Source of the DNA: Tritrichomonas foetus
Taxonomy: Eukaryota > Parabasalia > Tritrichomonadida > Tritrichomonadidae
Direction: 5' to 3'
DNA: 64,000 nucleotides
Assembly: GCA_001839685.1 (NCBI GenBank)
Contig: MLAK01000633.1
Span: 1-64,000 of the forward strand
The number at the start of each line of letters is the position of its first letter. Within the stretch, counting starts at the first letter, position 1. The position numbers and the translations under genes were made by a program. Shown one piece after another: positions 1 through 64,000 of the stretch. The notes under the pieces were generated by a model. That model did no database searches, had not been told where the DNA came from, and saw nothing but the letters and a program-made list of their open reading frames with translations.

Positions 1-722
1 TTGAAGCGAAGCTGCAACTTATCACAACTTATAGGTCTACTATTTTCGTTTTTCAAAAGATGGCTTGAGTTCAATTTTTATTTTCATAAAATTCTTTTCA
101 TCATATCTTTCAACAAATTATGACTACTGTTATTCTTTTTTTATATTGAGTTTTAAAATGTAATATATTATATTAATAAATTACTAATATCCTATTTATT
201 TCATTATATATCCCTAAAACTGGTCATGAATTTTCGGGGAACAATAAACAACACATTTTCTGTGAAAAAATTGAAAACTTGGAGAATCATTTTTCCGAAG
301 ACATTGAAAAAGTCAAAACTTGGATAGTTCATTGGAGAAAGAAAGATCATTATATGCCTTTTATTTTCTGCTTTTAATGATAAACATAATCTCTCCAAAG
401 AAATGGGAGCAATATTTATGAAAGACTAAAGTTATTCTTTCAACTGAGTTTCAGATGAAAAGGTTTTGAAAACGTTACTTTGGTTTTCATATAATTTCAT
501 TTCCTTTGAATATTCAATGGGATTATTTTACTTTTCTATAAGATTGAAACATTTTGACTCGATATCTGTTTCGAAAAAAACAATTTGTATAAAAACTCGA
601 ATAAAAATTCAATAAATTAAATATTGAACTAGTTATCGAAATAAACATATGAAAAAGTTTCACGTCGGTTTAAAAAATCGCATTTACTATCTTTCACACG
701 TTCAAAAAAAATTTATTCGAAA
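1..722. other. Gene-free left flank
   Basis: AT-rich sequence with no convincing gene. A + frame is open from the window edge to a TGA near position 123 and could be the tail of a gene lying to the left, but it has no recognisable motif. A 64-codon minus-strand ORF near 204-398 has no family resemblance and looks like chance. The right end should hold the promoter of the kinase gene: a TCACA motif lies at 694-698, 27 nt before its ATG. Confidence 0.5.
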
Positions 723-3329
723 ATGGCTCAAGTAAAAAATGTGCAAAAGCTATCAATGAACGATTTTACGATCATTAAAGTGATTGGTGAAGGTGCCTAT
801 GGCCGTGCCATATTATGTCGTGCAAAATCAGATAATAGCCAAGTTGTTATCAAAGAAATCGCTCTTTCAAATCTTTCAGCGCAAGAACAACGTGAGGCCT
901 GGAAAGAAACCAAGATTCTTTCTCTTATGAAACATCCCAATATTATATCGTATCGTGGCTCTTTCATGGAAAAAAGCAAACTTCATATTGTTATGGACTA
1001 TGCAGATGGCGGCGATCTTTTTGAGCAAATCCAAAAAGCGAAAAAGAATCATTTTAAAGAAGAACAAATTCTCGACTGGTTTATTCAAATTTGTCTGGCG
1101 TTGAAGCACGTTCACGACAGGAAGATTTTACACAGAGATATTAAATGCCAAAACATTTTTCTTATGAAAAACGGAGTTGTCAAAATGGGTGATTTTGGTA
1201 TTGCCAAAATTTTGGATCATACAACACAACTCTCTAAAACCGCAATTGGAACGCCATATTATCTTTCGCCCGAAATCTGCCAAGGAAAGGCATATAATAT
1301 GAAAAGTGATGTATGGAGCCTTGGCTGTGTTTTGTATGAACTCTGTACTTTACAACACGCTTTTGACTCAAAATGCATGAATGGTCTGATCATGAAAATT
1401 TTAAGATCAAAGCAAAATCCAATTCCTTATTTTTATAGCTCAAATCTAAGAAATCTTGTTGATAACCTTCTTCAAAAGCAGCCAACAAAGCGCCCATCAA
1501 TCAATCAAATTTTGAAGTTAGATTTCATCAAGGAAAGAATTGGGAACTTTTTGAGTGAAACTTGTATGAAAAGAGAATTTTGTCATACAATTTTCCACCA
1601 TCACGCACCTGGATTAACACCTAAGGAATATCAGGAAGGCTATGAAATGCCAGCAATCCCAGAAGGTCAGCAAGCAAGTAAGCCAGAAAGTAAACCAGAA
1701 TCAAAACCAGCTTACAAACCATCATCAAATGGTCCACCTTCTGCTGCTGCTGTTCATGCAGCTAAGCAGCATGCTGCTAAACAAGTGAATAATCCACCAC
1801 CAATGGAAAAACCTAAAATTTCACCACCAGGAAGACCACCTGCACAAAATGAAATTCCTAAGCCACAACAAAGACCTCCACCAAAGATGCCAAAAGGACT
1901 TCCAGTGAATTTAAATCCACAAAAACAAGCTCCAAAGCCATCAGTTCCACCAGCACAAGTTCAAGTTAAAGCATTTAAACCAAAAGCACCAAGAGAAATC
2001 GAAAAGCCACTATCGAAAGATGAAATTTTGGCCAGAAAGAATGCAGCTGTTCTTGCTGAACGTCAAGCACAAAAAGAAGCTCGCGAAAAACGTGAAAGAG
2101 AAGAAAGAGAAGCAGAAGAACGTGCTGCTGCTAAACGTGCTGAAATTATGGAAAAGAAAGCACAAAGAGAAGCAGAACGAAAAGCTCAAATGAAACATCT
2201 TCAACAAGAAGCACGTGAAAGAAAGAAGAAATATGATAATCTTGAAGCACCTTTCAAGAAGGCAATGGGAGGTGGTGCTGCTCCTGTAAAGAAAGCTGCC
2301 CCGGCAGCCAAAGCTGCACCTGCTGCTGCACCACCAGCAGCTGCAAAAGGTGGAGATAGACCACTTCCAAAATATCGTGAAAATTATTTCGATGATGATG
2401 AAGAACTTCCACCCGAAGCATTTGGTGATGCTGAACCACCAAAGATTGAACGTCCTAAGCCAAAACTTCCGGATAAGGCACCAGCTATAAGACCAGATCG
2501 TGTTAAGAATCGTGAAGAAGAGCAAAGAAGCCTACGTGAAATGATGGCTAAAAGACGTGCTGAACTTCGTGCCCAAAAACTTGCCGAAAAGAAAGCACAA
2601 CAAGAAATGGACGCTAAGATTGCTGCTTTAAAGGCTCAACAAGCACAAGAGCAAGCACAGGCTCCGGCTCCTACACCAACTCCTGCACCCAAACCAGAGC
2701 CTGTTAAACCTGCACCAGCACCAAAACAGGAACCAAAACCAGAGCCCAAGCCAGCTCCTAAACCAGCATCAAAGCCTGAACCTAAACCGGAACCAAAGCC
2801 TGAGCCCAAACCAGCACCAAATCCCGTAACGAAACCAGCACCGCCACCCCAGCCTGCTGCAGAACCAGCACCAGTTGAAAGGCCAACATGTCTTGAAGAT
2901 CTCATTCATCTTTCCGACTCTGACAGCGAAGGTGATGAAGATGATATCATTTCACTTGTTGCTATTGTTAAAAATATTCTTGATGATCCACCAACAAGCG
3001 ATGAGGATCGAGAAGAAGAGGAAACTAATGATGAAGTTCCAGATGAAGCTCCACCAGGAACATTTATTTTCTCTGGAAAAGAACTAAAGCTTCCAAGCGT
3101 AACTGACAGTGACTCACTTCACTATCGCATTGAGGCGTTACGTCAATTTATAGAGCAAAACCTTGGCATTGATAAGTTCATTGCGGTCTACCAATTCATC
3201 ACCGTGGAGAGCGATGATATGACCGAAGAAGAAGGAGGAGAAAAAGTGAAGCAGATTCTTAACAAAGAAGCAGATCTTCAATACTATCCACTTATCCAAC
3301 AGCTTGTGTTTTGCGAGGAAAGCATGTAA
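723..3329 (+). CDS. NEK-family Ser/Thr kinase, NEK1-like, with long charged tail
   Basis: A complete 868-residue protein kinase. The catalytic domain covers about residues 15-270 and has all key motifs: glycine loop GEGAYG (22-27), catalytic lysine in VVIKE (K44), HRDIKCQN (137-144), DFG (157-159) and a GTPYYLSPE activation segment. HRDIKxQN and the tail architecture are typical of NEK kinases, which act at centrosomes, basal bodies and flagella. The middle (about 300-720) is low complexity: P/K-rich segments, a long charged coiled coil (RERERE-like, about 440-520), and PEPKP repeats at about 2690-2830 nt. The last 75 residues form a second conserved block ending IQQLVFCEE, like the C-terminal module of protist NEK1-type kinases. 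The ATG at 723 is the first in frame. The NEK family call is firm; the paralogue and substrate are unknown. Confidence 0.93.
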   Translation: MAQVKNVQKLSMNDFTIIKVIGEGAYGRAILCRAKSDNSQVVIKEIALSNLSAQEQREAWKETKILSLMKHPNIISYRGSFMEKSKLHIVMDYADGGDLFEQIQKAKKNHFKEEQILDWFIQICLALKHVHDRKILHRDIKCQNIFLMKNGVVKMGDFGIAKILDHTTQLSKTAIGTPYYLSPEICQGKAYNMKSDVWSLGCVLYELCTLQHAFDSKCMNGLIMKILRSKQNPIPYFYSSNLRNLVDNLLQKQPTKRPSINQILKLDFIKERIGNFLSETCMKREFCHTIFHHHAPGLTPKEYQEGYEMPAIPEGQQASKPESKPESKPAYKPSSNGPPSAAAVHAAKQHAAKQVNNPPPMEKPKISPPGRPPAQNEIPKPQQRPPPKMPKGLPVNLNPQKQAPKPSVPPAQVQVKAFKPKAPREIEKPLSKDEILARKNAAVLAERQAQKEAREKREREEREAEERAAAKRAEIMEKKAQREAERKAQMKHLQQEARERKKKYDNLEAPFKKAMGGGAAPVKKAAPAAKAAPAAAPPAAAKGGDRPLPKYRENYFDDDEELPPEAFGDAEPPKIERPKPKLPDKAPAIRPDRVKNREEEQRSLREMMAKRRAELRAQKLAEKKAQQEMDAKIAALKAQQAQEQAQAPAPTPTPAPKPEPVKPAPAPKQEPKPEPKPAPKPASKPEPKPEPKPEPKPAPNPVTKPAPPPQPAAEPAPVERPTCLEDLIHLSDSDSEGDEDDIISLVAIVKNILDDPPTSDEDREEEETNDEVPDEAPPGTFIFSGKELKLPSVTDSDSLHYRIEALRQFIEQNLGIDKFIAVYQFITVESDDMTEEEGGEKVKQILNKEADLQYYPLIQQLVFCEESM

Positions 3330-3541
3330 AAAATTCAACTATACCGCATATTACTTATCGATTTTTTTATTTCTTTATTTTGTCTTCAATTAAGTTAAAG
3401 AAACACTAATTTTTTATTCATAAAAAGAATAAAACGAAGAAAATTTTTCAAGTGACAAAAGAAATATGATTAGATAATGATTTCATTTTTTTTTACAATA
3501 AAGCTAAATTCTAGGGGAAAAAATTTTATTCATAACATATC

Positions 3542-4120
3542 TTACTGCTTATTGGTAAGCGATAGTTCACCAAAACAAACTAATGATGGATTCCCGCTTG
3601 TAACTTTTACATGAATTTTATCAAAACTAATTGAATTGGGAAGAGTAAAAGTAAAAACTCGGTTAAGAGTCAATGTTTCGGTTTTATAAACAACACTATT
3701 ATCCATTAGGAAAATAAACTGTGCTTCTTTAACTGAACAATCATCTTCAGTATTTTGGTAATATTTGATTTTATTCACAGTAGATTTTCTTATAGCTCTG
3801 AATTTCAAAATAGCACTATGAGCAGCCACTTTTATGCAATTACTACATGTTCCCTTTAAATAAATGTCATCTTTTTTGAAAAATGAATTCAATCCCGAAA
3901 ACATTCCTTTTGACCTTTCATTTTCCAAAATTTCTTTATCTTCAAGAACTATATCAATTGCATTATCATCGGCTGGATCTAATTCATAATCAGAGCGAAA
4001 TTTTAAATTTGATAAATCTTTTGATAAATATTGAATTTTTTGGACTGTTTCTTCAATATTCTTGTTTACATTTGTTTTGCCAGGTTTTGAATAGCATAAT
4101 GAGAAAAGCCAAATCAGCAT
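3542..4120 (-). CDS. Small secretory-type protein, unrecognised
   Basis: A 192-residue ORF on the minus strand with a short hydrophobic start (MLIWLFSLCYS) that could be a signal peptide or anchor. The N-terminal third is charged and helical. The C-terminal part (about 85-192) is predicted by eye to be beta-rich, with lines such as FTLPNSISFDKIHVKVTSG, reminiscent of a galactose-binding or SUN-like beta sandwich but too weak to assign. Two cysteines lie close together (TCSNC). An in-frame TAA lies just upstream of the ATG, so the start is probably right. It is convergent with the NEK kinase gene, 212 bp away. No family is recognised; a role in the secretory pathway or nuclear envelope is a guess. 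Confidence 0.6.
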   Translation of the reverse strand: MLIWLFSLCYSKPGKTNVNKNIEETVQKIQYLSKDLSNLKFRSDYELDPADDNAIDIVLEDKEILENERSKGMFSGLNSFFKKDDIYLKGTCSNCIKVAAHSAILKFRAIRKSTVNKIKYYQNTEDDCSVKEAQFIFLMDNSVVYKTETLTLNRVFTFTLPNSISFDKIHVKVTSGNPSLVCFGELSLTNKQ

Positions 4121-4582
4121 ACTATTCTTATTTTAATGCACGTTTAAAAAAAAGCAAAAACGTCAATTTTCGAACATACTTATTCAAAAAAGGTCAAATA
4201 ACGAGTTGTCAAAATTCATTGAGTACATGATGAATATGATCCTATCATCATGTTAGGAAGATATATTTCCAAATTAAATATATGTTTGAGTTCATAAAAT
4301 TATATAAATATATTAATTTTTCGTGTGTATCCAATATCTGACGAGGATTTCATTTTCATCAATGGAAGAATATTTTTCTCAAAGACATTAATGTATATGA
4401 CTATATTTATTTTTCAGGTGTATTGTTTTCGGATTCAAAGGGGTAAAAATCTTGTTTCTTTCAATTTTGATGTATTCTCATATCAAAATCGGATATTTTA
4501 AGACAATATAATAACATAAAAAAAAGGTTATGACACAATATTTGATAATATTCAATTTCCAATTAGTGTCTGGGTGTTAATT
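4121..4582. other. Divergent intergenic region
   Basis: An AT-rich 462-bp spacer between two divergently transcribed genes, so it should hold both promoters. I see no clear initiator motif close to either ATG and no other gene. Confidence 0.4.
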
Positions 4583-5938
4583 ATGTCAGATGACAGTAGA
4601 GTAATGGAGTTTTCAATCGATATTATCCATGATATACTTCCATATATTAGTAAATATGGTCCACATGATTCAAAAAGCCACCTCTTTCCTACAAAAAGAG
4701 CTGGAATTCATAGAAGGAATATTGATAGGTTAAGTTCTTATTTGTCTTTAGTTAATAATCAAATTAACAAGCTAGAAGGGAAAATAAAGAAACTGAATAA
4801 GAAATTTGCTGGTGATCCACAATATTATCTGTGTTATGACAATGATAAAAATTCTTTATTAAGAAAATATCGATTCTTGCAACAAAAATATAACTATAAA
4901 AAATACAAATCGTTAAAAGTAGGTATTGATAAATATATACAAGATAAAAACTGCATTAATCACATGCTGATGATATTTGTTCATAACTTACTCCCAGAAA
5001 ATATTGCAATGATCATTAATGAAACATTTTTCATCATATCAAAATGGAAATCAAATGAAAAAATCAAAAGGTACAAAAATGCAATGAAGCTATATTTCAA
5101 TCTTTTTAGAAAACTCAAAGATCCAATGTATATAACAGATTTTGATTTATTCTTGCATCGATTAGTTCAAAAAGCTTCCTGTGCCATGATTCCACAATTG
5201 TATTATTTCCCATTTTTAAAAGAAGAAATAGATTTGTCAAAATATGTTTTTTCAAAACCATCAAACTACTGTATATCAATTGATGCTTTCTTGGAGAATC
5301 AAAAATCAAATTCTTTTATAAAATTTTCTCTATCAGTAATACCATTCATCTTTAGTTTATGCAATCAATTTATTCACCAATTATCAAATCAAAAATTATC
5401 AACAATTCTACTACTTATGTTTCGCTTAATAACTGATAGATTATATGAAAAATACACTAAATTGGTATTTTATGATACAATGGATTGCCAAATACTCTGG
5501 AATTATTCATATATCAATGTTAAAGAAATGTTTTTGCCTATTTCTATGGTTCATCATATAAATGACTCAATTTCTATTAGAGAGTTTTTCCAAAATGATA
5601 AAAATTATTTATTAGCAGCAGAATTGTTAAACTTTATTCCATTTCAAATAAATCCTATGGATATACTTTATTATTTTCATAGTATGCAAGTTACTGTAAA
5701 TGTAGCAGCAAATAAAAATAGAAACGAAGCTTTAAAGAAGATGATGTGTTTTGATGATATGTTTTCACTGACAATAGGAACATTATGGGCAGCAGATATA
5801 CCTGATTTTGAACAAACTGTAAGAATTTCCTTATTACTTTCGCCTAAAGAATCTATATCGGCTGTTTTTGAATATGCAATGGCTGGAATGCAGGCACTGG
5901 AAATACATTGTCGAAAACATGTTAAATCCAATTCATAG
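4583..5938 (+). CDS. VPS9-like domain protein (putative Rab5-type GEF)
   Basis: A 451-residue protein counted from the ATG at 4583; a GTG three codons upstream is not a plausible eukaryotic start. The N-terminal third is a basic helical/coiled-coil region. The C-terminal part (about 300-445) resembles a VPS9 domain: a hydrophobic helix pair, then FDDMFSLTIGTLWAADIPDF, which lines up with the conserved 'D-x-(L/F)-L-P-(I/V)-(L/I)-Y-V-(I/V)-I-x-A-x-x-P' segment, followed by a helix where VPS9 domains have their last helix. VPS9 proteins load GTP on Rab5-type GTPases during endocytosis, and trichomonads carry many. The match is by eye, and the catalytic Asp/Tyr pair is only partly conserved (Asp present, the P-x-Y segment altered), so exchange activity is uncertain. 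It is convergent with the ankyrin gene, 110 bp away. Confidence 0.6.
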   Translation: MSDDSRVMEFSIDIIHDILPYISKYGPHDSKSHLFPTKRAGIHRRNIDRLSSYLSLVNNQINKLEGKIKKLNKKFAGDPQYYLCYDNDKNSLLRKYRFLQQKYNYKKYKSLKVGIDKYIQDKNCINHMLMIFVHNLLPENIAMIINETFFIISKWKSNEKIKRYKNAMKLYFNLFRKLKDPMYITDFDLFLHRLVQKASCAMIPQLYYFPFLKEEIDLSKYVFSKPSNYCISIDAFLENQKSNSFIKFSLSVIPFIFSLCNQFIHQLSNQKLSTILLLMFRLITDRLYEKYTKLVFYDTMDCQILWNYSYINVKEMFLPISMVHHINDSISIREFFQNDKNYLLAAELLNFIPFQINPMDILYYFHSMQVTVNVAANKNRNEALKKMMCFDDMFSLTIGTLWAADIPDFEQTVRISLLLSPKESISAVFEYAMAGMQALEIHCRKHVKSNS

Positions 5939-6048
5939 TTAAATAATATGCTATTTACTTTTCAATTATGGCCATTTTGATGAATAATTAAACATACAAC
6001 AGGAATTTACTATTAATGTTAAGATAAATAGACAGGATAACATGTTTA

Positions 6049-8906
6049 TTAAATATATATTGAGGGCAAATGAGGAATACTTTTGATAAATGATAAAATT
6101 GGTGCTCTCATTTTTGATTCGATCATTTCTGCTATTTTGGTTTGTCCAGACCTGAGAGCATTTTCATATGGTGTTAATCCATTTTTATCTTTCGTGTTTA
6201 TTTTTATTTTTGGATTAACTAATAAGAATTCTGCGATATCTTCATGCCCATATTTCACCGCAATATGTAAAGGAGTTTCTTCTATGTCATTTTTAATGTT
6301 TAATTTAGTATTTTTCTTTTGTATTATTTTCTTGAGAATTCTCTTTTGTCCTGATGCAGCTGCAATATGAAGAGGAGCAATATAAAAATAATAAATAAAC
6401 ACCTTGATATGTTTTAATGTTTTGATCACATTGTTGATGATTAAGGAATAACAAAGTATTTTCTTCATCCTCTTTCTGAATCGAAATATAAAGAGGATAA
6501 ATTCCTTTATTATCTAACACATTGATTTTTATGGATTCTTCTAACAATAACATCGAAAGTAATTTATTTGAGCAAGACATAGCTGCAATATGAAGTGGAG
6601 TAATACCTTCATTATCATGTTCATTAACATCAAATCCAGAACATTGATGAAGTAAATAATCAACCATCTCAATTCGTTGATATTCGCATGCAATTAACAA
6701 GGCAGATCGATACAAAAATAAACAAACGCCTCTCGAATCTTTTGCAAGGAGATCAATATTTTCAATATCTTTGATATATTTAAAACATTCATCATTTCCA
6801 CCAACAATTGAAAGAAGGAATGAATTCATCATGAATTTGTCTCTTTGATTGAAATCAACATAATTATTCTCATAAAGTAAAGAAAGAATCTTAATTTGTC
6901 CATAAAAAGCAGCAATATGTGCAAGAGATCTATAAATATATATTTAAAACATCGTTATTATCTTTAATTTCATTTAGATCTTTTTGATATAATGACTTTA
7001 ATATCTCAAAAGCGTCAACATTCCCATTTTTTGCAGATAGAATCAAAGGTGTCATTCCATTCTCATCTTGAATAAATACATCGATAAATGTAGATTTGAT
7101 CAGTTGTTCTATACATTCAATATTACCAAGTTCAACTCCAATATGAAGAGGTGTATACCCTACTATATTGGGGATATTTGGATTAATTCGAGATGATGAT
7201 AATAATTCCTGGACTATTTGAACGTTATTTTGCATTATAGAAACATATAATGGTGTCTGATTGAGATTATCTTCTGCGTTGATATTAATTCTATCATCTA
7301 AAAGTAAAAGTTTCACTACATCTAATTGATTGAAACGTGATGCATAATGCAATGGTGTTTGACCATTATTATTTTTATAGTTAGCGTTGATTCTATTCGA
7401 GGTAAGAATTATAGATACAATATCAAAATATCCCAATTTAGCAGCAATATGAAGTGCCGTTTGATAAATTATAATAAAAACACCTTCATCATCTGGTTTA
7501 TTAATATCTATTCTTTCATTTTTTATTAGAAACTTTACCACATGTTTTCGATGGTACAAAACAGCAAAGTAAAAAGGTGTACACTGATCATTATCAACTG
7601 CGTTAGGTTCTATATCAGGATGATTTAATAAACATTTTAATGCTTCTATCTGCCCTTTAGCTGCAGCTGCATGAAGAGGAGTTTCGCCATATTTAGTTTT
7701 AATGTTAACATCGCAGTTGCAATCGAAACAATATTTTAATATACTGATATTATTGGAAGCTGCACTTCGATGGACAATTGTTCCTAAATGTTCAACACTA
7801 GTTTGAATATTCACATTTTTATTTTTTATCAGCCATTGGAGGATATCAAAATGATAGTAAGCTGTTGCAAAATGTGCAGCACCTTCAAAATTATAACGAT
7901 TTTTGGCATAAAATGCTAAAATGTCCATATTTCCACCTGCTGCAACAAATTGTGAAAGATTTATACCAATTTTATCTGTCAAATTCGTGTTGGCACCTTT
8001 TTTAAATAAATAAGTAAAACATTTTACTGAGCCATGAAAAGCCGCAAATTGAATTATTGTTGGGTAGTTAGTCAGGATTCTTGCTTTTTCAAACACAAAC
8101 GGCTGAATTCTCATATTAACATCAAATGGAACATTTTCAACTAATACTTTTTCAAAGATAAATTTATTGGCATCAAATTCTGGCTTGTTTTCAAATTCTT
8201 TCAAACCTTCAAGATCATCATTTTGTATAATCCATTCAATTGTTCCTGGTATATAGCAATGATCTGCACATGTTTCGAGGAGCTCCCATTTTGATTTTTG
8301 GAAAAATTCCAATTTTGATAAAAACATTGAATATTTTGGTAAACCAGAATTGATCATTTCTTGTAAAACTTCATCATAGAATTGAGGTACTTCTGCCTTC
8401 AATAATGGCGCAAAATAACACAAGTATGTAAACTTCACAGAATCTTTTTGATAGTATCGAGAGCTCGATTCATTATTATCTTCTGTTGTTTTTTGATAAA
8501 GTAGTGATTTTTTCAAAATAATGGAGATAATTTCATCATTCGTAAAAAATCCCAAATGATAACATTTATGTAAAAACGATATGACAAAAACATCATCTAT
8601 ATTAGAAAACCTTTCCACCTGTAATTTCAAAATTCTATGTTTGAAATGATTTTTGAGAACTTCATCATTAATTTTTTCAAAAACTGACAAAGCGAGAATA
8701 GCAATATTGTTATGATTATATGGACGATGCTGGATTGCATTTTCAATAACATGAATCAATTCATTGAGTTTTTCATGTGATGACAAATATCCCATTTCGA
8801 TCATTTTTTCAGTCACCTCGGACACAGTAGCATTATTTATATTAAATACTAAATGTTGAAGATCAATGATTTCATTAATTCTTTGTGCGGTGAATGAGAT
8901 GTCCAT
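6049..8906 (-). CDS. DUF3447/ankyrin-repeat protein interrupted by four micro-inserts
   Basis: Read on the minus strand from the ATG at 8906 (an upstream TTG is not used). The N-terminal half is a helical DUF3447-type region, including NYPTIIQFAAFHGSVKCFTYL, and is followed by a long ankyrin array with motifs such as GETPLHAAA and GQTPLHYAS. Raw translation stops at 6930 and the array continues in other frames to 6049. Removing four 18-19 nt inserts (7464-7481, 6932-6950, 6710-6727, 6382-6400) gives segments 8906-7482, 7463-6951, 6931-6728, 6709-6401 and 6381-6049. Each is a whole number of codons, totalling 2784 nt or 927 residues plus stop. All junctions fall just before the (x)TPLH turn. 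Ankyrin arrays mediate protein binding; the partner is unknown. If the inserts are not removed, this is a broken gene. Confidence 0.85.
6382..6400 (-). other. Ankyrin-gene micro-insert D (19 nt, frame-breaking)
   Basis: Minus-strand sequence GTTTATTTATTATTTTTAT. It lies between codons for TYQG and IAPLHIAAASG. With it, the frame shifts and the ankyrin repeat is lost; without it, the repeat reads through. It could be a 19-nt non-canonical intron, another excised element, or a mutation. Confidence 0.7.
6710..6727 (-). other. Ankyrin-gene micro-insert C (18 nt, in frame)
   Basis: Minus-strand sequence GTTTGTTTATTTTTGTAT, between codons for KDSRG and RSALLIACEY. In frame it would add VCLFLY inside the ankyrin turn. 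Its boundaries are unambiguous because the flanking bases do not repeat the insert ends. Confidence 0.65.
6932..6950 (-). other. Ankyrin-gene micro-insert A (19 nt, frame-breaking)
   Basis: Minus-strand sequence GTTTTAAATATATATTTAT, between codons for KDNND and RSLAHIAAFYG. Unremoved, it brings a TAG stop into frame straight after the insert, so the upstream ORF ends at 6930. Confidence 0.7.
7464..7481 (-). other. Ankyrin-gene micro-insert B (18 nt, in frame)
   Basis: Minus-strand sequence GTTTTTATTATAATTTAT, between codons for PDDEG and QTALHIAAKLG. In frame it would add VFIIIY in the middle of an otherwise perfect DxxG-QTALH ankyrin turn. Confidence 0.65.
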
Positions 8907-10322
8907 CAAGCAAGATTAAATTCTAATTTTGTGATTATTTTTATCTTTAACTTTTTGATAATTTTCTGAAATAGAACACTCAAAACTATTTAAAAATTGA
9001 GTGGATTTTTTGTGGGATAACAATAAAATGAAAAGAGCTTTTATAATTTATTGAAAAGATCAACTTTTTAATTAAACCCTATTTCCTTATCAACAGAAAA
9101 AATTGTATTATTTGAATTTTCAGAAAACATTGAAAGAAATGAAAGCAATTTGCCAACGATCAAGTATTTTCAAAGAATTCGATGAAAACTAAGAAGGAAT
9201 GTGATTTGTTCGGAATAAAAGCAGCAATTGAATAACATATTCAACTTCGATTAATGACCGAAAAATAGTAAAAAAAGAAAAACAATCAGTTTTCGACTAG
9301 TTTTTATCACATTGTCAATTAGGCTATCATATTTTTTACTCTTTCTCCTTTATCACTATAAATTACGATTGTTGGGAAAAACTGCATAACCAATGAAATT
9401 CTTAAAATGCAATATTTCTGATTTTCTTTTTGATTAGGCTATGTTAATTCATCAGATGATTAATACTAATAAAATATGTTGATTTTATTAAATATCACTA
9501 ATATTTTGACAAAATCGATCTAATCCAATTTACGACATCAAAAAATTCACTCCTATTTGAAATGATATTACCACGTTTAATGGCTTGTGTATAATAATAT
9601 GGATATATAAATTTAAAATGGAGGCATTCTAAAATGCATCTCATGAAATTCAAATGTGAAAAATTTTGGATTTCTATTTAAGTGACATAAAACTGTTGAA
9701 ATAGTTTCATATAAACGAACACCATTTGCTTTTGTTCTTATGTATTGCATTGATTTGCGAAGTCTCCTGAATTTTGGTTAGTTGATATGCAAAATGATAA
9801 AATTACATCAGGATTTGTAACTGGTAAGACTCCATTGATTCGTGATTCGCTTGAGCGGATTGTTCTGTTGGTGAAAAACTCCAATGACACCACACTTATT
9901 ATAAACTATGATTAAAGCTGCTGAATGAGTGGGAAGGAGCCTAAAATACCAGGAAATTTGACACTTCTTCGTCTCATCTATTCAAAGCCTCTGGATTTGT
10001 GTCATATGAACCTCTTAGTCAATTGTATATTTGGGATTCCAAAATATATTCTCCATTTGTATTATACAAATAAGTAATTGTGCAATATTTTCTCTAAATT
10101 TTCGATAAATACCATTCATTAATCATAGTGATGTATGAAACAACACAATATGATTTGTTTCAAAGTAAAATCTTTAACTGCCATTTATTCTGAATTTTCT
10201 AAAGAACCGTAAAATTTTATACTTTTCGTTCATCACTTTTTCGGACGATACTTGGCAAAATACATTGAAAACAAAGACCAAATATATATTGAAATTCCCA
10301 TCGATTTAGAAAATTTAGTAAG
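8907..10322. other. Long gene-free region with a possible relic ORF
   Basis: The largest gene-free stretch in the window (1.4 kb), between two divergent genes. It holds a 42-codon ORF at 9787-9915 (starts MQNDKITSG) whose composition looks more coding-like than its surroundings. It is followed by another short open stretch near 9955-10050, so a decayed gene is possible. Neither piece matches a family I know. No repeats or RNA gene are recognised. Confidence 0.4.
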
Positions 10323-13300
10323 ATGTCTTCTTTGTTCAAATGGGTTGTGGGCGCGATTTCATCCACAACAAATTCAGCAGCCGAAACTCTTTTAAGTAAT
10401 ATAATCAAACGATTTCTTGAAGAGCCTATACAAAATGATGCATTGAAAATCGAATTATTTAATGATTGGACTCTTCATTTAAATTTGAAACGATCTTTTT
10501 TAAACGTTAATTTAGTCAACTCATACATCACATTTGTGAAATTTACATCAATCTACTTTGCTGATATCAAATTTGATGCCAAATATAATCTTTCCAATTT
10601 TTTGATTAGTCTTGCAAGAGTAGTTATTGAGTGTGATCTTCAAATACCAGAATCACCTCCACCAGTTGATGAGAATTTAACTGAATCTATTCATGTTTTT
10701 CAAGAACAATTACCAATTGAAAAAGGGAAATCATTCAAAGATTGGATAATTGACTGTGTGCAAAAAGTTAATTTATCATTAGATTTTTTTACTATTATTT
10801 TATATATTGCAGAAGAGTACGATAAGGTATCTGTTGTACTTGAAAGTTTAACTCTTAACTATCAAAAAGATATTGAATTAGTATTACCGAAAGCATCACT
10901 TATTATTGGCCAAAAAAGAAACCAAAAATCAATTGCTGATATTATTAATTTTTCCATTAATTATAAAAGTAAAAATAGTATTAAAAATTCATCTCTCCGT
11001 GAAAGCATGATTGTTAATGGTATTACTGAAAATGTTATCACAATATCAATCGATTCAATCACAATATTTATCTCCGAATCGATAATTAAAACTTTATTCG
11101 CTTTAATTCAAGCCATTCCAAAAAGTAAAAACACAAATTCTCATCCGAATGAAATTGAAAATAGCTCAAATGAACAAATTAATGCTAATTTTATACTTAA
11201 AAAGTTACAAATTAAATTATCAAATACATTAACATTAGAATTGAGCTATTTCAAATTAGAATATAGAAATGGATCTGTAAAAATGTCATTTAACTCAGTT
11301 TTAGTTTTACATAATGACGTAGTTTCTCTTGCAATAGAATCTAAATCTATTAAAGAAAACCCAAATATAAGTTTAGTATTTCCAGATTTTTCAAGAGAAT
11401 TATCAATGTTTAATGATTTTCCAAATCGAATAACTGAACTAATTGACTTTGATGATGATATTTTCAACTCGCAAAGAATTAATGTTGTTATTCCATCCAT
11501 TTTATTGAATATTTCACAGTCTTTAATCATATCTATTTTCGAAGTTATTCAATGGGTTTCACCTTTAATTGAATCAAGCAATCCATCAACTTTAAATGTT
11601 AGCAAACAATCATATATTTTCTATTTCGATATTCATGAATTTATAACAAAACTTGATAATCTTCAATTAATTATGTTAAATCCATCAATTTCATTATTTT
11701 ATTCACAAACAGCCGCCAATACACATATTAATTCGATAATAAAATTACAATCGCTGGATTTCTTTGTGACAGAAAATATGTCTTTAATAAATTTCTTCTA
11801 TAAAGAGACCATTTCCAAATCATTTTTATTTGCCATATTATCTTATAAACAGCAATTAGGAAATGATAAAGAGATTGATTTTGATGTAAAATTTAGCGAT
11901 TTTTTATTGAGAATACCATCCAATTTGGATTTTATAGATCAAATAACAAAATTTCTAGATTTTAAAGAATTGACATCAATGAAAGAACCTATTTTTCCAA
12001 CAGAAATAGAGGACAAAGAAAATAATGATGAGAATGAAAATAACAGTGAAAATAATGATAGTGGCGATGATTTCAGCGAACCAAACATCAGAGTAAGTTT
12101 TAATGTTAAATTAGAAAAGATTTTTGTGGATTACTTTACTTTGAACATGCCAGCAAGAGCTTTAATTTTGCTTCCAAGTCTCTCCACAAATGGAAATTTA
12201 GATACAGCACCATTCCAGTTGAAAACAAATATTGATTTAGACTTGAAATTCTTTTTATCAAACCATCGAGACGATCTTCCAATAAGCTTATTCCGATCTC
12301 CTGTTTTTCAATTTGGAGAATTCAACTTTGCACCAATTGCAACATTATATCCAACCTCAATAATGATTGTTTCAAATGATGATTCATCAGAAATTGTTGT
12401 TGACAATGCCAATGCAAAAATTTCATGCTGTTTTGATTCAATTCGTTTATTAATCGCATTTTTAATGCACATTCAGTATAAACTCGATAATACCCCAGAA
12501 AATCAAACAAAAACACGACAATTTGATCTTCCACAAACTTTGCTAGACATGACTACAACTTTAAATCAATCACTTCAATTAAATAATTTCAAATATAATC
12601 CTCTTGCAGAATTACAAACTCAACCAAATATTTCAGCTAAACCACAACAATTTGATACAATAGAAAATTTGATTGCAACTGTTTATCGTCCTGATGAAAC
12701 TGATGATGAATCTTATATTGACCAAGATTTGGATGAAACAGTCTCTATAAACAGTGATGATCCAATTACACAAGAAAAAGTGATAATTTCTATTCAAAAA
12801 ATATATATAGAGTTTTCTATTTGTGGAGGTAAAGATTTTGATCAAATATATGATTTACAACCACTTAAGAAAAATCCAAAGATTTTCGATGATAGAACAA
12901 AAAATGATGGGTATGATTTTGATTTTATTTCAACGAGAGATGAGTCAAACTCACTTGATATCGAAATAGAAGGAAATGCCAAAATTTCATTGTATAATAA
13001 TGATCCAACAGTATCAATGAGAATTTTAGTTGATGCGAATAAATTTAATATTAAAGATAATATTCCAACATCAAGTGCTAAAATCATGCTTGGAATAGAA
13101 GATGACTTCCATAATAATTTTGATACAAATACATTAGAGAATAGCGAAAAAAGTAACTCAAAAAATATCAAATGTAAAATTGATATTTTATCAACAACAG
13201 ATCAACGAATGGAATTATCATTTAAACTAGAATTACCAAATTTATTTATGTTTATTACACAAGATCAAATTAACTTTTTTATGAATATAGCGCAAATAAA

Positions 13301-13967
13301 TTTACCAACATTTCCTTCTGATTTGATAGTTGATGAACCTTTAGCATTCCAGTTATTTGAACTAAAACCATCTGATATTCAAATTGCTGCACATTTCAGA
13401 TTATGGCTTGATATTCATATGGATGACATTCGACTTCATGTACCGAAATGCCAACTTTTCGCTATTCGTGGTTTTGATGAATTAATTGGAGGACTTGCCG
13501 AATTTTATGTATCTGAAATGAGTCGTCCAGGAGCTGCTGCTGTCGTTGGAGGACTTCCTGTAATCAAAAATATGAGAAGAATTGGTGGGGCTGTCAGAGA
13601 TTTGTTTAAATATGATGTTCAAAGGTTTGGTGTTGGTGTTGGTTTTGCCAAATCATTTTCAGCATTGATGCAAATCATCGCAATGGAAACTCTGAATATG
13701 GGAGCAAATGTTACATCAATAGCAGAAAGGTTTTTATATGTTGCTATGAAAATATTAGGCGGGAAAGATAATGCCAAAGATGCATTAAATGCGCCAATGG
13801 CAACTCTTGTGATTCAAGCGAAAAACCCTAAAAAAGCTGTCCAATCAATTCCAACAATGATTCTTGCACCAGGAGTGCTTAGTTTGAAGAAGCTGACGGA
13901 TTTAATGAAAGGACTCCGAAATAGGTTAAATCCGAATTATACTAAGACAATGAAAAATAGAAAATAA
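10323..13967 (+). CDS. ATG2-like bridge lipid-transfer protein
   Basis: A complete 1214-residue protein with the layout of the RBG/chorein lipid-transfer superfamily: an N-terminal helical chorein-like start (FKWVVGAI then a repeated beta pattern), a long middle of beta segments rich in I/L/F with acidic linkers (about 560-590 and 790-830), and a conserved C-terminal block. That block, about residues 1040-1170, contains GGLPVIKNMRRIGGAVRDLF and an AKSFSALMQI helix. It matches the ATG2 C-terminal signature in which a 'G-x-G-V-R-D-L' element is followed by an amphipathic helix. ATG2 moves phospholipids from the ER into growing autophagosomes. At 1214 residues it is shorter than fungal or animal ATG2 (about 1600-2000). 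It could instead be a divergent VPS13 relative; the C-terminal block favours ATG2. Confidence 0.68.
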   Translation: MSSLFKWVVGAISSTTNSAAETLLSNIIKRFLEEPIQNDALKIELFNDWTLHLNLKRSFLNVNLVNSYITFVKFTSIYFADIKFDAKYNLSNFLISLARVVIECDLQIPESPPPVDENLTESIHVFQEQLPIEKGKSFKDWIIDCVQKVNLSLDFFTIILYIAEEYDKVSVVLESLTLNYQKDIELVLPKASLIIGQKRNQKSIADIINFSINYKSKNSIKNSSLRESMIVNGITENVITISIDSITIFISESIIKTLFALIQAIPKSKNTNSHPNEIENSSNEQINANFILKKLQIKLSNTLTLELSYFKLEYRNGSVKMSFNSVLVLHNDVVSLAIESKSIKENPNISLVFPDFSRELSMFNDFPNRITELIDFDDDIFNSQRINVVIPSILLNISQSLIISIFEVIQWVSPLIESSNPSTLNVSKQSYIFYFDIHEFITKLDNLQLIMLNPSISLFYSQTAANTHINSIIKLQSLDFFVTENMSLINFFYKETISKSFLFAILSYKQQLGNDKEIDFDVKFSDFLLRIPSNLDFIDQITKFLDFKELTSMKEPIFPTEIEDKENNDENENNSENNDSGDDFSEPNIRVSFNVKLEKIFVDYFTLNMPARALILLPSLSTNGNLDTAPFQLKTNIDLDLKFFLSNHRDDLPISLFRSPVFQFGEFNFAPIATLYPTSIMIVSNDDSSEIVVDNANAKISCCFDSIRLLIAFLMHIQYKLDNTPENQTKTRQFDLPQTLLDMTTTLNQSLQLNNFKYNPLAELQTQPNISAKPQQFDTIENLIATVYRPDETDDESYIDQDLDETVSINSDDPITQEKVIISIQKIYIEFSICGGKDFDQIYDLQPLKKNPKIFDDRTKNDGYDFDFISTRDESNSLDIEIEGNAKISLYNNDPTVSMRILVDANKFNIKDNIPTSSAKIMLGIEDDFHNNFDTNTLENSEKSNSKNIKCKIDILSTTDQRMELSFKLELPNLFMFITQDQINFFMNIAQINLPTFPSDLIVDEPLAFQLFELKPSDIQIAAHFRLWLDIHMDDIRLHVPKCQLFAIRGFDELIGGLAEFYVSEMSRPGAAAVVGGLPVIKNMRRIGGAVRDLFKYDVQRFGVGVGFAKSFSALMQIIAMETLNMGANVTSIAERFLYVAMKILGGKDNAKDALNAPMATLVIQAKNPKKAVQSIPTMILAPGVLSLKKLTDLMKGLRNRLNPNYTKTMKNRK

Positions 13968-14766
13968 TTATGTATAATTATATATATCCTTTATATTGTT
14001 ATAAATAAACCATGACATAATAAATAATCATTGATCAAAATTTTGAGTTATAATCTCCACACCCCAATCATAATATTTACAGTGAAGTTTATAATGAAAT
14101 TTATAGTTTTTGATTTTGGTATTCACCCTTTTATTCAGCATGGAATAAATAGAATTGTTTGAGAGACATATAAATGAGGATTTCCTCACTTTTTACTTGG
14201 CATATATTTTGAGAACCATCACTAAAATCCAAGCAGAAAAAACCAAAACCAAAAAACCATAGAAGGCAAAATCCAATTGATTTTTTTTCCTCATTTGAGC
14301 ATTCAATCTTTAATTCTATTTTAATTACTTTTTGAATAGAATTCAATATTGCAAACAAATCACTTTTTCCTTATTTTCCAGAATCGGCCCCTGCCAAAAA
14401 GTTTCAAAAATAAATTTTTTCTCATTCAAATAATATGTATAGTGAAGATTACGTATTGAAATAAAACTTTACAAAACTTTTTGAATATATACATTATTAG
14501 GTTCAGAAGTTTGAGAGGACCAATCGATTGGTCAAAAGTTCTCTATTTCACATAAAAAGCGTTTTACTTTTAAAAAAGCTTTCAAAAAGTGACAAATATG
14601 TATGTACAAATCTCACAAAATACACCCGCCATTTTTTTTCTAAGAGCATTGAATAGATGAAGATTGTGTGTTGATTATTTTCAAACTCAAGAAAAAGATT
14701 CCATTATAAAAAATCAATTGAATTTTTTCTTCATAAAATATTCAATTTTTATTCACTCGTTCAAAA
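13968..14766. other. Intergenic region with promoter of pseudokinase gene
   Basis: An 800-bp AT-rich spacer between two + genes. A 75-codon minus ORF near 14131-14358 has no family resemblance. The right end carries the TCACT initiator-like motif described separately. Nothing else is recognised. Confidence 0.4.
14753..14757 (+). promoter_or_regulatory. Initiator-like motif TCACT
   Basis: Fits the trichomonad initiator consensus TCA(+1)YW; its A is 12 nt upstream of the ATG at 14767. A five-base match is common by chance; support comes from similar spacing at four other genes here. Confidence 0.35.
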
Positions 14767-17700
14767 ATGAAGAGCTTGTCGATTTTCGACGAGTACGAAT
14801 CATCCTTTGCTGGCGACACGCTTTCAATCGACGATCCAACACTTCGAAGTTTGTTTGATGTCGAGTTTTTATTACGCTACGAATTTGATCCTGACGACCA
14901 AAATGTTCTTATTGATGATTTACTCAAATCACCTTTTGCGACGTTTGAGATTTTGGGAAATGAAATAGTAGACTGCGACAATACTCAAAATTCACAATTG
15001 ACTTTGGCATTAAGTATCGAAGATTGTTGTTATCTTGTCGAAATTAATAAAAATACGATTAATTCGCTCAACAAAGTTTTTTCTGAAATCTATTATGAAT
15101 TGATTTCAAGCGATGAAAGTGAAGAAGAAGAGGATTTTTCAGATGAGTCCGACAGACAAAATATCGAAAATGATGATCAAAATCAAAATTATGACGATTG
15201 TTATCAAAATAATTGTGATTATTCTGATGGTGAATATGACAATGATAATAAACATCCAGAAATGAAAGAAAATGCAAATCTTGAAAATATTGATAGATCG
15301 GATGAAACTTTTCAAAGCGAGAGAGAAGATTGTGTAAATAATACAATTGAAAAATACGAAAGTGGTACAGAAAAAACTTATTATGTTGCAGAAAATATTA
15401 AACCAGATGATAAATTAATTGAAAATGAGAATGTGACCAAAAATGAAGAAACAACTCAGAACAATGACAAAATAATTAACAAGGAGGAAGAAACTAAAAA
15501 TGAAGAAGAAACTAAGAATGAAGAAGAAACTAAGAATGAGGAAGAAACTAAGAATGAAGAAGAAACTAAGAATGAAGAAGAAACTAAGAATGAAGAAGAA
15601 ACCAAGAATGAAGAAGAAACCAAGAATGAGGAAGAAACCAAGAATGAGGAAGAAACTAAGAATGAAGAAAAAGAAGCAATTGAAAACCAAGAAAATTGTC
15701 CATTAGAAGAGGAAGAAACTGGAAATGAAGATAAATTGAATATTGAGGAAGAAGAAGAAGACAGAATTGAGAACGTTGAAAACCTTTCAATCAACGAAAA
15801 TAAGTATGATGATAAATTAAACATCAAAATCTCTGAAATTGAAGGAGAAGGCAGTCAAGAAAATTTCCCTCAAACAAAATATCACAAAAAACACAATGAC
15901 AGTTATTTTTTATATTCAACAAATAGAAAAAGTGAACAAATATTTTTGAAACTGTTTCCTAAATACAAACCGTTTATTCGATGTAACAAAGAGTTACATG
16001 AAGATGTTGAAATATTTAAAGAGAATTTTCGAAAATCACTTTCAGAAAAACCACTTTATGAAATAGCAGCCGGGTCATTATTTGCTTATGCAGTAAGACG
16101 ATTTTATTATCCAACTGAGTGCTTCAAAGATCCATTTTTCTTTGATTTGAGAGACCATTTTACAGAATCATTTAAAAAATTTCGAAAAGAAAATATTTTA
16201 CTTCTTCATGAAATTGGAAGAGGACAAAACAGCACTGTTCATTTAGCAATCCATTTAAGATCGTTGTATGTTGTAACGGTAAAAACAATTAATGAAGACT
16301 TTCCAGATTATTTTGACAGAGAATTTGATTTTTATGAACAAATGATTTATGATGATTGTTTAATTCCTTGTTTCGGAATAATTAAAGATGAAAATCAATT
16401 TGTTTTTGAATTTATGAGTAATGGAACATTAGCATCTGTCTTTGATAAAGATTATTCACTTGACAGAAATTGCTCCAAACTTTTAATGAACAATACAAAT
16501 AAAACATTAGCAATGCTAAGAGTTCTTCATGGGATTGATCATATTCATTCACTTGGATTTATTCATGGAAATATTAATCCATCCAATATTTTTATTAATC
16601 ATGATTCTGAAATTTTTATTGGAGATTTATGTAATGAAAAAGATTTTGATATTGATTCTCCAAATATTGATTATCATCAAATCTTTTATATGTCACCTGA
16701 AATGATATTTAGGGACCAGAAAATTAATTTTTCCACAGATATATTTTCATTCGGTCAAGTTTTATATTTTTTGATTAATGGAGATATAGATACATCGTTA
16801 ACTCCATCTGAATATATTGATCAAATCAGTAAAGATAAAATTTTCCTTCCAGAAGATATTGAAGAAAAAGCACTTTCCTATATTTATGATCAGTGTACAG
16901 AAATAGACACAATTGACAGAGTTAATTCTCTTTATTTGATAATGGAAATGTATTGCTTCCAAACATTTTTCACCGGTACAGATTTTAATTTTATTAAGAA
17001 AAAGATGCAATATATTAAAAATAATTTCCGTAATAGATTGGATTACGGTTCACAAACTGATAATGAAGATTTACATTTTATTATCAATTTATTAAATCTA
17101 AATCAAGACGAAGATGTGGAAATTTTAAATATGGTATATTGCTTATTAAATGCAAACGATCAAAATTATCTATTGGCAAATTTAATTTTGATTGATTTTA
17201 TGTATGAATACACAATAAATAAAAATAAGAATTTCATAGAAGAAAACATTAACAAATTCACACCATTTTCGGAAACAGATTTCTTAAGGTTATACAAAAT
17301 AGATGTTTTTAACAACAAAATTGCAACAATAATCACACATTACTTAAATCAATTAATTGGTAAAAGTTTAATGCCATCTTTACATGCGTTTAATTTAAAT
17401 ATTCCAGCAATTGTTGTAACTTCATACTTTTTTAATTTAACAAGCAAAAATGGTAAAATTCCAAATTTTATTGACGATATTATGAATTGTCTTGATGTAT
17501 CAAAAGAAAATATGATTATTTCCCAAACACATTTAGCCGAAGTATATTATTTAATTGGACATGTTTATTCCACAATGAGTCATTTCAAAAATCAAATTTG
17601 TGCCAATTATTTCTATAACAAAGCATCAAAACTTGGAAATCCAATTGCTTCTTATCATCTTGGAATTACCTATGAGCAAGGCATTTTTATAACGAAGAAT

Positions 17701-20349
17701 TATAAGAGAGCATTTGATTGTTACATAAGTGGAGCCCAAAAAGGAAATCATGAATCAAAATGTCGGTTGGGTATTTTATATTCATGCGGAAAAGGGGTTG
17801 AAAAAGATATCGAAAAAGCTATGACTAATTTTACAGAAGCAGCTGAACAAGGCGATTCTGATGCTCAATATTGCTTAGGTGTTATCTATTTGAATGGTCT
17901 TGATGTTGAAAAAGATGTTTCCAAAGCAATCGCTTATTTCAAAAAATCCGCTGAACAGCATAATTATTTATCTTTATATAATCTTGGTATTTTATATTAC
18001 AATGGAATTGGTGTTGATCAAGACAACTTTACTGCATTCGAATATTACTTAAAGTCTGCTGATCTTGGATATCCAGATGCCCAATATAGTGTTGCTGTAT
18101 TGTATTCAAAAGGAATTGGTTGTTATCGAGATATTAGCAAAGCAATTGAATATTATACCAAAGCTATTGAATGGAATGATGTCAAATCCGAATATAATCT
18201 TGGCCTACTTTATTTTGAAGGAAAAGAAGTCGAGAAAAATATAGAAAAAGCAATTTATTACTTCAGTTTAGCAGCTAATCATGGAGATCCTAAAGCACAA
18301 TATAGTCTGGGTCTTATTTACGAAGAAAGTAACGAAGTATCCCATGATTATGAAAAAGCTCTAGAATTATATAAAAAGTCTGCAGCTCAAGGCAATTCAA
18401 ATGCTCAATTGAAACTAGGAATAATTTATTCCAGTGATCCAACGACTCAAACATATAACTATTCAATTTATGAACTTGTTGAACAGGATTATCTTCAAGC
18501 TATTGAATATTTAATTAAGGCTGCTGAGCAAGGGAATTCTGATGCATTATACAAACTAGGTGTATTTTATGGAAATGGACAAGGTGTTGAAAAAGATATA
18601 ACTAAAGCCTTGGATTATATCAGACAAGCTGCTGATCTTGGGAATTCAAATGCCAGGTATTGCTTAGGATTATTTTATGAACAAGGTGTTCATGTTGAGC
18701 AAGATATTACAAAAGCTGTTCACTATTATAAAATTTCCGCTGAACAAGGGAATCAATTCGCACAATGCAATTTAGGAATTTTATATATTAAAGGTAAAGG
18801 CGTCAATGCAAGTAAATCTGATGCCATTCATTACTTAGATCTATCTGCTGAACAAGGTAATTCTAAAGCAATGTTCTTTTTAGGGACCTTATATGACGAA
18901 AATAATAAACAGAGATTACAAACAGAAAGTGAAGATGAAGATAAAAATGAAATCGATCTCAGCGAGTTTAATGCTCCTGACACAGCTAAAAGTTCTAGAA
19001 AACTCAAACGAACAAATACAAGTCAATACGTTTTTAATAAAAGAAGTGAATCTTCCCAAAAACATAGTAACTTAAGTCTTAATACATTTGGCTCATGTGT
19101 CAAAACGATGGTCAATTTCCCAAGTTTAAATAATATTCCTGGTTTTAAGAAAATTTATGATCTAAATAATCCAACTCCGAATAAACGCTACTTAAATAGA
19201 CATCACATCAGGCCTAACTCTATGAAGCCAATTAAAAATGCTAAAATAATCTTACAAGCTGCTAACTCACCTTTAATGGAAGAAACATCGATTAATCAAC
19301 AGAACAATAATATAAAGTTATCCAACAATTCTGAATGCTCATATTTTTCTCAATCCTGGTCTAATTATTTCGCAGATAAAGATATTACCACAAAAAAAGA
19401 TGATCAAAAAGCCCTTTATTATTATTCAAAAGCTGCTGAACAAGGATATTCTCCTGCGCAATTAAGCTTAGGTGCAATTTATGAATCAGGAAAGATTCAA
19501 GAGACAAGTATCCATAAAGCCATAGAACATTATACCATTCTTGCAAGATCAAATAATAAAATTGCATTAAATAATTTAGGTTTGATTTATGCAACTGGAA
19601 ACTGCATTAAGAAAGATATCAGAAAAGCACTTAATTATTTTAAACAATCAGCAGAAGATGGGTTTGAGTATGCACTCAATAATATTGGAATTATACACCA
19701 ATTATATAATGAGAATGAAGAAAAAGCAATAAAGTATTACACAAAAGCAGCAGAGAAAAAATTTTCTTTGGCTGAATTAAATCTTGGATTGATCTATGAA
19801 AAACATGGAAATGAACAACTTGCAATGGAACATTTTCTGAAAGCTTCAGAAATTGGAAAACAGCCTTCTTTCTTTTTATATCCAGTTCAACAACATCTCT
19901 CTTTAATTATAGCAAATCTTAAACTTTGCAAAATGTTCTTCTTACAAGAGAAACACTTAGAATCTTATAAATATCTTTCAATTTCATCTCTCGAGGGTGA
20001 CTCGCTGTATTATGACTTGCTACGAAGTTTAGCATCAAATGACTCAGAAAAAAAAGCAGAAGAATCAAATAATTCTATGACTGCAAAACGAGAAAAGATA
20101 TATTCATTTAAGACTGATGATCCTGAAAATGTCTTGACATATTTCACCCAAACCGAAGAGAAAAAGCAGAAATTCTTGGAATTGATTAATGAACGAATTG
20201 AAAAATTAACATCAAAATATTATAAAAAACCTTATTTGCATATGTTTTCTTACAAAGTATCAATACAAGGAGGCAACAATGAACAAACACACAATCTTGA
20301 CTTGGAATTTCAAGATGGAATTGGTGAATTCAATTTGGTTGAGGAGTGA
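14767..20349 (+). CDS. Pseudokinase-Sel1 repeat protein
   Basis: A complete 1860-residue protein. Residues 1-240 are acidic. About 241-300 is a tandem NEEETK repeat. A protein-kinase fold follows at about 475-740: glycine loop IGRGQNSTV, a lysine in VVTVKT, HGNINPSN at about 598 in place of HRDxKxxN, IGDL at about 617 in place of DFG, then MSPEM. Loss of the catalytic Asp and the DFG Asp marks a likely pseudokinase. From about 948 to 1375 and again 1538-1700 come roughly 16-18 Sel1-type repeats (pattern A-x-x-x-Y-x-x-A-A-x-x-G-N-x-x-A-x-x-x-L-G), which form a superhelical scaffold. A low-complexity linker separates the two arrays. Kinase-Sel1 fusions are frequent in trichomonads and Entamoeba, and probably serve as signalling scaffolds. 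The ATG at 14767 has an initiator-like TCACT 12 nt upstream of it. Confidence 0.88.
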   Translation: MKSLSIFDEYESSFAGDTLSIDDPTLRSLFDVEFLLRYEFDPDDQNVLIDDLLKSPFATFEILGNEIVDCDNTQNSQLTLALSIEDCCYLVEINKNTINSLNKVFSEIYYELISSDESEEEEDFSDESDRQNIENDDQNQNYDDCYQNNCDYSDGEYDNDNKHPEMKENANLENIDRSDETFQSEREDCVNNTIEKYESGTEKTYYVAENIKPDDKLIENENVTKNEETTQNNDKIINKEEETKNEEETKNEEETKNEEETKNEEETKNEEETKNEEETKNEEETKNEEETKNEEETKNEEKEAIENQENCPLEEEETGNEDKLNIEEEEEDRIENVENLSINENKYDDKLNIKISEIEGEGSQENFPQTKYHKKHNDSYFLYSTNRKSEQIFLKLFPKYKPFIRCNKELHEDVEIFKENFRKSLSEKPLYEIAAGSLFAYAVRRFYYPTECFKDPFFFDLRDHFTESFKKFRKENILLLHEIGRGQNSTVHLAIHLRSLYVVTVKTINEDFPDYFDREFDFYEQMIYDDCLIPCFGIIKDENQFVFEFMSNGTLASVFDKDYSLDRNCSKLLMNNTNKTLAMLRVLHGIDHIHSLGFIHGNINPSNIFINHDSEIFIGDLCNEKDFDIDSPNIDYHQIFYMSPEMIFRDQKINFSTDIFSFGQVLYFLINGDIDTSLTPSEYIDQISKDKIFLPEDIEEKALSYIYDQCTEIDTIDRVNSLYLIMEMYCFQTFFTGTDFNFIKKKMQYIKNNFRNRLDYGSQTDNEDLHFIINLLNLNQDEDVEILNMVYCLLNANDQNYLLANLILIDFMYEYTINKNKNFIEENINKFTPFSETDFLRLYKIDVFNNKIATIITHYLNQLIGKSLMPSLHAFNLNIPAIVVTSYFFNLTSKNGKIPNFIDDIMNCLDVSKENMIISQTHLAEVYYLIGHVYSTMSHFKNQICANYFYNKASKLGNPIASYHLGITYEQGIFITKNYKRAFDCYISGAQKGNHESKCRLGILYSCGKGVEKDIEKAMTNFTEAAEQGDSDAQYCLGVIYLNGLDVEKDVSKAIAYFKKSAEQHNYLSLYNLGILYYNGIGVDQDNFTAFEYYLKSADLGYPDAQYSVAVLYSKGIGCYRDISKAIEYYTKAIEWNDVKSEYNLGLLYFEGKEVEKNIEKAIYYFSLAANHGDPKAQYSLGLIYEESNEVSHDYEKALELYKKSAAQGNSNAQLKLGIIYSSDPTTQTYNYSIYELVEQDYLQAIEYLIKAAEQGNSDALYKLGVFYGNGQGVEKDITKALDYIRQAADLGNSNARYCLGLFYEQGVHVEQDITKAVHYYKISAEQGNQFAQCNLGILYIKGKGVNASKSDAIHYLDLSAEQGNSKAMFFLGTLYDENNKQRLQTESEDEDKNEIDLSEFNAPDTAKSSRKLKRTNTSQYVFNKRSESSQKHSNLSLNTFGSCVKTMVNFPSLNNIPGFKKIYDLNNPTPNKRYLNRHHIRPNSMKPIKNAKIILQAANSPLMEETSINQQNNNIKLSNNSECSYFSQSWSNYFADKDITTKKDDQKALYYYSKAAEQGYSPAQLSLGAIYESGKIQETSIHKAIEHYTILARSNNKIALNNLGLIYATGNCIKKDIRKALNYFKQSAEDGFEYALNNIGIIHQLYNENEEKAIKYYTKAAEKKFSLAELNLGLIYEKHGNEQLAMEHFLKASEIGKQPSFFLYPVQQHLSLIIANLKLCKMFFLQEKHLESYKYLSISSLEGDSLYYDLLRSLASNDSEKKAEESNNSMTAKREKIYSFKTDDPENVLTYFTQTEEKKQKFLELINERIEKLTSKYYKKPYLHMFSYKVSIQGGNNEQTHNLDLEFQDGIGEFNLVEE
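15487..15668 (+). repeat. 18-bp tandem repeat encoding NEEETK
   Basis: About ten near-identical 18-bp units (core aagaatgaagaagaaact) in frame, differing at synonymous A/G and T/C sites. Being a multiple of three, copy number can change without breaking the frame. The antisense strand gives a long spurious ORF here. Confidence 0.9.
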
Positions 20350-20743
20350 AAATTCGATTGAAAACTTAATGAATGAATGAACGAATGATAATACATATAT
20401 TATGTATTTTTTTGATTGTATTAAATATAGAATTTGTCAATCATTTTCTTCATTTTTTATAATTTTATAACTCCACAGTTTAACTCATTTCAAAAGTATA
20501 GATGAATAAGAAATCTATTTCTCTATATTTTCCAGACAATGTTTGTTTTGTTTTGTGATGATTTCAAAGTGATATTTGGATCACCAACGTTGTTTAATAA
20601 GTCATTTGGTTGCTTGCACTGCATCGAACAAATGACTTTGAGGGACTTCTCACAATTTTGAGGTTTATTGAATTTTAAATATATTGATTATATAGATTCC
20701 AAAACTTTTTAAAGAACACATAGAATTTATTGAAAAAGTGATA
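20350..20743. other. Intergenic region
   Basis: A 394-bp AT-rich spacer between two + genes. No gene, RNA or repeat is recognised; it presumably holds the terminator of the Sel1 gene and the promoter of the VPS13-like gene. Confidence 0.4.
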
Positions 20744-23700
20744 ATGTTTGGGGCGATTTTCCATCTTACAGACTCGATAATCACAAAATTTGCCAAACAG
20801 TATGTCAGACAAATCCAAATTGATTCCCTTCCACTTTGGAAAGGCCAAGCGACAATCGACAATATCAATTTAAATACAGATGGAATCAATCAAGCCATAG
20901 AAGAAAGTAGAGGAACAGTCCGAATTCAAAATTTGACAATATCCAGAGTTTCAGCAAAGGCTCCTCTCTACTCGCCAGGATCCCAGCCAATTTTGATAAA
21001 AATTCACTCCGCTGATTTGAGGCTTCTATTTCTGGACGCCGATACAAATGAAAGCGAGAATAACAACGAAGAATTGAATAGCCAACCGCCACAAGCAGAA
21101 GCTTCACAAAAAGATCCACCAAATATGCAAAATGAAAAAAATCAATCAAATAACAATAAAAAAGATTCAGAAAGCTCAGAAAAAAAAGAAGAACCACCTG
21201 AGCCAAATTCTTTTATTTCAAAATTGACATCGAATATTTTGATTTGTATTGACGGTGTTTTTTTGCGTTTCGATTTCAATGGATTTGACATTGGCCTTGT
21301 TGCTTCTGATTTAGAGATTCACATTTTACCTGGACGCACGAAAATTACTGGAAATAATGTTCGTGGTTCAGCTCATAATGATAAAACTGACTTAAAGCTG
21401 AATTTAGGTCAATTAATTGTTGATATTTATTCTGGTAATGATCCAAAAACAATAGTAGATATTTCAAATGCAACAGCAACAATTTCTGACACAATGGAAA
21501 GTAATCCTCATATTTTCGAACTCATCTCACCAGCAATTAATCTTCACATGGTTTTCGAAGGACCAAATATTACAGTTGAGTCAGATAGTGATGTAAATCT
21601 AACTTTTGATCTTGATTCTTTACCTTCAGTCATAGATATCGTTAATGCTTTTGCAACTGCTGAACCAGATGATTCTTTTTCACCTTTACCGAATTTAAAT
21701 ATAAGCTTTCCATCAGTCACTTTAAACGTAAATGTGAATAATAAACTTGGACTCATTTTAAAAATTATTGAAATTCAAATTTCTGAAGGAAAAATCAACG
21801 TTGGCTCAATTTCAGCATTTTTAAGAGTCATAGATGAAATATTCCAATTAATTGATGATTTTGGAGTAACAGGAACTTTAACCCAAAAAGAAAAAATTAC
21901 TTACGTGACTGCAGAAATTGATACTTTAAGAATTTTAGTTGATGTTCAAAAAGATTTATTAAATATTCTAAAATCAATAAATATTCCAAAAATTGAACCA
22001 AAAACTCCACCAGAGAGCGAAAATACAAAAGAAAAATCATTTAAAAAGCCGATTTTTAAGGCGAATTCGATTGTTTTTGCGGATATCCCAACAATGAAGA
22101 TATCACAAAGAGTTGTGGATTTCATGTTTGATGAGCCTATCGTTCCAATCCTTTTCTGTTTCGATGATTGTGTTCAACGGGCAAGATTGCAGTTACGGGT
22201 TTGGGACTCAACTTTTCAGACTTTTGTTGCTTTGGCAACATTTGAACCAGGTTCATCACAATTATGCACTTTTAGACTTCCTGAAGGCCAAATGATTTCT
22301 GGAACTAGATGGCAATTAATCTTTCCAGAACCACTTTCTTCATTTCCGACTTTTATTGAAGGATCCACAATTCATTATCAAACATGCGAAAAATTAAAAA
22401 TAGGAACTTCAATTAAAGCGTCGATTAATAATATTGTTGTTTCTCTATCTTCGTACGATTATCCAGTTGCTGGTGTTTCCATTTCCAATGTTACTGCAAA
22501 TATTCAATTACAGCCATTAGGAATAACAAAGGTTGATGCACGTCTTGGGGTTTCTGTTTTATTTACAAATTTCAGGAATTCAACAATGTCGTCAATTTTA
22601 GATATACCGAATATTGCACTTCAATTTGCACAATTCCCGAATATTCCATCAATGCTACTACCTGACAATCGACTTTTAGATGCTTTATCAGCTTTTCCAC
22701 TTCAAGAGTCATATTCATCATTAGCATCGTCAATTAGTGTCCGAATACCATCTATTGTTGTAAATGCAGCACCCTCAATTATTTTTGATTTTATTAAATT
22801 TATGCAGTCTTTCTCTGTTTCTGAAGTAGTTGCTTATAAAATTGTAAATAGAAGTGATGTTCCTTTCCATTATCAAATTGCTGGATCATCAGACATAGTT
22901 ACAATCAAACCACGTGAAGAGAAATCAATTACTTTTAAACCAGGATTAGTTCATTTTGTTAAATTCCCTTCTTTTCAAACCAATGTCACTTTTAATGCAG
23001 CTGGATGTTATCGAATCTCTGATACTAACTACATTGATGTTCAAGCAACTTCACCGTTTGCCTTTACAGCAACAATTATGTCATCTATTCAATTTGTAAA
23101 TAAATTAAAGAATCCACTAGAAATTGATGCAAGATCCACATCTTTGGCTTATGTAAAGACTTTACAAAATGCCCATGATATTGGAACGACATCAATGAGT
23201 ATTGCAGATGAGTTTAAGATTCGTGTTAGACTTCCAGATGCAACTGAATGGTCAGATTTTGTTGAAATTGAAAATGGTGTATCAAAAGTTCCAATTTTAG
23301 TTACATGCGATGTTTTAAATATGCTTCCTCAATGTTATCTATGTTCACCGAATTTTTCATGTTGGATTAAACCAAGTCAAAGAATAATACAATGTAGAAA
23401 TGATGCCGAACATATTGTTACTGTTTTTACTTTCCAACCACTTCTTTCATTCAAGAATCATCTTGATATGCACATTATTACATCAGTTGGTACTATTCCA
23501 CCCCGAACTTCTTTATTTTTATCATCATTGCCAAATAACCAAATCATCATAGAAAGCGATCACACAATCGATTTGAGATTGCCTTTGAAGAAATCGCATC
23601 CACTGAATTTGCTGATTCATGATACTCCAGCAATTGTTGATACAATTCCATCAGTTAATGCTATTGTTGTATCTCCAAGTTTTGTTTTCAAAAATGAAAC

Positions 23701-25792
23701 AAATATTCGACTTATATTTAAATTCTCTCCAGAAGACAACATTATTGTTGAACCAAACGAAATTGTTCCTTTATCTGCACCGCGTGATCCTGATTGGCTG
23801 TCTATTGGAATTGAAGATAAAGAAGGATATTCTTGGTCACCACCAATTCAGATTCCAGCTACTAGAGATTTCACTATTCGTGCATCAACAGGTAATTTAA
23901 TTCTTTTTGCAGCAATTACGGAATATTCTATTCTTGTTGCCCCTAAAACTGTTGCAATTAATGAATCTAAAAACACCATTATTATGAAACCATCAATCAG
24001 AATTGACCCCGATTCACAGTCACAGCTTCTTTTCTGGCGTGGAACTTCATTAACCGCTGCGTTTGGATTCTCTAAAAGTGCTGGATTTACAAAACCAATT
24101 TCTATTACCTCAAATGTGGTTTTTAAGAGAAAATTTGTGATGAATGATCCTGGCCAAAGTTTGTTCTATTTAACTTATTCAATTCAAACCACAGCTGATC
24201 CAAATGCAATCGTATTCCACCACGATCCATCACCTCCATTCACGATTATTAATGAGTCATCTATGAATTTTGCAGTTTATTACAAATCGAATACTATTAT
24301 TTTGACTGCGAAAACTACAATTTATCTTCCAACTGTTCCTGATGTATTTACTTTTGGTAGAGTTGGTACTAAACCGTTTACAGTTGCACTTCAGTTTCCT
24401 GCTGATTCATTTGTGAATGATCAAAGCTCACCGCTTTATGTACGAGTTGAAAAACGCGGAAATCAAACATGTGCAACAATAGCACAAAGCATTTTACCGA
24501 AAGTTGAAAGAGTAATGAGAACTTACATTTCTGCATTTATTGCTGATTTCAAAATTTACATGTTTGATGACTTCACTGATCCAGGAATTGCAAATCATGC
24601 GCTGACATTAGCATTAGCACCTTTATCAGCAAATGTTATGTTTGCACCTGGTCAAGAAACCAATGTCTCTTTAACTTTAGATACATTAGAAATTGATTTA
24701 CTTAAAAACTATGAGCAGTTTCCATCATTAATTAGAAAAGTGACCAATTCACCACTTTTAACACTTCAATTATCAATATTAAATGCTTATGGTGGTGGAA
24801 TTGTATTGAATCATCTTTTTGTTGATTTACAACCATTCCAAATTTGTGTTGAAGAAAGTTTCGTTCGATTTGTTGTCGCAATTCTTGATTTAATTCCACA
24901 AGGTAATTCAAAAGAACCTAAAATTCCAACTCCACTAGAACCACAACTTCAAGCAACTTCATCAAATTCACCTACTGTTAAACTTACACCTATTTATGTC
25001 AATAAGCTTGATATTAAAGAAACAAAAATAATTTTATCATTAGCTACACAATCATTTATTCATGCAGATTTTCGAAATGTTCCAATTTATCTGAGTACTT
25101 ACCGTCTTCGTGAAGAAGAATTCTTTGATGTTTCTCTTGTTCAAGGAATTGCATCACATTATGTTTCAGATGGTCTTGCTGCAATTCCAACTTTACTTGG
25201 ATCGCTTTCCCTGATAGGAAATCCAGTAAACATCATTAATCAAAGTTTAACAGCAATTAAAGACTTCTATCGAACTGCCTTTTTCCAAGGTGACACACTT
25301 CTGCATGGAATAGGAAGAGGATCAGTCAATATTATTCGTGGAGTTACGATGGGAACACTTGAAAGCTTCATTGGATTAACTTATTCACTTGAAAAAAGTA
25401 TTGGAAAATTAAGGCCAGGCTCTTCAAATGATCAAGAAAATGAACGAAGAATTGGAAACGAAATGGCAAGAGCGGTTTCGGGACTTGTAACAATGCCAAT
25501 CCGTGAATTTTCGTCTGATGGCCTTGTTGGACTCGCTCGTGGAGCTGGACTTGGCGTTCTAGGATTAATTACTGTTCCAACTACTGCATTTTTCGCTATT
25601 TTGAAAAATGCAGGTTCGACCCTTTTAGTGAAAGTGAGCGGAGTTGAAGCGACAGGAATTGAGGACAATCGAATTGATAAAGAAATAAAGAAATTACCAA
25701 CAATGCTACTTGATAATGATGACGATGACGATGACGATGACGAAGATGATGACTACAGTGATGGAGAAAATTATGGAACAAATGAAATATAA
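20744..25792 (+). CDS. VPS13-family bridge lipid-transfer protein
   Basis: 1682 residues from the ATG at 20744 (the GTG two codons upstream is not used). The N-terminus is a clear chorein domain: a helix, then YVRQIQIDSLPLWKGQATIDN with the basic-to-LWKG strand pattern, then repeated beta segments that build the lipid groove. An acidic N/Q/E linker (about 100-150) follows. The C-terminal VPS13 block starts near residue 1470 with YVSDGLAAIPTLLGSLSLIGNP and continues through a glycine-rich amphipathic helix region (about 1500-1650). The tail is a run of aspartates at about 25718-25755 nt. VPS13 proteins transfer bulk lipid at membrane contact sites. At about half the length of yeast Vps13 it is a short member, similar to other compact protist forms. 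With the ATG2-like gene it makes two RBG-type proteins within 15 kb. Confidence 0.85.
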   Translation: MFGAIFHLTDSIITKFAKQYVRQIQIDSLPLWKGQATIDNINLNTDGINQAIEESRGTVRIQNLTISRVSAKAPLYSPGSQPILIKIHSADLRLLFLDADTNESENNNEELNSQPPQAEASQKDPPNMQNEKNQSNNNKKDSESSEKKEEPPEPNSFISKLTSNILICIDGVFLRFDFNGFDIGLVASDLEIHILPGRTKITGNNVRGSAHNDKTDLKLNLGQLIVDIYSGNDPKTIVDISNATATISDTMESNPHIFELISPAINLHMVFEGPNITVESDSDVNLTFDLDSLPSVIDIVNAFATAEPDDSFSPLPNLNISFPSVTLNVNVNNKLGLILKIIEIQISEGKINVGSISAFLRVIDEIFQLIDDFGVTGTLTQKEKITYVTAEIDTLRILVDVQKDLLNILKSINIPKIEPKTPPESENTKEKSFKKPIFKANSIVFADIPTMKISQRVVDFMFDEPIVPILFCFDDCVQRARLQLRVWDSTFQTFVALATFEPGSSQLCTFRLPEGQMISGTRWQLIFPEPLSSFPTFIEGSTIHYQTCEKLKIGTSIKASINNIVVSLSSYDYPVAGVSISNVTANIQLQPLGITKVDARLGVSVLFTNFRNSTMSSILDIPNIALQFAQFPNIPSMLLPDNRLLDALSAFPLQESYSSLASSISVRIPSIVVNAAPSIIFDFIKFMQSFSVSEVVAYKIVNRSDVPFHYQIAGSSDIVTIKPREEKSITFKPGLVHFVKFPSFQTNVTFNAAGCYRISDTNYIDVQATSPFAFTATIMSSIQFVNKLKNPLEIDARSTSLAYVKTLQNAHDIGTTSMSIADEFKIRVRLPDATEWSDFVEIENGVSKVPILVTCDVLNMLPQCYLCSPNFSCWIKPSQRIIQCRNDAEHIVTVFTFQPLLSFKNHLDMHIITSVGTIPPRTSLFLSSLPNNQIIIESDHTIDLRLPLKKSHPLNLLIHDTPAIVDTIPSVNAIVVSPSFVFKNETNIRLIFKFSPEDNIIVEPNEIVPLSAPRDPDWLSIGIEDKEGYSWSPPIQIPATRDFTIRASTGNLILFAAITEYSILVAPKTVAINESKNTIIMKPSIRIDPDSQSQLLFWRGTSLTAAFGFSKSAGFTKPISITSNVVFKRKFVMNDPGQSLFYLTYSIQTTADPNAIVFHHDPSPPFTIINESSMNFAVYYKSNTIILTAKTTIYLPTVPDVFTFGRVGTKPFTVALQFPADSFVNDQSSPLYVRVEKRGNQTCATIAQSILPKVERVMRTYISAFIADFKIYMFDDFTDPGIANHALTLALAPLSANVMFAPGQETNVSLTLDTLEIDLLKNYEQFPSLIRKVTNSPLLTLQLSILNAYGGGIVLNHLFVDLQPFQICVEESFVRFVVAILDLIPQGNSKEPKIPTPLEPQLQATSSNSPTVKLTPIYVNKLDIKETKIILSLATQSFIHADFRNVPIYLSTYRLREEEFFDVSLVQGIASHYVSDGLAAIPTLLGSLSLIGNPVNIINQSLTAIKDFYRTAFFQGDTLLHGIGRGSVNIIRGVTMGTLESFIGLTYSLEKSIGKLRPGSSNDQENERRIGNEMARAVSGLVTMPIREFSSDGLVGLARGAGLGVLGLITVPTTAFFAILKNAGSTLLVKVSGVEATGIEDNRIDKEIKKLPTMLLDNDDDDDDDDEDDDYSDGENYGTNEI

Positions 25793-26565
25793 TTTTATTT
25801 TATAAATTTTATTGTGACTTGTTTTTTTCTAGCAAGGAAAAATAAATTATTTTGTGTATATTAGAAATAATAAACCTTTCTTTCCGATCTACCTTATCTG
25901 AAATATTTCTAATTTTTATTTATATATTTTTTATCTCTATTTCTATGCAGCAAACAATCTCTGTAATCACTAGAAAGCGAACGCATTATTTCTCGCTCTT
26001 TCTGTGTATTCAACCATCATAGAAATAACCAAAAATTTCGAAGATTTTTAAAGCATGCGTAAGCTACTCTGGTGTTCCATAAAAACGATAATCTGACTCA
26101 GAGAAAATCCAGAATTTCAAGTTAAAAAGGAAATGAGAATAAGGCTCAGGCATAATGAAAAGAACAATAAATCCTCAATATTTCAGATGATTGGAAAACA
26201 GGAAAAAGAGTTACTCGCCTTTCTGATTTCTTGAAAATTTCGGCAGTTAGAATATAGATGTCAAATAAATTTGACCATAAGTTATCAATTTTTTATCAAA
26301 ATATGTCACAAATTGACTTTGTTTTAATCAGCCTCATTCTCATTTTATTATCCTAATATACTCAGATATAAGAACTGGAATAGTATTTTTCCGAATCAAA
26401 AATATTTTATATATTAATTGAATCTAAAAATTATAACTATAAAGTATTAGCATGACGAATCATTCCAAATTGAAAACAGAAAAATTGACAAGTCAATTTT
26501 CTGAGCTTTGTTTAGATTTCTTTTCACCTTTTCGTTGTTAAATTTTCTTTTAGGTTAGTTTGTTT
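25793..26565. other. Intergenic region
   Basis: A 773-bp AT-rich spacer between two + genes. I see no gene, RNA or repeat. A pyrimidine-rich stretch ending TTTTAG just before the next ATG resembles a 3' splice site, but no upstream exon is evident. Confidence 0.4.
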
Positions 26566-29421
26566 ATGACGAGTGAAGAACCTTCTCGGATTCCACCGCA
26601 GGAAGATATAAAATCTTCAATAATCCCTGTTGGATTTGTGGATTCCCTTGAATTTATTGAGAATCATACCATAAATTTTCATTATACTCCAAAACCCCCA
26701 AAGCAACCATCTGGTCGTAAAGTTGCTTTGCATAAAGCCCTTCATGTTCCTGCCAAACTTGTTTCTCCTCAAATTCAAATTAAGCCAAATACAAATGAAA
26801 AAAGCAATTCACAACCACCTCCACAACAAAATGCAAAAAAAGGAGCTCTGTCACAACCACCAAATGCACAATTCATGTCAGCCATCTCACGCCTTTTTTC
26901 AAATCAAACTTCAAACCAAGCAAAAATGCAAATTCTTCAAATAATTAATTCAGGCCACCCGCTAAAATTACCAGATCCAAATCACCCTCAAGCAGCGGCA
27001 TTTCTGCAGCAACAACAAGCTTTGCAACAAAATAGTCAACTCGAAAATGCTAATGTAAAGAAAAATTCTTCTCACAATTCAAACGAAAATCAAAAGAATG
27101 AAAAAGAAGCACAAATTAATTCAACTTCTAATCAAGATTCACAACAAAATGAATCCAAAACTGATTCATCAAATAACTCAACGCAAAATGAAACCTCAAA
27201 TCTATTTCCACTTCCTGTAAATTCTAATTCGAATTCTCATTCTAACTCATCATCTCAAAATTCCCAAGCAACTTCACAAACCAATAAATACAAGCAAATT
27301 TCTCCTGTTTTAAATACTATTAATACTTTCACTAATCTGACCATGAAACTAAATAATATTAACAATAATAATAAAACAACTAATCAACAAAGTCGAAACC
27401 AAGCAAATGATCATCGAAATAATCAACAATTAATTAATTTATTTCTAACAGAAATTCTCTCACCTTTAAATTCTAAAAAATCGAATCAAATGCTTCTTCA
27501 GCAAAGACTTCAACAAATTCAACAATTTCAACAACTCCAGCAAAATGTTATCAAATTAAATGAGGCAAATAAAGCAAATTCTTTTTCATCGAAGATTCCT
27601 GCGAGCACTTCATCTAATTTTGGAATGCCAAAAGTACAAAATGATTCAAAAAATATCCGAAGATCGAATTCATCAAAAATATCAAGTGACGAAGAAATAT
27701 CACCAACAAAAAAACATCGAAGATCATCAAAGTCGCCTGATATATTCATTCCTGCTTCGAATACTATGTATAAAACTCATCATCCTCATCCCAAACCAAT
27801 TCAGGACATTTCTGATGATGAAGAATCTGATGGTTTCCTTAATCTTACTTCAACTGAGACTTCAAGTGATAATGATTCTGGCGAATATGAAAAATTCGAT
27901 GAAAGAAATGAAGGAGAAACTCGCAATCATCATCATAAGCTCAATCCTAAACCTGAAAAGAAAACTGCTAAGTTTATGGATCCTAAAATAAAAGTGAATA
28001 GAAGATATGCATCATGGGCAGAAATTACTGATTATGGCCAGTGGAAGTGGGCGGCAAAAACTCGCCCAAAGATCATTGAAAAACCAAAAAATACATTTGA
28101 TATTGCTTGTAATGAAATTGAAAAGGAGAAAAATGCACCTGTAATATATCATAATGATTTATTTGGTATTTTAGATTGCTTAAAAGTTGTAACCACAAAT
28201 TTACCAATACTCAAAGAAACAAAAGTGAATGAGACTGATCAAGAAAATACCGACAACTTAAGTAACAATATTAGTAATGACAATATTAGTAATGACAAAA
28301 CAGAGAACAATAATGAGTCTAATAGCAATGAAAACGCAAATCATAGTGATAAAATTAATGAGAGTAGCAACAATAATGAAATTACAAATTATGTGAACGA
28401 TAATATTCCGAATGAAAATAAAAACGAAAAAGAAAAAGAAAGCGAAAAAAATATTGAGAATAAAAATGAAAATATGACTATCAATGAAAATCAAATAATC
28501 AATTTTAAAGAAAAAGAAATTGACAATCAGAATGAAAATAAATCTGAAAGTCTAAAGAAAAATGAAAATGATGATAAAAATGAAAATATACTTGACATTA
28601 TGAATGAAAAAATAATAAAACATGATAATTTTGATACAAATGAGAATAACCAAAATAATATTTTGTATGAAAATAAAGAAAATAAAGTTTTTGATGTCTA
28701 TGATATGACTAATTTCAAGAAAATTGTATCAGCTCCGAAAAACAAAACTAAAAATTATAGAAATAGAAATAGAAATTATAAAAGTAAAAATAAAAAAAAC
28801 TACCCCAATGAAAAATCATTAGAAATAAATGTTCGTTTTACTAATTCACAAATAGAAGAAATCAGAAGCCATAGAAGTGATTTTGCTTCTGCTGTAGTTC
28901 CTGTTCTTACAAAAAGGAGGTTAAGANAACCTGATCATATAAAATTATTAAAAATCATCAATAATTTCGATAATGATTTAATGCAAATAACATGTCGAGC
29001 AAATTTAATGCTTGACAGACTTTTTTTCAGGGAAATGATGAAACATCACGTTCCAAACTTTTCACAATCATTAACAGAAATCGCACCTTTTATGTGGCCT
29101 GAATCCCAAATTAAATTTTCGAATTCATATCATAGAAAAGCTGGAAAACGAACAGCTAATTTATCAAAGACTCTAAATCAGAAACTAAAAGAAGCAAAAA
29201 CAGAAGAATTAGAAAATGATGTATTTTATGTTATACGGCAATCGTTTGATTTCTTTAATGTTTCAGAGACTTTGGAAATTGGCTATGAATGCGAAATGAG
29301 GCATATGCCATTTGTTGAGGATTATACAGTTCGTCCACACTTCGATGATCTTGTTTCTTATTTCAGAAGCGTCAAAGGAAAATTCGTTTCTAGAAGCTCT
29401 TCTGGCTATTCATTAGAATAA
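26566..29421 (+). CDS. Unrecognised Q/N-rich protein with conserved-looking C-terminus
   Basis: 951 residues from the ATG at 26566; a TTG two codons upstream is not used. Residues about 70-370 are Q/N/S-rich, about 370-430 is an acidic and basic patch (DEEISPTKKHRRSS), and about 545-760 is a low-complexity N/E/K region. Three segments look folded: WAEITDYGQWKWAAKTRP (about 482-500), a helical stretch near residues 760-850 containing FTNSQIEEIRSHRSDF and LDRLFFREMMKHHVP, and the last 90 residues. Long Q/N tracts with basic patches suggest a nuclear scaffold or transcription factor, but no domain is recognised. An ambiguous base at 28927 leaves one residue undefined. Confidence 0.75.
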   Translation: MTSEEPSRIPPQEDIKSSIIPVGFVDSLEFIENHTINFHYTPKPPKQPSGRKVALHKALHVPAKLVSPQIQIKPNTNEKSNSQPPPQQNAKKGALSQPPNAQFMSAISRLFSNQTSNQAKMQILQIINSGHPLKLPDPNHPQAAAFLQQQQALQQNSQLENANVKKNSSHNSNENQKNEKEAQINSTSNQDSQQNESKTDSSNNSTQNETSNLFPLPVNSNSNSHSNSSSQNSQATSQTNKYKQISPVLNTINTFTNLTMKLNNINNNNKTTNQQSRNQANDHRNNQQLINLFLTEILSPLNSKKSNQMLLQQRLQQIQQFQQLQQNVIKLNEANKANSFSSKIPASTSSNFGMPKVQNDSKNIRRSNSSKISSDEEISPTKKHRRSSKSPDIFIPASNTMYKTHHPHPKPIQDISDDEESDGFLNLTSTETSSDNDSGEYEKFDERNEGETRNHHHKLNPKPEKKTAKFMDPKIKVNRRYASWAEITDYGQWKWAAKTRPKIIEKPKNTFDIACNEIEKEKNAPVIYHNDLFGILDCLKVVTTNLPILKETKVNETDQENTDNLSNNISNDNISNDKTENNNESNSNENANHSDKINESSNNNEITNYVNDNIPNENKNEKEKESEKNIENKNENMTINENQIINFKEKEIDNQNENKSESLKKNENDDKNENILDIMNEKIIKHDNFDTNENNQNNILYENKENKVFDVYDMTNFKKIVSAPKNKTKNYRNRNRNYKSKNKKNYPNEKSLEINVRFTNSQIEEIRSHRSDFASAVVPVLTKRRLRXPDHIKLLKIINNFDNDLMQITCRANLMLDRLFFREMMKHHVPNFSQSLTEIAPFMWPESQIKFSNSYHRKAGKRTANLSKTLNQKLKEAKTEELENDVFYVIRQSFDFFNVSETLEIGYECEMRHMPFVEDYTVRPHFDDLVSYFRSVKGKFVSRSSSGYSLE

Positions 29422-29639
29422 ACTATGTATATTAGACATATTTTCTTGTTGATAATTATTATAATTTATTTTTTTTACTATTTGCCATCACACAAACTAT
29501 ATTCCAATCATGTTTCTAAGAAGTCATTAAAGAATGAATAACAAAAAGAATAATAAAGAAAAAATACTTAAATACTCGGAATAAAAAATTTATAAAACAA
29601 AAAAGCAATCATTAAATTTGTCAAACAAATCAAAAGCTA

Positions 29640-31130
29640 TTATTTGGTTTCCAAGCAAGAATGAATTGCCTGCGAAGCTATTTTTTCGAGTTGCTCCATT
29701 TCCGAAATATTATCTGAAATCTGACATAATGTTTTATAATATTTATACAATTCTTCATTTGTCCAAATAGTTTCATAATCCTGTCCCATATGTTTGAGGA
29801 GCCTACATACTTCCGTCTTAAAGTTTTCATCAGTTCCAATCGACTTTGTATTTGTTTCAAAAGCTTCAAACTGTGAATAAAGTTGAGAGACTTTTTGAGA
29901 AATTTCTTGACCAGTTAATTGCATTTGTGGTGAGAATTTTCTTACATTTGAAGTTCCTTTTGCGTGTTTTTTTCTTGCTTGAATAGAATATTTCGCTATT
30001 CTTTCATTTTCTTTCTGTTCTGCCATTCTTTCAGTTTCTTGTTTAAACTGGTCAACCAAAACACCGACGAAAATGTTTGCAAAAACAAAGGCACCAAGCC
30101 AAACCCAGGCAATGAAATATATATAAGTTACAATCGCTGAAGCCACCTGGGAAATTTCTTTACACATTTGAAGCCAACAATCAAAAGTGAGGATTTGAAA
30201 AACAGTTACCATTGAATTTGCAAAAGATTCAAATTTATATTGATATTCAAAATCATCACTTTTATAAATTGTATATGAATAGAAAAGATGCATTCCTAAA
30301 ATCGCAAAAATATACATAATCAATAAAATCAAGAAGCCAATATAAGCTAAAGTCTTATATGGTTTCAAAAGTGCCTTTGTAGTTCGCAAAAGTGGAGGAG
30401 TTCGAGGGACAAGTCTGAAAACCCGAATTGCATTTAAAATATAAACAACTTTAATTTTTTCTTTCAACTCCATAATGTCATAATTCAAATCTGTACAAAT
30501 TAAGATGATAAAACCAGGTGGAAGTATTGATGCAATTAATAAAACCAAATCAACTATTAAAGGAATATCATTTAAGAAACTTTTGCCTTTCGCTATGATT
30601 TTCAAGCACATTTCAACACAAAAAATAACCGTAAAACCAAATTCAAAATTTCGAAGAACAGTAAAAGCTAATGCATTCTCCTCTTCATCAGCTGAAATAA
30701 GATAAACTGAAGTGCATATGTTTACAAGCAAAAGTAAAGTTACAAAATATTTGAAAAAGACATTTTTTGTAATTTTGAATGCAGTATAGAAAAAGGGAAC
30801 AGAATAACGATATCGTAAAACATTTCTTCGGCGCGCAATTTTGATGTGCTTTCCCGGCTCGTTTCGAATTATTGGCGGATTTCCGATCGGCTGAAATGGG
30901 GTGTACTGTAGAATGCGGGCGAGACTTTTTGTGTATTCTTCGGATTTTGTATGATTTGATGCACTTAAATGATAGGCGCTCCCTAAATTTTCACAATTCA
31001 TAACTCGGATTTCTTGAGCAAGTTGATGCCTGAGTAGCATTGAACGTAATGAAATAGCACCTCCTAAGTTGATTGCATCAGAAAGATCTGTATCCTTGTC
31101 GTCTTCAGGGATAAAATCTTCATTTCTCAT
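29640..31130 (-). CDS. Single-domain voltage-gated cation channel, CatSper-like
   Basis: 496 residues with one Ion_trans unit. A 120-residue cytosolic N-terminus precedes S1 (about 125-146), S2 (161-181), S3 (189-213), S4 with spaced arginines in AIRVFRLVPR (234-243) and R249, S5 (261-286), the pore and S6 (331-361, ending ANIFVGVLVDQF). The pore has T315-F-D317-C-W319, the T-x-D-x-W filter typical of CatSper and related one-domain Ca2+ channels. The C-terminal 130 residues are helical/coiled coil, as in CatSper subunits that tetramerise. Such channels control flagellar calcium; activity here is inferred from the family. S4 carries fewer charges than usual. The ATG is at 31130. The gene is convergent with the Q/N-rich gene and divergent from the Ndc1-like gene. 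Confidence 0.85.
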   Translation of the reverse strand: MRNEDFIPEDDKDTDLSDAINLGGAISLRSMLLRHQLAQEIRVMNCENLGSAYHLSASNHTKSEEYTKSLARILQYTPFQPIGNPPIIRNEPGKHIKIARRRNVLRYRYSVPFFYTAFKITKNVFFKYFVTLLLLVNICTSVYLISADEEENALAFTVLRNFEFGFTVIFCVEMCLKIIAKGKSFLNDIPLIVDLVLLIASILPPGFIILICTDLNYDIMELKEKIKVVYILNAIRVFRLVPRTPPLLRTTKALLKPYKTLAYIGFLILLIMYIFAILGMHLFYSYTIYKSDDFEYQYKFESFANSMVTVFQILTFDCWLQMCKEISQVASAIVTYIYFIAWVWLGAFVFANIFVGVLVDQFKQETERMAEQKENERIAKYSIQARKKHAKGTSNVRKFSPQMQLTGQEISQKVSQLYSQFEAFETNTKSIGTDENFKTEVCRLLKHMGQDYETIWTNEELYKYYKTLCQISDNISEMEQLEKIASQAIHSCLETK

Positions 31131-31417
31131 TGGTCTTTTTAGGCAAAACTTTTTAAGAAACTATATGGTTATATGCATTGAAAATATTTGATTTATTATA
31201 TGGTTGAATAAAATAAAACTTTTTCAATATTTTTTAATCGTTTGTGAAATGAACCAACTTTTTAATAATTGATATATTTAACTTTTTCAATAATTTATAG
31301 TCTGTGGTGAAATGAACAAATATGCACTCAATGATGAATATTTCATATCATATTTCATGACCAAGTAATGGTTGAAATTAATCAACAACCTTCTAAAAAA
31401 ATAGAATCCTTCTAAAT

Positions 31418-32767
31418 ATGCAGAATTTCATTAATTCTGTTTGGAAATGGAAATATTCCGCTATATTTTCATGGGTCCTTACTATCTATCTTGTTTATAT
31501 TTTATCCGCCGAATTCCTTCGTCATTATCTTGTTCAACCATATCCGCTTGGCTCGTATTTGTCCCCCGTTATTCTAATTTCAGTTTGTATTCCACTTTAT
31601 TTTTACAGCAAATCATTATGTGTCGTTCCAATTCGCAAAAATGTCATTCCTTTAATGGATATGAAATATCCCGCATTATTTTTCTTAACTCAATTTATTT
31701 GGTGTTTCTTCCACTTATTTATGTATTTAAGTCCAAAACTTTCCCTGCAGATTTCGGCTTGCTTCCTCATCGTTTTTTATTTATTCCTCGATTTTACAAT
31801 TGTCTTACTTTACGATAAAAAGAACAGAATTGAAAACATCAAAACTCATTGTCTCTATTGTATTCCAATTTCTCCCATTTTTGCATCTTTTGCTATTTGT
31901 TATTTCACATTCGATTTATATGTTTCCATTATTGTTTCATCAACATTATTTCTGTCACTTTTCTTCATATCGATTTGCTCTCTCATTTGTGGAGAGAAAA
32001 CCAGCTTTGCAAAGTCAGATGATGCTTCACGTTTAGCAGACGGTCTTGAAAGACGCTCTTTAGTTGAACAATATTGGGCATACAGTGATTTTCTTGATAT
32101 TGCCAGCGATAAAGTTTCAAGCCGAAGAAATTTCATTTATGAAGATGCTGGAAAAACATTTTCAAGGATAGTCAAATCAATCATCACCAAAATTTCTGAT
32201 ATGTCAGAAGCACATGATTCATTATCGACAAACCAAAAATCCAATTCATCATCAAATTCTTCACATTATCCATCTTTGAAAGTGTTTATTCAAAGACAAT
32301 GGACAAACTTCTTGGGCTATATGAAAGGCAGGCACATCAGACAAATGACAATGAAGAAAGAACGAAAGGCATCAGAGAATAGTATCATTGTAATGAATGG
32401 AATTCAATCACTCGTGAAAATGATGTTTTTGGCTAAAAAAGAAGACAAATATGGAATTGTTCAAGTTCATGCTGAAGAAATTGTGAATGCAATAATATCT
32501 TTACATCGCTCTGTTGATCGTTCCCACACATATATATGGAAAACACCTTCCTTTGGAAAGCAATGGATTGCTGATGATTATCAAGATTTGGCTTTACAAG
32601 TTTTACGTGTAACAAACTGGGCAATAACGAATTTGATTTTGAAATATGGAAAGAAACTTGATTTGGAAATGCTTTCAAATGAAAATTCAAAATATGTGAT
32701 TGAATACATTAAAAACACTCTTCAAATGTCCGAAGAAGAATACACATCATATTTCACAAATAATTAA
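31418..32767 (+). CDS. Ndc1-like transmembrane nucleoporin
   Basis: 449 residues. The first 200 contain six hydrophobic segments (about 14-33, 43-62, 84-104, 110-131, 145-165, 170-192); the rest is soluble. Residues about 320-449 contain a helical block with KKEDKYGIVQVHAEEIVNAI followed by hydrophobic helices. This resembles the C-terminal domain of Ndc1, where an E-D-x-Y-G-V-V-Q element precedes L-x-x-I-L-x-x-L helices. Ndc1 anchors nuclear pore complexes, and in fungi spindle pole bodies, in the nuclear membrane; the 6-TM plus cytosolic tail layout and length fit, though animal and yeast Ndc1 are somewhat longer (about 650). Recognition is by eye from divergent sequence, so the name is provisional. 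It is divergent from the channel gene across 287 bp. Confidence 0.62.
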   Translation: MQNFINSVWKWKYSAIFSWVLTIYLVYILSAEFLRHYLVQPYPLGSYLSPVILISVCIPLYFYSKSLCVVPIRKNVIPLMDMKYPALFFLTQFIWCFFHLFMYLSPKLSLQISACFLIVFYLFLDFTIVLLYDKKNRIENIKTHCLYCIPISPIFASFAICYFTFDLYVSIIVSSTLFLSLFFISICSLICGEKTSFAKSDDASRLADGLERRSLVEQYWAYSDFLDIASDKVSSRRNFIYEDAGKTFSRIVKSIITKISDMSEAHDSLSTNQKSNSSSNSSHYPSLKVFIQRQWTNFLGYMKGRHIRQMTMKKERKASENSIIVMNGIQSLVKMMFLAKKEDKYGIVQVHAEEIVNAIISLHRSVDRSHTYIWKTPSFGKQWIADDYQDLALQVLRVTNWAITNLILKYGKKLDLEMLSNENSKYVIEYIKNTLQMSEEEYTSYFTNN

Positions 32768-33362
32768 AAATCAATTTATGCAAAAACAAATTCATTCAGA
32801 AAACAAGTTAAGGTGCAAAATTTGGAAATTTTTATTATTATTTATATATTTTAATATAAAAAACTGAAATTATGTATAATATATTATAGCTATGTATTTC
32901 AAAAAATTTATATGTGTCTCTCTAAATAAACAAATCTTCTAAAAATAAATATATTCTCCTTGTTTTTGTTCACCTAATATCATTCCCGTGAATATTTACA
33001 TACATTTAAATAAATTTTATATATATAAAAGAATGCTGACTCACGAGATAATAAGTCAAATCTTTCTCCAAATGTAATGAAATAATATAACCAGTGCTCT
33101 TTGTTCACTTATTCAGAGAAAATGGTATTTTGAAGAGAAGTATGAGCATATTACCATCATTTTCTAACCCTCAGAATCAAATCGTAAGTAACAACATTGA
33201 ATTAGAATTAGAAATAATAATCATGATTATTATTTACATGAGTTGAATAATTAGAATAACATAATGTGTTCAATAAAGTGTATTTTTACATTTATTATGC
33301 ATAGTATAAATCAAAAGAGGAATCATACAGACTTTTTTTTTCTATAGAAATGAACTAAATCT
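32768..33362. other. Convergent intergenic region
   Basis: A 595-bp very AT-rich spacer between two convergent genes, with several TAAATA-type stretches that could serve in 3' end formation. No gene or RNA is recognised. Confidence 0.4.
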
Positions 33363-34055
33363 CTAACTTGGATATTCAAGGCCTTGTTTTTTGAGCGCGT
33401 TCTTTACATAATTTTTGATTTCTCTAAATGTTGCTGGATTCAGCTGTGTTGTCATTATTACAGTCTTTTTACCAGGATGAATCAATTCAGGCTGGCGAGC
33501 TTCAATGATTGCTTTAATTTCCTGATGATCCTCTTTGTCTGTTAACATTTCGCATGCAGTAATTAAACTTTGCATTTCTTCTTCTGGCGCAAGCTGTTTA
33601 ATTAAACCCCGTTTATCGTCTGTTAGATTAGGAATTTCTCCATTACTTGAAATGTAAGGCGAAGTTAATATTAATTTTTCTATTTTTGTTCTGAGTCGGT
33701 AAGATTCATCGCAGTATCCGTGAATTGTTCGCACATATAATGGTCTGTATAACTTTTTGAATATATTTTTAACTTCGTTTGCAAGAAGCCAAATCTGTGA
33801 TTTTTTTCCATAAAATTTTTCCGCGTTATTCCAAACAAGCTCAACATCATCAACACATTCCTTCAAGGAACGATAATTGTTTGCTTCGATATTTTCGATA
33901 ACTGTCGAGATGTCTATTGGCTTTTTGACTATTTCGAAATATTCAGGTGGAAAATCTTCACCAGGAAGAATTTTGCTTCCGAAAATGCGAGACGTGGGAT
34001 GCTGTAGCAATTTTGTGAGAATATTTATCATCTTCCTTTTACTCTGCTCATCCAT
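33363..34055 (-). CDS. Single bromodomain protein with atypical acetyl-lysine pocket
   Basis: 230 residues with one bromodomain at about 5-105: PPEYFEIVKKPIDISTVIENI gives the ZA loop (P-x-x-Y-x-x-x-(I/V)-x-x-P-x-D), and VWNNAEKFYGKKSQIWLLA gives helix B and the BC loop. The position of the acetyl-lysine-binding Asn (the N of 'YN' in canonical domains) is Tyr82, so binding may be altered. The C-terminal 120 residues are helical and include LTDKEDHQEIKAIIEARQPE, which has the look of an extra-terminal (NET-like) module as in BET proteins. Bromodomain proteins read acetylated histones in the nucleus. The family is firm; the target is unknown. Confidence 0.88.
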   Translation of the reverse strand: MDEQSKRKMINILTKLLQHPTSRIFGSKILPGEDFPPEYFEIVKKPIDISTVIENIEANNYRSLKECVDDVELVWNNAEKFYGKKSQIWLLANEVKNIFKKLYRPLYVRTIHGYCDESYRLRTKIEKLILTSPYISSNGEIPNLTDDKRGLIKQLAPEEEMQSLITACEMLTDKEDHQEIKAIIEARQPELIHPGKKTVIMTTQLNPATFREIKNYVKNALKKQGLEYPS

Positions 34056-34592
34056 GGAATTGGGATAAAAATTTGTTAAATTTTAAATTTAGCCGCCAAA
34101 TTTTATAGTCATCATATCTTGAAATTTATTTTTCTTTTAGGATTAATAATTATCTAAATGGTATAAATTGTTTTTATATAATATTAAAATATCTGAAATA
34201 AACCATAATATAACAAATTTTCTCATCATTCACATATTCATTTTATGAACATATGTGAATTACAATATTTACAAAGTATTGATATTTGGTACATTTTTCA
34301 AATTGTTTCAGAGCATCTCAAAACGTTTGAATTGATGATTGCATAAATGACTCATGCTAACAATACAAAGAATTTCCTGGCAAAAATATAAATTCGATAG
34401 AAAAGATAATAAATGGAATATATAAAATAATTTACTAAAAACAAAATCAATAATATAAACAAAACGTCAAAAAGAATCACCAAATGAAAATCATCAAATG
34501 AAAATCATCAAAAGAAAAGCATCAAAAGAAAATCATCAAAAGAAAATCATCAAAAGAAAAGCAATCAAATGAAAATCATCAAAAGTTAAATT
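34056..34592. other. Intergenic region with 14-bp tandem repeat
   Basis: A 537-bp spacer downstream of the glycosyltransferase gene (minus strand) and upstream of the bromodomain gene. Apart from the tandem repeat at 34473-34587, I see nothing in it. Confidence 0.4.
34473..34587. repeat. 14-bp tandem repeat (aaaatcatcaaaag)
   Basis: About eight degenerate copies of a 14-bp unit, with t/g and a/t variants and one copy with a 1-base insertion. The period is not a multiple of three. It ends a few bases before the stop codon of the minus-strand glycosyltransferase gene, so it lies in that gene's 3' UTR or flank. Confidence 0.85.
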
Positions 34593-35594
34593 TCAATCAT
34601 CCTTCCTGCAAAAGTGAGGGAACTCACCGCACATGTACCAATAAAGGTTTTCTGGATATTTGCTCATTGGAAATGGTTCGTAAGTAATTCTCAACAATGA
34701 CAGTTGATGAAAGAATACAATCTTTCGGAATTGTCCAAGAACGGGCTTACATTTCTTACACATAATTGTCGACATTTTCGGACAAGGCTTAAGTGAAGTG
34801 AAATTGAAAGACTTTTCCATCATTTCGAAGTCCTCCCGATGACAATATTGGCCAATAACATAGGGCGTTGACGACTCCCGAATATCGAGGCCCATGTATT
34901 TCATCGCAACTGCAAAATGAACGTCTTCGGCGGATTTCGTTTCATTGAACCACTTTTCAGAAATGCTCAAGAAATTTCTAACAGCGACCCTTGACATAAT
35001 CCAGCCTGTTCCTCCCTGCAAAAAAGCCATGCTCTGGCCTTGGCTCATACAATTTCCTAAAACAACGGACTGCTTGAAGGGATCATATTTGGTCTGGAAA
35101 TCTCGAAGCATTTCGCCAATGTTGTCCGTGTAAATGTAAGCATTATCCGTCATGAGAATGTACCAGCCAGCTGTTGTGTTGTAATAGAAGTACTTTGCAG
35201 ATAAAATTCGCTTCATAACCATCGGCTTTCGATTCCAGGCCCAGGTTTTGTCATTCGGGTCAATATTGTAATCGTTTGGATTATAAACAATTGTAGGAAT
35301 TGATGGATCTTCATCCTGTGGCCCATCTGTGACGATATGCAATCCGCCGAAAAATTTGGTTTTTCTGAATTTGTTGGCCCATCGGTCGTTATTGATTTTG
35401 ATTAAATAATGCGCTTTTGGATAAGTCAAGACTCCAACATGAAGAATTCCGTCTAAATCTGAAGTCGAATATCGTGGCGGTGAAATTTTGGTCGGATGAA
35501 CAAATTGATATATCAAAAATATGACAGTAAAATAGATAACGCCAACATAAATGATTTGACGAAAATCGATTCTTCTCGCCTGTTTGGACAACAT
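34593..35594 (-). CDS. Type II membrane glycosyltransferase, Fringe/GT31-like
   Basis: 333 residues: a short basic N-terminus, one membrane anchor (about 13-32) and a lumenal catalytic domain. The layout resembles Fringe/GT31 enzymes: a WAWNRKPMVMKRIL helix, WYILMTDNAYIYTDN (about 144-158) at the place of the 'D-D-D-T-Y-(V/I)-x-x-x-N' motif, then GGTGWIMSRVAV (a GGAG-like acceptor loop) and AEDVHFAVAMKYMGLD (the E-D-V-x-x-(G/A) catalytic-base segment). The metal-binding DxD is reduced to TDN, which is unusual. The lumen of the Golgi or ER is the expected location. Family placement is good; donor and acceptor are unknown, and metal-independent or lost activity is possible. Confidence 0.82.
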   Translation of the reverse strand: MLSKQARRIDFRQIIYVGVIYFTVIFLIYQFVHPTKISPPRYSTSDLDGILHVGVLTYPKAHYLIKINNDRWANKFRKTKFFGGLHIVTDGPQDEDPSIPTIVYNPNDYNIDPNDKTWAWNRKPMVMKRILSAKYFYYNTTAGWYILMTDNAYIYTDNIGEMLRDFQTKYDPFKQSVVLGNCMSQGQSMAFLQGGTGWIMSRVAVRNFLSISEKWFNETKSAEDVHFAVAMKYMGLDIRESSTPYVIGQYCHREDFEMMEKSFNFTSLKPCPKMSTIMCKKCKPVLGQFRKIVFFHQLSLLRITYEPFPMSKYPENLYWYMCGEFPHFCRKDD

Positions 35595-35818
35595 TTATGT
35601 ATTTTAACTTTTTGTTAATATAAATGGATGATTACATTCAAAAAATTCTGTTTCTCCACATATTTTGCTTTGTTATTTGGTCGAATGAGGATATTGAATC
35701 GATTCAGTTACAATTTTATCAGGTGAAACTTTGTATCGGATATGGTCAAAAAAGCGGTATTCAATTTTGAAAGAATCTGTACGTTTATGAATTTTTGAAT
35801 CCAAATTATTGAAACTTT

Positions 35819-35823
35819 TCATT
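35819..35823 (+). promoter_or_regulatory. Initiator-like motif TCATT
   Basis: TCA(+1)YW match with A 11 nt upstream of the Timeless ATG at 35832. Confidence 0.35.
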
Positions 35824-35831
35824 CGTGAGAA

Positions 35832-38276
35832 ATGAAGGCAAGCTCAGAACGAATTACATCACTTTGTACTTCTCTTGGTCGTCAAACAGCCGAAGGTTAT
35901 ATTCCAGCCGATGATTGCGAAATCAACCTCGATGAACTTGCATTTTCGATTTGGCGAGATGATGAAGCACAAAGAAACGTTTCTACACAAGCTTATCAAT
36001 TAGGCGTATTTAAAAGAGATTTAATTCCGATTTTATTACTTGATGGAAAGCTTTCGTACAACGCACTTAAAGCGCTTACTGCAATTACATATCCGCCGTC
36101 ATCAAATGTTGAAGAATTAGAAAAACAAATGAATATTTTAGTTGATTACAAAATAGAATGTTCTTTTCATCCAGAAATTATTGCAAAAGTTTTAGAATAT
36201 TGTTCACCTATTATTGACAACCCTCGAGCAGAATCAACAGTTTTAAATAATGCAGAACTTGCTCTAACATTTATTCGTAATATTGCAGTTATTCCATGTC
36301 AGCCTGATGTACATGAACGCATTTTTAACATTTTTAATGATTTCCTTCTTTTTGATGTTATCGATATGCTTAAAATTATCCGTTTTGGAGATAGATCAGA
36401 AAAATTTGCACGAATTATAGCAGGAATTTTCTATGGATGCTTTGTTCCTTATCTCCCACTCAGAAGATTCGAAAAAACCGGTTCATCTTCAATTCTCTCG
36501 TCGTTTTTGGAAGATCAAAAAGCTCAACAAGTTCGATCATCATCAAGACATGGCCATTGGGGTGGATCAGTCACAATCAAAGGAAAAGGAAAAGGTTATA
36601 CTGTTCCATTATCTGTTGCCCTTAACAATAAATCTCCACTCCCAGCAGGCAAGCATTTAACTACACGCAGTAGACCTGTTGAAAAAGTGCAAGCAACTCC
36701 AAACTTTTCGAAAATTGCTGAACAAGCTGCTGCAAAAATGATTTCATCTCAAGTTTTCCCATTAGTTTTTGAATTAGCTTTTCCTCGAACATTTAGTGCT
36801 TATGAAAAATCGTATTCAGTTCGTGAGCAACTTCATTTAGTTGATATGACTAAATTCTTTTATGATTTCACACTCAAATATGGTCCAGAAATCAAAGTAA
36901 ATCCACTAGCACATTCTAAAATTCTTGATTATTTCCAATCCATGTTTATGTTTTGGATGGAGGCACCAACATTATCAATTGAAGGTGTTAACTCACTTCA
37001 AGCTATGCATTCTCTTTGCAAGTTATTGTCATCATTGTGTGCTTTCTTAATTTATGTAATACAAAGTGATAATAGTAAGCTCACTGATAAGCAAGTTGCT
37101 TGTCAAGCAGTTTCAAAGCATGCTGCTGAAATTGAAAACTTCTTGGTTACTTTATTATGTCAAAAGAATTTAACAAAGAAGCCTATTTCTATGTTGAAAG
37201 ATAACATTATTGCTCTTGAACAACTTTATAAGGTTTATCAAGTGGCTGAACAAAATAAACTTGTTCGATATAAACTTTCAAGAAGAGATGAAGATGCTGA
37301 TCCTGATGATCCTGATGGTGACAGAATTGAAGAAAACATAAGCGCATTTAATTCAGATCAAATTGTTGGTAAACTTGCCAGGAGAATTGGTGTTTTGAAA
37401 CCATTCTTTATAGTATTATCAAATTATGATTCCTTAGACGATGAAATAGTTGAAGCAATGACTAAAATGTTGAAAAGATTCTCAATGAAGCCAATGGGAC
37501 TTGCTCATCTTTTCTCACTTCCATACTTTTATGTGATATTTAAGTTATGGGAAGATAAGAAGCTTGAACGATCCAAATCAGAATACTTCAAAGAACTTGA
37601 TCTTGTCCTCCAAGATATTATCCGAAAATTCTTCTTTTCAGCTTTAAATGACAAAACAATGTTTATTCAACTAATCACAGGTCTTGATCAAAACGATCTA
37701 TATGATGCTGAAATGGCCAGAAGAAGGAAAGAATCCCAAATCAATAGTCAACTTGGTTTATCTCAAGAAGTTGTTGATATTCTTAATGAACCTTCTCAGA
37801 ATGTTGATGGTGAATTGGTGAATGTTGAACAACAATTTCGGATTATCATTCCAGATTCATTTGATGATGTTCCATTGCCATCAAAACAACAAGTGTTACC
37901 CAAACAACCATCAAATATTAATACTCCTACACTCACAGAAAAAATGCCAACAAACACTTCTGAAAATCGAACGTCAAATGACAGAATTGTTGAATCTGAT
38001 TCTGACTCTGAGGAAAATATGTCGTTAGAAGATTTGAGGAAGGCATTTCTCGCCAAAAATAATAAAAATGCTTCAGAAAATGCCACTAATATTACGAATA
38101 ATAACAAAGTTGGTTCAACAGAAAGTGATATTGATGATGATGAAAATGTTGATAAGATTTCAATTGGTGATTCGATGAATAATGAAGGAAGTCAAAATAC
38201 TAAACCCAATACCATTAACAAGGTTGGAAAAGTTGAGGAGTCTGACGATGATGATGATTTAGAAGATGATGAGTAA
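35832..38276 (+). CDS. Timeless/Tof1/Swi1 fork-protection protein
   Basis: 814 residues. The N-terminus matches the Timeless domain: CTSLGRQTAEGYIPADDC (about 12-29), an acidic segment ending WRDDEAQRNV, KRDLIPILLLDG and LKALTAITYPPS. Further on, about residue 235, the family motif RHGHWGGSVTIKGKG (R-H-S-x-F-G-G-(T/S)-x-x-x-K) is clear, followed by helical repeats to about 640. The last 140 residues are acidic, with several SDSE-type patches, as in yeast Tof1. With Tipin/Csm3, Timeless stabilises the replisome, promotes checkpoint signalling at paused forks and helps sister cohesion. It is shorter than human Timeless (about 1200), as expected of a compact version lacking the PARP1-binding C-terminus. 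An initiator-like TCATT lies 11 nt before the ATG. Confidence 0.92.
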   Translation: MKASSERITSLCTSLGRQTAEGYIPADDCEINLDELAFSIWRDDEAQRNVSTQAYQLGVFKRDLIPILLLDGKLSYNALKALTAITYPPSSNVEELEKQMNILVDYKIECSFHPEIIAKVLEYCSPIIDNPRAESTVLNNAELALTFIRNIAVIPCQPDVHERIFNIFNDFLLFDVIDMLKIIRFGDRSEKFARIIAGIFYGCFVPYLPLRRFEKTGSSSILSSFLEDQKAQQVRSSSRHGHWGGSVTIKGKGKGYTVPLSVALNNKSPLPAGKHLTTRSRPVEKVQATPNFSKIAEQAAAKMISSQVFPLVFELAFPRTFSAYEKSYSVREQLHLVDMTKFFYDFTLKYGPEIKVNPLAHSKILDYFQSMFMFWMEAPTLSIEGVNSLQAMHSLCKLLSSLCAFLIYVIQSDNSKLTDKQVACQAVSKHAAEIENFLVTLLCQKNLTKKPISMLKDNIIALEQLYKVYQVAEQNKLVRYKLSRRDEDADPDDPDGDRIEENISAFNSDQIVGKLARRIGVLKPFFIVLSNYDSLDDEIVEAMTKMLKRFSMKPMGLAHLFSLPYFYVIFKLWEDKKLERSKSEYFKELDLVLQDIIRKFFFSALNDKTMFIQLITGLDQNDLYDAEMARRRKESQINSQLGLSQEVVDILNEPSQNVDGELVNVEQQFRIIIPDSFDDVPLPSKQQVLPKQPSNINTPTLTEKMPTNTSENRTSNDRIVESDSDSEENMSLEDLRKAFLAKNNKNASENATNITNNNKVGSTESDIDDDENVDKISIGDSMNNEGSQNTKPNTINKVGKVEESDDDDDLEDDE

Positions 38277-38561
38277 TTATAAGTAAAACTAAATATATAG
38301 ATGGAATTTGAATACTGATTGATTTTATTTATCTATAAATTCTTCCTAAAATGATCTTTGGTCCTTTTTTACAGAAAATGATTTTAAGAGATTCAATTCA
38401 ATCTTGATTGCAGAACATTGTATTTTCTGAAGGACGAATGATCGAAAATACATTCAATGTCAGATTTTTCAAATGTATTCGCAATATTTTCTTTCATCAC
38501 TTTTAAATATTTTTCAGGTGGCATTGAAATTTTAATTTTTAAATTGATTTTAATCGTTATT

Positions 38562-38566
38562 TCACT
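38562..38566 (+). promoter_or_regulatory. Initiator-like motif TCACT
   Basis: TCA(+1)YW match with A 8 nt upstream of the ATG at 38572. Confidence 0.35.
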
Positions 38567-38571
38567 TTTTC

Positions 38572-39687
38572 ATGGGTTCGGTGGAATCATCGAACTCGAA
38601 TTCCTCCGATAAAACCGCGCCAACTCCACCAATCGCAGGCCAGATCTTAATTTCAGTTCATGGCTCTCCGCAAACCGGAAAAACGACTTTAATTAAACAC
38701 ATGATCAAAATTCCATTCAGCCCGTTTTATCAGCCAACTAAACAGATGGAGTCAACTCAAGTCATTTGGCAGTCTATTTATAAACCAGAAATCACCATTC
38801 GAGTAGTTGTTTGGGATGTTGTCGAATCCGCATATTCGCCGTCCGCTCCAGACGCCCGCACAGTTGATACAGTGAGTCGCGCAGATGGTATTATAGTTTT
38901 ATATGATCCTGATGATGCAGAAAGCGCTAATTATGCTATTTCTGTTTTATATAAAATTCCAGATGACATGCCTGTCTTAATTCTTGCTAATTTTCTGGAC
39001 TTGCGTGGAAACAGACAAAAAGTGCATTCATCATTTAGAAATGTTCCTTTTTCGCATATTCAGACGAGTCTCAAAACCGGGATCGGACTTGATGTAATCG
39101 CCATGTGGTTGGACAAAGCAATGCTGTACAATAGGAAGAAATCGTTAATTGCGCAATTAAGAAGCATTCGTGAAGAAGGTGATGAAATTGTTCAATACTT
39201 AAAATTAAAGACCGAAAGTAATGAATCACGACTGAATAACCCGCCTCCAAAAAGAATTTATGTAAATGAAGCATACAAAAAAACTATGATGAAGAAAAAC
39301 CGGAATTCTAATAAAAATGGAGAAAAGAAACTAGAAATGATCAGCCCTGCCCTTGCTGACCTCCTGCGTGAGGCCCCACAAAACAAGGTTAATGATGAAA
39401 ACCAAAAAACCGATAATCATCAAAATGCCGAAAATGAACTTTCAAATCATGAAGTAAATTCTAATCTTGAAGAAAACTCAAATCATGAAGAAAATGATGT
39501 TCACAATAATGAAGAAAATGATGTTCAAAATCATGAAGAAAATGATATTCACAATAATGAAGAAAATGATATTCGCAATAATGAAGAAAATGATATTCGC
39601 AATAATGAAGAAAATGATATTCACAATAATGAAGAAAATGATATTCGCAATCATGAAGATAATGATCTCATATTGAATGACACTTAA
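38572..39687 (+). CDS. RABL6-like small GTPase with tandem-repeat tail
   Basis: 371 residues. A Ras-fold domain covers about 23-200: P-loop GSPQTGKT (31-38), then PFYQPTKQMESTQVIW and RVVVWDVVES. These match RABL6 (also called PARF), whose family shows 'T-G-K-T', 'Y-x-P-T-x-E-I-Q-x-T-x-I-x-W' and 'V-x-V-W-D-V-V-D' at these places, and which uses WDVVD instead of WDTAG. The guanine specificity motif is a loose NFLD. After a basic helix the tail is about eight 8-residue repeats (NDIHNNEE type). RABL6 in animals is nuclear/cytoplasmic with roles in proliferation; no prenylation site is visible here. Its TAA stop is followed, in the same frame and only nine bases later, by the ATG of the PARG-like gene, so one continuous reading frame is interrupted by a single stop. 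Confidence 0.75.
   Translation: MGSVESSNSNSSDKTAPTPPIAGQILISVHGSPQTGKTTLIKHMIKIPFSPFYQPTKQMESTQVIWQSIYKPEITIRVVVWDVVESAYSPSAPDARTVDTVSRADGIIVLYDPDDAESANYAISVLYKIPDDMPVLILANFLDLRGNRQKVHSSFRNVPFSHIQTSLKTGIGLDVIAMWLDKAMLYNRKKSLIAQLRSIREEGDEIVQYLKLKTESNESRLNNPPPKRIYVNEAYKKTMMKKNRNSNKNGEKKLEMISPALADLLREAPQNKVNDENQKTDNHQNAENELSNHEVNSNLEENSNHEENDVHNNEENDVQNHEENDIHNNEENDIRNNEENDIRNNEENDIHNNEENDIRNHEDNDLILNDT
39484..39660 (+). repeat. 24-bp tandem repeat encoding NDIHNNEE
   Basis: About seven to eight copies of a 24-bp unit (core aatgaagaaaatgatattcacaat split over two halves), alternating HNN, RNN and QNH variants. It is in frame with the GTPase. Confidence 0.88.
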
Positions 39688-39696
39688 CTTTTACAA

Positions 39697-41260
39697 ATGC
39701 AAGCTGAAGCTCCTTTCGAAAATAACATGAACAAACCACCGAAAGAAGAATATTGGATGAACCAAGAAAACGATATTCCCCAACAAAACGCGAATGACCA
39801 AATCGAGAATGATGATTATCAGCCAAATGACCAAATAGAAAACAGTATTGATCAGAATGGCATTGCTGTACAACTTGATCAAAATTCAGAAGAATTTAAA
39901 GAAGTCCAAAAAGAAAAATCACATATCGACGATATTGCAAATCACCCTGAAAATTCGCAAGAAGGCGAGTCCAACCAGAATAACCAGCAACAATCACAAA
40001 ATGAACAGCCACCAGCTCAACCATCTGCTCCAAATCACAAATCTAATAATAAGAAAAATAATTATAATGATACTAATAATAACAATAATAATTATATTAA
40101 TACTAATAATTATGATATTAATACTAATGATTATGATATTAATAATAATAATTATTGATATTAATAATAATAATTATGATATTAATACTAATAATTATGA
40201 TATTAATACTAATAATTATGATATTAGTACTAATAATTATATTAATACTAATGATCATGATATTAATACTAATAATTATGATATTAATACTAATAATTAT
40301 GATATTAATACCAATAATGAATTTAACATTTATTATGCAAACACAGAATCTTATGGAAATCACCATCAATTTTATGATCCAGTCCAACAGTATCAAGCAG
40401 AAATGAGACATAACATTCTATATGGATTTTCTAAACCATATCGGTTAAGTGATCAAGACAAATTTCGGCAAAAAATTGCCCAACATAATCACGAAATTGT
40501 TAAAACTGGAAAATATCAGCTGGGAAATATGTGGATATATGTTCAACCAATTTTAAGAACAAGCATGAATAAAACCAAAACATATCATTTCGCATTTCCA
40601 TTCAATCTTCCTCCACTTGAACAAAAATATCAGAATGTAAATCCAATAATTCATATTGTTCCTTTGTCAACTTTTGAAGCAGTGAATGAGTTATATAATA
40701 AATATCCTGATAAGGAAATTTGCTTCTTAAACTTTGCAAATGCGATCAAGCCAGGTGGTGGTTATTTAAATGGGAGAACTGCTCAAGAAGAGCAACTTTG
40801 TCGTCAATCTCTCTTATATCCTACACTCACAAAAAATTTAGAAATGTATCAATTTAATATTGAACAAAATTTGCATGAATGTGGAAGTAATTATATGATT
40901 TACTCACCACTTGTTCTATTCTTTAGAGATGATGAATTTAACCTTATTCCAGAACCATTCGCTGTAAATGTGATTACATCACCAGCAGTTGACAATAGAA
41001 ATCGTCTTGAAAATGCTCACAGTTTGATGAGAGACAGAATTATTCGAATTCTTGAACTGGCCGCTTATCATGAAAATAGAGTTCTTGTTTTAGGTGCCTT
41101 TGGTTGTGGTGTCTTTAAGAATGATCCTTATGTCGTTGCCAAACTGTTTAAAGAAGCAATCAATATGGGACAATTTAGAGGTCGTTTTGATTGTATTTAT
41201 TTTGCAATTTATCGAAGCGATCGTAATGTATCGAATTTTCGACAAGTTTTTTATCGATGA
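39697..41260 (+). CDS. PARG-like (TIGR02452/DUF2263) ADP-ribose hydrolase, frameshifted in repeat
   Basis: The first 153 codons (39697-40155) are Q/N/D-rich and end in a TGA at 40156-40158 inside a 21-bp repeat. The same repeat continues one base out of frame to the stop at 41258-41260. One unit there has an extra T (aattattgatatt instead of aattatgatatt), so a 1-base insertion explains the break. The C-terminal 300 residues are a macro-type PARG fold of the TIGR02452 family: LNFANAIKPGGGYLNGR followed by TAQEEQLCRQSLLYPTL carries the GGG-x(n)-QEE signature with the catalytic glutamate, and LVLGAFGCGVFKNDP is the usual second signature. Such enzymes remove poly-ADP-ribose. No initiator-like motif lies close upstream. 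The frameshift may be a sequencing error, somatic slippage or real damage. Confidence 0.8.
40093..40320 (+). repeat. 21-bp tandem repeat encoding DINTNNY, with 1-bp slip
   Basis: About ten units of gatattaatactaataatt plus at, some shortened to 12-15 bp. One 22-bp unit near 40147-40168 causes the frame change in the PARG-like gene. Confidence 0.88.
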
Positions 41261-41612
41261 GCATTAAATTTTCTTGAGACAGTGTGTATTTAATATTACT
41301 AAATATACTTGCTCGACAATTTTACTTATTTTTATGTCTTTATCTTTGGTTATTCGCCATTATTTTTATAAATTGAATACTTAATGTTTAAAATAGTTTT
41401 CTGAACAATAAAGAAAAGGCTGTTTCCTAATCAACACTGAATAGAAGTATTGTTATTTTAAATTAACACCTCTTCTTCAAGAAACACTTCGTGAATAAAC
41501 ACTTTGAGTCATGAATCATTAAAGAGAGATAATAATTATATTGGAAAGTTTATCTATAAAATATATAATAAATCAATGGTATTTCATATCAAAAACAACA
41601 ATGATGAACAAC
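41261..41612. other. Convergent intergenic region
   Basis: A 352-bp AT-rich spacer between two convergent genes. A short + ORF running into the next gene's antisense strand is a shadow. Nothing else is seen. Confidence 0.4.
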
Positions 41613-43031
41613 TTACATATTCATACTTCCAAGAATACGTGTGTGATAGTATTCTGGCGCAAATGGTGGTAGATTTTCGTTTTCTTGAATTTCAGTGATC
41701 ATCAACCTATCCCTGTCCATTTGCTGGATCTCCTCTAGCGTGAAGTTGTGTCCCGGGAAGAGTCTTTCAGACGGCAGCTGCTCAAGTTGATTGTGTGCTT
41801 CAGCAATTTGTTCATTTGTGATTTCAGCTGGTGTAAATGCGCTAGAAATTGCATTTATGTCACGTTGATTATAATCATGAACATTTTGATCAAATGTAAG
41901 GTCGAAACTATTATTATTAGAATTATTATTGTTGTTTTGTCCTAGATTTTGGATTAAATCATTGTTGATATTTTGACCAAGTCTTTCGCCAAGTCTTTGG
42001 AAGTTTTGGACTATACTTGGATCAATTCCACTCATTAAATTATCTATATTATTGTTATTGTTATTATTATTGTTTCTTCGGGAAATATTTCTGTGTATGT
42101 CTTGACGAATATTTTGCATATTTAGAATATTTTGATATGCGTTTTGAGTACTTTGTGAAATGTTTGTGATTTCGACTTGGTTTTGATCATTTGAATTTTG
42201 ATTGCTATATTGACCTTCATTTTGACCTTGATTCATCCTGGTTAAAAGCTGACTAAAAATCTCGCTTGGAGGAAGCTGCATTTGTGGCATTTCATTTCCT
42301 GGTGATGGACTAATATCGGGGAAATGGAAAACAGTATGTGGAACAAGGTTTGAGCCAGGCGATGCGCCTAGCAGCTCGCCAAGACTACTCGAAACATTTG
42401 TGATTATGAGATCATGCGTGAGAACCGTTGGCGGTTGTAATTCACCTATTCTGTTGAATGATGCACCAAATTGACCATTATTGTCAATTATTTCGTATTG
42501 TTTTAATGATGTTGAATTTGTCTTCATGGCCTGAATTACTTCCGCCAATTTTCCATTTACGAGACGGCAGCCGTGCTTGAAAACCTTTAGGTCGTCTTGG
42601 TAGATGGTCATGGCGATTCTCTGGAGGGTTGATGCGACGGTCGATTGAATTTCTGCAATTTTGCTACGCATGCTGTTAATCTGGCGGTCAAAGTCTCGAG
42701 TTTCAGGACGGTAATGAATAATTGTTGGATCGAGCGATTGAACATTAACGTTTATGGAGATAGGTAAAAATTGTGGCTTTTCTCGCTGCGAGGGGACGGC
42801 ATAGATAATATCGTTGTCTGAGATGTTGTAATCGAAAAGAGAAAGTGAATTGACAAGTGAGATTCCTTGAAAAAGAAGCCTCATTTTGGTAATATCAAAA
42901 TTATTTTTCTTGCTGATTAATTCTTTCATCGTTATTATTGTAGTATATTGAGAAACAGTGAATTTCTCAAAGTAAGTAAAACCGAGAGATTGAACCCTCA
43001 CACAAATTTTCTTGTCTTCGCTTTCTTCCAT
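41613..43031 (-). CDS. Ubiquitin-like domain protein with N-rich tail
   Basis: 472 residues. Residues about 8-78 have a ubiquitin-like fold: VQSLGFTYFEKFTV strand pair, ITMKELISKKNNF helix, MRLLFQGISLVNSLSLFDY (the R-L-(I/L)-F-x-G-x-x-L-x-(D/N)-x-x-x-L-x-D-Y signature) and DNDIIYAVP. A helical region follows (about 105-215, DFDRQINSMRSKIAEIQSTVAS), then Q/N-rich low complexity with poly-N. The last 60 residues are helical. The layout resembles shuttle or chaperone adaptors such as BAG6/ubiquilin, which bind the proteasome through the Ubl, but no UBA domain is visible, so only 'Ubl protein' is safe. Confidence 0.78.
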   Translation of the reverse strand: MEESEDKKICVRVQSLGFTYFEKFTVSQYTTIITMKELISKKNNFDITKMRLLFQGISLVNSLSLFDYNISDNDIIYAVPSQREKPQFLPISINVNVQSLDPTIIHYRPETRDFDRQINSMRSKIAEIQSTVASTLQRIAMTIYQDDLKVFKHGCRLVNGKLAEVIQAMKTNSTSLKQYEIIDNNGQFGASFNRIGELQPPTVLTHDLIITNVSSSLGELLGASPGSNLVPHTVFHFPDISPSPGNEMPQMQLPPSEIFSQLLTRMNQGQNEGQYSNQNSNDQNQVEITNISQSTQNAYQNILNMQNIRQDIHRNISRRNNNNNNNNNIDNLMSGIDPSIVQNFQRLGERLGQNINNDLIQNLGQNNNNNSNNNSFDLTFDQNVHDYNQRDINAISSAFTPAEITNEQIAEAHNQLEQLPSERLFPGHNFTLEEIQQMDRDRLMITEIQENENLPPFAPEYYHTRILGSMNM

Positions 43032-43477
43032 TAGTGATTTTCATATAACATTTCAGTGTGACCAATTTCCATTTTTGACATCTTTTTCATGTCATAAGTC
43101 GCATTCAATTCCAACTTGATTTAATCCTTTGAAAAGGGGTCTTTTTGATCTCGAAATACAAGTGAATAATCGTCCTAATATCTTAGGATAAGAAATATAA
43201 TTAATTGTATTTTCTGGTTTTTACTCTGGTAATAATACTAATAATTTATAAAATATAAATTAAAAATCTTAATTCTTTATTATAAGTAGATATTATGATT
43301 TTAGATGGTTAGGATTACCAAAATAAAACCGTATAAATAATTACCTTAACCGTCCAAAAATTCACCAAAATTTTGCATTTAAATTGTTTACGAAATAAAT
43401 CGAAAACTTTTTCTATGAAAATTTTATATAAAAATGATTGAAATTAAATTTTATTTGTGAAATCATCAGAAAATACG
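43032..43477. other. Divergent intergenic region
   Basis: A 446-bp AT-rich promoter region between the Ubl gene (-) and the coiled-coil gene (+). No recognisable element apart from scattered TCA motifs. Confidence 0.4.
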
Positions 43478-44158
43478 ATGACTGATGAAAAAGCAGCGCT
43501 TATTGAACAGATTAAAAAAACACGAGCCGAAAACGAGTCGTTGAGATCGCAAGTTTCCACTTTGGAGGATCGAAAAAAGCAACTTCAAGATTTATCCCAA
43601 GTTTTACAAGCAGTTATCGCTGATAAAGCCGCGCGTGAAATTGAATCGATCAATAACGAACGAGTTTACATTTCCCAAAAATCAGTCGAAGAAGAAGAAA
43701 TTTTGAAGGCGGCATTTGAAAAAAGATTAAGTGAAGTTATTCGAGAAAAAGTGGAATTGGAAAGAAGACTGGAAGCAGAATCAGAATTCGTTTCAAGAAA
43801 TCTCCGCCAAAGACTGACAGCCATCCATGCCAAAACTCACCAATTGAGAGCCGAATTGCACAAAAAATCAAAAGAGGTGACAGAATCTTTACTTCACATG
43901 TCACCTGATGAGGCACTCAAAACAATGATTCAAACAAACCAAGACGCATGCCTGGAAATCTCTTCTAAAATTGCAGAATCCCATCGCGAAATCGAAGGAA
44001 TGCAGGCGAAGGCAGAAAGGCTGAAAACAATCTTGGAACATCTACAGGCGAAAGTTCAGGAAAAGCCAAAAGATCATATTTTAATAAAGAAACCAAGCTT
44101 TGAAGAGCCTCGAAGAAAATCTTACACAAATACATTAAAAACTAAAAACTTACAATAA
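43478..44158 (+). CDS. Coiled-coil protein
   Basis: 226 residues counted from the ATG at 43478; the frame stays open upstream to a GTG at 43457, which is not a normal eukaryotic start. Almost the entire protein is a predicted coiled coil (heptads of L/I with E/K/R, for example ENESLRSQVSTLEDRKKQL and EKVELERRLEAESEFV), with a short basic tail. It could be a cytoskeletal, basal-body or golgin-type protein; no family-specific motif is seen. Confidence 0.75.
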   Translation: MTDEKAALIEQIKKTRAENESLRSQVSTLEDRKKQLQDLSQVLQAVIADKAAREIESINNERVYISQKSVEEEEILKAAFEKRLSEVIREKVELERRLEAESEFVSRNLRQRLTAIHAKTHQLRAELHKKSKEVTESLLHMSPDEALKTMIQTNQDACLEISSKIAESHREIEGMQAKAERLKTILEHLQAKVQEKPKDHILIKKPSFEEPRRKSYTNTLKTKNLQ

Positions 44159-44686
44159 ATATGATACATTTATAAAAATATCGCGTTAAAAACACATTTT
44201 CATATCTTCTAATTCACTTTTTTCTGCTTTTTCTTCTTTCTTTCTTTCTTTCTATCTTTCTATCTTTCTTACTTACTTTCTTTCCATCTTTCTTACTTAC
44301 TTTCTTTCNNNNNNNNNNNNNNNNNNNNNNNNNNNNNNNNNNNNNNNNNNNNNNNNNNNNNNNNNNNNNNNNNNNNNNNNNNNNNNNNNNNNNNNNNNNN
44401 NNNNNNNNNNNNNNNNNNNNNNNNNNNNNNNNNNNNNNNNNNNNNNNNNNNNNNNNNNNNNNNNNNNNNNNNNNNNNNNNNNNNNNNNNATCTTTCTTAC
44501 TTACTTTCTTTCCATCTTTCTTACTTACTTTCTTTCTATCTTTCTTTCTTTCTTACTTTCTTTCTATCTTTCTTACTTACTTTCTTTCTTACTTACTTTC
44601 TTTCTTTCTATCTTTCTTTCTTTCTATATTTCTTTCTTTCTTACTTTCTTTCGATCTTTCTTTTTGATTTATGATTGGTTGTTTAA
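44159..44686. other. Convergent intergenic region holding a pyrimidine repeat and a gap
   Basis: The spacer between two convergent genes is filled almost entirely by the (TTTC)n-type repeat and the assembly gap described separately. No gene is possible in the resolved part. Confidence 0.6.
44216..44662. repeat. Polypyrimidine tetranucleotide repeat with assembly gap
   Basis: Imperfect tetranucleotide repeat of TTTC, ATCT and TTAC units (ctttctttctatctttctta pattern) on both sides of 181 undetermined bases (44309-44489). All resolved bases of the plus strand here are C/T except isolated A. The true length is unknown because assembly collapsed inside the repeat. Confidence 0.9.
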
Positions 44687-46564
44687 TTAGTCTCTAACGA
44701 TACGATATAGTTTAGCCGAGCCAATGTTCATTAATTGAAGCCAATGTGATGAATCATCAACTTCTGGAAATTCAAAATTACGTTGACGATCATCTGGTTT
44801 CGAAACAATGTATTGAATATTGAATTCATCAAATAAAGAAACATTTTCTCGATTCTGAACTAAATTGTCCATCATTTCAACTCTTTTTTCATAACTAAGT
44901 CCATGCGTCCATACCCATCCACCATATCCCATTGTAATAACTCGACCACCAATTGACATAGGTGAGCTTGAATGCCAACCACTTCCCATTACAACTGTAT
45001 CTTTTCGTGTGTTTTTCATTATCCATTCACCCATTGACATTTCATCCCTTGTGAAAAGTGGAAAATTATATTTTATTGCTTTAAAAATTGTAACAACTGA
45101 ACCAAAAGAGAAAGAAAAAATAACTAGAGATACGACAACTAAAAGAAATCTTCGATATTTGTGTCCATTATGAATTAAACAAACAATAAAATGACTTACT
45201 GCAGCACATGCAATTGGATACCATCCAGCAAAGAAAACTTTGTTATTGTCCATTGCACCTGGTTGGTATCGAATGAAATTAGATACAATAAATACTCCTA
45301 TAGATGGTAAATAACACCAAATTTGACGTTTCCCCATTAAAATAAACACACCAAATAATGCAATGAATACAAAAGAACCGAGTGATTCCCACCATAATTG
45401 AGCAATATAAAGTGATGATGGAAAAGTTTCAGTTACAATCGATTCAAATGTCATAAATCCTTTACGAGGAACTCTTAAGAGCCATAGTACTTGAGGAATT
45501 GATAAAAATAAAGCTGTAAATCCATAGATAGACCAGTATTTTATCGTTTTTACCCATTTTGATGGTTGAAAGAATGGAAAATTCAATAAACAAAGGAATA
45601 TAGCATATTCACCCACGCCAATGTATGAATGTGCTGATAAAAGAGGAAGTAATCCCATTAAAATTCCAGCTAAAAAGACTATTTTGTTATCCTTAAGGTA
45701 GAAATCAACACCCATAATTAATAAAGATAATATTGAAATAGAAATAGGTATCGAAAATAAGGCACTTCTTTGTGGAAGCAAAAAATGAATTAAAGGATGA
45801 ATCCAAAAAGTATGTCTATCTCTACAAAAACAATGACTGAAATTAACATTAAAGTCATTTCTGCAATCTGAAATAAAAAACCATTTCCATCCAACTCCAC
45901 TTGCAAAAAGAAAGCAAAAAACCGCCAATTCTGAAACATATTGATGTCCTGAAAATTGTAAAGCTAGAAAATGAACACAATAAACGGTTGACATTAATAA
46001 AAGTAATGTTGGAATAGCAATTGAAAACCTAAGTGAAGCATATCCAGCTGAAACAAGGATGCTGCTGAAAAAATCCGGAATTATTGGATATGCCAATTTC
46101 TCACCATAATAAAATGGTGTCAGCATGGTTAAATTTTCACTATTAGCACCATATGAAAATGATGTAATCAGGCCAAGATGAAAAGGAATATCAGAAAAAA
46201 CAGTGCCTGATGAACCTATCCCATCTTTCAAAATTGATTTGTCAATAAGAATGACAAATAAAACGTAACTTAAAAGTGACATGATTTTGAATTCTGTTCC
46301 ATATGTACGAGAATACCGATTTCGATAACATACAGCATGGAGAAAAGTGTTGAGTAAAATTAAGATTATTATAACAAACACACCAACATATAGATTTATA
46401 GGAACAAGCAAACGAATAAAAAGAAACAACCATGATATGACTGTGAATCCAAATGGTATGCCACATGAAAGCACCATTAGATGATCCCACTTTGTGGGAG
46501 CTAATGCCCCTATAATTTCATATCCAAACCAAACGGATTGGAGAATAATTAATAAAAAAAGCAT
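44687..46564 (-). CDS. Polytopic membrane protein, GT-C glycosyltransferase-like
   Basis: 625 residues with about 11-13 membrane segments from residue 1 to about 510 and a soluble lumenal C-terminus of about 115 residues. An early loop contains FSDIPFHLGLITSF: an acidic residue and histidine after the first helices, as in GT-C enzymes that use dolichol-phosphate sugars. The tail, with RDEMSMGEWIMKNTRKDTVVMG and FDEFNIQYIVSKP, resembles the C-terminal domain of bacterial and eukaryotic GT-C or DUF6541-type proteins ('W-I-x-x-N-T-p-x-d-a-v' and 'Y-(I/V)-x-(V/S)'). It probably acts in the ER membrane on glycan or lipid-linked sugars; donor and acceptor are unknown. No initiator-like motif sits at the ATG. 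Confidence 0.68.
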   Translation of the reverse strand: MLFLLIILQSVWFGYEIIGALAPTKWDHLMVLSCGIPFGFTVISWLFLFIRLLVPINLYVGVFVIIILILLNTFLHAVCYRNRYSRTYGTEFKIMSLLSYVLFVILIDKSILKDGIGSSGTVFSDIPFHLGLITSFSYGANSENLTMLTPFYYGEKLAYPIIPDFFSSILVSAGYASLRFSIAIPTLLLLMSTVYCVHFLALQFSGHQYVSELAVFCFLFASGVGWKWFFISDCRNDFNVNFSHCFCRDRHTFWIHPLIHFLLPQRSALFSIPISISILSLLIMGVDFYLKDNKIVFLAGILMGLLPLLSAHSYIGVGEYAIFLCLLNFPFFQPSKWVKTIKYWSIYGFTALFLSIPQVLWLLRVPRKGFMTFESIVTETFPSSLYIAQLWWESLGSFVFIALFGVFILMGKRQIWCYLPSIGVFIVSNFIRYQPGAMDNNKVFFAGWYPIACAAVSHFIVCLIHNGHKYRRFLLVVVSLVIFSFSFGSVVTIFKAIKYNFPLFTRDEMSMGEWIMKNTRKDTVVMGSGWHSSSPMSIGGRVITMGYGGWVWTHGLSYEKRVEMMDNLVQNRENVSLFDEFNIQYIVSKPDDRQRNFEFPEVDDSSHWLQLMNIGSAKLYRIVRD

Positions 46565-47349
46565 AATATCCTATTATTTCTGCTAAAGGTGAAAAAAAGG
46601 TGAAATTTAACATCCAAATTCAAAAATCACTTCGAATGAAACATGAAGAAACTCAACCAAATTATTAATAAATTTGGGATGAAGATAAAATAATATATTT
46701 CTGATATTTTATAAATCACTAATTGTGATTCAGTTCCTCTAACTTTGAATGGGCTCAAGAGTTGTTGTTGATTTTTTATCCTTGGCAATTCATGCATACT
46801 ACAACTTTTTAAATATAGAACTTCAATTTTTGAGTATAGCGCTTTGAAAAATTTCAAGTTCTATTAATTTACATGAAAGTTAACATTCTAGAAAACAGCA
46901 AATTCAATAATAATCTTAATCTTTCAGAAATCTTTGTGACAATTGTCAATTCAAAGTTTGAACAAAATGAGTGTTGAACACTTTCATAATAATTTTGGTG
47001 AAATTAAAGAAATCCGCCACACTCTTAAAATCATAATTTTTTATTATTATTTAGTTTATTGCATCTGGATATTCCAAATATTTTATCGATTATTGGCTCT
47101 TAAAGTGAATATCATCATTAAAAGTTTAATTTAACGTAAGATGATTTTATATGATTTAACTCGCTCATTATGGTTCATCTAAATCACATTAAAAACATTT
47201 ATACCATCAAGCTTACCAACTGCTCATAAAACCGTGCTTGCTTTTCACTTAAAATTTTTTTATCCTTAAAAGAATCTTTTGAAATACATACTTATGATGT
47301 GTATATTGTTTTTAATATTATTCATTCAAATTAACTAAAAATATATATT
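46565..47349. other. Intergenic region with possible tiny membrane ORF
   Basis: A 785-bp AT-rich spacer between two minus-strand genes. A 55-codon + ORF starts at the ATG at 46967 and ends at 47134; it encodes one hydrophobic helix (IIFYYYLVYCIWIFQIFY) flanked by charged residues, which could be a tiny tail-anchored protein or chance in AT-rich DNA. A 76-codon minus ORF near 46627-46857 has no support. Nothing else is recognised. Confidence 0.35.
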
Positions 47350-49563
47350 TCATTCTTTCTTTTCTTCTTCTTCTTCTATTCTCTGTCCAGGAGGTACAAA
47401 AGGTGTTTGTTCGCCTTCTGGATCAAATTCGAAGTGTGGATATTTTTCTTTGAGTTTTCCGCAGATTTCTGTCTTTAAATCTTCTTCACCACTTTCGATT
47501 GAAGCAAACACATACAATTCTAAGGCTTCTTTGAAAGATACATCATGCTCTTCTGTGGCTTTCAAAAGGAGTTTCTTTGCTTCAGCTTTTTCACCAATTG
47601 CCCAATGACCTTTTCCAGCATACATTAATTCAGAATACGTTAATGGTTCTTTTTCAAGTGGTTTATATAATTCGGTCAATATTGGCTGCACTTTTTGATC
47701 GAAACTGTTAATTTCACACATTAATTTTTTCATTGCAGGTGCTGCGCCAAAAGCATATTGTGTATTAAGAACCTTTAGGTAACATCTCAAAGCGGGGAGT
47801 GGAATTTTATTAGCAGCAAAAATAACGCAAGCCATGTAAAGAGCCTTTGGTTCGATTCCATTGAGTGCTCTTTGTGCAATTTCTTTAGATTCTGCTTGTT
47901 TTTTATCTTTGATAGCAAAAATCAACAGTTTCTCAATTGCTGTTGCCATTGATGAATTATTTTCAATAGTGTTAATTGTTTCAATCATTTCTAGAAGTGC
48001 ACGTGGACGCCTCCAAGCCCATCCAAGATAGTTATATTCATTCTTTCTGTAATTCTCAAAGTGTGTAAGTATTCCTTTGTACATTTTTTGTGCAAACTCA
48101 TAATCGCCACATCGAAGAGCTGAAAAACCAGATTGTAAATAATAAATGTTGAATTGTGTCTCATAAATGAGTGGTTTACCTGATTCTTCACCTGAGAAGA
48201 GAATTGCTTCATATTCAGCTTCTTTTCGTTTTCCACCTAAGAAAAGAACTTTTACAAGAAGTAAGTTTGTATTTCTATCGTTTGGATCATCTTCACGAAG
48301 TTGGCGTGCCAAATCCATTGCTTCATGAATTCTACCGTGCTTTGATAAGAATCGAATTTTCCAGGCAAGTAACTCAATACATGTAGGTGTGTGTTTTAAT
48401 CCTGTGTTTAAATGTTCGAGTGCTTGTTCAAGACCATCTTTTCGCGTTTTATCATAACCAATGACATGTGCTGCGAATAGATGAACAATTGGAACAGAAG
48501 TAATTGGAACATCATTAATTATACTTAATGCATATTCAAGTGCAATGTTTAATTTTTCATTAGACATTTCACGAATAGTCATATATGCAGATGGAGCGCC
48601 TTTGACAAGTAAAGGTTTCAAGTGTGATTCAAGTAATGGCTTGAATCTTTCATCATTGATATCCATAAGTTCTAAAGCACGAACATGTGCATATTTGGAT
48701 TTAATTTCATCTTTCAAAATGATTAATTCATCAATATATTTCTCCTTAGGTGTTATACTTTCTAAAATGTCAAAGTAATCACCATTTTCAGGATAGATCT
48801 TTAAAAGTTCTTTCAAAAGTGGCAATACTTCTTCATTTCGATTTAACGCACGAAGACAAGTAATCTGGTTTTCAGTCATTAATTCAAAATCACGAATGTG
48901 AATTTTAGCTTTGTCGATGAAATCCAAACATTCTTGATATTGATTATTTCTGATGAAAAGAATGCACCTAAAGAGGCAAAATTCGGATCTAAAGAGAAGA
49001 TCATCATCATTTGTTGTTGGCTTCCATCCTTGTTGATATTTATCGCATGTATCATTCGAGAAATCATATTTCTTGGCCATGGCGAGGGCAAAAATATAAC
49101 GTACAATAGAAAACGAATTTGGATTCTTTCTGAAGATTTCTTGTGTATTCTTTAAAAATTCGGGATAATTCTTAGAATACAAATTTAAGCTGGCAATTTC
49201 GTTGAGAAGAGCAACATCGTCTGGATTTAAGCGGAGTGATAAAGAAGCACATTTGAGCGAATTTGGGAAATCTTGCATTTCTTTATACAAAAGTCCATAA
49301 ATTTTCCAAACGCTGGCGCTTTTCATTTGTGAGAGAACGACGGCCCCTTTGAACATATTCAACGCTTCTTCTTTATTTTCTGTTGGATTTTTCATATAAG
49401 TGAAATAAGATTTCCAAGCAATTGCATCTGGACATTTTGGATACTTTTTAAGAATTTTATTTGATAGCTTTAAGCCATTTGTGTAGTCGCGTGATGATTG
49501 GAGTTTTTCGATTTCCTTTAGCTTTTTGATCTCGAAGTTTGAGAGTGTTGGTGCTTTCGCCAT
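47350..49563 (-). CDS. NAA15: NatA auxiliary subunit NAA15
   Basis: 737 residues, nearly all TPR helices. The N-terminus matches NAA15/Nat1 (NMDAR1-like): LSNFEIKKLKEIEKLQSSRDYTNGLK, LKKYPKCPDAIAWKSYF ('k-f-p-x-h-(G/P)-(E/D)-t-x-(A/S)-(M/W)-K'), VWKIYGLLYKEMQDFPNSLKC ('c-W-h-v-(Y/L)-G-l-l-x-R') and LRLNPDDVALLNEIASL. NAA15 wraps the catalytic subunit NAA10 and docks the NatA complex on ribosomes for co-translational N-terminal acetylation. It is somewhat shorter than human NAA15 (866), with a short acidic C-terminus in place of the long charged tail. The family match is strong, and no frame problem is seen. Confidence 0.9.
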   Translation of the reverse strand: MAKAPTLSNFEIKKLKEIEKLQSSRDYTNGLKLSNKILKKYPKCPDAIAWKSYFTYMKNPTENKEEALNMFKGAVVLSQMKSASVWKIYGLLYKEMQDFPNSLKCASLSLRLNPDDVALLNEIASLNLYSKNYPEFLKNTQEIFRKNPNSFSIVRYIFALAMAKKYDFSNDTCDKYQQGWKPTTNDDDLLFRSEFCLFRCILFIRNNQYQECLDFIDKAKIHIRDFELMTENQITCLRALNRNEEVLPLLKELLKIYPENGDYFDILESITPKEKYIDELIILKDEIKSKYAHVRALELMDINDERFKPLLESHLKPLLVKGAPSAYMTIREMSNEKLNIALEYALSIINDVPITSVPIVHLFAAHVIGYDKTRKDGLEQALEHLNTGLKHTPTCIELLAWKIRFLSKHGRIHEAMDLARQLREDDPNDRNTNLLLVKVLFLGGKRKEAEYEAILFSGEESGKPLIYETQFNIYYLQSGFSALRCGDYEFAQKMYKGILTHFENYRKNEYNYLGWAWRRPRALLEMIETINTIENNSSMATAIEKLLIFAIKDKKQAESKEIAQRALNGIEPKALYMACVIFAANKIPLPALRCYLKVLNTQYAFGAAPAMKKLMCEINSFDQKVQPILTELYKPLEKEPLTYSELMYAGKGHWAIGEKAEAKKLLLKATEEHDVSFKEALELYVFASIESGEEDLKTEICGKLKEKYPHFEFDPEGEQTPFVPPGQRIEEEEEKKE

Positions 49564-49860
49564 TTTGATGGTCAGACAGGAGAACGTTTAAATCATGTCA
49601 ATACCTATTTTCGTTCAAAAAAATTCATAGAGTTAATATTTCTATTCAAATTATTGAATGACAGATAGACACTTTTTCATCGGTGCTTTAGAAATCATTT
49701 CTATGCTATTTGTTAAAATAATTCATGAAAAAGTTAAGATTAATCATTGCCGTTTAAAAAATCATGTAAAATTCACCTTTCTTTATGATGTGAATTTTAT
49801 CTAGGTGAAATATTTGACCTCCTATGAATTAGGTGAAAAAACTAATCTAACAAAAAAAAA

Positions 49861-51828
49861 ATGAGTTCAACTTCGCCTAAGCAGAATCGAGAAAGAAACT
49901 ATTTTCTTCGTCTAAATGGAAAGCCCGCAGATACCGCTATAGAATTCACATCCAACGGAGTCTTAAACACCCTATTATTAAAATCGAGAGATTTATTTGG
50001 CTTGCAGACGCCAATCACAATTGTCTATACAGAAAACGGAGAAGTTGTAAAAAGACTCGATGATGTTCCAGACGATTCAACCCTCGTTCTTTCTTGCGGC
50101 GAACAATTTATCGGAAAATTATTTTATTTCGTCGAAAACGGACGACCAAAGACAAATCGCGAAAAGCCACGCTATCGTTCAAACGGTTCATTACAGAAAC
50201 TTCTCACGGACGCCACCTCGTTGCTGAATTTGAAGCAGCCTGCCAAAATTATCTTCACAGAAGCCGGAAAGCGAATTCGATCTCTCGAAGAGGTCCCTGA
50301 TGGCTCCACACTTGTTGTGTCAACTGGCTCATCTTTCGTTCAGGCGATGTCGCCAAAAGAAAGAAAACAAAAATTAATGGATTCAATCAGAAGCAGCCCA
50401 CAAAATAATAGCACTTCACCTAATAATAATAACACTCAAAATAATAGTGGTGATTTCACTTCACCAACACGTGTTTCGAAAAACAACTCAGCACCAGCTT
50501 CACCAATTTCTTTTGATAATGCATCAACTCGCTCATCAATGACTGCAATTACCACTTCAAATGCTACAAAAAGTCGATATGCCAGATATCACCAACTTTT
50601 GGCTGTTCTTCCAGGATCAGTTGAAGATCATATTCGTGATTCAATGTTGGCCACATATGTATCAATGCCTGAAGAAATGAAACAAAGTTTAGAAAATACT
50701 GATGCTTATGAAACGATGTTAACTCAGACTCAAATCCATTTATTCACAGAACAACTTGTCCATCAGATGATCTGCCAGCAAAGATCTTCTTCTCCTGTTG
50801 ATTCCCAGATTTGTGATTGGGCTTTGAACACATTAAATGAAATTTCAATGAGTGATGTTCATTTTGCTATCAGTGGACCAAGATATTCTGGAAAAACAAT
50901 GATGCTATCAACTTTATCATCAATTTTATATAGAAAAATCATTGCATCTGATGAAAGAGATCATTATATGATGTTTCCATTTAATTTCAACCTTCATGCA
51001 TTAAATTTGGACTCCCCAATGCAACTTTATCCAGCAATCATAAACATTACATTTAATTCAGCAAGATATGCAAGATTTGAGCTTCTTCCTTTCTTGTTGA
51101 ATTTACGACAATGGTTTTTATCAGCTTCAACATATGGAACAATGACTAAATTACCACCTGAACTATCAAACATACCAAATGTTGATTCAAAAGCAATTTT
51201 ACAACTTGGAAAACAATTCCATACTGCTTTTCACACTGATACAGACATTAATGAATTCTTAAACTTAATGTTTTCTTTTCCAAATAACCTGGCCTGGGCC
51301 ATTGGAATGAAATCAGCTGTTTATATCATTGATCATCTTGATTATTCAACACCTGATGCAATTAAAGCATTATCTGCAACTATTCGAACAATTCCATATA
51401 TAGTTGCATCACAAAATGATAAATCGTTCACTAAATCATTTAAAGTTAAAAATGCAACACAATTATTCACAGAAAACTCTATTGAATATAATGATAATAG
51501 AGAAATATACATTCCTGATCTTCAACTTAGGTTTGGCGCGCATGCATTAATGGGATGTCCAGGGTTTATTTCATCATATATCAGATTGTGCGAGCTTGTT
51601 GAAAATAACATTCAGATGGAAGAAAAATCATCTTTGAAAGGAACAAGGTATTCACAGATTGTGCCGAAAATAGGAATTTTCAGGCGCTGTGAAGCTGAAC
51701 AGGAATTCAAGAAGTTCGCTTTGGCGTTGGCTATGGCAAATAGTACAATAATCACATTCGATGCATTAAATAACATTGATGATGAACAAACTCTTTCAAT
51801 CAAAATAGCGAACCGTAACTCGAAATAA
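49861..51828 (+). CDS. Double doublecortin-domain protein with P-loop ATPase domain
   Basis: 655 residues. Two doublecortin (DCX) domains occupy about 12-85 and 93-162: each shows R-x-G-x-x-x-x-x-x, a central LLxxxxxLxxLxxPxxIxxTExGxxxxxLxxVPDxSTLVxSxG core (DDVPDDSTLVLSCGEQF and EEVPDGSTLVVSTGSSF). A linker rich in S/N follows. The C-terminal half is a P-loop NTPase: Walker A GPRYSGKT at about 339-346 and a Walker B-like VYIIDHLD near 487, with helical sensor-like segments after it. DCX domains bind microtubules; the ATPase resembles STAND-type switches. This pairing is not a textbook architecture but would suit an axoneme or cytoskeletal regulator. The microtubule and ATPase roles are inferred from family. 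Confidence 0.88.
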   Translation: MSSTSPKQNRERNYFLRLNGKPADTAIEFTSNGVLNTLLLKSRDLFGLQTPITIVYTENGEVVKRLDDVPDDSTLVLSCGEQFIGKLFYFVENGRPKTNREKPRYRSNGSLQKLLTDATSLLNLKQPAKIIFTEAGKRIRSLEEVPDGSTLVVSTGSSFVQAMSPKERKQKLMDSIRSSPQNNSTSPNNNNTQNNSGDFTSPTRVSKNNSAPASPISFDNASTRSSMTAITTSNATKSRYARYHQLLAVLPGSVEDHIRDSMLATYVSMPEEMKQSLENTDAYETMLTQTQIHLFTEQLVHQMICQQRSSSPVDSQICDWALNTLNEISMSDVHFAISGPRYSGKTMMLSTLSSILYRKIIASDERDHYMMFPFNFNLHALNLDSPMQLYPAIINITFNSARYARFELLPFLLNLRQWFLSASTYGTMTKLPPELSNIPNVDSKAILQLGKQFHTAFHTDTDINEFLNLMFSFPNNLAWAIGMKSAVYIIDHLDYSTPDAIKALSATIRTIPYIVASQNDKSFTKSFKVKNATQLFTENSIEYNDNREIYIPDLQLRFGAHALMGCPGFISSYIRLCELVENNIQMEEKSSLKGTRYSQIVPKIGIFRRCEAEQEFKKFALALAMANSTIITFDALNNIDDEQTLSIKIANRNSK

Positions 51829-52216
51829 GGACTTTTTATTAATAAAGATTTTTTTTAATTCACTTTTTTCATAAATTTGTTTATTTATGTCTAAATCAAT
51901 TCACCAAAAGATAAATGAGATGTATATATAGGGAAACCTTTTGTTTCAACTCAGTTGTTCTTTGATGGGAAATTTTCAAAACAACAGCAATCAAGATGGA
52001 CCCCATAAATCTATATTGCAGAAACTAATAAAAAGAAGAAAAAGAAAAAGAAAAGAAAAAAAAGAAAATAATAAGAAGAAAAAGAAGAAAAAGAAAATAA
52101 TAAGAAGAAAAAGAAGAAAAAGAAAATAATAAGAAGAAAAAGAAGAAGAAAGTAAATCATTTTTTACAATAAAAAACATAATTTTTCCCGGGTATTATGA
52201 ATGTGTTGCATCCAAG
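51829..52216. other. Convergent intergenic region with purine-rich tract
   Basis: A 388-bp spacer between two convergent genes containing the repeat at 52030-52155. No gene is recognised; the short ORFs on both strands are products of the repeat. Confidence 0.5.
52030..52155. repeat. Purine-rich tract with 29-bp tandem repeat
   Basis: A long A/G tract. At least three copies of a 29-bp unit start with gaaaataataagaag at 52064, 52093 and 52122. The period is not a multiple of three, so this is non-coding. It lies in a convergent intergenic spacer. Confidence 0.85.
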
Positions 52217-52975
52217 CTAGTAGTTGTACGAATTCGGATTGAATGTCACCCATTTTGTCCAGAAGTTTGGAAGAATAAAATCGCATGTCCGAAAGACCTC
52301 GCCTTTGTGCCAACAAAGATCGATTATTGAGAGAAGAACGAACACAAGTGGCAAAACAAGCTGCATTTCGAGAACATCACCAAGAAAAACAGTAAAAAGA
52401 ACAGCAGCTATTACACGCTTTGAATAATGAATTTCATATGCCATTGGCTCCGATCTAGCCATGATCATGAATCGATCGAATAAGTCGACCAAAATTGGAG
52501 AACATTCACAACAAATTGCAATAATAAATATACGTGGAAATTGTTGGAACGACATCATTGCTGTTTTGCATGTTAGAAAGATGCACTGGGCAACTGTGAA
52601 TTGATCCAATATTTGAATTGTGTAAATGAACCATGGACGGTTGCAAATGAAGAAAACAATATCAAATGGGCATATATTAAACAAACACCATATTATAAAG
52701 AACCCTTTAAAAGAAGTCAGCTCGACAAATTCAGGAAGTTCTGTCAATAAAAACACTTGGAGCAAATAGCGTGGCGATATAGATAAACAGTAATTTAAAA
52801 TGATGGATCGATACCATGAAAGACCTAAATTATTTGTTGTTAGTCGGATATTCATACATATATATATTGCATGGAAAACATAGTAATATGGATAATATGT
52901 GGATTTGAAAATCGTTTCGTATATTTCTTGTGGTGTGATTGATCTGAGAGTTTGGATATGCGAGATGATATTCAT
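52217..52975 (-). CDS. TRIC-like trimeric intracellular cation channel
   Basis: 252 residues with about seven hydrophobic segments. The region HAIYICMNIRLT...LGLSWYRSII...SPRYLLQVFLLTELPEF and IWCLFNICPFDIVFF resembles TRIC channels, which share an H-x-x-x-x-x-x-x-x-R start, a G-L-x-S-W loop, a polar helix and a conserved W-x-x-x-x-x-C-P-x-D element near the pore. A KTAM segment may hold the pore lysine seen after that element. TRIC proteins are K+ channels of ER/SR membranes that balance Ca2+ release. Similarity is by eye and the sequence is divergent, so this is a moderate call. It is convergent with the DCX-ATPase gene. Confidence 0.65.
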   Translation of the reverse strand: MNIISHIQTLRSITPQEIYETIFKSTYYPYYYVFHAIYICMNIRLTTNNLGLSWYRSIILNYCLSISPRYLLQVFLLTELPEFVELTSFKGFFIIWCLFNICPFDIVFFICNRPWFIYTIQILDQFTVAQCIFLTCKTAMMSFQQFPRIFIIAICCECSPILVDLFDRFMIMARSEPMAYEIHYSKRVIAAVLFTVFLGDVLEMQLVLPLVFVLLSIIDLCWHKGEVFRTCDFILPNFWTKWVTFNPNSYNY

Positions 52976-53277
52976 CCGAATTTATCAAAACTGTCACATG
53001 CGATTTTTTAATAAAAAGTTAATAGAACACAAATGGCTTTCCCTCAAAAAAAATTCAGATTCCAAGTTAATCATTCATTACATCATGAACTTTTTCTATT
53101 ACAAATTTGAAAATATTGAATTTATATATGTTCATAGATTTACCGTGAATGGTTAAATAATATACCTTTTAACGTATAGATCATGAGAGGAACATCACTT
53201 CCATTGATGAAAGGTCAATTTCTAGCCGAACTTTCACAAATAAGGTCAATTGTTCAACTATTTCACATATTTTCTAA
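52976..53277. other. Divergent intergenic region
   Basis: A 302-bp AT-rich spacer between the TRIC-like gene (-) and the STAG gene (+). A short + ORF here is not supported. The right end carries the initiator-like motif. Confidence 0.4.
53263..53267 (+). promoter_or_regulatory. Initiator-like motif TCACA
   Basis: TCA(+1)YW match with A 13 nt upstream of the ATG at 53278. Confidence 0.35.
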
Positions 53278-56226
53278 ATGGAGAAGAACACCAAAACTCC
53301 AAAAGATTTTTCCCAAAATACCACTGATTTAGATTCTTCATTAAATAATACAGGTGAAAGCATGATAAATCTTTGTGATTACTTCAATAAAAAAGATGGG
53401 AATATGAATGTTATCAAAGATTGGGCTGTAGGTTTTTCAAAACATTCTAATGAGTCATTTTGTGAAATATTAAGCACAATCTTGCAGTTGGCTGGAAAGA
53501 GAGTCGAAATAACACCAAATCACATTGAAGGTGATGTCATTGATGAAGTTTTTGAAGAATTCAATGAAGGTGTAGAAATGATAGACAACAGTTGTGATCC
53601 TCCAATCATGAAATTTCTCAAAGATAAAAACTCAAAACTCTTTCAATCTTTTTGGATTGAATTAAGCAAAACTTTGATTTCTAACAATTGTTTATATAGT
53701 TCAGATTTTAATGATTTATTGCAATGGGTGATTAAATTTTGTGATTGTAAGACGAAACTTATTCGATTGAGTGCATCTTTTTGTGCTTTTTCTTTATTTA
53801 ATTCCTTGGCTACTTCATTGTCTAAAACAAACAAAGAATTACATAAATTCAGACAAATTCAAAATCCTAATGAAATTGTAAAATCTCAAATTTCTTTATT
53901 CGAACAAGAAATGAAAATTTATTCATCGGCTTCAATTCGTTTATTAAATAAGATTATAATTAATAGAATTTTCGATTCTGATGATGCGATTCGAATTAAC
54001 GCAATAAATTCTTTAGCTGATGCGATCATTGACTATCCACAAGAATTTGCTAATTATACAACATTGAAATATATTGGGAAAGCATTAAATGACAAATCAG
54101 CGAGAAATAGAAGAGACACTTTACGCTGTATTCAGAGAATTTTTAATGAAATTCACATTGACAATCAAATTCTGCAAATTGAAAATGCAGAAAAAATTCC
54201 AATTGACCAGATATCTAATGAGAATGATAAAAATACCTATGAGAATAATAATGAAAATTCACTCAAATCAACGAAACAGTATCAACAATATATGCAATTG
54301 AAAGAATTTGCTGGAGAATTCGCACCCATAATATTAGAATTATGTAATGACAAAGATAATGCTGTTGTTGCTTCTGGACTTGATTGTTTACTTGCATTCA
54401 CTGAGAAAAACTTATTAACAGATGATAATAATTGCATTTATGCAATTGATTTATTATCTGATGATAGTCAGCCAATTCGTGCATCAGCTGCCAAGTTTGT
54501 TGCAAGACAATTTTTCAAAGATAAAAATAATGATTTAGGCGATTTTATTGATTTTGCTAAAAATTTACACGATGACGATTTACCAGCTGTTGTTGCTTCT
54601 TTGTATAAAAGCTTAAAGTGTCTTCGAAAATGGGAAAAAATGTGTGAGAAATTATCAAAAGAAACTCTGCCTGATAATTCTCGAATAATCGCTAAAGTTT
54701 TATTATATTCGGCAGAAAGAGCACAAGGAAGACTTCTATCATCAATCCCAGAATCAACTCAAAAACTGCGTAAACTATCTTTAATTTTAGTTCGAAATTT
54801 ACCTAATTTAATTAAAGCTTATCAAACAGATGATGAAACTGTATTGCCTCTTGTTGATGCTGCTCGATTGATTGATTTAGATGTTGTTTCTGAAAATTCC
54901 TATGAGCATTTTTACTCGAAATTATTATCTGAAATTTGTAATCTATTTTTATATAGTACAAATAAAGAAATTTATACAACATCAATTTCTTCACTCTATG
55001 ATTTATCCATTGGAACTCACCAATTAAGTCAAGTTGCCAAAAAAGAACTTGACAGACTAGCTGTTGAATGCGGAAAACTCGAGAATTCGGATTCAATTGG
55101 AAAATTTGTGGCTGCTGCAAGGCTAGTTAATGTTTCTGGAGGTGGAAGGATTCGCGACGCTGTAATTGAACAAATAAATAATTCCAATGATTCAGAAATA
55201 GTTTCTGATTGTATTGAATGCCTCCAATATGTTTTTAAATGGGATATCAAAAGTATACATTCTGGAAAAATCTCAAAAAACAGCTATTTAGAACGATTTC
55301 ATGAATATTTAAATCTGTTTTATAAAATTTTTATTCAGGATACCAACTCCAATCACAACAAACAAAATGAAAATGAAAATGTAAATGAATGTATGAGTGG
55401 AATTGTAAAAGAACAAGCATTTAAGGCAATTGGATCAGTGATTGCTTTATCGCCATTCCTTAAAAATTCAGCAGATGAAAATTTGATTCCTGAAGAAATT
55501 ATCAACAATTTTTACTTAAATTTCCATCATTATGATATCGAAAAGAAAAGTGATTTATTCAAATTTGCTTTGCTTCCAATTCACACTCAAGCAATTGATT
55601 TATCTTATTCTGTAAATTTGCTTATTTATTATGGTGTTGAAGAACTTCAACCATTTGTCAAAAATTTATGGAAAGAATTGATACCTTTTAAACCCATTCC
55701 ATCAGGAAAATTATTAAGTGCATTTAAAGAAGCACATATGAATAATAACTCAATAAAAATATCAGCGAGATTCCTTTTTGGAAAAATTAACGCTTTTACA
55801 CTTTTGAATGAATTTCTAATTTTTGAAAATGAAGATGAATCTCTTCTCCCAGTAGTTTTGCCATTTTTCTTTGCCATAAATAAAGAGCAAGCAATCGAAC
55901 TTTTGGGTGTCGCCAATATCAAATACCAGGAAATTCTTTCAAAAATAGAAGCAGGTGAAAAACCAACACAAAAAATGTTTTCTAAACTTTTGCCTAATAC
56001 CCAAAATGAAACTCGTAAACCAAGCCACCAGAATAATAATAAAACTGAACTACACATCGATAAAATAAAAAATAAACAGAATGACGACAAAAACGTAAAA
56101 ATGAAAAGAAGCAAAAAGAATAAGAAAGAAACAACATCAAGTGATTCAGAAAGTGCTAATTCGGATGAATCAAGTAATGAAAATTCTACCGATGATAATG
56201 ATGACATCGAAAGTGAGACTAATTAG
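53278..56226 (+). CDS. Cohesin subunit STAG/Scc3
   Basis: 982 residues of HEAT-like helices. The N-terminal third matches the STAG domain: FWIELSKTLISNNCLYSS, then LLQWVIKFCDCKTKLIRLSAS (about 147-167), at the place of the family motif 'L-(L/I)-x-(F/W)-L-(I/V)-x-x-x-S-S-K-x-R-x-x-R-H-T-A-T'. The stromalin conserved region follows: INRIFDSDDAIRINAINSLAD, NYTTLKYIGKALNDKSARNRR (family 'Y-L-K-Y-l-G-W-x-L-s-D-K-x-x-x-V-R'). The remainder is helical, and the last 70 residues are acidic and basic, typical for the disordered tail. Scc3/STAG loads with the SMC1-SMC3-RAD21 ring and holds sister chromatids. It lies next to none of the other cohesin genes. An initiator-like TCACA lies 13 nt before the ATG. 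The family match is strong. Confidence 0.87.
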   Translation: MEKNTKTPKDFSQNTTDLDSSLNNTGESMINLCDYFNKKDGNMNVIKDWAVGFSKHSNESFCEILSTILQLAGKRVEITPNHIEGDVIDEVFEEFNEGVEMIDNSCDPPIMKFLKDKNSKLFQSFWIELSKTLISNNCLYSSDFNDLLQWVIKFCDCKTKLIRLSASFCAFSLFNSLATSLSKTNKELHKFRQIQNPNEIVKSQISLFEQEMKIYSSASIRLLNKIIINRIFDSDDAIRINAINSLADAIIDYPQEFANYTTLKYIGKALNDKSARNRRDTLRCIQRIFNEIHIDNQILQIENAEKIPIDQISNENDKNTYENNNENSLKSTKQYQQYMQLKEFAGEFAPIILELCNDKDNAVVASGLDCLLAFTEKNLLTDDNNCIYAIDLLSDDSQPIRASAAKFVARQFFKDKNNDLGDFIDFAKNLHDDDLPAVVASLYKSLKCLRKWEKMCEKLSKETLPDNSRIIAKVLLYSAERAQGRLLSSIPESTQKLRKLSLILVRNLPNLIKAYQTDDETVLPLVDAARLIDLDVVSENSYEHFYSKLLSEICNLFLYSTNKEIYTTSISSLYDLSIGTHQLSQVAKKELDRLAVECGKLENSDSIGKFVAAARLVNVSGGGRIRDAVIEQINNSNDSEIVSDCIECLQYVFKWDIKSIHSGKISKNSYLERFHEYLNLFYKIFIQDTNSNHNKQNENENVNECMSGIVKEQAFKAIGSVIALSPFLKNSADENLIPEEIINNFYLNFHHYDIEKKSDLFKFALLPIHTQAIDLSYSVNLLIYYGVEELQPFVKNLWKELIPFKPIPSGKLLSAFKEAHMNNNSIKISARFLFGKINAFTLLNEFLIFENEDESLLPVVLPFFFAINKEQAIELLGVANIKYQEILSKIEAGEKPTQKMFSKLLPNTQNETRKPSHQNNNKTELHIDKIKNKQNDDKNVKMKRSKKNKKETTSSDSESANSDESSNENSTDDNDDIESETN

Positions 56227-56467
56227 ATGTTTACAGCTTTGCTATCCGATTTTCAAAATAGAATTATTATAGAAAAAAACAATTGTTATTTTATTAGAAA
56301 TAAAAAACATTATTTTGATATTTAATTAATATTTTTTGGTACTTAAATTTAACATATAAATTTATAATATTCAAACACATTTGTATCAATTATTTTATGA
56401 TTTTAACATGAAAATTAAACGAAAGAGTTATATAGTTGACGAAAGTTTAAGCAATATTGACGAAAGT

Positions 56468-58789
56468 TTATACAACATTGGCAATAGATCGATAACTTGA
56501 TACATCTTTCTGATCAATGCCATCCAAAATGAAATCATCTCTCTGTAGTCTTTCCACTATTTGGTCAAAAGAAGGCCTTTTATTTGGCTCAGAGCACCAG
56601 CAGTCTTTAATCAACGATGCAAACTGAGGGGGAGTGTTTGATGTAATTTCTGGCCTTTGATTGTCAAGAACTCTATTGAAAAGGGCAAATAAGGTGGGAG
56701 CATCACTGAATGGTTTCTTTGCTGAAAACAGTTCATTAATTAATATACCATAGCTGTAAACATCAGCTGAGTAAGTATATTCATCACCACTTATTACTTC
56801 AGGAGCCATGTATGCAGGTGTTCCCTTTGCGGCAGTACTTGCATAACCTTTCTCTAGGAATTTTGATAATCCAAAATCAGATATTCGTGGATGCATGTCA
56901 TGATCAATTAGAACATTGTCTGGCTTTAAATCTCGATGAATAATATGGTTTTTATGTAAATGTCTCATTCCACATGCTATTCCAAACGCAATATTAAATT
57001 TTTCAGTCATTGAAAGGGATCGATACTCTGTATTGTATATATTTTCTGTTAAAGTTAGATTAGGCATGAATTGTGTAACAATGATTATGCCTTCTCATGT
57101 TTTTCCTTCAGGTGGAATAAATCCAAGAAATGGAACAACAGCAGGATGATTTGCTGCATTCATAGTATCTAGTTCCTCAAGAATTGATGCAACAGCAGTT
57201 CCATCAGGAAACTTCATGATTTTTTTAAAAGCCACTTGAATACCAGTTTTTATTTCTTTATATAAACGGATTTCTCCAAATGATCCTCTTCCAATAATGA
57301 TTTCTTGGTTTACAAAATCTGATATTTTCAGAAATCTTTCTGATATTGATTTTGGTCTAGATATTGGAATTTCAACTAAGTCTTGTTCATTTATCGTAGG
57401 ATTTCCAGGGGGTATTCTTTCAGAAAGAGAATTATCAGAAACTGATGATGATGTGGAATGCGAAATAGAATCTGTTTGTGATGAATTTATTGAGGAGGAT
57501 GATGTGGAATAAATGTATGCATTTTCTTTATTACCTGTGTATCCATGAATCTTCACTGTTATTGTTTTATCTGATAAAGCATTTAATTTTTCCTTATCAG
57601 ATATAGCCTTTCCCTTAATTGAGAATTCTATATCATCGGCTTTGCTTCCACATATTATTGCGATTTTAGATTTTGCACTTGAAACAGGAGTATTATTCTT
57701 AAATCTTTTCTTGTAAGTTCCTCCATTGGGTAACTCAAAGTAAAACTTTTCATCTTTGCTTATCACATAAATTGGACTGTTTTTGATACTATACAAATTA
57801 GTTGAGTCTTCTAGTTTTTCACCATTTATGTATAAATAAAGCTTCTCAAAGCTAATATTGAAAATATCTGCTAATTTGATCCGAGCATCTAAAATAGTAT
57901 TTTTAGTATTGAAATCTATATTGATAACTTGCTCCTTATGTGAAAAAGCGATATTTTTGTGGTGAAAAACATCAATTTCACGATCTTTATATGTATTGCA
58001 TATTGAACTTTCTAAAATTTTAGAATTAGAATAGTTGAACTCTAATTCACTAACTGGAAAATGAACGATAGTTGATACTTTTTGAAAAACATTTTGCATT
58101 TTAGTATTTCCTTCAAATTCTAAAGAGAAGGGATTATTTCCACAAAAACGAAAAATGAGTTTACATTTCGTGATTTCCGGTTTTTTCTCCAAACTTTGAC
58201 GTGAAAAGCAGCATGAGCTGCGATACTTAGGTTCCTCACTTACTACTACGGGTTTCGTATCAGTGTTATCAGGTCGATTACGCACAACTGTTTCAACAAT
58301 ATCTTGAAAAGTTTGTTCGATATTTTCACCTGTTTTGGATGATGTTATCCATATTTTTTCACTTATTGATTTATATTTCTTTTGCAGTTGTTCAATATTA
58401 GCAATATATGAATTAGAATCGTCAACTAGATCATTTTTCGTTCCCACAATGAAAAAAGATGGATTACAATCTACTTTCTTTGTTAAATCTATCCAATAGT
58501 CCATTTGGCTGATGCTGTTTTCATCAACCATTGAGAAAGCCAAAATGATGCCATCTGCCTTTCGAAATAATGCAGGGGAAATGGACCGAAACCTTTCTTG
58601 TCCGGCTGTATCCCAAAATTGAACTTTATATTGAACACCTCCAATTTCTACTGTTTTTATCATGAAGTCAACACCAATGGTGGCGATAAAACAACTATCG
58701 AAAGTCCCGCGAATACCTCTTTGAAGCAACGCCGTTTTCCCAACACCAGAATTACCCATGATGACAACTTTAAAGTGTCTGTGATACAT
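56468..58789 (-). CDS. Rab GTPase-triple ubiquitin-like-TKL kinase fusion with one in-frame TGA
   Basis: A single frame of 773 codon positions interrupted by TGA at 57095-57097 (codon 565). Residues 6-175 are a canonical Rab: GNSGVGKT (12-19), WDTAGQE (59-65), TKND (117-120). About 205-420 holds three ubiquitin-like (Ubl) segments of about 70 residues each. About 490-773 is a TKL/Ser-Thr kinase: GRGSFG (500-505), VAFKK (K522), HRDLKPDN (618-625), DFG (638-640) and APE (662-664). The stop lies between the N-lobe beta4 and the hinge. No prenylation motif ends the protein, as expected for a fusion. If the TGA is real, translation ends after the N-lobe. Every kinase motif is intact, so a recent mutation, sequencing error or recoding is likely. 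The three-module architecture is unusual. Confidence 0.85.
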
Positions 58790-59366
58790 AAATGATAATG
58801 ATGTGAATGGAAATAATGCCCTTTATGAAAAATGCCCATTGTAAATTGAATTGTTATGAAAAAACCTATCGTTTTATAGAATTTTGAAAAAAATTCATTA
58901 GAATTGGGCAGGATTTTTTTCAAATATCAACATCTAGCCTGAATATAAGAAATTCTTTTTTGTTTTTATTTTGGATATATAAATGAAAAATAAATTTATG
59001 TCTGTTCTAACTTTTGAAATCGACGCTTTCTGTCGTAAGATAATCTAAAAATTATGAAATTGACAGAATGATTCTATTTTACTACAGAATGATTCTATTT
59101 TATTACAGAATGATTCTCTTTTACTGATATTGAGATCATTTTGAATAGGGTATCAGAAATGAATAAGCTTGAATTAATATACCATTTCACCAAAATCATG
59201 AGAATTCATACTAACATGAATGTATCTATTTTCTTTATTTATTTTCATTGTGATAATGTTATCTATTAACAATTATAAAATCATAAATTTTACCAATGGA
59301 AAATATATCATAGATGCTTTTAAGGACAGAAATAAGCAAGTGAATATTTAAATAAGTTTATTAAAA
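58790..59366. other. Intergenic region with short tandem repeat
   Basis: A 577-bp spacer between two minus-strand genes. It carries the repeat at 59065-59128 and, upstream of the Rab-kinase ATG, overlapping TCATT and TCACAT motifs in the minus sense. No gene is recognised. Confidence 0.4.
59065..59128. repeat. Three copies of a 21-22 bp repeat
   Basis: acagaatgattctattttac is repeated three times with single-base changes between units. The location is non-coding. Confidence 0.8.
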
Positions 59367-62300
59367 TTAAAGTTCAGAGTTACGCATTAACACTTTGACG
59401 GTTTTAACAATGGCAAGATTCGACAATCTGACATGTGAGCGATCCTGGAAGAAAACAACACCTTCTCGTAAGAGTACAAGAACAGACTCTAGATTTGAAT
59501 CATCAACAAGCACTTCTTCTTCGCGAATCAAGCGTTCTAGAAGTGGATGTAAATTAACATGTTCATTATTTTTCAAAATTTTCTTCAAATTATAGAATAT
59601 TTGACTTTGAGCTTTTGAAATTGCATCATCAAACGAAAGTTCCTCGCGCATGAATTCATGAACTTGAGCAAAAATTGGACCATAACCATTGAATTCAGTA
59701 TGTAGTTTTTGAACTTGATTTGGTTTGAACATTCCTCTACCAGTAAGTAATTGCTTGGCAGAATCAACATCAAATTCTTCGACTGTTATCCAACGATAAA
59801 TTTGTGATTTTTCAGTAGAATCAATTTTTTCATATTTCGATAAAAGCCATTCTTCATCACTGATTTCAACAATAACTCCATAGTTTGTTGTATCATGTGC
59901 AATTTTCTCAAATGAATTCACAAATGTATTGAAAACTTCATTCGAAAATGTTGTATTCATCTTAGCAATTTTATCAGGAGAATTAATGATAATAATTGGA
60001 CGAAGTGTTGGTGATAAAATTTGGATACATTCTAAAAATAGGTTCAAGCCAAAGTTTGCGCCATTTTTCATTTGTCCAATGATTACAGAAAGATCACTCG
60101 CAACTTGTTTAAGGAATTGATCATGAATTGGTCTATTTATGGCACTCATATTGACTTTATAGATTTCTGCAATTGCATCAACAGCAGCTAATGCTTCTTT
60201 AACATTTGTTGTACGATAGCTATTTCCATCTAAGTTTCTAAAGGCAGTTAAAACACCATTTCTTATCATTTCCACAATATCTGCATCTGTACTTAAATGA
60301 TGAAGTCTTTCACAATCGAAATTAATAACTAAACGACCATCTGCTCGAATAGTATCAGCAAAAGTTACAAGACCTCGACTCTTTCCAATTCCTTTTGGTC
60401 CACGAATAACTAAAACTTCATTATGGCAATCAAGTCTAGCAAATGTTTCTAAGGCGTTTTTGAAAGGAATGAAAAAGACATAAGGAAGTGGTAAATCAAT
60501 AACAATTGTATCTTCTCTTGGGAAGAAGAGAATGAATAAGAAAATAAGAAGGGCAAGAACAGAAACAACTTTGAGAATAGTCAACATGTTGTCCTCCAGG
60601 AATTTCACAACATTATTCCCAGTTGTTTTAACTTTTTCTTCTGGTTTCTTGTCTTGAATGAGAACATTTACAGCATCCTCAAGATCAAATTCATCTTCAA
60701 TTTTTATTTTTCTTTCTTGAACTTCTGCAATTTCTTCTTCTTCTTTCTTTAATCTTTCTTCCTCTTCTTTCCTTTGTCTTTCTTCNNNNNNNNNNNNNNN
60801 NNNNNNNNNNNNNNNNNNNNNNNNNNNNNNNNNNNNNNNNNNNNNNNNNNNNNNNNNNNNNNNNNNNNNNNNNNNNNNNNNNNNNNNNNNNNNNNNNNNN
60901 NNNNNNNNNNNNNNNNNNNNNNNNNNNNNNNNNNNNNNNNNNNNNNNNNNNNNNNNNNNNNNNNNNNNNNNNNNNNNNNNNNNNNNNNNNNNNNNNNNNN
61001 NNNNNNNNNNNNNNNNNNNNNNNNNNNNNNNNNNNNNNNNNNNNNNNNNNNNNNNNNNNNNNNNNNNNNNNNNNNNNNNNNNNNNNNNNNNNNNNNNNNN
61101 NNNGTCTTTCTTCTTCTTCTTTCTTTAATCTTTCTTCCTCTTCTTTCCTTTGTCTTTCTTCCTCTTCTTTCTTTAGTCTTTCTTCTTCTTCTTTTCTAAG
61201 TCGTTCTTTTTCGGCTTCTTCTTCTTCTAAGCGCTTCTTGATTCTCTCAAGGGCTTCTTTGAGAGCAGCAAGTTCCACAAAAACTGCTCGATCTTCAAGG
61301 TCGAGATTCAATTCTTGATTTCTATCAAGAAGAAGTGGAAGTTCATTTTCTCTACAGAATTTCTCTGTTATTTCAGCAAAATCATTCAACTCTGATCCAT
61401 TAGTGCCGTCCATTGGTGTTGGAATATAGCTTTGGATTAAATCAGCCATAGCTAAAATTGGCGGCTTAGTAATTGATATTTTGGCAATTTCTGCTTGTTC
61501 GTCATATTCTTCATTTTCTGGTCTTAATGAATATTTTACAACAAGAGAAATCATCACCTTTTGGATGTTTTCATCATTTCCTAAGTTTTCCAAATTAATA
61601 GAATCATCAATTTTGACACCACGATCTCTAAAAGCTGCAATAAAGTCATCATTTTCACCAAATTCTACATTCTCTTGGTTTTCATTATTTGTTAATAAAA
61701 TTTTTGCAAACGGTACGAATGAATCTTTAATTTCTTGTAAATTTGTGAAGTCTCCTTTCAATCCTTTCAGCTGTGCCCAATTAATAAGGACTTTTTCGAG
61801 ATCTGTTGGTTCAACAATTGGAACGGCTCTTTCCAAAACACCATCAACTTCAATAATCTGCCTTGGAACGGTTTTCAGTTCCTTTTTAATGAGTGAAAGT
61901 TGTGTAAATAAAGTTTTGTCGTCTGTTCCATTTACAAGATCTTCCCAATCAAGTAAAAGTGGAACACCAAGAATTTCACAAGTCTCCATCGCGAGTTTTG
62001 CATTTGTTTCATTATCGTTTGGATTCAATTTTTCGAACTTAATTTTATCAGGTGTGTAGTTATTCAAAAGTGCGCACATAGCAAGAGGAAGTGGCTGAAA
62101 GTTTTCAATATTTTCATAAAGATGGGTATTGTTAACTGCCCAGTTCATTAAAGCCTGGGTTGCTGTAACTTTCTTTTCGGCCGGTTTCTGTGGTTTATTT
62201 TCTTGTGGCTGTTCTTGAGCGCTTGTATTGTCTTCGTTGTTTACTTGGGTAGGCGGCTGTGGCTGATGATCGTCAAAATCTTGAACTTCGGAAATTGTAT

Positions 62301-62643
62301 ATTTAAGAATTAATGTCCAAATTAGACCAAGCGTTAACTTTTTGTTCGCGTCGACGATATCTTTACCTCCAATGTTGACAAAACTGACTCCATCTTTGAT
62401 GAACATTTCGATGGCAAGATCGCAGTTTTGAGTCTTTTGAATGACTATTCTTGGCTTTGGATCCCATTTTCTGAAGGCGGGCTTACGCGTGAGGACTTCG
62501 GCGAGTTTGACTAAATTGACGCCATCTGTAAAATCGGTCGTAATGTCATTGATTGTGATTTGAAGTGGTAATAGTGCATTGGTTGCCCAACGGGAAAAAA
62601 CTTTGATTTGAAGAGACTCGTACTCCTCCTTCTTTTTTTCCAT
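59367..62643 (-). CDS. Calponin-homology/coiled-coil/TM/P-loop ATPase fusion across assembly gap
   Basis: Read from the ATG at 62643 (EKKKEEYESLQ); the longer upstream frame is not convincing. CH1 (about 8-118) has FSRWATNALL and DGVNLVKLAEVL. A second CH-like unit covers about 160-265, and two more CH-like units lie at about 285-380 and 390-480. An EEERLKKEEEERQRKEE coiled coil enters the gap (60786-61103). On the far side the same coiled coil resumes in an open frame and continues through FDLEDAVNVLIQDKK to one membrane segment (60584-60519), then a P-loop ATPase with Walker A GPKGIGKS (60401-60378) and Walker B-like PIIIINSPD. The stop is at 59367. The gap length (318) must be off by one or two bases to keep the frame. 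The protein is probably an actin-linked, membrane-anchored ATPase, which is unusual. Confidence 0.78.
60786..61103. other. Assembly gap inside coiled-coil repeat
   Basis: 318 undetermined bases flanked on both sides by ERLKKEEEERQRKEEEE coding repeats. Frame comparison of the two sides needs a true length with remainder 2 on division by three, so the stated length is an estimate. Confidence 0.95.
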
Positions 62644-63352
62644 TTTGATTTTTTGTGAATTGAATATAAAATGATAAAAAAGGTGAAACAATATGTGAAA
62701 ATATGGCCAAATAAAACCATAAAAAGTTACGTTATCGTCGATTTTGAGAAAAATCATCGATGAAAATTTTTTTATGAAAAAGTTAATTACTTTCGCATTG
62801 CTCTTTTTGAATAAAAGTTTTTGAAAAATCTCATTCATTTTACCACTTTTTAATAAGATAAAATTTTAAATCAATTGATTTTTGAATAAACTAAAAATTA
62901 TGACGATCAAAGCTGTTTTTTTGAATAGTCATTCTTTGATTTTATTGAAATCAATATGAAAGAAAACGGCAATAATTTGTTTATTGCTGATTATTCCCGT
63001 TAAGGATAATCATTGAAAATCACACTAAAATTACTATAGTAAGGTTAGTCACTCATGATATGAGATTTTGACAAATTGAAAAATTTCAACCATCAAGTTC
63101 AGATTTCATGTCAATCTTTTTCTTTTTTCCAATATATTATTTACCCTCTTTTTCATCATTATTATGCATTTTTGTCATCAATATAGAAAATTTCATTTGG
63201 TTGCTTTCATCATAAATTATGGCGAATTAATTCCGATTTGTATATTTTCTATCTATTAGATAGAATCTTAGTAAGCTAGATAAAGAATATACATATATAT
63301 ATATATATATATATGAATACTATTTAGTTACAAAAATAAAATCACACAAATA
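62644..63352. other. Intergenic region with TA microsatellite
   Basis: A 709-bp AT-rich spacer between two minus-strand genes. It holds a run of alternating TA at about 63291-63314 and otherwise nothing I can name. The initiator-like motif of the CH gene is at its left edge. Confidence 0.4.
62654..62658 (-). promoter_or_regulatory. Initiator-like motif TCACA
   Basis: TCA(+1)YW match on the minus strand, with A 13 nt upstream of the ATG at 62643. It supports that ATG over the longer in-frame extension. Confidence 0.35.
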
Positions 63353-64000
63353 CTATATCTTATAATGCACTTTGATACTCGGTGTTTTTGGTCTTTGCGC
63401 TGGTTGTTTTCTTGCTGACACTGGTAATGACTTTTTATTTCTCGTAGTCATAATTTGGTATTTCTTGCCTTGTTTTCTTCTTTCTTCTATTTCGATTTCA
63501 TCCAAAGCAAGGAAATAAAATTGAGATGGAAATTCATTTTCTTTCATGTATGCAACAAAATCTTCTTCTGGAACATTCAAATCTTTTCTTAAGAATTCAG
63601 CAACAATCATTGTTGGCAACGAAACGTATTCCATTTTATCAAGAACAGAAATTGCTTCCCAAAATAAATCTTGTGAAACGTATCTTCCAATTAGTAATTG
63701 GCTTCGAAATTCCATTACTATTTTTTTCTGTGATTCGCAAGTAATGTAACCGAATTTTGCTATTTGATTCACAAATTTGTTCCATACAGCTTTTCGATAA
63801 GGAAGTGAAGATGGATCTTCACGAGCAACTCGTGCTGAAATTTCCCATGATGATTTCTTAGCACGTTGACTTTTACATGGTCCAAGATTTACTGCTTTTT
63901 CCATTGCAAGGTCAGTAATCTCTATTTCTTTATCAAAAGCTGATCTTGATTGAAAAGTACGTTCTATTGCTTTTTCACGTGCCTTTAATATTCTTGACGT
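63353..64000 (-). CDS. 5'-partial unrecognised protein
   Basis: The minus-strand frame is open from the right edge (64000) to the stop at 63353, 215 codons. A methionine at 63904 is not likely to be the true start because upstream residues (SRILKAREKAIERTFQ...) read as normal coding sequence. The visible part is helical with no recognisable motif: a segment near EKAVNLGPCKSQRAKKSSWE, one with FVNQIAKFGYITCESQKKIV, and a basic, proline-containing tail ending KTPSIKVHYKI. The function is unknown. Confidence 0.7.
   Translation of the reverse strand, partial: TSRILKAREKAIERTFQSRSAFDKEIEITDLAMEKAVNLGPCKSQRAKKSSWEISARVAREDPSSLPYRKAVWNKFVNQIAKFGYITCESQKKIVMEFRSQLLIGRYVSQDLFWEAISVLDKMEYVSLPTMIVAEFLRKDLNVPEEDFVAYMKENEFPSQFYFLALDEIEIEERRKQGKKYQIMTTRNKKSLPVSARKQPAQRPKTPSIKVHYKI

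Follow-up and report, generated by a model that had tools for sequence, protein, structure and literature searches.

An ankyrin-repeat gene of Tritrichomonas foetus, a species reported as a parasite of cattle and cats (PMC12428144), is interrupted by four inserts of 18 or 19 nt, and many more such inserts occur in ankyrin genes elsewhere in the genome. Judged from sequence, they are probably introns of T. foetus ankyrin genes whose removal from the pre-mRNA, most likely the work of an ordinary U2-type spliceosome, leaves a continuous protein. The gene lies in the window, the 64,000-nucleotide stretch of contig MLAK01000633.1 that was analyzed, together with kinase, Sel1, Timeless, Ras, and CH-domain genes, a content that marks the DNA as eukaryotic.

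The interrupted gene and its relatives

The gene reads as five coding pieces separated by the four inserts (Table 1). The positions and lengths given for these inserts in the preliminary description are exact to the base, with the protein evidence fixing each of them to about 1 nt only. The five segment lengths had been described as multiples of three, and all of them are; removal of the inserts leaves 928 open codons including the stop. Reading the pieces in turn finds the terminal stop as the sole stop in the five pieces, and the two alternative frames contain 65 and 116 stops. The unrelated stops or frameshifts that mark a pseudogene are not found along the gene. With the inserts retained, the frame ends at codon 659. 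Insert 3 was skipped over by the motif-blind alignments described below and was placed by direct reading of the gene. One motif-blind alignment made insert 4 longer by 3 nt, and the codon-normalized alignment agrees with 6400-6382.

Table 1. Layout of the interrupted ankyrin-repeat gene in the window.
Feature	Position	Strand	Length	Description
Ankyrin-repeat gene, T. foetus	6049..8906	minus		ATG at 8906, stop at 6051-6049
Piece 1	7482..8906	minus	1425 nt	475 codons; N-terminal domain followed by the first ankyrin repeats; ends ...INKPDDEG
Insert 1	7464..7481	minus	18 nt	GTTT...TTTAT
Piece 2	6951..7463	minus	513 nt	171 codons; begins QTALHIAA
Insert 2	6932..6950	minus	19 nt	GTTT...TTTAT; frame-breaking
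Piece 3	6728..6931	minus	204 nt	68 codons; begins RSLAHIAA
Insert 3	6710..6727	minus	18 nt	GTTT...TGTAT
Piece 4	6401..6709	minus	309 nt	103 codons; begins RSALLIA
Insert 4	6382..6400	minus	19 nt	GTTT...TTTAT; frame-breaking
Piece 5	6049..6381	minus	333 nt	110 codons and stop; begins IAPLHIAA

All four inserts occupy a common site in the ankyrin repeat, D-x-x-G | x-T-P-L-H, with insert 2 preceded by D. Their shared position, their similar ends, their GC content of 5–17%, and the many further cases in the genome bear out the earlier argument that chance indels are an unlikely cause. The accompanying claim that every repeat becomes regular on removal of the inserts was too strong: insert 2 follows N-N-D, and the sequence from insert 2 to insert 3 bears a weak resemblance to ankyrin. 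The formula proposed for the inserts, GTTT(N)10-11TAT, is one nucleotide short, the 18- and 19-nt lengths corresponding to GTTT(N)11-12TAT. The bare GTTT(N)10-11TAT formula has two matches on the gene strand and is common, as the 32 and 25 matches on the two strands of the window show. Elsewhere in the window, two overlapping plus-strand frames (39697-41260) switch near 40153 in a low-complexity tract rich in Asn, Tyr, Asp, and Ile; this resembles a minor shift of frame inside a simple repeat rather than an insert of the ankyrin class.

Sequence similarity makes T. musculus M9Y10_041294 (P0002, 1010 aa) the presumed orthologue. The two are collinear and P0002 is without the four inserts, although it is an annotated protein model that may itself be spliced. 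Piece 1 aligns with P0002 up to residue 523 (39% identity), piece 2 with residues 524-708 (39%), piece 3 with 726-771 (35%, a short and weak match), piece 4 with 796-897 (47%), and piece 5 with 899-1008 (38%). The 1040-aa protein P0003 of an uncultured relative, encoded in a single open frame, is also collinear with the gene and without the inserts. As in U2 introns, the exon frame is kept across the inserts and the inserts are missing in these two relatives.

Another species offers a different view of site 1. In the 513-aa protein P0004 of an uncultured relative, the ankyrin sequence ends right after ...NLPDDDG and eight residues follow. Read two bases out of frame, this tail can spell QTPLHFAAKLGYFEI, which resembles the start of piece 2 and implies a frame-breaking insert of 23 nt. 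A QTPLHFAAKLGYFEI-like reading occurred in 0 of 5000 shuffled P0004 tails and a looser ankyrin motif in 1 of 5000, both motifs having been defined after the tail was viewed and P0004 being known here as a protein. An insert at site 1 is probably common to T. foetus and this other species, at a different length. A search with piece 2 returned distant ankyrins, with no clear orthologue fragment among the 46 matches listed. A pattern search of viral contigs for relatives matched five stretches, and none of the five encodes a relative.

Ends, composition, and position of the inserts

In 11 loci and 58 short stretches, insert boundaries were placed by dynamic-programming alignment against an ankyrin profile of 34 residues that holds no knowledge of splice motifs. 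A first profile with a 33-residue period placed the boundaries badly, and the 34-residue profile was used instead. Alignments scoring at least 20 contain 101 inserts, a count that includes some duplicates (locus L040 overlaps L061) and some long gaps too large to be taken for introns; 45 fall exactly at G|x, and of the remaining 56, 46 fall inside the same turn. Allowing split codons and normalizing to codon boundaries yielded 52 unique inserts at the ankyrin boundary: 34 of 17-23 nt (mean 19.8 nt), 17 longer ones, and one of 15 nt.

The 34 short inserts have consistent ends. With the cut fixed by the protein to about 1 nt and the register chosen so that GT or AT starts and AT ends line up, 31 inserts start with RT (24 GT and 7 AT) and three do not. 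The +1 position is G in 26 and A in 7, and T occupies +2 in 31 and +3 in 31. The phase of split codons is ambiguous, GG|N..A|T and GGN|..AT| yielding identical protein. The motif YTNAY, which is branch-site-like, is located at the very 3' end in 28 of the 34, and six ends do not fit it; position -5 is Y in 32, -4 is T in 32, -2 is A in 31, and -1 is T in 32. Translation through the insert is blocked by a frame break or a stop in 29 cases. The 23 short inserts that had not been picked by pattern behave similarly, with an RT start in 20, a YTNAY end in 17, an AG end in none, and 20 that cannot be translated through. The 17 longer boundary inserts (37-90 nt) end in YTNAY in 14 cases and start with RT in 5; RT starts are few partly because some of these inserts resemble two in a row. 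The GT...AG ends of U2 introns are absent, AG ending 0 of the 34 short and 0 of the 17 longer inserts. The inserts are 61.5% T and 24.6% A on the coding strand, a strand bias that argues for recognition as RNA. The codon preceding the insert is GGN in 28 of the 34 short cases.

Two single cases were noted beside these counts. In the 5' part of L057, a 21-nt insert GT...TTCAG stands directly before TGG ACA CCA and is the only AG-ended case seen by eye. The C-terminal 50 residues of TRFO_37525 (P0030) contain ...HNG-VIFNIH-LTALKYAQ..., which resembles an 18-nt insert translated as coding sequence and would be explained if the inserts are introns. Locus L085 encodes 119 residues of this protein with no difference (108 consecutive 12-mers), which identifies the genome as that of T. 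foetus.

Some repeats carry inserts on both sides of the Gly codon. At L003, L007, L009, and L010, a single GGN codon stands between two inserts of about 19-20 nt, and with this codon kept the repeat reads D-x-x-G-x-T-P-L-H or close to it. A regular expression for this tandem arrangement gave seven candidates at 184 anchors, two of them doubtful (L007 1382 and L073), and missed one L003 case visible by eye. At some sites (L092) an insert is found before the Gly alone; the regular expression for this form is unspecific by itself, since it also picked up a coding repeat with no interruption (L008 1727). At the tandem sites, either a 3-nt exon would be kept or both inserts would be removed as one.

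Distribution in the genome and the splicing machinery

The genome searched comprises 63.7 Mb in 1064 contigs. A genome-wide scan for a GTTT...TAT insert in ankyrin context gave 11 matches versus 0 in a backwards control. A wider ankyrin-context pattern gave 33 rows (about 30 separate places) versus 0 backwards, with insert lengths of mostly 16-23 nt and some of 31-43 nt; both of these sets are motif-selected. For an unselected sample, the upstream DNA was inspected at every one of the 47 genomic copies of the anchor ACWCCWCTTCATWTTGC, 39 in 38 newly taken stretches and 8 in loci already sampled. An anchor was scored as interrupted if a stop lay within the last 14 codons or if at least four of the last seven residues were hydrophobic. 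By this rule 21 of the 47 are interrupted and 26 are continuous; on visual inspection, three of the latter (L060, L075, L079) also seem to be interrupted. In 10 of the 21 interrupted anchors YTNAY directly adjoins the exon, whereas any other offset in the range -3 to 15 accounts for 0-3 of them; 2 of the 26 continuous anchors have YTNAY against the exon. Of 39 ankyrin anchors, 21 have a stop in the 99 codons upstream. At least six insert sites occur within one 3-kb locus (L003).

A kinase control of 15 anchors showed no insert of the ankyrin class. Four of these anchors have a stop within 99 codons upstream, and the breaks at L094, L098, and L106 are small indels or point changes. Kinase loci L094 and L095 have the same residues and appear to be duplicates. 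Frame-changing RTTT...YTNAY elements of 17-23 nt that lie between coding stretches were counted next: 18 in 33.2 kb of ankyrin loci versus 3 in 235.8 kb of other sequence. Of the 11 ankyrin loci, 10 had been chosen because they contain an insert, and some few of the 18 elements resemble shifted readings of a neighbor. Three control motifs gave 3-6 in the ankyrin loci and 1-3 in the other sequence, and the canonical GT...AG form gave 0 in both. Nine frame switches from a noisy coding-potential scan were read closely; eight are clearly outside the insert class and the ninth (L016) is doubtful. As far as sampled, the insert class is concentrated in ankyrin genes. The L016 case is a 22-nt plus-strand stretch, GTTT...CTCAT (305-326), located where a gene encoding a GTPase-like VVVGASGVGKT motif probably begins; it is possibly a 5' UTR insert or chance.

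Components of a spliceosome are present in the genome. A U6 gene has a normal ACAGAGA box and scores 40.8 bits, slightly under the Rfam cut-off of 44, and two U2 genes with a normal GUAGUA score above their Rfam cut-off. A Prp8 domain (PF10597, which we take to be part of Prp8) lies in a single open frame of 2326 aa. A U1 search of the genome gave nothing above noise. Searches for U12 and U6atac had a best E value of 1.4 each, below the cut-off, and bacterial and archaeal control genomes gave matches too; a U12-type origin of the inserts was rejected because neither RNA was found above noise. The pattern GTAYGT(1-30)ACTAACACACAG has 0 genome matches within its gap limit of 30 nt, a span too short for longer type A introns. 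ACTAACACACAG, the T. vaginalis 3' end, occurs 17 times in T. foetus versus 11 times backwards, with no clear excess.

Proposed removal, alternatives, and known short introns

Ultra-short introns had been named as the leading explanation in the preliminary description, and the genome-wide and orthologue evidence supports this reading, from which we infer removal at the RNA level. The gene would be transcribed with its inserts, the spliceosome would take out each RTTT...YTNAY, and the message would then be continuous. The recognition signals would be a 5' RTTT (usually GT, in some cases AT), a middle part rich in T, and a 3' YTNAY that abuts the next exon without an AG and may serve as the branch site. 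Most of the inserts occupy the turn that links adjacent ankyrin repeats, directly following or preceding the conserved Gly codon, and an old intron at this place may have been copied together with the repeats. We tentatively propose, with rather less than even confidence, a working class of introns of about 20 nt that would have a YTNAY| 3' splice site directly behind the branch motif, no AG, a GT or AT start, and a location largely confined to ankyrin-repeat turns, in places as two introns around a 3-nt Gly exon. To our knowledge, the lack of AG at the 3' end together with a branch-like A at -2 is without precedent for the major spliceosome. With U2 and U6 genes that look ordinary here, such ends count against ordinary splicing, as do the variation among the insert ends and the U1 search that gave nothing above noise. 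The rarity of the elements outside ankyrin genes, where they are no more frequent than the control motifs, is odd for general introns.

The absence of AG, the AT starts beside GT, and the near-absence of inserts from other genes would also suit RNA excision by non-spliceosomal means, for example by an endonuclease and a ligase. This is unlikely in view of the GT start in 24 of 34 inserts, the branch-like YTNAY, the T-rich middle, and a size near that of known tiny spliceosomal introns. It is quite unlikely that the gene and its relatives are pseudogenes broken by small insertions. The genome is rich in repeats, and pseudogenes may be present among its ankyrin copies; 4 of the 15 kinase anchors have upstream stops, which in the three read closely reflect small indels or point changes. 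Decay would not readily account for inserts that are alike in ends, length, and repeat position, for 928 codons without another stop, for the identity to P0002 that pieces 4 and 5 retain (piece 3 is less clear), or for the insert that P0004 seems to have at site 1. P0004, from another species, seems to have an insert too, and the same end pattern recurs at tens of separate loci, so an assembly or sequencing error is hardly credible, even in an older draft genome with simple frame breaks in some kinase loci.

Ribosomes hop over inserts in translational bypassing, examples of which are phage T4 gene 60 and Magnusiomyces mitochondria. Known bypassing uses Gly take-off codons, and the GGN before 28 of the 34 inserts fits this pattern. 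However, the ankyrin consensus has Gly at this position in any case (seen in 19 of 24 repeats without an insert, under a selection rule that favors G), and inserts also follow other codons and precede Gly. T4 bypassing needs a matching landing codon, and none is present at the inserts, which leaves this mechanism very improbable. Next to no weight is given to excision at the DNA level, like that of the internal eliminated sequences of ciliates. The inserts are short, AT-rich, and precise as such elements would be, but they have a strong bias of T over A on the coding strand, and we know of no nuclear dimorphism in trichomonads.

Splicing of short introns remains the preferred reading, and published annotations bear on it. 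The annotation of T. foetus KV-1 is reported to hold 36,149 one-exon and 3,035 multi-exon genes with at most two exons per gene, and introns with a mean of 175 bp and a range of 5-898 bp (PMC11415386). A gene with four introns cannot be modeled rightly under a limit of two exons, and some of the inserts are possibly annotated already among introns that reach down to 5 bp (PMC11415386). The unusual insert ending does not seem to be described by published gene annotation, and no description of the insert class was found in a search of the open-licence PMC literature. Introns are reported in 5.66% of T. musculus genes (PMC11978803) and in 5.2-5.7% of Histomonas genes, with at most one intron each (PMC8529796). 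A list of 42 Giardia introns includes one 30-nt GT-AT junction (PMC10711314).

If spliced, the inserts would rank with the shortest nuclear introns of all, and as a class they would depart from the AG rule. A branch-site motif would then be able to act as a 3' end, and 3-nt exons could perhaps be joined. U12-type introns have a branch motif near the 3' end and a 5' RTATCC. The inserts resemble them in having AT as well as GT starts and differ in their 5' RTTT and in a genome with no U12 or U6atac above noise. Introns of the Bigelowiella nucleomorph and of heterotrich ciliates have GT-AG ends. Their reported sizes, 18-21 bp and 15-16 bp, respectively (PMC10245619), are in the range seen here. 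Unlike the T. foetus inserts, these introns are spread over many genes. Introns of mikrocytids, unrelated parasites, are alike in their uniform extreme shortness (16-17 nt) and conserved sequence; the 224 reported lie in 179 genes, mostly of gene expression and the cell cycle where annotated (PMC10245619), whereas the T. foetus inserts are concentrated in one repeat family.

The closest comparison is with other parabasalids. T. vaginalis is reported to have 63 active introns, the shortest of 23 nt, and ankyrin genes are among the reported hosts of both Trichomonas intron types (PMC12316389). The type B introns of T. vaginalis and T. stableri (23-28 nt) share with the inserts a parabasalid host, a very short length, a poly-T middle, and a GT start (PMC12316389). 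In the introns of T. vaginalis, a 12-nt motif at the 3' end has the branch site (ACTAA) fused to the AG (PMC12316389), whereas the T. foetus inserts are 17-23 nt, may start with AT, have no AG, and carry a 3' motif that stops at YTNAY. They lack the ACTAAC and ACACAG 3' end that defines type B at 23-28 nt. We suggest by analogy that taking the ACACAG tail off a 23-25-nt type B intron of T. vaginalis would leave the size and the order of parts seen in the T. foetus inserts.
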